A DNA stretch of 40,734 bases from Pseudomonadota bacterium (lineage in GTDB: Bacteria > Pseudomonadota > Gammaproteobacteria > QQUJ01). The stretch is taken from assembly GCA_008501635.1 (NCBI GenBank), contig QQUJ01000002.1, positions 1 to 40,734 of the forward strand, given 5' to 3'. Below are positions 1 through 40,734 of the stretch, in pieces (within the stretch, counting starts at the first letter, position 1; every line of letters starts with the position of its first letter). The notes beneath the pieces are model-generated. The model was not told the origin of the DNA. It ran no database searches and saw only the letters and a list, made by a program, of their open reading frames with translations. The translations under genes and the position numbers were made by a program.

Positions 1-105
1 GGGCGGTACTTCGCTTTCTATAATTCGGAAAGGCGGCATCAATCGCTTGACCGGCGTACGCCGGACAGCGTGTACTACGAAACCGCTGCCAGGCTGGCGG
101 CTTGA
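1..105 (+). pseudogene. IS3-family transposase OrfB, C-terminal end (cut by window edge)
   Basis: The first 34 codons read FAFYNSERRHQSLDRRTP and then a stop at 103–105. The F-x-FYN-x-x-R-x-HQSL-x-x-RTP pattern is the conserved C-terminus of IS3-family DDE transposases (OrfB). Only the tail is visible because the gene starts left of the window, so I cannot tell whether the whole element is intact. The 50 bases after the stop (about 106–154), including a ccaattttaggggtcca stretch, look like the right terminal region of such an element. A different IS3 piece in the opposite orientation follows at once. Confidence 0.8.
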
Positions 106-154
106 ACTGAGGACGCACTTATCGCGCTGTCCAATTTTAGGGGTCCATTTCTCT

Positions 155-257
155 CGACCACGCTGTGCCGGCGGGCCAGATCAGGCACTGATGCCCCGGC
201 CTAGTGCTCTTTGAGGATCAAAATGATCTTTTCTTCCGAGCAGCGCTTGCGTTTCAT
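155..257 (-). pseudogene. IS3-family OrfA N-terminal fragment with nonsense codon
   Basis: Read on the minus strand from ATG at 257, with an AGGAGGT ribosome site just upstream, the sequence gives MKRKRCSEEKIILILKEH, then TAG, then AGASVPDLARRHSVVE in the same frame. This is the helix-turn-helix start of IS3-family OrfA proteins. The TAG sits where the family normally has Glu (GAG), so one base change has killed it. The similarity stops near 155, exactly where the right end of the preceding IS3 piece lies, so the fragment was probably cut off by that insertion. It is non-functional. Confidence 0.75.
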
Positions 258-304
258 ACTGGACCTCCTTGGAGTCAAAATACATGGAAACCCCACATCT
301 TGCA

Positions 305-449
305 TGGCTCGGATTACGGGGATACGGTCAATGGGTATTATGGTTCAACCACCAGAGGCTGATGGAGCCCTTGGAATATATCTCTACCTACTAAAGCTGA
401 GGCAAACTACTACCGGCAACTCAATAATCTGGCCAAGATGGCAGCCTGA
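305..449 (+). pseudogene. Second IS3-family OrfB C-terminal remnant, frameshifted
   Basis: From about 305 the plus strand reads WVLWFNHQRLMEPLEYIST and reaches a stop. A shift of frame near 390 restores AEANYYRQLNNLAKMAA followed by TGA at 447–449. The pattern W-x-x-WFN-x-x-RLMEPLGYISPAE-x-EA-YY is typical of the C-terminus of another IS3 subgroup, different from the copy at 1–105. After the stop, the bases up to about 490 resemble the usual terminal stretch of these elements and run straight into the dctM stop codon at 491–493, so the insertion lies right against the operon's end. Confidence 0.7.
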
Positions 450-490
450 CTTAAACCAACGACCCTCCACGATACCCGGGGCGATTCGGG

Positions 491-1774
491 TTAATAACTT
501 GCAAGTAGGCGCGGTAAGAAAAGCACTAGGTCTTCTGTGAATGTCAAGAAAACCAACACACCTACTCCAATTGCGATGAAGGGTGTAACGCCTGATATTA
601 CCACGTGATACGGTTGGCGAAATATCGCACAAGCTGTAAATATGTCCACACCAAATGGCGGAGTTGCTGATCCGATAGCAGCATTAAGCGTAATCAGTAT
701 GCCGAGGTGAACAGGGTCTATTCCGAGGTGTTGCGCCATAGGCATAAGCAAGGGCGTCAATACGATCATTGCTGATATTGGATTAAAAACCATCAGAACC
801 AGAAAAAATACTACATTAATTATCAGAAGAAATAATATCGGTGATGGGTTTATGTTATGAAGTAAGGTTGTAACCTCATGCGGCACCCGTGCCACCGTTA
901 GGAGCCATATAAACGCTTCGGATCCTCCAACCAGTATAAGTAGCATTGCCATGGTTACACTGGATCCTAGTGCTATTCGTCCTATATCTCTAATTCTAAG
1001 CGCTCTGTAAATTATCAGTTCAAGAAACATACTATATGCGACAGCTGCGGCTGCTGCTTCGGTAGGAGTAAAGATGCCTCCGTAAATACCACCGATTATT
1101 ATTAGTATAAACCCTAATGGGCCCAAAGCTTCTTTAGCCGCTTTTCCTATTTCCTTTACAGTGGCTCTCTCGGTACGGGGTATTTTATATTTTTTTGCCC
1201 ACCACCAAGAGTACATCATATAGCCCAAACCGAGTGTAATACCTGGAATAAGACCCGCGATGAAAAGTGCTGCAATCGAGGTCCCGGTTATTACGCCATA
1301 TACGATCATAAATATGCTTGGCGGTATAAGCTGTGCAACATTACTTGAATTGATGACTAAAGCCATTGTGAAGGATCGTTTATATCCTCTTTCCAGCATC
1401 GTGGGGTAAATATTCGAACCGATCGCCGCTACTGTTGCCTGTGTGGATCCTGATACCGCACCAAATATTATTGACGACAGCACTGTCGTTTGTGCAAAAC
1501 CGCCCGTTTTATGTCCTACTAGTTTTTCTGCTAAGTTAATAAGACGTTTAGACATTTGTCCTTTCATAGAAATGTCTGCAGCAAATATGAAAAGCGGAAT
1601 AGCTACTAGCGGAAACGGAACAACCCCCGAAATTGCCCGTTGAACTAAAGTAAAGTCAGGAATATGCCCATAGTAAATTGGTAACGCCATTAGACTCGGT
1701 AACAGCATCACAATAAACATTGGGAAGCCCAATACCAGCAACAAGACTAGAGCTACTACCAAAAATAGTGTCAT
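491..1774 (-). CDS. dctM: TRAP transporter large permease subunit (DctM family)
   Basis: A protein of 427 residues, the normal size for DctM, composed almost entirely of hydrophobic segments. It has family hallmarks such as the N-terminal GFPMFIVMLLPSL stretch, the IPLFIFAADI loop, GAVSGSTQATVAAIGSNIYP, FTPTEAAAAAVAYS, and the C-terminal NAAIGSATPPFGVDIFTACAI. DctM is the ion-coupled membrane channel that, with the small subunit DctQ and a periplasmic binding protein DctP, imports organic acids or amino-acid-like anions. DctQ lies upstream in the same orientation, but 370 bp away rather than coupled. No DctP is present. The stop codon abuts an IS3 remnant, so the last residues could be altered, yet the length is normal. 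The substrate cannot be told from the permease. Confidence 0.93.
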   Translation of the reverse strand: MTLFLVVALVLLLVLGFPMFIVMLLPSLMALPIYYGHIPDFTLVQRAISGVVPFPLVAIPLFIFAADISMKGQMSKRLINLAEKLVGHKTGGFAQTTVLSSIIFGAVSGSTQATVAAIGSNIYPTMLERGYKRSFTMALVINSSNVAQLIPPSIFMIVYGVITGTSIAALFIAGLIPGITLGLGYMMYSWWWAKKYKIPRTERATVKEIGKAAKEALGPLGFILIIIGGIYGGIFTPTEAAAAAVAYSMFLELIIYRALRIRDIGRIALGSSVTMAMLLILVGGSEAFIWLLTVARVPHEVTTLLHNINPSPILFLLIINVVFFLVLMVFNPISAMIVLTPLLMPMAQHLGIDPVHLGILITLNAAIGSATPPFGVDIFTACAIFRQPYHVVISGVTPFIAIGVGVLVFLTFTEDLVLFLPRLLASY

Positions 1775-1959
1775 GCAGGCGTGACTCCGTTATAGATATC
1801 TGCTGATATGCTTCTAATACTGTTTCTACAATATTTAGTCGATTCTGTAATATTCTTTCTGAACATAAGATTCTTGCGTACCATCCAGTTTTTATTTATT
1901 TTATCACCGTGCTTTTGATCCAATGAGTTTTTATATAATGCAAACCTTCCAGGACACAT
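1771..1959 (-). CDS. Small hypothetical ORF between dctQ and dctM
   Basis: A 62-residue reading frame with an ATG start at 1959 whose stop overlaps the dctM start codon by four bases, the ATGA arrangement of coupled genes. The product is basic and Asn/Lys/Arg-rich, has no membrane segment and matches no family I know. The overlap and same-strand position inside the operon argue for translation. The odd composition and the lack of any recognisable motif argue that it may be chance or the residue of a lost gene. The remaining bases between it and dctQ (1960–2144) show no gene. Confidence 0.25.
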   Translation of the reverse strand: MCPGRFALYKNSLDQKHGDKINKNWMVRKNLMFRKNITESTKYCRNSIRSISADIYNGVTPA

Positions 1960-2144
1960 TGTGCGTTGCTTTGAATTGAGAAGTGCTGTATTTCACACAG
2001 TAGTCTACTATTTGTAGCTTTCGGACGTTTCACCCCAGCGCGCCACCTTCATTGCAGCTCTTCACATATGACGCAATCGATTGCGCATCTCACCAATTCG
2101 CGCTATCACTACTATCTTCAGGATCAGAAAATATTTATGGTGTC

Positions 2145-2675
2145 TTACTCGTTTTCACCAGATCTCATATTCACCATCATTTTCTTTGTTTTCATGCCTT
2201 TAGCTACGTTTGCCAAGTAATAGATCCCGGACAAAGTAAATCCTATTGGTGCGGCCATATAAAAATACCCTATAGGTATTCTAAGAGCGGGAGTAATCTG
2301 CCCTCTGGTAAATACTGCGGAGGTCAACTGGATTCCCAACACCGCTAAATACAGACAACATATTCCTGTAATCAGACATATCAGTATAGTCATTATATTT
2401 TTTGTATTAGCAGGCATCTTGTCCAGAAAAAAAGACATTGAAATGTTAATTCCTCTGCGTGCACAAAGCGCTAAACCTAAGAATGTCATCCATATTATCG
2501 CAAACTCTGCTACCTCCTCGCCGCCCACTATTGTAATGTTCAATAGACGAAATACGAGCGTAACCAGGAGAGCAGCGGCCATCATTATCATGCATGCACT
2601 TACTACGAATTCCTCGATCATTGATACTATTTTGTCTATTTTATCTAATCCAAATATTTTCATGATCTTAGTCAC
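2145..2675 (-). CDS. dctQ: TRAP transporter small permease subunit (DctQ family)
   Basis: The protein has 176 residues and about four hydrophobic helices. A first one near residues 20–48 is followed by the family signature around 'GGEEVAEFAIIWMTFLGLA' and 'RRGINISMSFFLDKMP', where DctQ proteins carry the conserved Glu-containing helix and the Arg-rich loop. The last helix (about 135–160) is followed by a basic cytoplasmic tail. DctQ forms the membrane complex with DctM and is needed for TRAP-type uptake. It lies 15 bp after the M24 peptidase gene, so it is co-transcribed with the catabolic enzymes, which suggests that the transporter imports their substrate. Confidence 0.9.
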   Translation of the reverse strand: MTKIMKIFGLDKIDKIVSMIEEFVVSACMIMMAAALLVTLVFRLLNITIVGGEEVAEFAIIWMTFLGLALCARRGINISMSFFLDKMPANTKNIMTILICLITGICCLYLAVLGIQLTSAVFTRGQITPALRIPIGYFYMAAPIGFTLSGIYYLANVAKGMKTKKMMVNMRSGENE

Positions 2676-2690
2676 TATCTGACGGCTCGC

Positions 2691-3860
2691 TCAACCCAAT
2701 ACCCATAATTCTCTAGGGGCGCAGGAGAGAATTTCTGACCCTTTTTCAGTAACCAATATATTCTCTTCTACATGGTAAATACCGTCCTCTCTCACTAACC
2801 CTGGCTCGACACTGACAACCATGTTTTCTTGTAAAACCACAGGATCCCAACGAGCCAAACTCGGGGGCTCTGTAAACAGCATTCCTATACCATGGCCAAT
2901 CCGTCCTGCAGAAAACGTAATCTCCACACCGTTACTTCTCAGTGCTTCTTCGCAAACATCTACGATATGGGACCCTTTAACTCCTGATCTTACGGCAGCT
3001 ATACCTTTTGCTGTTGTATCAATAATAATCTTCTGGTATTTCACTTGGTTGGTGGTGGGTCCACCGACAACACCTGCTCTGGAATAATCCGCCCAATAGT
3101 CGTTTACCATTGCACCCATATCCACCCAAACCATATCCCCGTCCTGAATCTGCCTATCCGTCGGTTTACCGCTTATGCGTGTGTAATTGGCAGGCCCGGA
3201 GGTAATCATGATCCAAAAATATTCGGCGCCTCGTTCGATCATTACCTTTGTCAACTCACGGGCTACCTCTTTTTCTGTCATCCCTTTCGATACTTTCTCA
3301 AACCCCTCTATGTACCCCCTTGCAGTAATATCCATGGCCTGCCGAATACACTCTATTTCTCGTCTAGACTTTATTATCCGTAACTCCCATAGCAACGGCG
3401 CCACATCGATAAACTCGTAGTCTGCCAACTCCTCCGTGAGTCTTGTGAATTCACTTAGAGGCATCCCGATTCTCTGCTCTTGACCCAACTCAACACCAAT
3501 TCTTTTACCCTTAGATTTCATACTTCGAACTATTTTTACCAGATCCTGGATAGGGGCTTCCCGTATATCAGTGTATGTGCTGATATTCTCTATCCATGTC
3601 GTCGAAGATGCATCTCCGACCACAAACTTGTGGACCATCAGGTGGGCCGTTCCTTCCCGTGAAAGCAAAAAATAGTTCGGTCTTGCTACAGTACCTTCCA
3701 AAGTCATTACCGGTCGGTGACCGCTAAAGTAGTTGTAGTTACGGTCACCCGTAATAAAAAGTAAGTCGACTCCCTCCCGAGCCATTAATTTCCTTGCCTT
3801 ATTAACTCTCTGTTCGTATTCATCCATGGGAAACCATGCTTGTTTAGACATCTGACCCAT
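2691..3860 (-). CDS. M24-family metallopeptidase (Xaa-Pro dipeptidase/creatinase type)
   Basis: A protein of 389 residues with the two-domain layout of M24 enzymes: a creatinase-like N-terminal domain (about 12–150) and a 'pita-bread' catalytic domain (about 160–385). The dinuclear metal ligands are visible as Asp in VWVDMGAMVNDYWADYSR (two Asp), His in GHGIGMLFTEPP, Glu in VVSVEPGLV and Glu in HVEENILVTE. With all five ligands present it is most likely an aminopeptidase or dipeptidase rather than the metal-free creatinase. In this operon it could cleave a dipeptide or another C–N bond before the lyase and flavoenzyme act. The start at ATG 3860 has a GAGAAGGG site; a second ATG at 3851 is possible. 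Confidence 0.88.
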   Translation of the reverse strand: MGQMSKQAWFPMDEYEQRVNKARKLMAREGVDLLFITGDRNYNYFSGHRPVMTLEGTVARPNYFLLSREGTAHLMVHKFVVGDASSTTWIENISTYTDIREAPIQDLVKIVRSMKSKGKRIGVELGQEQRIGMPLSEFTRLTEELADYEFIDVAPLLWELRIIKSRREIECIRQAMDITARGYIEGFEKVSKGMTEKEVARELTKVMIERGAEYFWIMITSGPANYTRISGKPTDRQIQDGDMVWVDMGAMVNDYWADYSRAGVVGGPTTNQVKYQKIIIDTTAKGIAAVRSGVKGSHIVDVCEEALRSNGVEITFSAGRIGHGIGMLFTEPPSLARWDPVVLQENMVVSVEPGLVREDGIYHVEENILVTEKGSEILSCAPRELWVLG

Positions 3861-3907
3861 CCCTTCTCATGCAGATAATTTAGGCTGCAGACACCTTTTC
3901 GACTCGA

Positions 3908-5110
3908 TCACCCTTGCTGTTGCAGCTCTTCCAACGCAAGCATGGCGGAGCTGGCTAAAACAGCTGCACCGATGGACAAGCAACTTTCATCAATATCGAA
4001 TTGACTGTTATGCAGCGCCATGCGCGTTTTTTCTGAAGAGCCCACTCCCAGGTGAAAATAGGTTCCAGGTACTTCTTTCAAAATGAATGCGAAATCATCC
4101 CCGCCCATTGATGCAGCAATATCTAATACTTTATCCTCACCCAGCACCGCCAAGGTTGATCGTCTAACGATATCTGTCATACTTTTTGAATTAACAAGCA
4201 CAGGCACCCGATTTTCGTAGTCCAATTCAACATCAGCTCCAAAAGTTAGTGCTGTTTTGTCACAAATATTTTGTATTATGTTTGGCAGTAGCTGCTGGAC
4301 CTCAGAATCAAGACATCGTATCGACCCTGTCAATTCTGCTTTTTCTGCAATTATATTGCTTGCAGTTCCAGCCCTGAACGTACCGACAGTCATCACCACT
4401 GGCTTCAACGGGTCAATGGCTCTGCTCGTCACTGTCTGTAAGTTCATTACCAGTGCGGAGGCCGCCACAATGGAATCGACGCATTTTTGCGGCATCGCGC
4501 CATGTCCGCCGAGACCCGTTACCTCTATGCGTATATTATCGATAGACGCCATTACTATGCCCGACCTCAGTCCCACGTAGCCGACAGGAATATCGGGATT
4601 ACAGTGAAGTGCAAAGAACGCATCCGGTTTCGGATACTTCAATCCTCCAGCTGCAATGATTGCTTTGGCACCAAGATCAATCTCCTCTGCTGGTTGAAAG
4701 ATAAATTTGATACACCCCCGAATACTTTTTCTCAATTCCACAAGCACCTCTATCGCGCCCAGCAAACATGCGACGTGCGCGTCGTGCCCACAAGCGTGCA
4801 TCACCCCCGAGATTTTTGATATGTAAGGCTTTCGACTTTCTTCGCTGATCGGTAACGCATCCATATCTGCGCGCAAACCCACCGTTGGGCCCGAATCGCA
4901 GCCTTCTATTACTCCTACTATTCCGGTACCCGCTACTCCTGACTGGTACTTCACACCAAGTTGATCTAATTTTTTACATATTAATTTTGCCGTTTGCGTT
5001 TCTTCAAACCCTAACTCCGGGTGGCTATGCAGTTTCCTTCGCATATTTACCAGTTCCTGCTGGAGATCTTGCGCTCGCGCCCTTATGGAACTGGTTATCT
5101 CTTCTCTCAT
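3908..5110 (-). CDS. M20-family amidohydrolase (hippurate hydrolase/N-acyl-amino-acid hydrolase type)
   Basis: A protein of 400 residues from ATG 5110. Residues early on read MRRKLHSHPELGFEE, the signature of M20D amidohydrolases. Metal ligands follow in order: HACGHDAHVACLLGA, the catalytic Glu pair in FQPAEEIDLGAKAI, His in FFALHCNPDIPVG and the last His in LHNSQFDIDE. The inserted dimerisation domain lies around 185–300. These enzymes remove acyl groups from N-acyl amino acids or related conjugates in the cytoplasm. A TTG codon at 5155, overlapping the stop of the previous gene, would add 15 residues (MICCEAVFVGGARLF) that do not look like M20 sequence, so I prefer the ATG, which has GGAG about 14 bases upstream. 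Neighbours suggest it deacylates the imported substrate. Confidence 0.9.
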   Translation of the reverse strand: MREEITSSIRARAQDLQQELVNMRRKLHSHPELGFEETQTAKLICKKLDQLGVKYQSGVAGTGIVGVIEGCDSGPTVGLRADMDALPISEESRKPYISKISGVMHACGHDAHVACLLGAIEVLVELRKSIRGCIKFIFQPAEEIDLGAKAIIAAGGLKYPKPDAFFALHCNPDIPVGYVGLRSGIVMASIDNIRIEVTGLGGHGAMPQKCVDSIVAASALVMNLQTVTSRAIDPLKPVVMTVGTFRAGTASNIIAEKAELTGSIRCLDSEVQQLLPNIIQNICDKTALTFGADVELDYENRVPVLVNSKSMTDIVRRSTLAVLGEDKVLDIAASMGGDDFAFILKEVPGTYFHLGVGSSEKTRMALHNSQFDIDESCLSIGAAVLASSAMLALEELQQQG

Positions 5111-5151
5111 AAAAAGCCTAGCTCCGCCTACGAACACTGCCTCGCAACAGA

Positions 5152-5493
5152 TCAACTACTAGTTTTTTTGCGGAAATCATCGACTACAAGATCTTTTATA
5201 ACTTCAAATGCAGAAAGGGGCTTAAGCTCTACGTCTCCCTCTAATAACGTAGCGCATGATCGTAGATTTTTACCGTTGACCATTATCGAACACGCCGCCC
5301 CACATTTTCCGATTCGGCATGAACCGTAGTACCCCAGAGTAGGATCAATATTATCCGCGATATAGTACAAAGCGTTCAAAATAGTAGATTTTCCGTCCAG
5401 GGGAACCTCATAACTATCAAAATGCGACTCCTTGCCACCGCCAGATCCTGAACGAAGTACCTTAACCGTGACTTTTTTCAATTCCTTTTTCAT
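5152..5493 (-). CDS. Small 2Fe-2S protein like the N-terminal domain of SdhB/FrdB
   Basis: A protein of 113 residues that matches only the plant-ferredoxin-like N-terminal half of succinate dehydrogenase/fumarate reductase iron-sulfur subunits: the strand pattern around 'YEVPLDGKSTILNALYYIADNIDPTLGYY', then GSCRIGKCGAACSIMVNG with a fourth Cys in RSCATLL, and the ending 'PLSAFEVIKDLVVD' as in SdhB. The second half with the 4Fe-4S and 3Fe-4S clusters is absent. Cys spacing is C-x4-C-x3-C, one residue more than the usual C-x4-C-x2-C. I chose ATG 5493 because it has AGGAG about 10 bases upstream; a TTG at 5514 overlaps the flavoprotein stop. It most likely passes electrons from that flavoprotein. 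Confidence 0.85.
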   Translation of the reverse strand: MKKELKKVTVKVLRSGSGGGKESHFDSYEVPLDGKSTILNALYYIADNIDPTLGYYGSCRIGKCGAACSIMVNGKNLRSCATLLEGDVELKPLSAFEVIKDLVVDDFRKKTSS

Positions 5494-5510
5494 AACTATA
5501 GCGCTCCTCT

Positions 5511-7289
5511 TCAATCGGTTCGTCCATATTTCATAATCTTCTTTGGGGGTTCCAATTTTGTCACTACTAATGGCTCACTATGTATTTGCATCTCCTCATC
5601 TGATTTCTTCACCACTTGATTCTTGGCCCAATTAATATTGTCAGTCTGAGGGTAGTCTCGACGATATAAAGACCCTCTGCTTTCCTCTCTTTTTAGACTA
5701 GTTCTGCAAACCATCTCCATGATTGTCAGCATGCTTCCTAATTCATACGATTGAATCCATTCTCGATTATATATTCTGTCCTTGTTAATCGTGTGGATCT
5801 GAGGTAGATCTTCCTGACGGATTCGAATAATTTCTTTCAGCGCCTCCTGTAAACTGTTTCCATCCCGAATTACGCCAGCTTTTTCCCAAACCAATTGCTG
5901 CATATGTTTTCGAATGTCGACTTGTAGTAAACCGCTCTCACGTTCTAGGGGCGCAAATAGCTCTTGGCGTCTCTTTTCCACTTCTTCAACATCGATCGAC
6001 ATTTCACCCACTTGCTTGGCATAGTTGGCAGCAAACCGACCCGAACGATGTCCAAATACGATCATCTCTGTAAAAGCATTGCCGGATAGACGGTTGGCTC
6101 CATGAACGCCACCTGTGGCCTCTCCGGAGGCAAATAAACCGGGAAGACTAGTAGCACATTCTCCGTCTATTCGTATTCCCCCATTAAAGAAATGACTTGC
6201 GGGTACCGATTCAATCGCATCTTTCTTTAAATCGGGCAAATAGTCCTTCATGTTAAAACCACCATAGTATGGGTAGTATTCTGGGGGCAGCCAGGTTTCA
6301 AGATTGTCGATCAGATTATCTGGGAGATGTTTGAGGGACACATACACACCGCCGTGCTCACTACCCCTACCTGCCAATATTTCAGCCATGATAGCGACAG
6401 AAGCGATATCGCGTGTCGTCCATTCCATCCTCTCAGGATCCCAGTGACGCAAAAACCGATCACCCTTTTTATTCAGCAAGTGTCCACCAACACTACCTGC
6501 AGTCGAAAGAATAAAAGGTACATCCACTCCCTTTAGTGCTGGCGGCCATGGAAATGACCCAGGTAAAAACATCGGAAATTCCATTTCAACCATCTCCGCA
6601 CCAACCCGATAAGCCATTGCCCCTCCATCGCCTGTTAGTTCTTCCGGAGCAGTGGTATATGGATACATCCGCATAGCCCCACCGGTACATACAATTACCG
6701 CACCCGCCTTGAACGCGATGAATTCACCTGTTGCGGCATTTATACCGACCGCACCTATTACATGCTTACCGCTCGTTAGTAGATCGGTAACTACACAATT
6801 CGGTATTAACTGTACATCCGTAGCTAAAACAGCTTTACGCAGCCTTGGCATCAGTTTTGTGCCTGGAATTATCGTACCTCGGGGATACGAGTGACCGGAT
6901 GCCTGCGTCAAGCTGTCAATTTTTACTCCCCAATTCAATAAATCCTGTAAACGATCTGGCGCTTCATCCACGTGAATCTCTGCTAGCTTCTGATTGTTTA
7001 GAAACTTGCCCCCCTTGATCATGTCCTCGAAAAACTTATCCTTACTATCAGCAGGGTCCGCGTCCTTGAGCCCGAAACGATAGAACAAACTATTGCTATC
7101 GACATCTAAATCGGCATCACCGGTAACCGTTGCCCCACTCTTTCCGATATTAGTTCCCTTAGTGACCACCGTAACTTTTACACCATATTTAATAGCTTCC
7201 AAGGCTGCTGTGGCGCCGGCTCCTTCACTACCGATTATAAGGACATCGGTCTCAATCAATTTATCTACGACACTCTGTAATCGCGACAC
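5511..7289 (-). CDS. FAD-dependent oxidoreductase, fumarate reductase/succinate dehydrogenase flavoprotein family
   Basis: A protein of 592 residues with GTG start at 7289 preceded by AAGGAG at good spacing. The Rossmann motif VLIIGSEGAGATAALEA near residue 16 binds FAD. The second FAD region is GLFASGEATGGVHGANRLSGNAFTEMIVFG near 390–420. 'HWDPERMEWTTRDIASVAI' near 285–305 corresponds to the catalytic Arg region of the family. The His that links FAD covalently in SdhA (in SHTVAAQGG) is not present: the equivalent stretch is GKSGATVTGDADL, so FAD is probably bound non-covalently, as in NadB or AprA. Its partner is the small 2Fe-2S protein immediately downstream. Substrate unknown; fumarate/succinate-like acids or an amino acid are possible. 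No membrane anchor subunit is seen. Confidence 0.88.
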   Translation of the reverse strand: MSRLQSVVDKLIETDVLIIGSEGAGATAALEAIKYGVKVTVVTKGTNIGKSGATVTGDADLDVDSNSLFYRFGLKDADPADSKDKFFEDMIKGGKFLNNQKLAEIHVDEAPDRLQDLLNWGVKIDSLTQASGHSYPRGTIIPGTKLMPRLRKAVLATDVQLIPNCVVTDLLTSGKHVIGAVGINAATGEFIAFKAGAVIVCTGGAMRMYPYTTAPEELTGDGGAMAYRVGAEMVEMEFPMFLPGSFPWPPALKGVDVPFILSTAGSVGGHLLNKKGDRFLRHWDPERMEWTTRDIASVAIMAEILAGRGSEHGGVYVSLKHLPDNLIDNLETWLPPEYYPYYGGFNMKDYLPDLKKDAIESVPASHFFNGGIRIDGECATSLPGLFASGEATGGVHGANRLSGNAFTEMIVFGHRSGRFAANYAKQVGEMSIDVEEVEKRRQELFAPLERESGLLQVDIRKHMQQLVWEKAGVIRDGNSLQEALKEIIRIRQEDLPQIHTINKDRIYNREWIQSYELGSMLTIMEMVCRTSLKREESRGSLYRRDYPQTDNINWAKNQVVKKSDEEMQIHSEPLVVTKLEPPKKIMKYGRTD

Positions 7290-7337
7290 AGTATTCTCCT
7301 TATATTAATATTCAAACCCAGTGAATAATCAGCGAAT

Positions 7338-8444
7338 TTACTTGTCCTTATGCCGACCCTCCCGCTTCTCGGTAATGATCGCTAGCACCCGAGCCTGTGC
7401 GGTCAAACCTAAGGCATCCCTACAGTTACCGGAATGATGTAAAGCAGCCACACCCGCAGCGGCGGATGGCGTCGTTGTAACATTATGATTTTCAAGTAAC
7501 CGTACAGTCGCCTCACACTCCTCATCTGTTACCGTGACGAAGAAATCCGCATGCCGAGCTAATTCAGCAAGGGCCAAGTGTGAGGGTTCCTTGCAATCCA
7601 GACGCCCCATCGTAGAGTGAGGCCCCCGTGCCTTAACCGGTGCTCCACTGCAGATACTGTCGATAAGTGCTGGTGCAGCTTCTGGCTCGACAATGACAAT
7701 GACCGGTTCATTGCCCCATCGTTTTCGGAATAGAATGGTCATTGCTGCCGCCATACCACCTACCCCCGCCTGCAAAAAAATATACTGGGGGGGAAGCGAT
7801 ATCTGATCGACAATCTCTGCTCCCATAACGAGATACCCCTCCATAACTCGCGTGGGTAATTCCACATTGCCAGGCCATGAGGAATCGGAGAGTAGAATCC
7901 ATTTATGTCGTTCGGCATCAGCAACAGCGACAGCCATACTGGCTTCATAGTCGTTCCCAGCACGAACCACTTCCGCACCCATACAACGCAAGCGTTCAGC
8001 GAAATCCTCCGGTACTGTGTGACTAAGATAGACGACCGCTTTAGCACCGAAAACACGGGCTCCTGCTGCCACCGACAGCCCGTGGTTTCCTGCGCTAGCG
8101 CAGGCAAATACCGTTCCTCTCAGAATCTCTTTAATCTGATCGTGGTCTATTGGTGAATCTGGATCATCTACTTGAGAGAATGCTTGCCGCGCGATGACGT
8201 AAGCGGCCCCCAATGCTTTAAAGTTGCCCAGGCCCATCCGCTCTCTTTCATCCTTGAGATAAATCATGCCAACCCCAAGTGCACCAGCAAGACCAAGTAT
8301 CTCAAGCAAGGGGGTAGGCTTAGCACATGGGCATAGCCGTAGTAGGTTCAGCGGCTCAGATGGGTCGTCAATTAAACGCCCTTCAGCTAAACCCGCCTGA
8401 GGTGAAAAACCCTTATGACGTAATGGGTTGCGTAATACGCGCAT
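7338..8444 (-). CDS. PLP-dependent lyase of the diaminopropionate ammonia-lyase family
   Basis: A fold-type II PLP enzyme of 368 residues. Lys76 in GLGNFKALGAAYV is the predicted Schiff-base lysine, at nearly the same position as in E. coli YgeX (Lys77, from memory). LQAGVGGMAAAM supplies the phosphate-binding glycine loop, and 'GRLDCKEPSHLALAEL' resembles the family's GLACGEPNPLGWEIL block. Where YgeX has TTDGNHG this protein has ASAGNHG, so the Asp linked to the D-isomer reaction is missing, whereas the Asp of 'SDSSWPG' that serves the L-isomer (YgeX 'QDTAWEG') is kept. It likely deaminates an L-2,3-diaminopropionate-like or beta-substituted amino acid to a 2-keto acid and ammonia. It is the first gene of the operon; a threonine/serine dehydratase role is the alternative. 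Confidence 0.85.
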   Translation of the reverse strand: MRVLRNPLRHKGFSPQAGLAEGRLIDDPSEPLNLLRLCPCAKPTPLLEILGLAGALGVGMIYLKDERERMGLGNFKALGAAYVIARQAFSQVDDPDSPIDHDQIKEILRGTVFACASAGNHGLSVAAGARVFGAKAVVYLSHTVPEDFAERLRCMGAEVVRAGNDYEASMAVAVADAERHKWILLSDSSWPGNVELPTRVMEGYLVMGAEIVDQISLPPQYIFLQAGVGGMAAAMTILFRKRWGNEPVIVIVEPEAAPALIDSICSGAPVKARGPHSTMGRLDCKEPSHLALAELARHADFFVTVTDEECEATVRLLENHNVTTTPSAAAGVAALHHSGNCRDALGLTAQARVLAIITEKREGRHKDK

Positions 8445-8567
8445 AGCCGCTTACACCTAAACTTAACGTATTACGGAGGTTAGCAATCGACTGTGTTATT
8501 TTCTTGTGATGTTGGTTGTTATCGTTTAATTTTATTGCAAAAGTTTAACGACAAGTGAGGTTTAAAA
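8445..8567. promoter_or_regulatory. Divergent control region between the lyase operon and the Lrp-type regulator
   Basis: This 123-bp AT-rich stretch must carry the promoters of both the minus-strand operon and the plus-strand regulator gene. An exact inverted repeat, cgtaatacg at 8431–8439 (inside the first codons of the lyase) and cgtattacg at 8467–8475, has a spacing of 27 bp, with another cgtaat at 8419–8424. Such phased repeats would fit binding of an Lrp/AsnC octamer over the operon start. Promoter hexamers are not clear enough to name. Confidence 0.4.
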
Positions 8568-9050
8568 TTGCGTGCGTGCAAGCTCGATAGAATTGACAGA
8601 CAACTGCTAGATCTTCTTCAGGGTGATGCAAGCCAATCTTTGGACACTCTGGCTGGGAAGGTTGCCCTATCAGCACCCGCTATACAGCGCAGGATCAAGC
8701 GAATGCGTGATGATAGTGTGATCGTGCGCGATACTATAGAGATAAATCCGGCAGCTGTCGGATTACCGATGACCTTTATCGTAATCGTCGAGCTGGTTCG
8801 AGAAAATTCCGATCAAATTGCTGCATTTGCCCGTAAAGCAGCCGATGAGGATCTGGTACAGCAATGCTACTACGTTACAGGAGAGGGCGATTTCGTGCTT
8901 ATCGTGTTGGCACAGGATATGAGCAATTTCGAGGCGCTAACAAAGCGTCTATTCTTTAGTGACCCGAATGTCCGCCGTTTTAAAACTCTCGTCGTAATGG
9001 GCAAACCCCACAGGTCACTCTGGGTACCCTGCAGCCAGGTGACCGAGTAG
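8568..9050 (+). CDS. Lrp/AsnC-family transcriptional regulator
   Basis: A protein of 160 residues. LDRIDRQLLDLLQGDASQSLDTLAGKVALSAPAIQRRIKRMRDD at the start is the AsnC-type winged helix-turn-helix, and the C-terminal RAM/AsnC ligand domain includes 'VQQCYYVTGEGDFVLIVLAQDMSNFEAL', the usual Y-V-T-G-x-x-D-x-x-L motif. The start is TTG at 8568 with GTGAGG about 8 bases upstream. Members sense amino acids and often sit divergently from the amino-acid degradation genes they control. Here the lyase gene starts 124 bp away in the opposite direction, so this is most likely the operon's own activator or repressor, responding to the imported amino acid. Confidence 0.92.
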   Translation: MRACKLDRIDRQLLDLLQGDASQSLDTLAGKVALSAPAIQRRIKRMRDDSVIVRDTIEINPAAVGLPMTFIVIVELVRENSDQIAAFARKAADEDLVQQCYYVTGEGDFVLIVLAQDMSNFEALTKRLFFSDPNVRRFKTLVVMGKPHRSLWVPCSQVTE

Positions 9051-9642
9051 ATTATAGTGTATTGACCCAGTCGAAATGACGGGCAGTAAAACTGCATTTT
9101 CATACTATGAATTGGCGAAGCGCTTAATCCCATCATGATCTCTGGCAGTTAATTTCCCTTCATCTCACTCTCCACTTCTTCACTCAGCAAGCGCTGCACC
9201 AAATCAGCGTGCTCTTCCCCTACTTCCATGCCGCGTATCAAATTCATGGGTTATCCCAAATACGGGTTCTACCCTGATTTCACGGACACTTCAAAAAAGC
9301 CCGATAATGGGTAAAAAGGAGTGTTCGTCAGGCACAGACAACGCGCGCTCACCACCAGTTCCACCTGGGGCAATCTGGCTTTGAACACGTCAAAGTAGGG
9401 CTACTATATATCGCATCAGATTCCTTAAAGCTCTGCGGCGCGTTCCGGCGCCAGGAAATCGAAGAACACTTTCTGCGCCTGCTGGGTGCGATTTTCCTCG
9501 CGCCACAGCAGCCATCTGCTCAACAGATCGTGGCATTGGTTACGTAGACATAGCAGTGCTTGCACGAGGTCTCGTCGATATTGATGTTGTTCACGCCCTC
9601 CAGGTAACGAGGCATGTAGGGTTTTGGAGGAAACGTGGCTGC
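9051..9642. other. Degraded intergenic DNA with short coding remnants
   Basis: No intact gene is seen. On the minus strand, a 31-codon frame (about 9246 to 9151) reads MNLIRGMEVGEEHADLVQRL and so on, and an open stretch ending in TAA at 9425–9427 reads RWLLWREENRTQQAQKVFF on its way to the stop. Both look like ends of proteins without a beginning. I could not assign either to a family. Position next to transposase relics suggests that they are residues of genes broken by insertions. Confidence 0.35.
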
Positions 9643-9765
9643 TTGCTGAAGTTCAGTACAGCCGTCGATACCACGATCATTGCCGCCCCGCCCTCGATCA
9701 AGAACGCCGAGCAAGCGCACACCCTGGAGATGCGCTAAACACGTAAGGGCTCAGCCGTAGATTAG
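9643..9765 (+). pseudogene. IS5-family transposase remnant
   Basis: The frame from 9643 reads LLKFSTAVDTTIIAAPPSIKN, then AEQAHTLEMR, a stop, TRKGSAVD and another stop. This matches the IS5-family core 'G-T-x-VDATIIAAPSSTKN-x-x-x-ARDPEMHQTRKGNQW', which contains the first catalytic Asp region. Two in-frame stops and truncation on both sides show it is dead. It joins directly to an IS256-type piece at about 9771, so one element inserted into or recombined with another. Confidence 0.75.
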
Positions 9766-9770
9766 GCGTT

Positions 9771-10023
9771 GGCGAGGGGCACAAGGAGGACAAATCCAGC
9801 TGGCTGGACTTTCTGAAGCAGTGGAAAGCGGCCGGTTTACACGGAGTGTAGCTCATTGTTTTCGATGCCCGCCTAAGCTTGGTTGAGGCGCTCGCGAAGA
9901 TATTTCCCGACGCCGACTGGCAGCGCTGCTTCGGTCCATTTCTTTCACAATGTGTGCTCCCACGTGCCCGCGGGCAAGGTCCGTGAGATGGTCGGTGTAT
10001 TCCCCGGCGGTCATCGGTGCTGA
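9771..10023 (+). pseudogene. IS256 (Mutator-like)-family transposase remnant, frameshifted
   Basis: The plus strand reads GEGHKEDKSSWLDFLKQWKA, then AGLHGV, a stop, LIVFDARLSLVEALAKIFPD and ADWQRC. A shift of frame then gives VHFFHNVCSHVPAGKVREMV before a stop at 10021–10023. This is the central region of IS256-family transposases: SxWxxFLxxLxxRGLxGVxLIVSDAHxGL with catalytic Asp, and then WQRCxxHFxxNxxxxVPxxK. One stop plus one frameshift within 85 codons mean the gene is inactive, and both ends are missing. Confidence 0.8.
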
Positions 10024-10432
10024 TGCTGATAGCTGCTCGACCGCACCATATATCAGGTACCGCGCGGGGCACTTGCAAGCACATGAATACAAGACTGCTT
10101 GATGAGACGGACCAAGAGGCGACCTACTCAGCAGCCTTGTGAGCAACCAGAGCCACCCCCCACGGAAATGCACAATAGTTTTTTGACACTGCCAACAGCT
10201 TTTCATCGGGACGGTCGGCAGGAGTTACAGGTACGCAACCGGGGGCGCTAGTTCATGCTCGCGAAGCAGAACCTTTAAATCCCACCACTTCAGCACGCTT
10301 TTCTACACCTCTGTTGAACACTCGTCCACGGATCAGGAACTGTTCCCGCATCACTCCCGCCACCACTGGAATCTGGCACTCTACAATGAAAGAATCTATT
10401 TGCGCCTGTGACATGATCAATCCCGAACTGCC
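10024..10432. other. Intergenic region with one short minus-strand frame
   Basis: There is no recognisable gene in these 409 bp. On the minus strand, an ATG at 10414 opens a 53-residue frame to 10253 that starts MSQAQIDSFIVECQIPVVAG. It begins 19 bp after the MFS transporter stop and is in the same direction, so it could be a small last gene of that unit, but it has no clear ribosome site and no family resemblance. I regard it as unproven. Confidence 0.25.
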
Positions 10433-11671
10433 TTACGTCCCACGCCTTTCACGAAACACCGACCACCAATACCAAAGCGCCATTGTGAGCTGAAGAACAA
10501 TCATCATACCGAAACTTGCGTGGTACGCGGCCGGCTCATAGCCCCCTCCCGGACGCACAGGCCACAATCCGATCACGCCTCCCATACCCCACTGGGCAAC
10601 GAAGGCAACCACGAATACCAGCAGATTGACCGCGGTATTGACGCGACCCGCCAAAGCCCTTGGGAAGGCTTGCGACAACGCAGCATAACTCAGTATGCCA
10701 GTGGTCCCCATGAAGCCGAACAGCATCCACAGGGGCACGGTCCACGCGACCGGCAGGAACAACAACATTATCTGAACACAGATAAACAGGCTCATGCCTG
10801 TGGCCGCTACGGTGGCGGTGCGAATGCCCCGTCGATTAAGCCGCATCGTGAACGCACCCCATGTAATAAAACCGGCCACCATCGCCGCTGCGATTAGAAA
10901 CAGCACGTTGGCCGCATCGCCGCGCTCCATACCGGCGATATCACGTAACCAGGGTCCGGCCCACAGGCTCTGGATAGAGTGGAAACTGGCCTGTGCGAGC
11001 ACCGCCAATGGCGCGATACGCCAAAATGCCGCACTGGTAAAGACTTGGGCTACCCCCCGTATCTGCCCCCGCAGGCTCGATTTCGGGGGCTCCTCCGGGC
11101 GGTCGGGTACGACAAACCAGACGACCGCCGCGACAATCACACTCAACGCCGCTAACAAAAGAAACAAGCCACGCCAATCTGTGACTTGAAGCAACACTTG
11201 AACTGGTGCTGTAGCGCTCAACGCCCCCAAACCGCCTGCCGCCATCTGTACCCCGTTGGCCAGCGGCAAACGATTCGCGGGCAGCCAGTCGACAAAGGCC
11301 TTGAAGGGTGCCATCAGACACGCGGAGACGCCAAACCCGATCAAACCGCGTCCAATTACCAGGCCTAGCGTGCTTTCGGAAAGCGCAAAGATCAGCGCCC
11401 CGGCGCCCGCAAACAGTAACAGAATACCTTCGATCCGGCGCGGACCCATGCGATCGAGCATGACACCCAATGGTAGTTGAAACATCGCAAAGGTCAGGAA
11501 ATAGGCAGAGGTCAGCAGGCCGAGATCGGCAGGGCTGAGGCCCAATTCCCGGGTCAGGTCGGGCGCGATGACCGCATTGACCACCCGGAACAGGTACGAG
11601 AGGAAATAGCCCAGTGCGAAGGGAACAAACAGGCGCAACAGGATCGTCTTGCCAATCGGAGAATCTGCCAC
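10433..11671 (-). CDS. Major facilitator superfamily (MFS) transporter
   Basis: About 412 residues from GTG 11671 and twelve hydrophobic segments. The MFS signature between helices 2 and 3 reads 'GVMLDRMGPRRIEG' (the G-x-x-x-D-R-x-G-x-R-R motif), and 'GFGVSACLMAPFKAFVDWLP' follows in helix 4, a form seen in nitrate/sugar-phosphate-like and anion-cation symporter branches. It is an inner-membrane importer or exporter; the substrate cannot be read from the sequence. A GTG at 11707 would add 12 residues, but lies inside an inverted repeat (gcggcac/gtgccgc, 11701–11727) and has no ribosome site, whereas GGGAGG sits 12 bases before 11671. The gene follows the CBS-domain gene on the same strand. 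Confidence 0.85.
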   Translation of the reverse strand: MADSPIGKTILLRLFVPFALGYFLSYLFRVVNAVIAPDLTRELGLSPADLGLLTSAYFLTFAMFQLPLGVMLDRMGPRRIEGILLLFAGAGALIFALSESTLGLVIGRGLIGFGVSACLMAPFKAFVDWLPANRLPLANGVQMAAGGLGALSATAPVQVLLQVTDWRGLFLLLAALSVIVAAVVWFVVPDRPEEPPKSSLRGQIRGVAQVFTSAAFWRIAPLAVLAQASFHSIQSLWAGPWLRDIAGMERGDAANVLFLIAAAMVAGFITWGAFTMRLNRRGIRTATVAATGMSLFICVQIMLLFLPVAWTVPLWMLFGFMGTTGILSYAALSQAFPRALAGRVNTAVNLLVFVVAFVAQWGMGGVIGLWPVRPGGGYEPAAYHASFGMMIVLQLTMALWYWWSVFRERRGT

Positions 11672-11752
11672 GCTCAATCTGTCGCCTCCCGAAACGCAAC
11701 GCGGCACCCGTCCCAGGCGAGTGCCGCCCGGTATGACCGATTAATCGAGATT

Positions 11753-11772
11753 GGGGTATCGATGGATACCCC
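11753..11772 (-). terminator. Short hairpin after the CBS-domain gene
   Basis: Perfect 8-bp inverted repeat ggggtatc/gatacccc with a 4-base loop, located 10 bp after the CBS gene stop on the minus strand. Only a weak T-run follows (aatctcgatt), so it may slow or partly stop transcription before the MFS gene rather than fully terminate it. Confidence 0.4.
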
Positions 11773-11781
11773 GAGCGAGAC

Positions 11782-12219
11782 TCAATAGTTGCCGGCGATG
11801 TAGTTCACCAGATACTTGATCTCCTGCTCCTGGCCACGCACCAGCCAGTGGGTGAGATCGCCAATGGATACCATCCCGGTCACTACACCATCGTCGACGA
11901 CCGGCAGGTGGCGAAAACGTTTCTCTGAAATGATCTGCAGCGCCTCGCCAACGGTTGTTGAGGATGCTACACAGGCCAGATCGGGAGACATCACTTCGGA
12001 GACCTTGGTGGTTTTCACATCCCGCTCGGCATCGAGCACACGCGTCATCACATCGCGCTCCGTGAAGATGCCCACGGGCTTGGACCCATCCATCACAATC
12101 AGCGCCCCGATACGCTCGGTGTTCATCTTGCGTACGCAATCCGCGACAGAGGCGTCCGGGGCAACTGAAAGGACGTCAGCCCCCTTCTCCTCAAGCAACT
12201 TGCTCAATGGCGTTAACAT
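11782..12219 (-). CDS. Protein with two CBS domains
   Basis: A protein of 145 residues consisting of two CBS domains and little else. The first, about residues 10–65, holds 'SVADCVRKMNTERIGALIVMDGSKPVGIFTERDVMTRVL'. The second, about 75–130, holds 'VGEALQIISEKRFRHLPVVDDGVVTGMVSIGDLTHWLV'. Paired CBS domains form a Bateman module that binds adenosine nucleotides (AMP, ATP, SAM or NAD) and usually regulates another protein. The start ATG at 12219 has a GAGAGGAG-type site. The downstream MFS gene may be co-transcribed. The partner is unknown. Confidence 0.93.
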   Translation of the reverse strand: MLTPLSKLLEEKGADVLSVAPDASVADCVRKMNTERIGALIVMDGSKPVGIFTERDVMTRVLDAERDVKTTKVSEVMSPDLACVASSTTVGEALQIISEKRFRHLPVVDDGVVTGMVSIGDLTHWLVRGQEQEIKYLVNYIAGNY

Positions 12220-12472
12220 GCTCCTCTCCTTCTCCGCCCATGCCGGGCGAGCGTTTCAACTACCCACTACCGGGCGATTCCCGGGGTTCGCTCCCCGCCC
12301 TCCACAGAATTATGATCTTTTATTCTGCTATAAAGTAACGCTATCATAAAACACGATTTTCTCACTCCAGTAATAGCATTCTTCGCTTGAAAGGTAAGCA
12401 TGGTAGTAGACTAGGCTAGGCGTTAAAAAACCTGGCATCCAATAAGACTAAACGCGGGAGAAGGAAGAACCC

Positions 12473-14473
12473 ATGATAAACAGAACCTGGGCGGGTCTTG
12501 CGGCCACGCTCTTTGCCTTTATTCTCGCACCACCCAACAGCGCCGACGCCAGTGAATGGCAGCCCCGTCTGGAGCCGGTGTCCGGTGCTCAATTCCGCGG
12601 CCCCTCCACACCCTTTGAAATCTATATCCCTCCCGAGGCACCCGCAGAGAGCCTGCCAAGGCTGGCGCTCGAGCTCGATACCATCGACGTCACCGGATTC
12701 ATCGACAACAAACGCGCGCCCATCTATGTATTCCAGCCGGTACAGGCATTGAGCTTTGGTCCACACCAATTGCGTCTGGTGGAGTACACACCGGACGGCG
12801 ACATCATCGAGCGGGCGGTATGGGATGTGGAGGTGCGCAAGAGCAAAGCCTTTCGCGAAGCAGCGCTCGGGATAAACGGTAATCTGAGCCTTATTCGCCG
12901 GGTGGCCGATGACGACAGCACTTCGCTGCCCGACAAGGACACCGCCACCGGCTCGCTGGCGCTGGATGCCCGGGTCGCCAACGGAGATTGGCGCGGCACC
13001 GCCTATATCCCGCTGATGTTCGATGAAGCCGCAACCGAGCGCAAAGGCGAGGTGGGCGATTTCCTCTTCACCAGCACTCAGGGACCGGTGGTCGTCCAGG
13101 CGGGACATCACGCCATACCCTCCGACAGCCTGGTCGCCAGCGGTGTTTACAACCGCGGCATATCCGCCACGGCGTCAACGGCAGACCAGGGGCAAAACGT
13201 GACGGGATTCATCATGCGTTCGTCACCCATCAGCGGTGCCCGTGAGGGCCTGGGTGTGGGCGATTCGGATGATCGCGTCAATGGCGTGGTCTGGACCGGA
13301 TACCCGGTGCGTGCCGACGGACGCTATGTCGAGTTGTCGGCCGTCTATGTGGACGGCGAGGGACCTGCGGACGGTTCATCGGTCGTGGGTGATCCCACGA
13401 TCACAGGTGGCAAAGCGTGGAGTCTCCGTGCCGACGCCGGCTGGAATAATAATCGTTTCCGGCTGCGCGGCGAGTACGCCGGCTCGGAATATGACTTCGA
13501 CGGCGACGGTGGTTACGATCCGGAAAAAGACAACGCCGTCACCGCGCTTTTCTCCTACCGCCCCTGGGAACAGAAGTACGTCGACGATCAACCTATGGAC
13601 CTGAGTTTCAACATCGAACATCGCAGGATCGGTCCCTTTTTCACCACCCCGGCGGGTCAGGCACCGACGACAGACCGGGATATGATCCGCGGCTTTGTCA
13701 ACTTCAGTTGGGCGGCGCTGCGTATCGATACCAGCCTCTCCCAGGAAGAGACCAACGTTGATGGCAACAGTCTGTTGCCCACCGACCAGACGGACATCGC
13801 ATCGGCCTCGATCAACTACTCGCCGCTACCGTCGGACGACCCAGAGAAGCCCTACGGCATCTGGGGCCAGCAGAACTATCGACTCACCTTGACCAATCAG
13901 CAGGATGAAACCAAGGTTCTGCCGGCAGGCTACGGCGGCAGCGGGAATGACAGCACCACCGATACCTTGAGCATCGGTGCAGACTTCCTGCACGAACGCT
14001 GGAGCTGGGGGATAGCGCATGACCTGATCGAATACGAGGATGTCACCAATTTCAATCCCGACACCCGCGATACCCAGACCCAACTCCAGGCCACCTTCAA
14101 TATCAGCGACACCTTCTCGCTTTCACCTCGTGTTCAGGTTGGGCGTTTAAGATACGAAGACACCGGAGTGGTCACGCGGGAACGCATTGCAGGCGTCAAT
14201 CTCAACTACAACCCCACGGATCGCTGGAGCACCCACCTGAGTGTGGACGTGAACCGCAGCAAGGTCTCAGACGACTCAGCCAATACCGAAACCCAAACGG
14301 TCACGGCAGGAGTCACCTGGACCGCGATTCCGCCTAAAACGAACCGGCCGGGCGTAACGCTGACAATTGATGGGAGCAAGACCGACACGACGGACAATAT
14401 CGACCCCACTCTCTCGACCGATACCTATCAGGTCTTTTTCAGAGTGAACGTCGGTTGGTCTGCGCTCTACTAG
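12473..14473 (+). CDS. Predicted outer-membrane beta-barrel protein of the sigma/protease module
   Basis: A protein of 666 residues with a signal peptide (MINRTWAGLAATLFAFILA, cleavage near NSADA-SEW). Residues about 28–130 look like a beta-sandwich domain, and from about 140 on the sequence has alternating hydrophobic strands and Asp/Gly/Asn-rich turns typical of a transmembrane barrel, ending in 'YQVFFRVNVGWSALY' with an aromatic last residue as barrel proteins have. I do not recognise a named family. A strong AGAAGGAAG ribosome site precedes the ATG. It is the first plus-strand gene, 14 bp from the next, and lies in the group with a sigma factor, anti-sigma factor and exported protease; a surface sensor or secretion role is inference. 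Confidence 0.7.
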   Translation: MINRTWAGLAATLFAFILAPPNSADASEWQPRLEPVSGAQFRGPSTPFEIYIPPEAPAESLPRLALELDTIDVTGFIDNKRAPIYVFQPVQALSFGPHQLRLVEYTPDGDIIERAVWDVEVRKSKAFREAALGINGNLSLIRRVADDDSTSLPDKDTATGSLALDARVANGDWRGTAYIPLMFDEAATERKGEVGDFLFTSTQGPVVVQAGHHAIPSDSLVASGVYNRGISATASTADQGQNVTGFIMRSSPISGAREGLGVGDSDDRVNGVVWTGYPVRADGRYVELSAVYVDGEGPADGSSVVGDPTITGGKAWSLRADAGWNNNRFRLRGEYAGSEYDFDGDGGYDPEKDNAVTALFSYRPWEQKYVDDQPMDLSFNIEHRRIGPFFTTPAGQAPTTDRDMIRGFVNFSWAALRIDTSLSQEETNVDGNSLLPTDQTDIASASINYSPLPSDDPEKPYGIWGQQNYRLTLTNQQDETKVLPAGYGGSGNDSTTDTLSIGADFLHERWSWGIAHDLIEYEDVTNFNPDTRDTQTQLQATFNISDTFSLSPRVQVGRLRYEDTGVVTRERIAGVNLNYNPTDRWSTHLSVDVNRSKVSDDSANTETQTVTAGVTWTAIPPKTNRPGVTLTIDGSKTDTTDNIDPTLSTDTYQVFFRVNVGWSALY

Positions 14474-14486
14474 GGGATTGAGGATC

Positions 14487-15656
14487 ATGACAAAACTAAC
14501 CAGGGATTTAGCATCCATTGCGACTGCTGTGCTCCTGTTGCTTGTAAGTACAGCGGCGTCGGCAACGTTTTCGGGTGGGGTCACCATCGTGCCCGCATCA
14601 ACAAAAGCCGCGATCGGTCGATCGTCAAGCGTCACCATTCGCTGGAGCGCGACCACCAATGACGGACCATTCGTTCAGTCGACAACAGGGACTTTCAGGA
14701 TCCCCAACGGGTCAACCCTGGGCATCGTATCGAGAACCCTCACCACCAGCGCCGTTAGCGTCCCTGTCACTGTCACGCTGAACGAGCAACTGCTCATTCC
14801 CAGCAATGTCATCTTCGCGGCGTTCAAGGCGGGTGTGTCGCGCATCGAGTACGTGCGAGATTTCGAAGATGGCGACGGCCCTTTCGCAGCAGTACAAGGC
14901 GTTTTTCTTATCGACCTCACCAGCCCCTCGGCCGCCGCCTTCGGGATCGGCCGTTTGGCGCTGAGCTTCGAGGATGGCGCCATAGAGAAGATCGCCGAAG
15001 AGGAGCAGTTTCTTCGCGCCAAGGCCGACATCTCGCACACCGGCTCCGGCGTTATCCGCGGTGTCTGGGAGGCTGCCGATCCAACGAGCACGGCCGGGAC
15101 CCCTATCTATCGGCCTTTGACTCAGGTACGCGAATTCCTCTCAGCCGGCGGTGATAAAACGCTGTTCAGCCCGCGCCTGCCCACGAGCAGCACCGGGCTG
15201 CACCTGGTGAGATTCCGATTGACCGATCCGGCGCTGTTCGATACCGACCCGGTCATCCGCTACTTCGTGCAACCGCGGCCCGCACCGCTCGAACCCATCG
15301 GGTTGGTCATGCCGCCCCATCTGTCACTGCTTGGCAACGACACCCGGTTTACGTGGCAACCGATCGCCGGCGTACGCGCCTATCAGCTGGAGCTCTTTGA
15401 GCAGGGTCTACCGATTGAATTACCGGCCGACACGGCTCCGGTCGATGAGCCACGCGCCATCGATCCGCGTCCCGGTTCGTCCATCTCCCCCACCACGGGT
15501 TTGCTGGTGCCGGGCGATCAGTCCGCAGTACCGCTGACCACCCTGGCGCGTACCCATCTGATGTCGGGTCGAACCTATCTATGGCGTGTACTGGCAATCG
15601 GCTCCGAGGGCACCGTAATTGGCGAAAGCCCACTGCGGGCGATCCGCGTCCCCTAG
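14487..15656 (+). CDS. Secreted beta-rich protein of unknown function
   Basis: A protein of 389 residues with a clear signal peptide (MTKLTRDLASIATAVLLLLV, cleavage near TAASA-TFSGG). The mature part has mostly strand-forming sequence, with no Cys and no membrane segment, so it is probably periplasmic or outer-surface. The last 120 residues (for instance 'TRFTWQPIAGVRAYQLELFEQG' and 'LMSGRTYLWRVLAIGSEG') have the W-x-P-x-x-G-x-x-x-Y-x-L-x-L pattern of fibronectin-III-like domains. ATG 14487 was chosen, with GAGG just upstream; a TTG at 14478 would add three residues. It lies between the barrel gene and the sigma factor gene and is likely part of the same transcription unit. Confidence 0.75.
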   Translation: MTKLTRDLASIATAVLLLLVSTAASATFSGGVTIVPASTKAAIGRSSSVTIRWSATTNDGPFVQSTTGTFRIPNGSTLGIVSRTLTTSAVSVPVTVTLNEQLLIPSNVIFAAFKAGVSRIEYVRDFEDGDGPFAAVQGVFLIDLTSPSAAAFGIGRLALSFEDGAIEKIAEEEQFLRAKADISHTGSGVIRGVWEAADPTSTAGTPIYRPLTQVREFLSAGGDKTLFSPRLPTSSTGLHLVRFRLTDPALFDTDPVIRYFVQPRPAPLEPIGLVMPPHLSLLGNDTRFTWQPIAGVRAYQLELFEQGLPIELPADTAPVDEPRAIDPRPGSSISPTTGLLVPGDQSAVPLTTLARTHLMSGRTYLWRVLAIGSEGTVIGESPLRAIRVP

Positions 15657-15689
15657 GGCGCGGATCCGACCACCGGTTTCCGAAGGCAC

Positions 15690-16247
15690 ATGCAGCCGCC
15701 GCCGACCGAGCCCGAACTCAGCGAGCTCCTCGACAAGATCGCCCGCGGCGACCAGCGGGCGCTCGAGCGTTTCTATTACCTGTTTCAGCATCGCGTCTAC
15801 GCCTACGCCCAGGCTCGCCTGGGCGATCCGCATCTGTCGGCCGAGATCATCAATGAGGTGATGATGGAGGTCTGGAAATCTGCTGGGCGATTCGAAGGGC
15901 GGTCCAAGGTGCAGACCTGGTTGCTGGGCATCGCACACCACAAGGTGGTCGACCGTTTGCGCAAAAAACCCGGTCCCGAGGTCGTGGAGCTGGATGACCA
16001 GCTGACCGACGATGGCGACGTCGGTATTGAGCGGGCACTGGCAGGCGTGGAAGACGCCGAGCGTCTGCAACACTGCCTGGACGGACTCTCTGACGAACAT
16101 CGCCAGGTGATGCACCTCGCTTTCGTTGAAGATCTCCCCTACGGCGAGATCGCCGAGGTTGCCGGGGTCCCGGTGGGGACTGTCAAGACCCGAATGTTTC
16201 ATGCCCGCAAACTGCTGAAACTCTGTTTAGGCGCAACCGGCTTGTAA
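15690..16247 (+). CDS. ECF-type RNA polymerase sigma factor
   Basis: A sigma-70-family protein of 185 residues with just regions 2 and 4. Region 2 (about 22–92) includes 'ALERFYYLFQHRVYAYAQARLGDPHLSAEIINEVMMEVWKSAGRFEGRSKVQTWLLGIAHHKVVDRLRK', where the -10 recognition segment is seen. Region 4 (about 125–178) ends with the helix-turn-helix 'LPYGEIAEVAGVPVGTVKTRMFHARKLL' that reads the -35. These factors are held at the membrane by an anti-sigma factor until an envelope signal arrives. The anti-sigma gene follows after 90 bp. It probably activates its own module, and perhaps other genes; I could not identify the promoter motif it uses. Confidence 0.95.
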   Translation: MQPPPTEPELSELLDKIARGDQRALERFYYLFQHRVYAYAQARLGDPHLSAEIINEVMMEVWKSAGRFEGRSKVQTWLLGIAHHKVVDRLRKKPGPEVVELDDQLTDDGDVGIERALAGVEDAERLQHCLDGLSDEHRQVMHLAFVEDLPYGEIAEVAGVPVGTVKTRMFHARKLLKLCLGATGL

Positions 16248-16337
16248 ATTGCCGGAAAACTGAACGGAAGATGAACCAGCACCGTCAAATCTACGACTCA
16301 AGGGATAGCCAAACGCCAACCAGACGAAGTAAAGCCG

Positions 16338-16943
16338 ATGCCAACGCCTGACAACAATCGTCGCGAAATCGAAAATCTGCTGCCTGCCTATGTCAACGGC
16401 ACCTTAAGCGACGCGGAGTGCCGCAAGGTCGATGAGTACATCACCCAACATCCGGAGGTTCGCTCCGAGCTCGAGTGGTTGAAGGCTTTGCGCAGCGGCA
16501 TGAAAACCCTGCCTACCGGCAATGCGCCGGGAGAAATGGGCTGGCAACGCCTGCGCCGCGAACTCCGCAGTGAGACCGAAACCGGTAGCCCCTCGCGTGG
16601 TTCGGCCTGGTGGAAACCGGCGGTGGCTGCTGCGGCGGTGATTATCATTGTGCAAGCGGCCTTGTTGGCCGGGATGGGTCCGAAAGATGAGCGCTTCCAA
16701 CCCCTGTCCGGGTCAGCCGGCCAGGACAACGTTATCCAGATCCAATTTCATCCGGGCGCCACTGAACTGCAGATCCGCACGCTGCTGAACAGCATCGACG
16801 CCCAGGTGGTAGCCGGTCCCGGCGCGCTCGGGCTTTATCGAATCCAGGTTGATTCACCCGAGCCCTCCCCACAGGCGCTACAGCAGGCGCTCGACAGGCT
16901 CCGTGAACACGGCGACGTGGTGATCCATGCCAGTACTGATTAG
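16338..16943 (+). CDS. Single-pass membrane anti-sigma factor with protease-prodomain-like periplasmic part
   Basis: A protein of 201 residues. Residues 8–50 ('REIENLLPAYVNGTLSDAECRKVDEYI') match the anti-sigma domain of the RskA/ChrR group. The zinc-binding His-x3-Cys-x2-Cys is absent: only one Cys is present, so this is a zinc-free type. Residues 94–113 form one membrane helix. Residues 131–198 form a compact alpha/beta domain ('NVIQIQFHPGATELQIRTLL', 'GALGLYRIQVDSPEPSPQAL') resembling subtilase pro-domains. It should sequester the sigma factor encoded upstream and put this domain into the periplasm. Its stop overlaps the protease start by 17 bp, suggesting coupled translation and a shared job. 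Confidence 0.88.
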   Translation: MPTPDNNRREIENLLPAYVNGTLSDAECRKVDEYITQHPEVRSELEWLKALRSGMKTLPTGNAPGEMGWQRLRRELRSETETGSPSRGSAWWKPAVAAAAVIIIVQAALLAGMGPKDERFQPLSGSAGQDNVIQIQFHPGATELQIRTLLNSIDAQVVAGPGALGLYRIQVDSPEPSPQALQQALDRLREHGDVVIHASTD

Positions 16944-18744
16944 AAAGCGTCGCGTACGCGCTGCGTTTTGTTCGGCACCTCTCCTGCTGATCCTGACAAC
17001 GGGAGCAGCTTTTGCGGCGCCACCTTCGACATCCCCCCAAATAACATTGCCGTCACCCAGCGTTTCGCGCGGATTCGGCACCTTCGTGATTACCATTCCA
17101 ATCATCAGCGGTTTCACCCCCGCAACCTGCATCAGCAAGGGGGGCAGTGTCACCATCCAGGGCAAGCATTTCGGCAATCAGTCGGGCAAAGGCGTCGCAC
17201 TGGGCGGGCACGGGATTCACGTCGATGCACAGATACTGAGTTGGAGCGATGCCTCCATCACCGTGCGCATTCCTAACGATCCCAAGATTCAACTGAACCA
17301 GTGGTATTACCTGGGTATCGAGCAGGCCAATCATGGCAAGTGGTTGAGCAATATCAACAAGAACATCACCATTTGCGCCTCTGCGCCCCTCGCCGCTCCC
17401 AAACTCACGCTGCCCATGCCGGGTACGCCCAGCGGACCTGCTATTGTCCTTCCGCCGGCGGGATCGGGCGCCTCCGCGCAACCACCTCCGGAATCGACCC
17501 CAGCGCCCGAGTACGGCGGCGAGTGGCCGGGCGAAAGCGGCTATCCCGGCGATTCCGGATACTACGGAGACAGCGGCGGCCTCCCACAACCCTCCTATGG
17601 CAGCCTGCTCAGTTCGCCACTGCCACCGGTACCGCAAGTGCCGCCGGTCGCGCCGGAAGCAGAGAAATCCGACATCGAGCCGGCAGAGGTGGTCATCATT
17701 CACAGCAGTCCTGATGAGGCCCGTCAGTTCGCTGAGACCGCAAGAGGTATGGGTCTCTCCATAAAACGCCGGCGCACACTGAAGGGCCTAGGTCTGGTGG
17801 TCAGTGTCGTGCGCCTGCCCGTCGGCATGACGGTCAGCGACGCGTTGCTGCAGCTACGCGGCCAGCTGCCCGATCTATGGGCCGACGCCAATCACCGGTT
17901 TACCCTGCAAGCGGATGCAGACCCCAAGTCCTACGCCTTGCGCATGATGGGATGGGATGGTCAGGGCGTTTCCTGCAATACACCGATCCGCATAGGGATG
18001 ATCGATACCACGGTGACGAACCAACACCCCGTCTTGCAGGGAGCACAGATCACCCAGAAATCGTTTCTGCCGTCCGGTATCGAGCCTGCGCCCCCGCGCC
18101 ACGGAACCGCGGTTGCAGCCCTTTTGGTCGCGCAAGGAGAGCACGAGGCCATGGCAGGGTTGGTGCCTGCCGCCCAACTCTTCGTGGCGGGCGTTTTTCG
18201 CGGCCGCGACGATGCGCTGGACACCTCGGCGGAGCGGATTGCATACGCACTCGACTGGCTGTTGGAACAACGGGTTTCCACGATCAATCTGAGCCTCGGC
18301 GGACCCCGCAATTTGCTGGTGGAAGCGGCGCTGCACCGTGTCATGCAGACGGGCGTGGTAGTCGTGGCCGCCGCCGGCAATGGGGGGGCGAAGGGCGCAC
18401 CTGTTTACCCGGCCGCGCAGCAGGGAGTGATCGCAGTGACCGCCATCGATGCCGATGCCCGCCTCTACCGGAACGCGACGCACGGCGACTATGTGGTGTT
18501 CAGCGCCCCCGGGGTGGATGTGTGGAGCGCCGACGCCAGGGGTGGCGGTGCCTACTTTTCCGGAACCTCCTACGCCACGCCATTTGTCACGGCCGCTCTC
18601 GCTACGCGCATCACGCGAATGGCACCCGCCGCGGTGATCGAAGCCCAGAAAAAATCGGTTATCGATTTGGGAACACCCGGACGCGACCCCGAATATGGTT
18701 GGGGGCTGATTCAGAGCGCCGGTCGTTGCCCATCGTCTTCCTGA
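16927..18744 (+). CDS. Exported S8 (subtilisin-like) serine protease
   Basis: A protein of 605 residues. A signal peptide (1–30, ending GAAFA) precedes an IPT/TIG-like fold (about 58–150, with 'GGSVTIQGKHFG' and 'SWSDASITVRIP'), a Pro/Gly/Tyr-rich linker (about 151–250), a pro-domain-like segment (253–325) and the subtilisin domain (about 335–600). The catalytic triad is complete: Asp360 in RIGMIDTTV, His392 in RHGTAVAALL, Ser548 in SGTSYATPFV. The oxyanion Asn485 lies in AAAGNGG. Thus it should be active in the periplasm or outside the cell. The start overlaps the anti-sigma gene. It may cleave the anti-sigma domain or the neighbouring barrel or secreted proteins; this is inference. Confidence 0.92.
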   Translation: MPVLIRKRRVRAAFCSAPLLLILTTGAAFAAPPSTSPQITLPSPSVSRGFGTFVITIPIISGFTPATCISKGGSVTIQGKHFGNQSGKGVALGGHGIHVDAQILSWSDASITVRIPNDPKIQLNQWYYLGIEQANHGKWLSNINKNITICASAPLAAPKLTLPMPGTPSGPAIVLPPAGSGASAQPPPESTPAPEYGGEWPGESGYPGDSGYYGDSGGLPQPSYGSLLSSPLPPVPQVPPVAPEAEKSDIEPAEVVIIHSSPDEARQFAETARGMGLSIKRRRTLKGLGLVVSVVRLPVGMTVSDALLQLRGQLPDLWADANHRFTLQADADPKSYALRMMGWDGQGVSCNTPIRIGMIDTTVTNQHPVLQGAQITQKSFLPSGIEPAPPRHGTAVAALLVAQGEHEAMAGLVPAAQLFVAGVFRGRDDALDTSAERIAYALDWLLEQRVSTINLSLGGPRNLLVEAALHRVMQTGVVVVAAAGNGGAKGAPVYPAAQQGVIAVTAIDADARLYRNATHGDYVVFSAPGVDVWSADARGGGAYFSGTSYATPFVTAALATRITRMAPAAVIEAQKKSVIDLGTPGRDPEYGWGLIQSAGRCPSSS

Positions 18745-18937
18745 TCGACGGTTCCAGTCACCCTGAGTTCAACCTGTTCACCCTTGTCTCGGTGCCGAAT
18801 ATCCGGCATCCTGCGGGCTTTCCCATGGATTTGGTCAATTAATGCCATGACACGCGTGATGCAGCCCGGGATATGGGAGGGCGACTGCGCATCGGCGGGT
18901 GGATAGGCACACTGCTCCAGAGTCAAAGCGGCAAGAG

Positions 18938-20539
18938 ATGAACGAAAAACGGGTATACATCTACGACAGCACGCTGCGCGATGGCGCGCAGACGCAAGGT
19001 GTGGATTTCAGCGCGGCCGACAAGATCGCCATTGCGCTGGAGATGGATCGGCTGGGTTTCGACTACATCGAAGGTGGCTGGCCCGGTGCCAACCCCACGG
19101 ACAACGCCTTTTTCGCCGAGGCGCCCCAGTTGCACCGGTCGCGCCTGGCGGCTTTCGGCATGACACGCCGCGCCGGCAAGGGCGTCGAGGATGACCCCGG
19201 TTTAAAGGCGCTCCTCGATACCGGGGCGCCGGTTATCACCATCGTGGGCAAGACCTGGGACTTTCACACCGACGTCGCGCTGGGCATCGATCTCGACGAA
19301 AACGTTGCCATGATCAGCGAAAGCATCGCCTATGTAGCCAGCAAGGTCGACGAGGTGATGTTCGATGCCGAGCATTTCTTCGATGGCTACAAATCCAATC
19401 CCCAATTTGCCCTGCGGTGCTGCAAGGCGGCACTGGATGCCGGCGCGCGCTGGATCGTCATGTGCGACACCAACGGCGGCACGCTGCCCAAGGAGATTGA
19501 ATCCATTGTCGTCGAGGTAGCCAAGACCATCCCCGGCGATCACCTGGGCATCCACTGCCACAACGACACCGGAAATGCAGTGGCCAACAGTCTGCTCGCC
19601 GTTCAGGCGGGCGTACGCCAGGTGCAGGGAACCCTCAATGGGTTGGGCGAGCGGTGCGGCAACACCAACCTGATCTCGATTATCCCGTCACTGATGCTGA
19701 AGCTCGATCTCGACACCGGCATCGATCACAACGAGCTGACCCGCCTCACCCATGTCTCGCGTGTGCTCGATGAGCGGCTCAATCGACCTCCTGCCCGTAG
19801 CGCGCCCTACGTCGGCGAGTCGGCCTTCGCTCACAAGGGCGGCTTGCACGTCTCGGCGGTCGAGAAGGATCCCAAGTGCTACGAACATATCGTGCCGGAG
19901 CTGGTCGGCAACCGCCGACACATCGTCGTCTCCGATCAGGCGGGGCGCTCCAATATTCTGGCGCGCTTTCGCGAGATCGGCATTGACATTGAGGCTGACA
20001 GTCCGCAGATCAATCAATTGGTTGAAGAGGTCAAGCATCGGGAGTACTACGGCTACGCCTACGATGGCGCCGAGGCCAGCTTCGAACTCCTGGCCCGCCG
20101 TGCGCTGGAGGGAATTCCGGATTTCTTCCGTCTGACCAGCTTCCGCGTCATCGACGAACGGCGCTGGAACGCAAAAAGCGAGCTGATCACCATGTCGGAG
20201 GCGACGGTGAAACTCGACGTGGGTAGCGAGCATTTCATGTCGGTGGCCGAAGGCAACGGGCCGGTAAACGCACTGGACGCCGCACTGCGCAAGGTGTTGA
20301 TCCCCATCTACCCCACACTGGCCGATCTCAGGCTGGTCGACTACAAGGTGCGCATTCTCACCCCCGGCGAGGGTACAGCGGCGGTCACGCGGGTGATGAT
20401 CGAGAGCGCCAATGGACATGGTGACAACTGGTCGACGGTGGGCGTCTCCGCCAACGTCATCGACGCCTCGTTCAATGCCCTGCACGACAGCATCACCTAC
20501 AAGCTGCTGCGCAGTAACACCGCGCCGCGCACCGATTGA
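18938..20539 (+). CDS. cimA: Citramalate synthase/2-isopropylmalate synthase-family enzyme
   Basis: A protein of 533 residues from ATG 18938 (a GTG at 18899 would add 13 residues with no family similarity). The TIM-barrel N-terminus has YDSTLRDGAQTQGVDFS, with the conserved metal-binding and catalytic Arg-Asp, and 'HCHNDTGNAVANSLLAVQAG' carries the two metal His. 'GTLNGLGERCGNTNLISIIPSL' follows, typical of the family. A C-terminal LeuA allosteric domain occupies about 420–533. The overall length and the 'EGGWPGANPTDNAFF' region fit the CimA branch, which condenses pyruvate and acetyl-CoA to (R)-citramalate for isoleucine synthesis; feedback control through the C-terminal domain is likely. 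It stands alone after the protease gene. Confidence 0.88.
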   Translation: MNEKRVYIYDSTLRDGAQTQGVDFSAADKIAIALEMDRLGFDYIEGGWPGANPTDNAFFAEAPQLHRSRLAAFGMTRRAGKGVEDDPGLKALLDTGAPVITIVGKTWDFHTDVALGIDLDENVAMISESIAYVASKVDEVMFDAEHFFDGYKSNPQFALRCCKAALDAGARWIVMCDTNGGTLPKEIESIVVEVAKTIPGDHLGIHCHNDTGNAVANSLLAVQAGVRQVQGTLNGLGERCGNTNLISIIPSLMLKLDLDTGIDHNELTRLTHVSRVLDERLNRPPARSAPYVGESAFAHKGGLHVSAVEKDPKCYEHIVPELVGNRRHIVVSDQAGRSNILARFREIGIDIEADSPQINQLVEEVKHREYYGYAYDGAEASFELLARRALEGIPDFFRLTSFRVIDERRWNAKSELITMSEATVKLDVGSEHFMSVAEGNGPVNALDAALRKVLIPIYPTLADLRLVDYKVRILTPGEGTAAVTRVMIESANGHGDNWSTVGVSANVIDASFNALHDSITYKLLRSNTAPRTD

Positions 20540-20608
20540 CTCGGCACGCTTTCCAACCGGAAGTGGAGGCCGGCAAACAGCTGGCCTTTTCTTTCGTACT
20601 ATCGCCGC

Positions 20609-21472
20609 TTACACCTCTTGCCAGTCTGCGCTATTGCGTATGTCTGGAAAGCCGATGGGGGGGATCGTTCCGTGGTATTGAACGGAAGCGGCTCCCCACT
20701 CCACGGCGCACCGCAACGCCCGTTCCATCGGTTCATCGCGCACCAACGCATGAATCAGGCCCGCCGCAAAAACGTCTCCAGCCCCCGTCGTATCCACCAC
20801 CCTGACCCGGGGTGCGGGCAACCGCAGCACCTGTTCTCCACTGTAGGCACTCGCCCCCTCCGCCCCGTTCGTCACCACGACCCAGCGCAGTTTCTCACCC
20901 GCCACCGCCCGGGCCGAGCGCCAAGGTTCCGCCAGAAAGCCGGCATCGAGGTCATCCGCGGACCCGACCAGAATGTGCGCCGGACGGCTACCGGCAGTCA
21001 GCGGCGGAATATGGGCAATCACCAGTGCCTGGTCCAGACATTCACGCAAGACCGGTGCGAACGCGGTGTCGGTACTGCGCAGATAGACACAGGCCGTGTT
21101 CTGTTCGCCAAGGGGCGCGGTAACCGGCAGTGACGCCCGGGACAGGTTGACAATCGTCCGACCGCCGGCGGGGTCGAGAAGCAGCAATGAACGGGTCGTC
21201 GCGGACGCCGAATCGTCGATCCAACAGACATCGATCCCTTCGCGGGACAGTGCTGTCAGCAACTCCCCCCCTTGGGAGTCGCCGCCAATCGCGCTGCGAA
21301 CGACAACCTCGTTTCCACCCCGTATCAACGCCAGCGCGGTATTGGCAGCACCGCCACCGATACGACGCCCTCGCATCCGCCCCTGGTTGTGCCCTCCCGA
21401 CTGCAGCGGCCTATCGAGTTCAACCACCTCATCCCAGGCAACGGAGCCGATCACAACGATTTTTGAGGCCAC
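20609..21472 (-). CDS. PfkB/ribokinase-family carbohydrate kinase
   Basis: A protein of 287 residues with the family's two signatures. Near the start, 'GRRIGGGAANTALALIRGG' is the substrate-side glycine pattern, and near the end 'DTTGAGDVFAAGLIHAL' includes the catalytic Asp and anion hole of PfkB motif 2. It phosphorylates a sugar, sugar phosphate or nucleoside with ATP. The sequence does not identify the substrate. It reads opposite to the SufE gene, sharing a 145-bp intergenic region with it, and opposite to the citramalate synthase gene at its 3' end. Confidence 0.88.
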   Translation of the reverse strand: MASKIVVIGSVAWDEVVELDRPLQSGGHNQGRMRGRRIGGGAANTALALIRGGNEVVVRSAIGGDSQGGELLTALSREGIDVCWIDDSASATTRSLLLLDPAGGRTIVNLSRASLPVTAPLGEQNTACVYLRSTDTAFAPVLRECLDQALVIAHIPPLTAGSRPAHILVGSADDLDAGFLAEPWRSARAVAGEKLRWVVVTNGAEGASAYSGEQVLRLPAPRVRVVDTTGAGDVFAAGLIHALVRDEPMERALRCAVEWGAASVQYHGTIPPIGFPDIRNSADWQEV

Positions 21473-21617
21473 GTGCTCATTCCTGTCTCTCCATCCCGTA
21501 CCACAGTATCATTCGCCGATCACGAACCCATCAATTGCGCCCACCTACGCACCATTGGAGACACGCGCAAAGGAGACGTATAATTCCCTACGATAACCCT
21601 AAGGATTGCACAGAGAG

Positions 21618-22040
21618 ATGTCACAGATCGATGATCTGATCAGCGGTTTCGAGATGTTGGGTGACTGGGAGCACCGCTACCAGTACCTGGCGGAGCTGGG
21701 CGAGAAGCTCACGCCGATGCCCGATGCGCTGCGCGTCGAGGCCAACAAAGTCAAACCCTGCATGAGTCAGGTGTGGGTCTACGCGCAACGGGATTCAGCG
21801 AATCCCGCACTGATCCATTTCTATGGGGATTGCGATACATCCATCATCAAAGGTGTGGTCGCACTGCTGATCAAACTCAGCAAAGGCAAAACACCCCAGG
21901 AGTTTATCGACCTCGATATCGACCACCTTTTCGAGGGCCTCAAACTTGCAGAACACCTCAGTCCCAACCGTCATGTGGGTATCTACGCCATTGTTGACGT
22001 CATGAAATCCCAGGCCTCTCAGCTCCTGGAAGCTGCCTGA
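21618..22040 (+). CDS. sufE: SufE-family iron-sulfur cluster assembly protein
   Basis: A protein of 140 residues that accepts sulfur from a cysteine desulfurase (SufS/CsdA) and enhances its activity. The active Cys lies in 'VKPCMSQVWVY', where most SufE proteins have K-V-x-G-C-x-S-x-V-W; here Pro replaces the Gly. 'FYGDCDTSIIKGVVALLIKLSKGKTPQEF' and 'LSPNRHVGIYAIVDVMKSQA' match the rest of the family. I chose ATG 21618; an upstream TTG at 21606 would add four residues. No sufS or other suf gene is in the window, so it acts with a partner encoded elsewhere. Confidence 0.92.
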   Translation: MSQIDDLISGFEMLGDWEHRYQYLAELGEKLTPMPDALRVEANKVKPCMSQVWVYAQRDSANPALIHFYGDCDTSIIKGVVALLIKLSKGKTPQEFIDLDIDHLFEGLKLAEHLSPNRHVGIYAIVDVMKSQASQLLEAA

Positions 22041-22558
22041 GAACGGATCTCGGCACGGCGAGCACCCGGTTTACCCACCCATCACCGGACGGCTCGGCGC
22101 CGACTGGCTGTACCAGAAGGTTTAGTCCTCACGAACCTCCTGCGGATCGGCGGCTATGTGCTGCGTGATCGAGGTTTACTGGCGCTGATCCCACAAATCC
22201 GCTGCCGCGATAGCACGTGACGGCGCAACTGATCCCACATCGAAACTGGGGATTTCCCCTAGATAGGCCGGGAATGTCCCAATTTCAATTGTCACGCCGT
22301 AGGCGCACGGTCAACAGTGGGCAAATCAAAAAAGCAGCCCTGGCCGGCACCGCCTTTCATTTGCCCTTGATAGGCACCAGGGGTCCGCGGCCAATCTGCA
22401 CGGTGGTGGTGCGGATATCCTTCGCACTCACGGGTCACCTTGCAGTAGGCGAGCCAAGGCGCGCATCCATGCCGATGGTTCAGGCTAATCTGGCGCCACA
22501 GCAATCACCGGGAGCCTTTGACCGTAACAGACAATTAATCAGAACGGAGGTCATATCT
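22041..22558. other. Intergenic region upstream of the GFA-domain gene
   Basis: These 518 bp hold no gene that I can support. A long frame from 22217 runs into the GFA gene but lacks family similarity ahead of residue 1 of that protein. A short frame after sufE ends in 'GRLGADWLYQKV' and a stop, which resembles a protein tail without a head. The last part, with GGAGG at 22546–22550, is the ribosome site of the next gene. Confidence 0.4.
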
Positions 22559-23122
22559 ATGAGCTTAATTGCCATCCATCCCGCCGTTGACAACGGCATT
22601 GCACCCGCCCAACCAGGTTTCTCGGGGGGCACCTTGAAATGCAATTGTTCCAGCAATCCCGTGGCGGTCAGAGTCACTGCACAATCAGCACACAATCATG
22701 TCTGTGGTTGTACGCAATGCTGGAAACCCGAAGGCGCCCTGTTCTCACAGGTCGCCGTCGTACCGCGGGGCAACGTATCAGTCACGGCCAACAAGGACAA
22801 ACTCAGCATCATCGATGCCAGTCAGACGATTCAGCGCTATGCCTGTAAAGAGTGCGGCGCGCATATGTACGGCCGTATCGAAGATGAAGGCCACCCTTTT
22901 TATGGACTGGATTTTATTCACACCGAGTTATCCGGTGAAAGCGGTTGGGCACCCGCAGGTTTTGCAGCGTTCGTTTCCTCTTTGATAGAAGGTGGCACTT
23001 CACCCGATGCGATGGAGAGTATTCGTGCCCGCCTGAGAGAACTTGGCCTTGAACCCTACGACTGCCTGTCCCCTCCATTAATGGACGCAATAGCAGCACA
23101 TACTGCCAATGCAAAGGCCTAG
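22559..23122 (+). CDS. gfa: GFA-domain protein, glutathione-dependent formaldehyde-activating enzyme type
   Basis: A protein of 187 residues from ATG 22559, eight bases after GGAGG. The zinc-binding cysteines of the GFA/CENP-V fold are there: [21 protein letters not shown] and [12 protein letters not shown]. The size and the '[27 protein letters not shown]' and '[35 protein letters not shown]' blocks fit S-(hydroxymethyl)glutathione synthase, which binds formaldehyde to glutathione for detoxification. It normally works with glutathione-dependent formaldehyde dehydrogenase, which is absent from this window. A strong terminator follows, so it is a single-gene unit. Confidence 0.88.
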
Positions 23123-23195
23123 GATCTAGCATTTCCTGAAGAGCCGTTTCGCCCCATAGTCTCGTACTGTCTTAAAGCAACTGTTGTTGAGGATT

Positions 23196-23227
23196 GGCCG
23201 GGCACACCGCAGCCCGGCCTTCTTTTG
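23196..23227 (+). terminator. Intrinsic terminator after gfa
   Basis: GGCCGGGC (23196–23203) pairs with GCCCGGCC (23212–23219) across an 8-base loop, followed by TTCTTTT. It lies 74 bp past the gfa stop on the plus strand and is the expected shape of a rho-independent terminator. Confidence 0.85.
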
Positions 23228-23687
23228 CTGATTGCAACACCACAGCAGCAGGCGAAGTTGTCAGCGGCACTGGCACGAGCGCTGCCATTGACTTCGGTCA
23301 CCATCGCGACCGGCACAGGGCGCCAACGCATTCCGATCAAATCCCTGCTATTGAGCAACAGAGTCATGACAAGGGGTTTCTCATTCCTCAAAGCCGCTGA
23401 ACTTCGCGCAAACGAAACTTTGCTGGAATCCTGTCGAAACGGGTAAGGCGGGTCTGCGCGGCAACAGTGGATTTCCACAACAAGGGTGTTTATGCTTTTC
23501 AATACACTCGCTGTCAGTCTGGAAAAACACAACTCCCGCACTGACGGGGATTGATAGTGATCGATAAAGGGCTTGCGACCCGGATGGATACGCCGCATAG
23601 ACTAGAATTGATCTGCACGGCTGCTACCTACCGTCTGAAGCCAAACCATTTGCGATAACAATTCTCGATGATTGCATGGAGTTCACA
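23228..23687. other. Region upstream of the ABC importer operon
   Basis: About 460 bp with no gene that I can support. A 159-residue minus-strand frame through it (23598–23119) overlaps the gfa terminator and resembles no protein. The promoter of the importer operon must lie here. GGAG at 23676–23680, seven bases before ATG 23688, is the ribosome site of the binding-protein gene. Confidence 0.4.
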
Positions 23688-24884
23688 ATGAAAAAGACGC
23701 TGATCGTATCAGCTGCACTGGCCGTTATGGTAAGCGGCGGCGCTCAAGCCGATGGGCATGAGATCAAGATCGGAGTGCTGCTCGGATTCACCGGACCCAT
23801 CGAGTCACTGACTCCGGACATGGCATCTTCCGCCGAATTGGCGATGAAAGAGGTCTCCGACTCCGGTGCCCTGTTGGGCGGTAAAAAACTGGTCCCGGTA
23901 CGCGCCGATTCCACGTGCGTTGACGCCGCCGCAGCGACCGCCGCCGCCGAGCGCCTGGTAACCGCGGACAAGGTCGCTGCTATCTACGGGGCGGACTGCT
24001 CCGGCGTGACCACCGCGGTAGCCAACAACGTGGCCGTTCCCAACGGCGTGGTGATGATCTCCCCATCCGCCACGTCGCCGGCGCTGACGACCATCGAGGA
24101 CAAAGGTTATTTCTTCCGCACCGCCCCTTCCGACGCCCGCCAAGGGCAGGTGCTGGCGAAAATCGCCATGGATCGCGGCGTGAAGAATATCGCCATTACC
24201 TACACCAACAACGACTACGGCAAAGGATTGGCTGAATCCTTCGGCGCAGCCTTCAAGGATTTGGGAGGCAAGGTGCAGATGTCCGCCGCGCATGAAGACG
24301 GCAAGGCAGACTACTCCGCCGAAGTCGGGGCCCTGGCCGCCTCCGGTGCCGACCACCTGGTGGTGTTCGGTTACCTCGACCAGGGCGGCAAAGGCATCGT
24401 TCAGACCTCCCTCGACACCGGCGCTTTCAACAGCTTCGTCTTCGCCGACGGCATGATCGGCCAGTCGCTGGTGGACGCCATCGGTAAGGATCTGACCGGC
24501 TCGTTCGGCACCGCGCCCGGCAGCGATTCAGCCGGCGCCGCGAAATTTGCCGAAGTCGCCAAGAAAGCCGGTATCGATGCCGGTGGCGGGCCCTTCCGCG
24601 GCGAATCCTATGACGCCGTGGCGCTGATGGCGCTGGCCATGCAGGCCGCCGGCTCCAGCGACCGTGCGGCGATCCAGGCCAACATCATGAAAGTCGCCAA
24701 CGCGCCGGGCACCCAGATCTTTCCCGGCGAACTGGCCAAGGCGCTGAAGATCATCAAGGATGGTGGCGACGTGGACTATGTCGGCGCCACCAATGTCGAG
24801 TTCACCGAGGTCGGAGAGGCCGCCGGGTCATACAAGGAGCTGGAGGTGAAGGGTGGCAAGTTCACTGCGCTGAAGGTGCACTGA
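23688..24884 (+). CDS. ABC importer periplasmic binding protein, branched-chain amino acid (LivJ/LivK) type
   Basis: A protein of 398 residues from ATG 23688, with a signal peptide (MKKTLIVSAALAVMVSGGAQA, then DGHEIKIG). 'KIGVLLGFTGPIESLTPDMASSAELAMKEVS' is the standard start of peripl_BP_6 binding proteins, and 'AIYGADCSGVTTAVANN' with 'MISPSATSPALTTIEDKGYFFRTAPSD' is the ligand-binding region of one lobe. These proteins bring amino acids or related compounds such as urea or amides to the membrane complex. A strong hairpin after the gene separates it from the ATPase genes, which usually gives more binding protein than transporter. The exact ligand is unknown. Confidence 0.93.
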   Translation: MKKTLIVSAALAVMVSGGAQADGHEIKIGVLLGFTGPIESLTPDMASSAELAMKEVSDSGALLGGKKLVPVRADSTCVDAAAATAAAERLVTADKVAAIYGADCSGVTTAVANNVAVPNGVVMISPSATSPALTTIEDKGYFFRTAPSDARQGQVLAKIAMDRGVKNIAITYTNNDYGKGLAESFGAAFKDLGGKVQMSAAHEDGKADYSAEVGALAASGADHLVVFGYLDQGGKGIVQTSLDTGAFNSFVFADGMIGQSLVDAIGKDLTGSFGTAPGSDSAGAAKFAEVAKKAGIDAGGGPFRGESYDAVALMALAMQAAGSSDRAAIQANIMKVANAPGTQIFPGELAKALKIIKDGGDVDYVGATNVEFTEVGEAAGSYKELEVKGGKFTALKVH

Positions 24885-24908
24885 TCCCCCGCCTGGCACC
24901 AGCACACG

Positions 24909-24945
24909 ACCCGGCGCGGTTCTCTGCGCCGGGTCTTCTTGTTTG
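24909..24945 (+). terminator. Hairpin between binding-protein and ATPase genes
   Basis: ACCCGGCGC (24909–24917) pairs with GCGCCGGGT (24926–24934), followed by CTTCTTGTTT. This is a terminator-like structure inside the operon. Partial read-through would allow high binding-protein and lower permease expression. Confidence 0.8.
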
Positions 24946-24983
24946 TGCCGTTCACTGCAATGCAGCCCCCCCGGAACATCCCC

Positions 24984-25784
24984 ATGATTCGCGTCGATGA
25001 GGTGTATAAAAGTTTTGGTGGTGTGCTGGCCGTCAATGGCGCCACTCTGGAGATAGAAAAAGAGTCGATTACCGGATTGATCGGTCCCAACGGCGCCGGT
25101 AAAACCACCCTTTTCAATGTCATCGCCGGCCACTACTCCCCTACCGCCGGAAGCGTCTGGCTGGACGGCGAAGAGATCACCGGACTCAGACCGTACGAGC
25201 TGTTTCGCAAGGGATTGTTGCGCACCTTCCAGATCGCCCACGAATTCGCCACCCTGACGGTGCGCGAGAACCTGATGATGGTTCCGCCCCACCAGTCCGG
25301 TGAGCGCCTGTTCGATGCCTGGTTTCGCCCCGGCAGGGTGCGCTCTGAAGAAGCGGCGGTCCGCGCCAAGGCCGACGAGGTGATTGATTTTCTCCAGATC
25401 GCGCATGTCGCCGAGGAGTTGGCCGGCAACCTCTCCGGAGGACAGAAAAAGCTGCTCGAACTGGGGCGCACCATGATGGTGGACGCCAAGGTGGTGTTCC
25501 TCGACGAGGTGGGCGCCGGGGTAAACCGCACGCTGCTGAACACCATTGGCGATGCGATTCTGCGCCTCAACCGCGAACGCGGCTATACCTTCTGTATGAT
25601 CGAGCACGACATGGATTTCATCTCGCGGCTCTGCGATCCGGTGATCTGCATGGCTGAAGGCTCCGTGCTGGCCGAGGGCACGGCCGACGAGATCAAGGCC
25701 AACGAACAGGTCATCGAAGCCTACCTGGGCACCGGTCTGAAGAACAAACCGACCCGGGCCGCCGCCGGGGAGAGCGAATCATGA
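24984..25784 (+). CDS. livG: ABC importer ATP-binding protein, LivG type
   Basis: A protein of 266 residues from ATG 24984. Walker A is GPNGAGKTTLFN, the ABC signature LSGGQKKLLELGR, and Walker B VVFLDEVGAGVN followed by IEHDMDFI. The Walker B stretch carries Val where most relatives have Pro (LDEPxAGVN); the catalytic Glu is kept. 'LRTFQIAHEFATLTVRENLMM' is the Q-loop area of the LivG group. It pairs with the LivF-type ATPase whose gene overlaps it by four bases (ATGA). Two further in-frame starts, 24939 and 24960, would lengthen it by 15 or 8 residues, but the family starts near MIRVDEV. Confidence 0.93.
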   Translation: MIRVDEVYKSFGGVLAVNGATLEIEKESITGLIGPNGAGKTTLFNVIAGHYSPTAGSVWLDGEEITGLRPYELFRKGLLRTFQIAHEFATLTVRENLMMVPPHQSGERLFDAWFRPGRVRSEEAAVRAKADEVIDFLQIAHVAEELAGNLSGGQKKLLELGRTMMVDAKVVFLDEVGAGVNRTLLNTIGDAILRLNRERGYTFCMIEHDMDFISRLCDPVICMAEGSVLAEGTADEIKANEQVIEAYLGTGLKNKPTRAAAGESES

Positions 25785-26485
25785 GCTACCTGATCGGTGA
25801 AAAAATGACCGGCGGTTATGGCGGCGCCGATATTCTCAGGGAGTGCACCATCGAAGTGGATCGTGGCGAAATCGCCGTCATTGTCGGCCCCAATGGCGCG
25901 GGCAAATCCACGGCGATGAAAGCGATGTTTGGCATGCTCGCGCTGCGCGCCGGCCAGGTGCGGCTGGACGGTGAGGACATAACGGCGCTAAGCCCGCAAG
26001 AGCGCGTTGGGCGAGGCATGGCCTGCGTACCGCAGAACAACAACGTTTTCACCAGCCTGACCGTGGAGGAAAACCTGGAGATGGGCGCCTTTCTGCGCCG
26101 TGATGACTTCAGCGACACCCTGGAGCAGGTCTACGAGCTATTCCCGATACTCAAGGAAAAACGCCACCAACCGGCCGGCGAACTCTCCGGCGGGCAACGC
26201 CAGCAGGTCGCCGTGGGGCGGGCCATGATGACCAAGCCCAGCGTGCTGATGCTCGACGAGCCCACCGCCGGCGTCTCGCCGATCGTGATGGATGAGCTTT
26301 TCGACAAGATCCTCGATATCGCCCGTACCGGTCTGGCCATTCTGATGGTTGAGCAGAATGCCCGTCAGGCGCTCAACATCGCCCACCGCGGCTTCGTGCT
26401 GGTGACCGGAGAAAACCGCTACACCGATACGGGCGAGGCACTGCTCGCCAATCCGGAAGTGCGCCGTTCGTTCCTCGGAGGCTGA
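25781..26485 (+). CDS. livF: ABC importer ATP-binding protein, LivF type
   Basis: A protein of 234 residues. Walker A is GPNGAGKSTAMKAMFG, the signature LSGGQRQQVAVGRAMM and Walker B VLMLDEPTAGVSP with 'MVEQNARQAL' after it, all typical of LivF. 'ERVGRGMACVPQNNNVFTSLTVEENLEMGAF' is the usual LivF Q-loop. Its start overlaps the livG stop and livH follows after three bases, so the four genes are translated together. It powers the importer by ATP hydrolysis at the cytoplasmic face. Confidence 0.95.
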   Translation: MSYLIGEKMTGGYGGADILRECTIEVDRGEIAVIVGPNGAGKSTAMKAMFGMLALRAGQVRLDGEDITALSPQERVGRGMACVPQNNNVFTSLTVEENLEMGAFLRRDDFSDTLEQVYELFPILKEKRHQPAGELSGGQRQQVAVGRAMMTKPSVLMLDEPTAGVSPIVMDELFDKILDIARTGLAILMVEQNARQALNIAHRGFVLVTGENRYTDTGEALLANPEVRRSFLGG

Positions 26486-26488
26486 GCC

Positions 26489-27511
26489 TTGCCCGATCTG
26501 ACCGACATCCTCAACGCCCTGGTGCTGTTCTCGAACTTCGTGCTGGTGCCGGGCGTGGCCTACGGCTCGCAACTGGCGCTGGGCGCGCTGGGGGTGACCC
26601 TGATTTTCGGCATCCTGCGCTTCGCCAACTTCGCCCACGGCGACATGATGGCCTTCGGCACCATGGTGACGGTGCTCGCGACATGGGGGCTGCAGGCGAT
26701 GGGGATCAGCCTCGGCCCGCTGCCGACCGCGCTGCTCGCGCTGCCGGCCGGTATTCTCGCCATGGTGCTGCTCTGCCTCGCCATCGACCGCTCGGTGTTC
26801 GGCTTCTACCGCCAGCGCCGCAGCCCGCCCGTGGTCCTGGTCATCGCCTCGGTGGGCGTCATGTTTGTCCTCAATGGCCTGGTGCGGCTGATCATCGGTC
26901 CCAACGATCAGCGCTTCGCCGATGGCGAACGCTTCATCATCACCGCACGCGGCTTCAAGAACCTCACAGGACTCGATGAGGGTCTGGCGATCAAAGTGAC
27001 TCAGGGGCTGACCGTGGTGCTGGCGGTGGCCGTGGTCATTGCGCTGTTCTGGTTTCTGCAGCGCACACGCACCGGCAAGGCAATGCGCGCATTCTCGGAC
27101 AATGAAGATCTCGCGCTGCTATCGGGCATCGATCCGCAGCGCGTGGTACGGGTGACGTGGATCATCGCCGCCGCGCTGGCCACCATCGCGGGGGTGCTCT
27201 ACGGGCTAGACAAGAGTTTCAAGCCTTTTACCTACTTCCAACTGTTGCTGCCGATCTTCGCGGCCGCGATCGTGGGCGGGATCGGTCAACCCATCGGCGC
27301 CATCGTCGGCGGGTACGTCATCGCCTTTTCCGAAGTCACCATCACCTACGCCTACAAGAAGTTCCTGATCTACCTCCTGCCGCCAGACTGGCAACCCGTC
27401 GGCCTGGTGCAACTGCTCTCCACGGATTACAAATTCGCGGTCTCCTTCATCATTCTGGTCGTGGTGCTGCTGGTGCGACCGACCGGGATATTCCGCGGGA
27501 GGGTATTGTGA
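26489..27511 (+). CDS. livH: ABC importer inner-membrane permease, LivH type
   Basis: A protein of 340 residues with about eight hydrophobic helices, starting at a TTG with GGAGG eight bases before it. 'GSQLALGALGVTLIFGILRFANFAHGDMMAFG' is the characteristic N-terminal region of LivH permeases, and 'MRAFSDNEDLALLSGIDPQRVVRVTWIIAAALATIAGVLYG' holds the loop that contacts the ATPase. 'LPIFAAAIVGGIGQPIGAIVGGYVIAFSE' near the end is likewise typical. With LivM it forms the membrane channel. The stop overlaps the livM start (GTGA). Confidence 0.94.
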   Translation: MPDLTDILNALVLFSNFVLVPGVAYGSQLALGALGVTLIFGILRFANFAHGDMMAFGTMVTVLATWGLQAMGISLGPLPTALLALPAGILAMVLLCLAIDRSVFGFYRQRRSPPVVLVIASVGVMFVLNGLVRLIIGPNDQRFADGERFIITARGFKNLTGLDEGLAIKVTQGLTVVLAVAVVIALFWFLQRTRTGKAMRAFSDNEDLALLSGIDPQRVVRVTWIIAAALATIAGVLYGLDKSFKPFTYFQLLLPIFAAAIVGGIGQPIGAIVGGYVIAFSEVTITYAYKKFLIYLLPPDWQPVGLVQLLSTDYKFAVSFIILVVVLLVRPTGIFRGRVL

Positions 27512-28848
27512 GCGAGACACTGCGGGGTGTGCTCTATTTCGGCATCATGGCGCTGCTCATTCTCGGTGTCGGAGTATTTCAGTCCTGGTCGGTCAGCCTG
27601 ACACTGCTTAATCTGGGTCTGATCTCCGCCATCATGGCGCTCGGCCTCAACATCCAATGGGGTTACGCGGGCCTGTTCAATGCTGGTGTGATGGGCTTTG
27701 CCGCACTTGGCGGACTGGCTGGAGTCCTGGTGTCGCAGGCGCCGGTGCCGGAAGCCTGGGCGGCGGGCGGTACCGGGATGGTGTATACCTTGCTGGCGCT
27801 GGCGGGTACGGTTATCGCGGCGCTGTTCGTGCATCGGCGTATGCACAAGGGTCCGTTGCGCGCACTGACGGTAGGCGGTGTCGTGCTGGTGGGCTATCTG
27901 GTGATCCGGGCCTTCTTTGATCCGGCGGTTGACGCTATCGAAGCGGTCGATCCATCGAAGACCGGCTACCTCGGCGGGCTCGGCCTCCCCATCCTCTTTG
28001 CCTGGGCGGTCGGTGGCCTGTTCGCAGGGGGCGCCGCGTGGCTGGTGGGGCGCATTTCTCTGGGACTGCGTTCGGACTATCTCGCTATTGCCACCCTGGG
28101 CATCTCCGAAATCATCATCGCCATCCTCAAAAATGAAGACTGGCTGACGCGTGGGGTGAAGAATGTCACCGGCCTTGACCGCCCGGTGCCCTACGAGGTG
28201 GACCTGCAGACCAGCCCCTGGTTCATCGAGCTGGTCGAATGGTTCAATTCGGGCGCATCGCCCGACGTCCTGCAGGCCGCCATCATCGAAGCCTCCGGGT
28301 TGTTCGTCAAGGGCAGCTACGCGGTGCTCTTTGTCATCGTTTTGCTGGTGCTGTTATGGCTCTGCGAAAGAGCCCTGCGCTCGCCCTGGGGGCGCATGAT
28401 GCGCGCCGTACGCGACAACGAGCACGCCGCCAACGCCATGGGCAAGAACGTCACCGGCCGCCACCTGCAGGTTTTCATTCTCGGCTCCGCGGTAATCGGT
28501 ATCGCCGGCGCCATGCTGACGACGCTGGACGGTCAGTTCACCCCCGGGACCTACAACCCGCTGCGCTTCACCTTCCTCATCTGGGTGATGGTGATCGTCG
28601 GTGGTTCGGGCAATAACTGGGGTTCAGTACTCGGCGGTTTTCTGATCTGGTTCGTCTGGGTGGAGGCCGAACCGGCCGGTCAGTGGCTGATGGGCGCACT
28701 CACCAGCGGCATGGCCGAGGACAACGCGCTACGCCTGCATCTGCTGGAGAGCGCCTCGCACATGCGCATGATCTTCATGGGTCTCCTGCTACTCGTGGTG
28801 ATGCGCTTCAGTCCGCGTGGTCTGCTGCCGGAGGTGGTACGACGCTGA
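27508..28848 (+). CDS. livM: ABC importer inner-membrane permease, LivM type
   Basis: A protein of 446 residues from GTG 27508, overlapping livH by four bases. 'LNIQWGYAGLFNAGVMGFAALGGLAGVL' and 'LRSDYLAIATLGISEIIIAILKNEDWLTRG' are typical LivM regions, and 'RAVRDNEHAANAMGKNVTGRHLQVFILGSAVIGIAGAML' contains the ATPase-contacting loop. A longer-than-usual loop around 285–315 ('ELVEWFNSGASPDVLQAAII') lies between helices. It ends the operon; nothing clearly terminator-like follows at once. The frame could be opened further upstream, but that extension overlaps livH and is not LivM-like. Confidence 0.93.
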   Translation: MSETLRGVLYFGIMALLILGVGVFQSWSVSLTLLNLGLISAIMALGLNIQWGYAGLFNAGVMGFAALGGLAGVLVSQAPVPEAWAAGGTGMVYTLLALAGTVIAALFVHRRMHKGPLRALTVGGVVLVGYLVIRAFFDPAVDAIEAVDPSKTGYLGGLGLPILFAWAVGGLFAGGAAWLVGRISLGLRSDYLAIATLGISEIIIAILKNEDWLTRGVKNVTGLDRPVPYEVDLQTSPWFIELVEWFNSGASPDVLQAAIIEASGLFVKGSYAVLFVIVLLVLLWLCERALRSPWGRMMRAVRDNEHAANAMGKNVTGRHLQVFILGSAVIGIAGAMLTTLDGQFTPGTYNPLRFTFLIWVMVIVGGSGNNWGSVLGGFLIWFVWVEAEPAGQWLMGALTSGMAEDNALRLHLLESASHMRMIFMGLLLLVVMRFSPRGLLPEVVRR

Positions 28849-29167
28849 TGTTGCAGGCATCCTCCAGGGCGAGAGCCAGGCGTCAGAAAAAACGATAAGC
28901 GTTAGTCGAAGCTCCGGTTCTCGCCTTCCTTTGCAGTTCGCCTGGATTGAAACCGCACGAGGTCACCGCTTCGCCACCGTGGAGAAATCTCACGGCATGC
29001 CGCCGGGCGGTCGCATCAACCGGCCGCCTGCCCGGTCCTGAATGCCGCATCCTGGAGCGTGGCGCGCGTGGCACCCTGCTCCCTCCTGGGCTGGCGTTCC
29101 CCCGGAAATCCAAGGCAACCGTCGGCAACGTGTCACCCCGGCAATTTACCCGGACATAGCGGGATGC
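28849..29167. other. Intergenic region without recognisable gene
   Basis: About 320 bp between livM and the tRNA-Pro terminator region. I see no gene, no tRNA and no clear hairpin with T-run here. Frames that cross it on either strand resemble no family. Confidence 0.5.
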
Positions 29168-29200
29168 ACAAAAAAGGCTTACCCATGGAAGTAAGCCTTT
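29168..29200 (-). terminator. Second tRNA-Pro-type terminator (duplicate copy)
   Basis: AAAGGCTTAC (29173–29182) pairs with GTAAGCCTTT (29191–29200). Read on the minus strand the hairpin is followed by a run of six Ts, so it is an intrinsic terminator. It sits downstream of the copy of the tRNA-Pro 3' end at 29195–29224, in the same layout as the terminator next to the real gene, although the stem sequence differs. Confidence 0.75.
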
Positions 29201-29224
29201 GGTTTTGTTGGTCGGGGCGAGAGG
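29195..29224 (-). repeat. Direct repeat copy 1 containing tRNA-Pro 3' end
   Basis: Thirty bases that match 29340–29369 with one mismatch. Read on the minus strand they include the last bases of tRNA-Pro (CCTCTCGCCCCGACCA) and the start of the terminator. No tRNA body adjoins this copy, so it is a fragment. Confidence 0.85.
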
Positions 29225-29238
29225 GTGAGGCGGACACA

Positions 29239-29292
29239 GGGAAAGCATCGCTTTCCCCCGCCGAACGCCCTCTGGCCTGCAGGCCAGAGGGC
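29239..29292. repeat. Two perfect palindromes between the tRNA-Pro end copies
   Basis: The first, gggaaagc-atc-gctttccc (29239–29257), has an 8-bp stem. The second (29267–29292) is a perfect 26-bp palindrome whose half is gccctctggcctg. They fill the space between the two tRNA-end copies. They could be a small palindromic mobile sequence or processing/terminator structures. Confidence 0.7.
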
Positions 29293-29314
29293 CGGGAATC
29301 CGAGCGCACTCACC

Positions 29315-29339
29315 AAATAAAAAGGCACCCACGAAGGGT

Positions 29340-29345
<6 letters not shown>
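29315..29345 (-). terminator. Intrinsic terminator of tRNA-Pro
   Basis: AAAGGCACCC (29321–29330) pairs with GGGTGCCTTT (29336–29345) over a 5-base loop. On the minus strand, TTTTTATT follows the hairpin. It begins about nine bases after the CCA end of tRNA-Pro and ends the long minus-strand translation cluster or at least the tRNA transcript. Confidence 0.88.
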
Positions 29346-29430
<85 letters not shown>

Positions 29431-29523
29431 AGAACTGGAAGCTTGTCTCGACCACCGTCGAGAGGCGGGAATGATACCGCAATGAAAGACCGATGAGAAC
29501 GCGATCAGTCGGGGTTACCCGAA

Positions 29524-29880
29524 TTAACGCTTCAGGATATGGAGAATCTCTTCCAGCTCCATGCGCACCTGGCGGATGACCTGCTGCGCCTGGTGGCTAT
29601 CGTCCCGCGCTTCGCTGCCATCCAGATACTGACGGGCACCACCTATGGTAAAGCCCTGATCATAGAGCAAGCTGCGAATCTGGCGAATCATGATCACATC
29701 ATGATGCTGGTAGTAGCGCCGGTTGCCACGGCGCTTGACGGGTTTCAGCTGTGGAAACTCCTGCTCCCAATACCGCAACACGTGCGGCTTGACAGCACAC
29801 AGTTCGCTGACTTCCCCGATTGTAAAATAGCGCTTGGCCGGAATCGGCGGCAGTTCGCTATTGTTGCTCGCCTCCAGCAT
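29524..29880 (-). CDS. MerR-family transcriptional regulator
   Basis: A protein of 118 residues. '[41 protein letters not shown]' is the MerR winged helix-turn-helix, followed by '[27 protein letters not shown]' and a short C-terminal dimerisation helix. No Cys for metal binding is present in a metal-sensor arrangement (only the one in the helix-turn-helix). This is the MerR that conventionally follows ihfA in gammaproteobacteria; its regulatory target is not known to me. Its ATG lies inside ihfA, an overlap of 23 bp, which suggests coupled translation. Confidence 0.93.
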
Positions 29881-30160
29881 AAGCTTCCACGCGCGATTTG
29901 AGTTTTTGACCTGGTCGGAACGTCACCACACGACGGGCGCAGATAGGTATTTCCTCGCCAGTCTTCGGGTTTCTGCCCGGCCGTTGATTTTTGTAGCGCA
30001 AATCGAAGTTGCCAAACCCGGAAAGTTTGACTTGACGCCCCTGTTCCAGCGCACCACGTATCTCTTCAAAAAACATCTCGACGAGATCCTTGGCCTCTCG
30101 CTTGTTAAGGCCCAGTTCCTCGAAAAGTTGCTCTACCATGTCCGCTTTCGTCAGTGCCAT
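29858..30160 (-). CDS. ihfA: Integration host factor subunit alpha
   Basis: A protein of 100 residues. It has the family's start '[35 protein letters not shown]', the DNA-bending arm '[39 protein letters not shown]' with the conserved Pro that intercalates in the minor groove, and a short C-terminal helix. IHF-alpha with IHF-beta bends DNA at specific sites and shapes transcription, recombination and replication. It lies two bases after pheT, as in E. coli and its relatives, and overlaps the merR start. Confidence 0.98.
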
Positions 30161-30162
30161 GG

Positions 30163-32544
30163 CTAATCTCTCAGTGTTGCACCAAATTCCTTGTTAAGAG
30201 CGATCAGGACGTTTTCTACAACCTGTTCGATTTCCGTATCAGTAAGAGTGCGCGATTGGTCCTGTAAGGTCAAGCCTAAAGCAAGACTTTTTCTACCCGA
30301 ATCAACACCTTTCCCACTATATACGTCAAACAACTGTAGGTTTGTCAGCAAATCGCCTACCACCGCTCGCACAACCCGATCGACTTCAAGGGCCGAAACC
30401 GTATCGGCCACAACCACAGCCAGGTCCCGCCGTATAGCGGGGTAGCGGGAAATCGGGGTAAATTGCGGTACTGTGCCTTCACTTATGGAACTGATGTCCA
30501 ACTCGAAGACGAACCCCCTTCCCCCCAAGCCAAGTTCGCGCTCGACCGCAGGATGCAGGGCCCCGACCCAACCCACTGCCTGATTATTCTTCTCAATTCG
30601 GGCACTTTGCCCGGGGTGCAACGCAGGGTGCCGGGTCGCGGGACTAAAAGTAAAACCCTTCTGAGCGCCCGTCAATGCCAAAAGTGCCTCGACGTCACCC
30701 TTGATATCAAAGAAATCGACTTCGCGTTGCGATGTGCCCCACTGTTCCGGGTCCAGAGACCCTGTTATGACCCCCGCCAACGTCTCGCGCTGCCGTACTT
30801 CGCCATTTTCGTTGCGAAAACGCAGTCCACTCTCGAACAGGCGCACTCGACTCTGCTGGCGATTCAGGTTGCGCAGTGTGGCCTGCAGCAAGCCTGGCCA
30901 CAGGCTGGTACGCATCACCGCCATGTCGGCGGATATCGGATTGGCCAGCGCGATCGGGTCGATCTCGGGATCCAGCAGGCGTTGCAGCACCGGGTCGACA
31001 AAGCTGTAGGTGATCGCCTCCTGATAGCCGCGATCGATCAACACCCGTTTCAGATCCGTCAGATCCACGCTACCTTCGGGAAGCGGACGCATCGCCAGCG
31101 GTCCCTTTGGCGTGATTTCCGGCACTGCGTTATAGCCGTAAATGCGACCCACCTCCTCGATCAGATCCTCTTCGATGGCGATATCGAACCGATACCCCGG
31201 CGTGGTGACCACCCAACCCTCCGCGCTGGGCGCGGGCTCAAAGCCAAGACGTTCGAGTATGTCCTGGACCTCTTGATCGGGTATCTCGAGGCCGAGAATC
31301 ATGGCCAGACGCTGACGGCGCAGAGTCACCGGCGCGCGAATCGGGAGATGGTATTCCTCCACCGCCTCGACGATCGGCCCTGCCTGGCCGCCGGCAATCT
31401 CCATCAGCAGGCGCGTGGCACGCTCCATCGCGTTGCGCTGCAGCGTGGGATCGACACCGCGCTCGAAGCGGTGGGACGCGTCGGTGTGCAGCCCAAATCG
31501 CCTGCCACGTCCCGCCACGGCTTCGGGTGCAAAGAACGCGCTTTCGAGCAATACCGTGGTCGTCGCCTCGCCGCAACCGCTGTGCTCGCCACCCATGATG
31601 CCCGCCATCGCAACGGCCTTTTTGTGATCGGCTATCAGCAGCACCTGCGGATCGAGCGTCAGTACCGAGCCGTCGAGTAGAACCAGTTGTTCTCCCGATT
31701 CCGCACGACGTACCCGGATGCCGCCTGCCAATTCGCTGAGATCGAAAGCGTGCATGGGTTGTCCAAGTTCCAACATGACGTAGTTGGTGACATCGACCAG
31801 GGGACCGAGACTGCGAACGCCGCTGCGCCGAAGCCGCTCTCTCATCCACAAGGGTGTGGCAGCCGCGGGATCGACCCCTTTGACCACCCGCCCCAGATAA
31901 CGCGGGCAACCGACAGGATCAGCCAGCTCGACAGGAAGACTCTCTTCGATCGTCGCAGGCACCGGCTCTATCACCAGGGGTTTTACGGGCGTCCGAGTGA
32001 GCACTCCAACCTCCCGTGCAATACCGGCCAACCCCAATGCATCACCCCGATTCGGCGTCAGATCGACCTCGATGCAGGTATCGTCCAGATCCAGCCAGGC
32101 GCGAAAGTCTTCGCCGACCGGTGCATCCGCCGGCAACTCCATCAGTCCGGCGGACTGCTCAGCCAGACCAAGCTCCGAGCTCGAACAGAGCATCCCCTGG
32201 GACTCGACCCCGCGGAGTTTGGCGCGTTTGATCTTGAAGCCGTTGGGCAGCACCGCCCCCAGCGTCGCCAGCGGCACTTTCAGCCCTTCACGAACATTGG
32301 GAGCGCCACAGACTATCCCCAGTGTCTCCCCGTTGCCGGCATTAACCCGGCATACGCGCAGCTTGTCAGCGTCCGGATGGGGATTGACCGACGTGACCTG
32401 TCCGACCACTACACCGCTGAACGGAGGGGCGGCAGGCTCGGCGCTGTCGACCTCCAGTCCCGCCATGGTCAGCCGGCTGATCAGTTCCTGCGTCGAAATC
32501 CCGGGATCAACCCATTCACGTAACCACTGTTCACTGAATTTCAT
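30163..32544 (-). CDS. pheT: Phenylalanyl-tRNA synthetase beta subunit
   Basis: A protein of 793 residues, the usual PheT length. An OB-fold tRNA-binding domain comes first (about 40–150, with '[24 protein letters not shown]'), followed by B3/B4 editing domain ('[16 protein letters not shown]', '[20 protein letters not shown]'), B5 ('[19 protein letters not shown]'), a core class II fold, and a C-terminal ferredoxin-fold anticodon-binding domain (about 700–793, '[13 protein letters not shown]'). It forms the alpha2-beta2 enzyme with PheS. The gene follows pheS after about 100 bp and precedes ihfA. Confidence 0.98.
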
Positions 32545-32643
32545 AACGTCGACTGTCTGTCATCCGTACATCGTTCAAAGACACTTATCCCCAATGGCGG
32601 TCGCGACCATCCACCGTGCATTCGTCACCAAGGCATTGCGGAG

Positions 32644-33663
<1,020 letters not shown>

Positions 33664-33681
33664 CTACCCCTTTCCAAACTA

Positions 33682-33714
33682 ACAGGGGGAAGGCCTGCAA
33701 GACCTTCCCCCTGT
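33682..33714 (-). terminator. Terminator/attenuator-like hairpin before pheS
   Basis: A perfect 12-bp stem, acagggggaagg (33682–33693) with ccttccccctgt (33703–33714), closes a nine-base loop. It is located between the rplT stop and the pheS start; on the minus strand it is followed by TTAGTTTGG, only a modest T-run. In E. coli this place has the pheST attenuator with a Phe-rich leader peptide. No Phe-rich peptide is seen here. Confidence 0.7.
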
Positions 33715-33766
33715 GACGAGCTTTATTGCCTATCGGGCCGGATGCAGCGACCGGCGCGTCATGCCA

Positions 33767-34126
33767 CTAGTTGGCGAGGGCGGCCTTGGCCTGTTCCGCC
33801 ACCGCCGCAAACGCCGCTTTGTCGTTCATCGCCAGATCGGCCAGCATCTTGCGGTCCACTTCCACGTTGGCCTTCATCAGCCCGTTGATCAGACGACTGT
33901 ACGAAATACCGCACTCGCGGGCACCCGCGTTGATGCGCGCAATCCACAGTGCGCGGAACTGGCGCTTTTTCTGGCGGCGGTCACGATAGGCATACTGCCC
34001 CGCCTTGATGACCGCTTGTTTGGCGACGCGATAAACCTTGCTGCGCGCACCGTAATAACCTTTGGCTTCGTCCAGTACCTTCTTGTGCTTGGCACGGGCG
34101 GTTACACCACGTTTGGCTCTCGGCAT
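33767..34126 (-). CDS. rplT: 50S ribosomal protein L20
   Basis: A protein of 119 residues beginning [19 protein letters not shown] with '[48 protein letters not shown]', the standard L20 sequence, rich in Arg and Lys. It binds 23S rRNA early in assembly and in many bacteria also represses the rpmI–rplT messenger. It follows rpmI by 17 bp with a GGGAGGAG site. Confidence 0.98.
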
Positions 34127-34143
34127 CTCTCCACTCCTCCCGG

Positions 34144-34341
34144 TTAACTGTAAGGCAGCATCTTGCGAACGGCAGCCACATCCTGCGGAGCAACCTGTAG
34201 GGTGCGACGCAGATGGCGCTTACGCTTGGTGCTTTTCTTGGTAAGGATATGGTTGAGGTGCGACTGGGCACGCTTGAAGCCGCCGGACGCGGTCTTCTTG
34301 AAGCGCTTCGCGGCACCGCGATTGGTTTTTAGCTTTGGCAT
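34144..34341 (-). CDS. rpmI: 50S ribosomal protein L35
   Basis: A protein of 65 residues, '[45 protein letters not shown]', the standard short and very basic L35. An AGGAG ribosome site precedes it. It sits between infC and rplT as in nearly all bacteria. Confidence 0.97.
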
Positions 34342-34455
34342 TTTCGGTCTCCTGACTTCGAGTGTTGCAGCGATCCAGGCAATGCCTTGCGCCCGACCGC
34401 TGATCTTACCGGCATAGGCCGGTGTAACTTCACGGCATCCTCTGCCGTCTGCGCC

Positions 34456-34974
34456 CTACTTCTTCTTCGGGGCGATGACCATCACCATCTGACGGCCTTC
34501 CATCTTCGGATACTGCTCAACCGCTCCGTACTCGCCGAGATCCGCTTCAACACGGTCCAGAAGTTTTTTACCCAGCTCCTGGTGGGCCATCTCGCGACCG
34601 CGGAAGCGCAGCGTAATCTTGGCCTTGTCGCCGGCGGTCAGAAAACGAATCAGGTTGCGTAACTTGATCTGATAGTCACCTTCGTCCGTACCGGGTCGAA
34701 ACTTGATCTCCTTGACCTGTATCTGCTTCTGCTTCTTCTTGGCGGCGTGCCGTTTCTTGCTCTCCTCGAAACGGTACTTGCCGTAGTCCATGACGCGGCA
34801 CACCGGGGGTTCGGCGTTGGGAACGATCTCCACCAGGTCCAACCCGGCTTCGTCGGCCAGTTCCTGCGCCCGCGTGATCGGCACCACACCGATCTGTTCC
34901 CCTTCCGCCCCGATAAGACGCACTTCGGGAGCGATGATTGCCTCGTTCAGGCGAACCTCTTTTTCCGCAGCGAT
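34456..34974 (-). CDS. infC: Translation initiation factor IF-3, with AUC start codon
   Basis: A protein of 172 residues. The N-terminal domain '[47 protein letters not shown]', linker and C-terminal domain '[25 protein letters not shown]' are standard. An ATG-type frame starts only at about 34923 and would lose the first conserved residues. Upstream, the frame continues to ATC at 34972–34974, preceded by GGAGG at eight bases; two codons further is an in-frame TGA. So ATC is the only sensible start. IF-3 genes in other bacteria use AUU or AUC, which lets the factor limit its own synthesis. It follows thrS by 20 bp. Confidence 0.96.
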
Positions 34975-34993
34975 ACCTCAGTCCTCCAAATAA

Positions 34994-36910
34994 TTAAACA
35001 GCAAGGCCGCGGCTCGCGATATCCGCGGCGAGGCGACTGCAGAAGTCATCGACTGACATACTGCCCAGATCCTCACCGCCACGCGTGCGCACGGCCACGG
35101 TGGATTCTTCCACCTCCCGGTCTCCGACTACCAGCAGGTAGGGGACACGCTGGAGAGTGTGCTCGCGGATTTTAAAGCCGATTTTCTCATTTCTCAAGTC
35201 GGATACCGCTCTGAAGCCCTTATTTTCAAGGGTTTGCACCACATCCTGCACAGTCTCGGCCTGCCGATCGGTGATATTCAGCACCGCTGCCTGGGTAGGC
35301 GCAAGCCACGCCGGCAGCAATCCGCCGTGGTGCTCGATCAGGATACCGATGAAACGCTCCAAGGAGCCGAGGATCGCCCGGTGCAGCATGACCGGCACCC
35401 GCTTTTCCCCGTGCTCGTCGATATAGCTGGCGCTCAGACGCCCGGGCATGGAGAAATCGACCTGCATGGTGCCGCATTGCCAGATCCGGTCGAGGCAGTC
35501 ACGCAGCGCGAAGTCGATCTTGGGCCCGTAGAAGGCCCCTTCGCCGGGCTGCAGTTCAAATTCAAGCCCTTTGGCGTGGAGGGCGTCTTCCAGCGCTTTC
35601 TCGGCCTTGTCCCACACTTCGTCGGCGCCCACCCGCTGCTCCGGTCGGGTCGAGAGCTGGATCTGGATATCGGTGAAACCAAAATCCGCGTAGACCTCGA
35701 AGAGCAGATCGACGAAGTTCGAGACCTCGTCCTGAATCTGGTCCTCGGTACAGAAGATATGGGCATCATCCTGGACAAAGTTGCGCACCCGCATCAGGCC
35801 GTGGAGCGTACCGCTGGCCTCATTGCGATGGCAGGATCCAAACTCCGCCAGGCGCAGCGGCAGGTCGCGATAGCTTTTGAGCCCCTGGTTGTAGACCTGC
35901 ACGTGGCAGGGGCAATTCATGGGTTTGATGGCGTAATCACGGTTCTCCGAGCTGGTGGTGAACATATCGGCCCGGTATTTGTCCCAGTGACCCGATTTCT
36001 CCCACAGGCTGCGGTCGACGATCTGCGGGGTGCGGATCTCCTGATAGCCGCGCGCACGGATCTTGTCGCGCACATACTGCTCGACCGCACGGTAGACGAT
36101 CCAGCCCTTGGGGTGCCAGAAGACCATGCCCGGCGCCTCTTCCTGGATATGGAAGAGATCGAGTTTGCGTCCCAGCTTGCGGTGATCGCGCTTCTCCGCC
36201 TCTTCCAGGCGATGGAGGTAGGCCTTGAGCTGTTTCTTGTCGGGCCAGCAAGTGCCGTAAATACGCTGCAGCATCTCGTTGTCGGAGTTGCCCCGCCAGT
36301 AGGCACCCGCCACCTTCATCAGCTTGAAGGCCTTGAGTTTGCCGGTGCTGGGTACGTGCGGGCCGCGGCACAGGTCGATGAAATCATCCTGGCGATAGAG
36401 CGAGATCTGCTCCCCCGGCGGTATGTCGGCAATGATCTCCGCCTTGTAGGCCTCCCCCATGTCCTTGAAGAGATCGATGGCCTCTTCACGCACCATCACC
36501 TCACGCTGCACGGCGAAATCGGCCTGCGCCAAAGCCTCCATCCTGGCCTCGATGGCCTCCAGATCCTCGGGTGTGAAGGGGCGGGAATAGGCGAAGTCGT
36601 AATAGAAGCCATTGTCGATCACCGGACCGATGGTGACCTGGGCCTCGGGGAAGAGCGACTTGACGGCCTGGGCGAGCAGGTGCGCGCAGGAGTGGCGCAG
36701 CACCTCGACACCCGCCTCGTCGCGCTCGGTGACAATGGCGAGCGCGGCATCGTGATCGATCAGGAAGCTGGTATCGACCAGCTTGTCGTCGACCCTGCCG
36801 GCCAGGGCGGCTTTTGCCAATCCGGGACCAATCGCGGCCGCCACATCGTGTACGGTCACGGGCTGGTCAAAGGAGAGTTGTTTACCGTCGGGGAGCGTGA
36901 TCTGCGGCAT
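34994..36910 (-). CDS. thrS: Threonyl-tRNA synthetase
   Basis: A protein of 638 residues with the four usual parts: TGS domain (about 1–62, '[28 protein letters not shown]'), the editing domain ('[34 protein letters not shown]', with the HxxxH motif and the later Cys/His), the class II core ('[10 protein letters not shown]', '[35 protein letters not shown]') with the zinc ligands Cys and His, and the anticodon-binding domain at the end (from about 535). It charges tRNA-Thr. The start ATG 36910 has AAGGAG. It is upstream of infC in the conserved order. Confidence 0.98.
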
Positions 36911-36972
36911 CGGTTCGTCTCCTTAACGCTGACCTGTACGAGGGGCCAGCCAGACTCTGTCATGAAAACTGA

Positions 36973-37020
36973 GTGGGCACTGCTTCGGGTCGATGGCAAC
37001 CCACCCTGGGCAGTGCCCAC
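36973..37020 (-). promoter_or_regulatory. Long leader hairpin between tRNA-Val and thrS
   Basis: GTGGGCACTGC (36973–36983) pairs exactly with GCAGTGCCCAC (37010–37020), with a smaller inner GGGT/ACCC stem. On the minus strand it is followed by TCAGTTTTC, a partial T-run. It starts about five bases past the tRNA-Val CCA end and ends about 60 bases before the thrS start, so it is either a terminator of the tRNA transcript or a leader structure for thrS; E. coli thrS has a self-regulating leader, but I see no clear copy of that. Confidence 0.55.
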
Positions 37021-37024
37021 GAAT

Positions 37025-37101
37025 TGGTAGGCGCGATTGGACTCGAACCAACGACCCCCACCATGTCAAGGTGGTGCTCTAACCAGCTGAGCTACGCGCC
37101 T
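37025..37101 (-). tRNA. tRNA-Val (anticodon GAC)
   Basis: A 77-nt cloverleaf with encoded CCA. The acceptor stem pairs aggcgcg with cgcgcct; the D arm is TAGCTCAGCTGGTTAGAGCA; the anticodon stem CCACC/GGTGG encloses TTGACAT (anticodon GAC); and the T arm contains GGTTCGAGTCC. It precedes thrS on the same strand. Confidence 0.97.
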
Positions 37102-37142
37102 GCGAGGGCGCTAAAGATACAGGAAGTGCGTTTCAAGATACA

Positions 37143-37221
37143 AGTGTAGGGGCGGCTTTAGCCGTGAACGATCGGGGGTTCTTTCGCTGCAGTCCATCGC
37201 GACTGAAGTCGCTCCTACAGG
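37143..37221. repeat. REP-like palindromic repeat pair (BIME-type)
   Basis: A 'gtaggggcggctttagccg' unit at about 37146–37164 and an inverted, diverged unit 'cgactgaagtcgctcctaca' at about 37200–37219. Both match the GTAGGAGCGGCTTCAGCCG theme of REP sequences common in Pseudomonas and other gammaproteobacteria. Two such units in inverted orientation about 30 bp apart are the normal arrangement. REPs are spread by RAYT transposases; none is seen in this window. Confidence 0.7.
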
Positions 37222-37337
37222 GGCAGCCAGGTGCAGGCCGGGTTACCGGAGGCTACCTGACACCCACGTCAAGCGCCCCAAGCAGATCAGGTCGCCGGAA
37301 TACGCCTGACTTACAGACGAGGCGAGTTCAGCTGCAC

Positions 37338-39365
37338 TCACCCCGCCAGCCGCGCTGCAATCAAGCCATGCTCGCGAATGCGGTGGATCTCGTCGCGCAG
37401 ACGGGCGGCCTCTTCAAACTCCAGATCCCTGGCATGCTGAAACATCTTCTCCTCCAACTGCTTGAGCTTGCGCGCCAGCATCTCCGGCGCCATGGCCGCG
37501 TACCCGGCCTCTTCCTCCGCCACCTTGGCGAACTCACGCGCCGACAACGGGCCGCCACCCGAGCGCGCGCCTTCCATGACATCGGCGACGGCCTTGCGAA
37601 TGGTCTGCGGTGTGATGTCGTGGGTCTCGTTGTAGGCGACCTGCTTGTGACGGCGCCGGTCGGTCTCGGCGATGGCCCGCTCCATGGAACCGGTAATTTT
37701 CTCGGCGTAGAGAATCGCCTTGCCGCGCAGGTTGCGCGCCGCCCGGCCGATGGTCTGGATGAGCGATCCCTCGGAGCGCAGAAACCCCTCTTTGTCCGCA
37801 TCGAGAATCGCAACCAGCGATACCTCGGGCATATCCAATCCCTCGCGCAGCAGATTGATACCCACCAGGACGTCGAACTCGCCGAGGCGCAGATCGCGGA
37901 TGATCTCGACCCGCTCGACCGTCTCGATATCAGAGTGCAGGTAGCGCACGCGAACACCGTGCTCGCCGAGATACTCCGTCAGATCCTCGGCCATGCGCTT
38001 GGTAAGCGTGGTCACCAGCACCCGGTCTCCGAGCGCCACCCGTTCGTGGATCTCGGAGAGCAGATCGTCCACCTGCGTCGTGGCCGGACGAATCTCCACC
38101 GCGGGATCCAAAAGCCCCGTGGGACGCACCACCTGCTCGATGACGGCGTCGGAGCGTTCGGATTCGTAACGGCCGGGGGTGGCGGAGACATAGATGGTTT
38201 GCGGCGATCGCGCCTGGAATTCGTCGAAGCGCAGCGGGCGATTGTCCAGCGCCGAAGGGAGACGGAAGCCGTATTCCACCAGGGTCTCCTTACGCGAGCG
38301 ATCACCGCGATACATTCCCCCCAATTGCGGAATGGTCACGTGACTCTCATCGACGATCAGCAGCGCATCGGCGGGCATGTAGTCGAACAGTGTCGGCGGT
38401 GGCTCGCCCGCCTGGCGGCCGGAAAGGTAGCGCGAGTAGTTCTCGATGCCGGTGCAATAACCCAGTTCCAGCATCATCTCGATATCGAAACGGGTGCGTT
38501 GTTCCAGGCGCTGTGCCTCGACGAGTTTGTCCAAGGTGCGCAGCTGGGCGAGCCGTTCCTTGAGTTCGACCTTGATCTGCTCCACCGCATCGAGCACGGT
38601 TTGCCGCGGCGTGACGTAGTGACTCTTGGGATAGATGGTGTAGCGCGGCAGTTTGCGCTGGACCTCTCCCGTCAAGGGATCAAAGAGCGACAGCGATTCG
38701 ATCTCGTCGTCGAAGAGTTCGATCCGCAGCGCCTCACGCTCGGACTCCGCCGGAAAGATGTCGATCACATCACCCCGCACCCGGTAGGTGGCGCGGCGCA
38801 GTTCGACATCGTTGCGCGTGTACTGCAGCTCGGCCAAGCGCCGCAGGATGAAACGCTGATCCACCCGATCACCACGGACCAGGTGCATCACCATGCTGAG
38901 ATAGGACTTCGGATCGCCCAGCCCATAAATGGCAGAGACAGTGGCGACGATGATGGTATCGGGCCGCTCCAGCAGCGCCTTGGTGGCGGAGAGCCGCATC
39001 TGCTCGATGTGCTCGTTGATCGAGGCGTCCTTCTCGATATAGGTGTCGCTGGAGGGGACATAGGCCTCCGGCTGGTAATAGTCGTAGTAGGAGACGAAAT
39101 ACTCCACAGCGCTGCGGGGGAAGAAGTCGCGCATCTCACCATAGAGTTGGGCCGCCAGTGTCTTGTTGGGTGCCAGCACCATCGCCGGACGCTGCAGGGT
39201 CTGGATGACATTGGCGATGGTGAAGGTTTTTCCGGATCCTGTTACTCCGAGCAGGGTCTGGTGTGCCAACCCCTGCTCCAGACCATCCACCAATGCCGCA
39301 ATGGCGGCCGGCTGGTCACCGGCTGGCTGAAACGTCGAGGAGAGATGGAATAATTCTTCAGGCAC
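37338..39365 (-). CDS. uvrB: UvrABC excision repair helicase subunit UvrB
   Basis: A protein of 675 residues. Walker [17 protein letters not shown] is near residue 40, the damage-verifying beta-hairpin region '[24 protein letters not shown]' near 90, '[13 protein letters not shown]' (motif II) near 335, the helicase C-terminal motifs with 'QTIGRAARN' near 540, and a UVR/UvrC-binding coiled coil at the end (about 635–670, '[24 protein letters not shown]'). UvrB receives DNA from UvrA and recruits UvrC in nucleotide excision repair. It is opposite to the pseudopilin gene. I found no convincing LexA site upstream. Confidence 0.98.
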
Positions 39366-39553
39366 AACGCGGGGTCCCCTGTCAGACGATCACTTACGGT
39401 GAAAATCGAATCTGCCATTGTAGACGAGTCACGCAGATCTGACAGAATGCCAACCCATGGGAATTGGCAAATACCCCTATAACATGTAGTGTATCCAGCA
39501 CGGCGCAGGAGCGCCCGCAAGATTGACTTATCCAAGGACTGGAGGGAACGGAA

Positions 39554-40120
39554 ATGGAGATCTGCCGCTACTCGCGCGCGCGTCGAATCGGACACACATC
39601 CGGATTCACCTTGCTGGAACTCATCATCACACTGTCGGTTGCGGCGATACTGCTAACAATCGTCGTCCCGGCATTTGCCCAACTCCTGGCAGGCACCCGA
39701 ATCACCACCGCAGTCAACGAGCTGCTCTCAGTCATTCATCTGACGCGCAGCGAAGCGATCAAAAGGCATGCACGCGCAACGTTGTGCCCCAGCGATAACG
39801 GTATATCCTGCGCCAACACAGCCGTATGGGAGCACGGTTGGATAGCATTTGTGGACAGCGACTCTGACAGGGAGTTGGACTCGGATGAGGTGGTACTGCA
39901 GCTGCACGCAGGCTTTGGAAATCAACTGACCATACGATCAGGCTCACGAACCCGGATCATCTTCAGGCCCGATGGCATTGCCGTGGGTGGTTTGACCGGG
40001 ACCTATACTTTCTGTCATTCCAGCGACGCAGCTCCCCCTAAAGCGTTGATCCTTTCAAATCCCGGCCGTGCGCGGGTCAGTCTCACCAGATCCGGAGGTG
40101 GTGCCCTGGCATGCCCATAG
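39554..40120 (+). CDS. fimT: GspH/FimT-family pseudopilin
   Basis: A protein of 188 residues. After a 17-residue basic leader ending in SG comes FTLLELIITLSVAAILLTIV, the type IV prepilin signature: cleavage between Gly17 and Phe18, with Glu at +5. The C-terminal part has two or three Cys (one in 'TLCPSDNGISCANTAVWEHGWIAF', one near the end) and the typical GspH domain 'WIAFVDSDSDRELDSDEVVLQ'. It is a minor pseudopilin that starts assembly of a type IV pilus or type II secretion pseudopilus. No other pilus gene is in the window, so it is isolated from its main cluster. GGAGGGA lies seven bases before ATG. Confidence 0.9.
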   Translation: MEICRYSRARRIGHTSGFTLLELIITLSVAAILLTIVVPAFAQLLAGTRITTAVNELLSVIHLTRSEAIKRHARATLCPSDNGISCANTAVWEHGWIAFVDSDSDRELDSDEVVLQLHAGFGNQLTIRSGSRTRIIFRPDGIAVGGLTGTYTFCHSSDAAPPKALILSNPGRARVSLTRSGGGALACP

Positions 40121-40174
40121 GGCGTGTTATTGACCGGCTTCCGCCCGATCCAGTAACATACGCGGTTTCCTAAT

Positions 40175-40250
40175 TCCCCGGTAGCTCAGTCGGTAGAGCG
40201 GGTGACTGTTAATCACTAGGTCGGCGGTTCGAGCCCGTCCCGGGGAGCCA
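40175..40250 (+). tRNA. tRNA-Asn (anticodon GTT)
   Basis: A 76-nt cloverleaf with encoded CCA. Acceptor tccccgg pairs with ccgggga, the D arm is TAGCTCAGTCGGTAGAGCG, the anticodon stem encloses CTGTTAA (anticodon GTT) and the T arm has GGTTCGAGCCC. A terminator follows at once. Confidence 0.97.
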
Positions 40251-40262
40251 GAAATTCAATGA

Positions 40263-40290
40263 AACCCAGGGTAACACCTGGGTTTTTTGT
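40263..40290 (+). terminator. Intrinsic terminator of tRNA-Asn
   Basis: AACCCAGG (40263–40270) pairs with CCTGGGTT (40277–40284) over a 6-base loop, followed by TTTTGTT. It is a classic rho-independent terminator located 13 bases past the CCA end. Confidence 0.9.
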
Positions 40291-40511
40291 TCCCAGCCCC
40301 TGGTGGCAGACATCGAAATCCCAATTAGTTCGTTTCTCCTTCCGCTTAGTACTAACCCATCGTTGTTACGCACATCTGCAGCATGATCGCCCTCCAATCC
40401 GATTGGAGTTCATCGAGCAAACGAGCGGAGAAGCCTGTCCGGTGCCCCCGTTGCGGCTCGGGCTCGAAATCTCAGGTCAGATAGACAATGGGTGATGCGC
40501 GGAATGCTTAA
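40291..40511. other. Short intergenic region before the IS end
   Basis: About 220 bp with no gene I can support. A 78-residue plus-strand frame starting within the terminator (40259–40495) has no family features. TTAA just before 40512 could be the target site duplication of the insertion that follows. Confidence 0.4.
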
Positions 40512-40734
40512 GGAACGTCTGAATAAGTTATGCAAACCAGCACGGCCGATTCAATATGTTTGTGTTTTTCATCATAAGGAGCGTTTGCAGGCAGTATTCG
40601 GCTCAACATGGGCCGTTTTCTAGCCGTTTTGTGCGCCGTTGCGGTTTATCAGGCGCACCAATCCTATGTCGGGCATCGCAATCGTCGCCGCGCCAGGTAC
40701 AGATTGGTCAATGCACTCAGTACAAACAAGGCAT
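40512..40734 (-). mobile_element. IS5-family-like element, one end, running off the window
   Basis: From ggaacgtctgaataag at 40512, a sequence like the terminal repeats of IS5-type elements, to the window edge. On the minus strand an open frame from the edge reads ALFVLSALTNLYLARRRL, then RCPT and TAG at 40664–40666. This fits the C-terminus of IS5-family transposases, which end in patterns such as L-F-A-L-x-N-L-Y-x-x-R-R-x-L. TTAA in front of the presumed end agrees with the YTAR target of the family. Only the tail is visible, so intactness is unknown. Confidence 0.55.

Follow-up and report, generated by a model that had tools for sequence, protein, structure and literature searches.

Five open reading frames on the plus strand were confirmed at positions 12473-18744 of the window, by which the whole analysed stretch of 40,734 nucleotides is meant. 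They encode a probable outer-membrane protein (OMP), an exported protein (SEC), an ECF-type sigma factor (SIG), an anti-sigma factor (ASF) and a subtilase (S8), separated by about 14, 33, 90 and -17 bp (Table 1); positions and tight spacing agree with those given in the original prediction. The likely start of SEC is an ATG near 14487, leaving a gap of 13-14 bp after OMP. Signal peptides at the N-termini of OMP, SEC and S8 were judged by eye.

Table 1. Coordinates of the five genes and their predicted domains in the window, and of neighbouring genes at related loci (L numbers)
Feature	Coordinates	Strand	Description and basis
OMP	12473..14473	+	666 aa; signal peptide, N-terminal Ig-like region, probable outer-membrane beta barrel
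SEC	14478..15656	+	392 aa from TTG; exported; three Ig-like beta-sandwich domains
SIG	15690..16247	+	185 aa ECF-type sigma factor; Sigma70_r2, Sigma70_r4_2 and TIGR02937 over cut-off
ASF	16338..16943	+	anti-sigma factor; cytoplasmic ASD/zf-HC2 fold at residues 4-57, TM helix at ~93-112, periplasmic domain at 130-201
ASF, cytoplasmic sigma-binding part (predicted)	16338..16620	+	RslA ASD 3hug_F, Z 7.6, residues 6-63
ASF, periplasmic prodomain-like (I9 / Fervidolysin_NPro-like) domain (predicted)	16725..16940	+	AlphaFold, Foldseek, Pfam match of orthologue L091
S8	16927..18744	+	exported subtilase, 605 aa; Pfam and catalytic-residue alignment
S8, prodomain-like segment	17686..17913	+	profile match to prodomain segments of short S8 proteins, probability 90.6
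Gcw_chp neighbour genes	L125:6538-7287; L129:5844-6587; L186:7499-8251; L182:3693-4484		
Peptidase_C14 genes	L057:11111-12478; L197:4450-5256; L198:3341-4915; L199:1876-3444		

SIG contains regions 2 (E 1.7e-13) and 4 (E 5.6e-14) of sigma-70 factors only. A zf-HC2 anti-sigma domain (E 8.9e-5, above the cut-off) and a single transmembrane (TM) helix are present in ASF, the N-terminal ASD fold of which matches the anti-sigma domain of RslA, while the H..C..C zinc ligands kept by most homologues are lost from ASF of the window (16338-16500). By these domain matches ASF is assigned to class-I (ASD) membrane anti-sigma factors and paired with SIG; a sigma factor with its membrane anti-sigma factor had been proposed at this place.

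S8 is represented by a signal peptide, an IPT/TIG domain (Pfam, E 1.1e-5), a Gly/Pro-rich linker, a prodomain-like segment (residues ~254-329) and a Peptidase_S8 catalytic domain (E 8.7e-26, residues ~350-600). Alignment with subtilisin BPN' and S8 homologues shows D360, H392 and S548 of the catalytic triad to be intact, as is the oxyanion Asn. Judged by these features, S8 is an exported, active-looking subtilase, in line with the exported subtilisin expected at this place. The nearest NCBIfam models, mycosin and QhpE, each scored far under the cut-off. S8 is the sole Peptidase_S8 found in the genome to which the window belongs, and the same genome gave a strong match to M50, the RseP-type site-2 protease (E 2.8e-73).

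The AlphaFold model of SEC (mean pLDDT 82.7) comprises three beta sandwiches of the Ig-like type after a signal helix, which bears out the secreted beta-rich protein of the original prediction; no family match was found for SEC, and the fold search gave generic Ig/FN3-type matches only. For OMP, proposed to be an outer-membrane barrel, the match to OMP_b-brl lies below the curated cut-off (E 3.9e-4), and support for the barrel from models is weak. Homologues of OMP are 24-34% identical in an alignment of 11 sequences. No motif above shuffled sequences was found upstream of nine OMP genes, and a scan for sigma-70 promoters gave matches at chance level.

Distribution of the five-gene set and of its sigma-ASF-S8 part

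When 274 genomes of the class were searched with the anti-sigma factor as bait, and 369 genomes with SEC, the order OMP-SEC-SIG-ASF-S8 was found in five genomes (G063, G196, G093, G146 and G345), as well as in an Acidiferrobacterales MAG (L161) and in G721 (L184). The set is truncated by contig ends in G178, G258, G034 and G186, and S8 of G196 likewise leaves its contig; altogether, about 10 further gammaproteobacterial genomes carry the full or contig-truncated set with the order kept. Several families, although diverged to 24-50% identity of their proteins, have the same gene order, and the arrangement is therefore not due to chance. No close relative from the window's own family and genus was present among the genomes searched; a direct search of genome contigs with the ASF sequence alone gave no relatives, and a search of plasmids with ASF gave none.

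OMP-SEC pairs without sigma were found at two loci of G226 and in G109, and SIG-ASF-S8 alone in G001. By this distribution OMP-SEC is a pair separate from the conserved sigma-ASF-S8 core, so that of the five-gene module proposed originally the ECF/anti-sigma/subtilase part is conserved, while OMP-SEC also occurs without sigma. Pairs without sigma or protease were observed at L087, L088 and L090, with additional copies of the first domain of SEC in L088 and L090. At L092, a diverged OMP-SEC pair is followed by an open frame of more than 1,800 aa (6075-11621) that begins with SEC-like domains. Two five-gene loci encode similar exported proteins without a Pfam match, divergent upstream of OMP (L050:7047-8360 and L089:4309-5517). 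Genes of Gcw_chp (TorF-like) outer-membrane proteins adjoin several sigma-ASF-S8 units without OMP-SEC (Table 1).

It could be supposed that ASF senses how far OMP-SEC has been folded or assembled, and that S8 is a quality-control protease for this pair. The position of OMP-SEC directly upstream in the five-gene form, and the Gcw_chp proteins often adjoining other forms, would agree with such a role; it is nevertheless improbable, as most sigma-ASF-S8 loci are without OMP-SEC, and G226 and G109 carry the pair without sigma.

A search with the anti-sigma profile revealed the same kind of ASF in many more families, almost always in a SIG-ASF-S8 unit. On this evidence the conserved core is sigma-ASF-S8, which is far wider than the five-gene form and extends across Gamma- and Alphaproteobacteria; L190 is an example of an alphaproteobacterial unit whose ASF is of the prodomain-like type. 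Among ASFs with the prodomain-like periplasmic domain described below, S8 is in the unit at 22 of the 27 loci that could be evaluated in the first survey and at 17/20 loci in a second sample, taken from the phylum, versus an adjoining S8 at 0/23 loci of control ASFs from the same class, in which only the N-terminal part matches. The Fisher p-values versus controls, ~1e-9 and 3e-9, are indicative only, because loci of the same family are non-independent and two ectodomains were judged by eye (L198, and L155, which was moved from the controls to the prodomain-like set after such a reading, its C-terminal model score being below the threshold). In both surveys pooled, 47 prodomain-like ASF loci include 39 with S8 and 4 with a C14 protease, and the association of ASF with S8 spans ~20 families. 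The neighbours of the sigma factor are thus not random among relatives, since its association with ASF and S8 recurs in two separate surveys, and a conserved envelope-linked ECF/anti-sigma/subtilase module is well supported.

Exceptions are eight. At four of them (L057, L197, L198 and L199), an exported gene of the caspase family C14 adjoins ASF or lies near it and apparently replaces S8 (Table 1). The other four are without a protease: L133, and the three records L056, L058 and L124 of a single orthologous locus. In G090 and G313 (L058 and L124), the prodomain-like ASF adjoins dapB and dnaJ/dnaK, yet no Peptidase_S8 was detectable in the genome.

The search started from S8 gave 20 loci, and in 15 of ~18 evaluable ones an ECF sigma factor adjoins. 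About five of these loci are of the five-gene form, some being genomes already met in the bait searches. At the remaining loci (Alteromonas, Roseibium, Paracoccus, Desulfobacula and others) the anti-sigma factor is different, or none was clearly seen; outside the five-gene form S8 is often divergent. In the co-variation test S8 tracks sigma, and co-variation of the ASF ectodomain with S8 beyond the operon was not significant (partial Mantel, partial r 0.13, p 0.11).

A short form of S8, of about 375-430 aa, was observed in the SIG-ASF-S8 units of L125, L126, L128, L129, L131, L134 and L135. Asp, His and Ser are kept in these proteins, the oxyanion-hole Asn is absent in the alignment, and several have a lipobox by eye; without this Asn, the short forms may be slow or specialised.

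The periplasmic domain of the anti-sigma factor

In the AlphaFold run on 28 ASFs, residues 130-201 of ASF were modelled as a beta-alpha-beta-beta-alpha-beta domain with pLDDT of 90-97 (about 95). Of 350,542 PDB chains compared with this ectodomain by Foldseek, the prodomain of PC1/3 matched best, followed by two chains of the prodomain-bearing EpiP; subtilisin propeptides and POIA1 stood lower in the list, and none of the matches reaches E 0.001. VIA-align gave Z of about 7 to 8 against prodomains, but unrelated ferredoxin-like domains reach tied Z, and the fold alone is therefore not proof of kinship with prodomains. The Pfam model Fervidolysin_NPro-like (PF22148) matches 7/28 ASFs, one of them over the cut-off, namely the orthologue from the five-gene cluster L091 (25.1 bits versus a cut-off of 21.0); ASF of the window has no match to PF22148 or to another curated prodomain model. 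Profile-profile comparison of ASF ectodomains with the prodomain segments of the S8 proteins themselves gave weak matches, with a probability of at most 20. The ectodomain of ASF is predicted to have the fold of a subtilase prodomain.

The fold is shared with the prodomains and I9 domains of subtilisin propeptide, PC1/3, POIA1 and fervidolysin, whereas in ASF the domain is fused to a TM helix and an anti-sigma domain. Type-1 ectodomains stop directly after the last strand, without a clear C-terminal active-site tail, and seem not long enough to occupy the active site in the manner of a propeptide tail. Inhibitors of the I9 type such as POIA1 have the same fold, and the genes of ASF and S8 adjoin, usually overlapping or nearly so. 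The ectodomain might accordingly be regarded as an inhibitor or chaperone that restrains periplasmic S8 and guards the cell from leaked protease, with sigma control as a side effect. Such a function is very unlikely: S8 carries its own prodomain-like segment, the TM and sigma-binding parts would be superfluous for a stoichiometric inhibitor, and caspase-like proteases replace S8 at four loci.

In the open-access literature, no anti-sigma factor with a prodomain-like ectodomain and no OMP-SEC-SIG-ASF-S8 unit were found described; the main paper on ECF reclassification is outside this scope, and an earlier mention there is possible. Protease neighbours of ECF sigma factors are already known, and what is new here is the prodomain-like fold predicted for the periplasmic domain of ASF.

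Known systems and the possible role of S8 in sigma release

A dedicated subtilisin beside an ECF pair had been considered unusual, which was not upheld, as such a protease recurs in Gamma- and Alphaproteobacteria. A protease neighbour of the sigma factor has been noted for ECF26, to which RpoE6-EcfR6 of S. meliloti belongs, and S8 protease SMa0142, divergent from rpoE6, has been shown by experiment to be among the most prominent targets of RpoE6 (PMC6180224). In ECF54 neighbourhoods, subtilase and CHAT (caspase-like) proteins have been reported (PMC8999054), similar to the loci studied here, although that group is described as having no anti-sigma factor, unlike the sigma factor of the window.

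The S8 protein next to rpoE6-ecfR6 is 36% identical to S8 of the window over residues 254-605, which include the prodomain segment and the catalytic domain; its identification as SMa0142 is by place beside the ECF/anti-sigma pair on pSymA, the sequence record being unannotated. Both systems have an ECF sigma factor and a membrane anti-sigma factor adjoining homologous S8. However, S8 of the window is co-directional, downstream and last in the operon, while SMa0142 is divergent, and RpoE6-EcfR6 has no OMP-SEC pair and its anti-sigma ectodomain no match to the prodomain-like profile.

In E. coli, the site-1 protease DegS belongs to the HtrA family, is encoded elsewhere and is activated by C-termini of OMPs. 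Similar to the RpoE-RseA-DegS-RseP system, a membrane anti-sigma factor with a periplasmic domain and an M50 (RseP-type) protease are present here, and regulated proteolysis is the proposed route of release; the E. coli system differs in the absence of a subtilase and in its anti-sigma ectodomain.

Gene order across genomes shows a sigma factor, a single-TM anti-sigma factor and an exported, active-looking subtilase to be a conserved genetic unit, here with the OMP-SEC pair. In this unit S8 may act as a trigger or feedback input on ASF as well as an output, although this reading is tentative. SIG would drive its own operon, and S8, OMP and SEC would therefore be made when SIG is active. To the exported subtilase the ASF ectodomain would offer a docking domain or one resembling an inhibitor; free mature S8 would engage and eventually cleave ASF as the site-1 step, after which RseP would complete the breakdown of ASF, releasing sigma. 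As both an output and a feedback input, S8 would be tuned to the state of OMP/SEC envelope assembly.

Such a role of S8 is favoured by the occurrence of the prodomain-like ectodomain with S8 (22/27 and 17/20 loci, versus 0/23 controls), by the prodomains at the head of the Foldseek list, by the matches of 7/28 ASFs to Fervidolysin_NPro-like, by the lone Peptidase_S8 in the genome and by the strong M50 match; the caspase-like protease of four exceptions looks as if the ectodomain accompanies a protease partner. Against it stand ASF without S8 in G090 and G313, the pairing of related S8 proteins with a different anti-sigma ectodomain, the lack of specific co-variation, the weak prodomain profile match, the common ferredoxin-like fold, the lack of a conserved promoter motif and the short C-terminus of type-1 ectodomains.

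It is also quite conceivable, though short of probable, that S8 is an output only. S8, the barrel and the secreted protein would then be the sigma regulon, S8 cutting substrates in the envelope or outside the cell, with SEC or OMP perhaps among them, and having no role in sigma release, while the opening of ASF would be left to general proteases or to a different signal. The prominence of the homologous SMa0142 among RpoE6 targets (PMC6180224), the S8 proteins with unrelated anti-sigma ectodomains and the ASF type without S8 in two genomes agree with an output; what it leaves unexplained is that the prodomain-like ectodomain predicts an adjacent protease (39 S8 and 4 C14 of 47, versus 0/23). 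The output and the trigger or feedback roles are compatible, and S8 may serve as both.

The strongest form of the trigger or feedback reading, that a subtilase prodomain has been turned into the periplasmic sensor of a class of membrane anti-sigma factors, and that the subtilase (sometimes the caspase-like protease) of the same operon directly controls sigma release, is rather doubtful. The same claim, and the same doubt, is expressed by calling the unit a self-contained protease-gated ECF switch.

Many ECF systems have, to our knowledge, no known signal and no known site-1 protease. Should the ectodomain bind the adjoining subtilase, it would give a testable trigger for dozens of uncharacterised ECF pairs of Gamma- and Alphaproteobacteria, as well as a ready biochemical assay with one soluble domain of 70 residues and one protease. 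Even if S8 is an output only, the association defines an ECF-protease unit with testable natural substrates, perhaps OMP-SEC.
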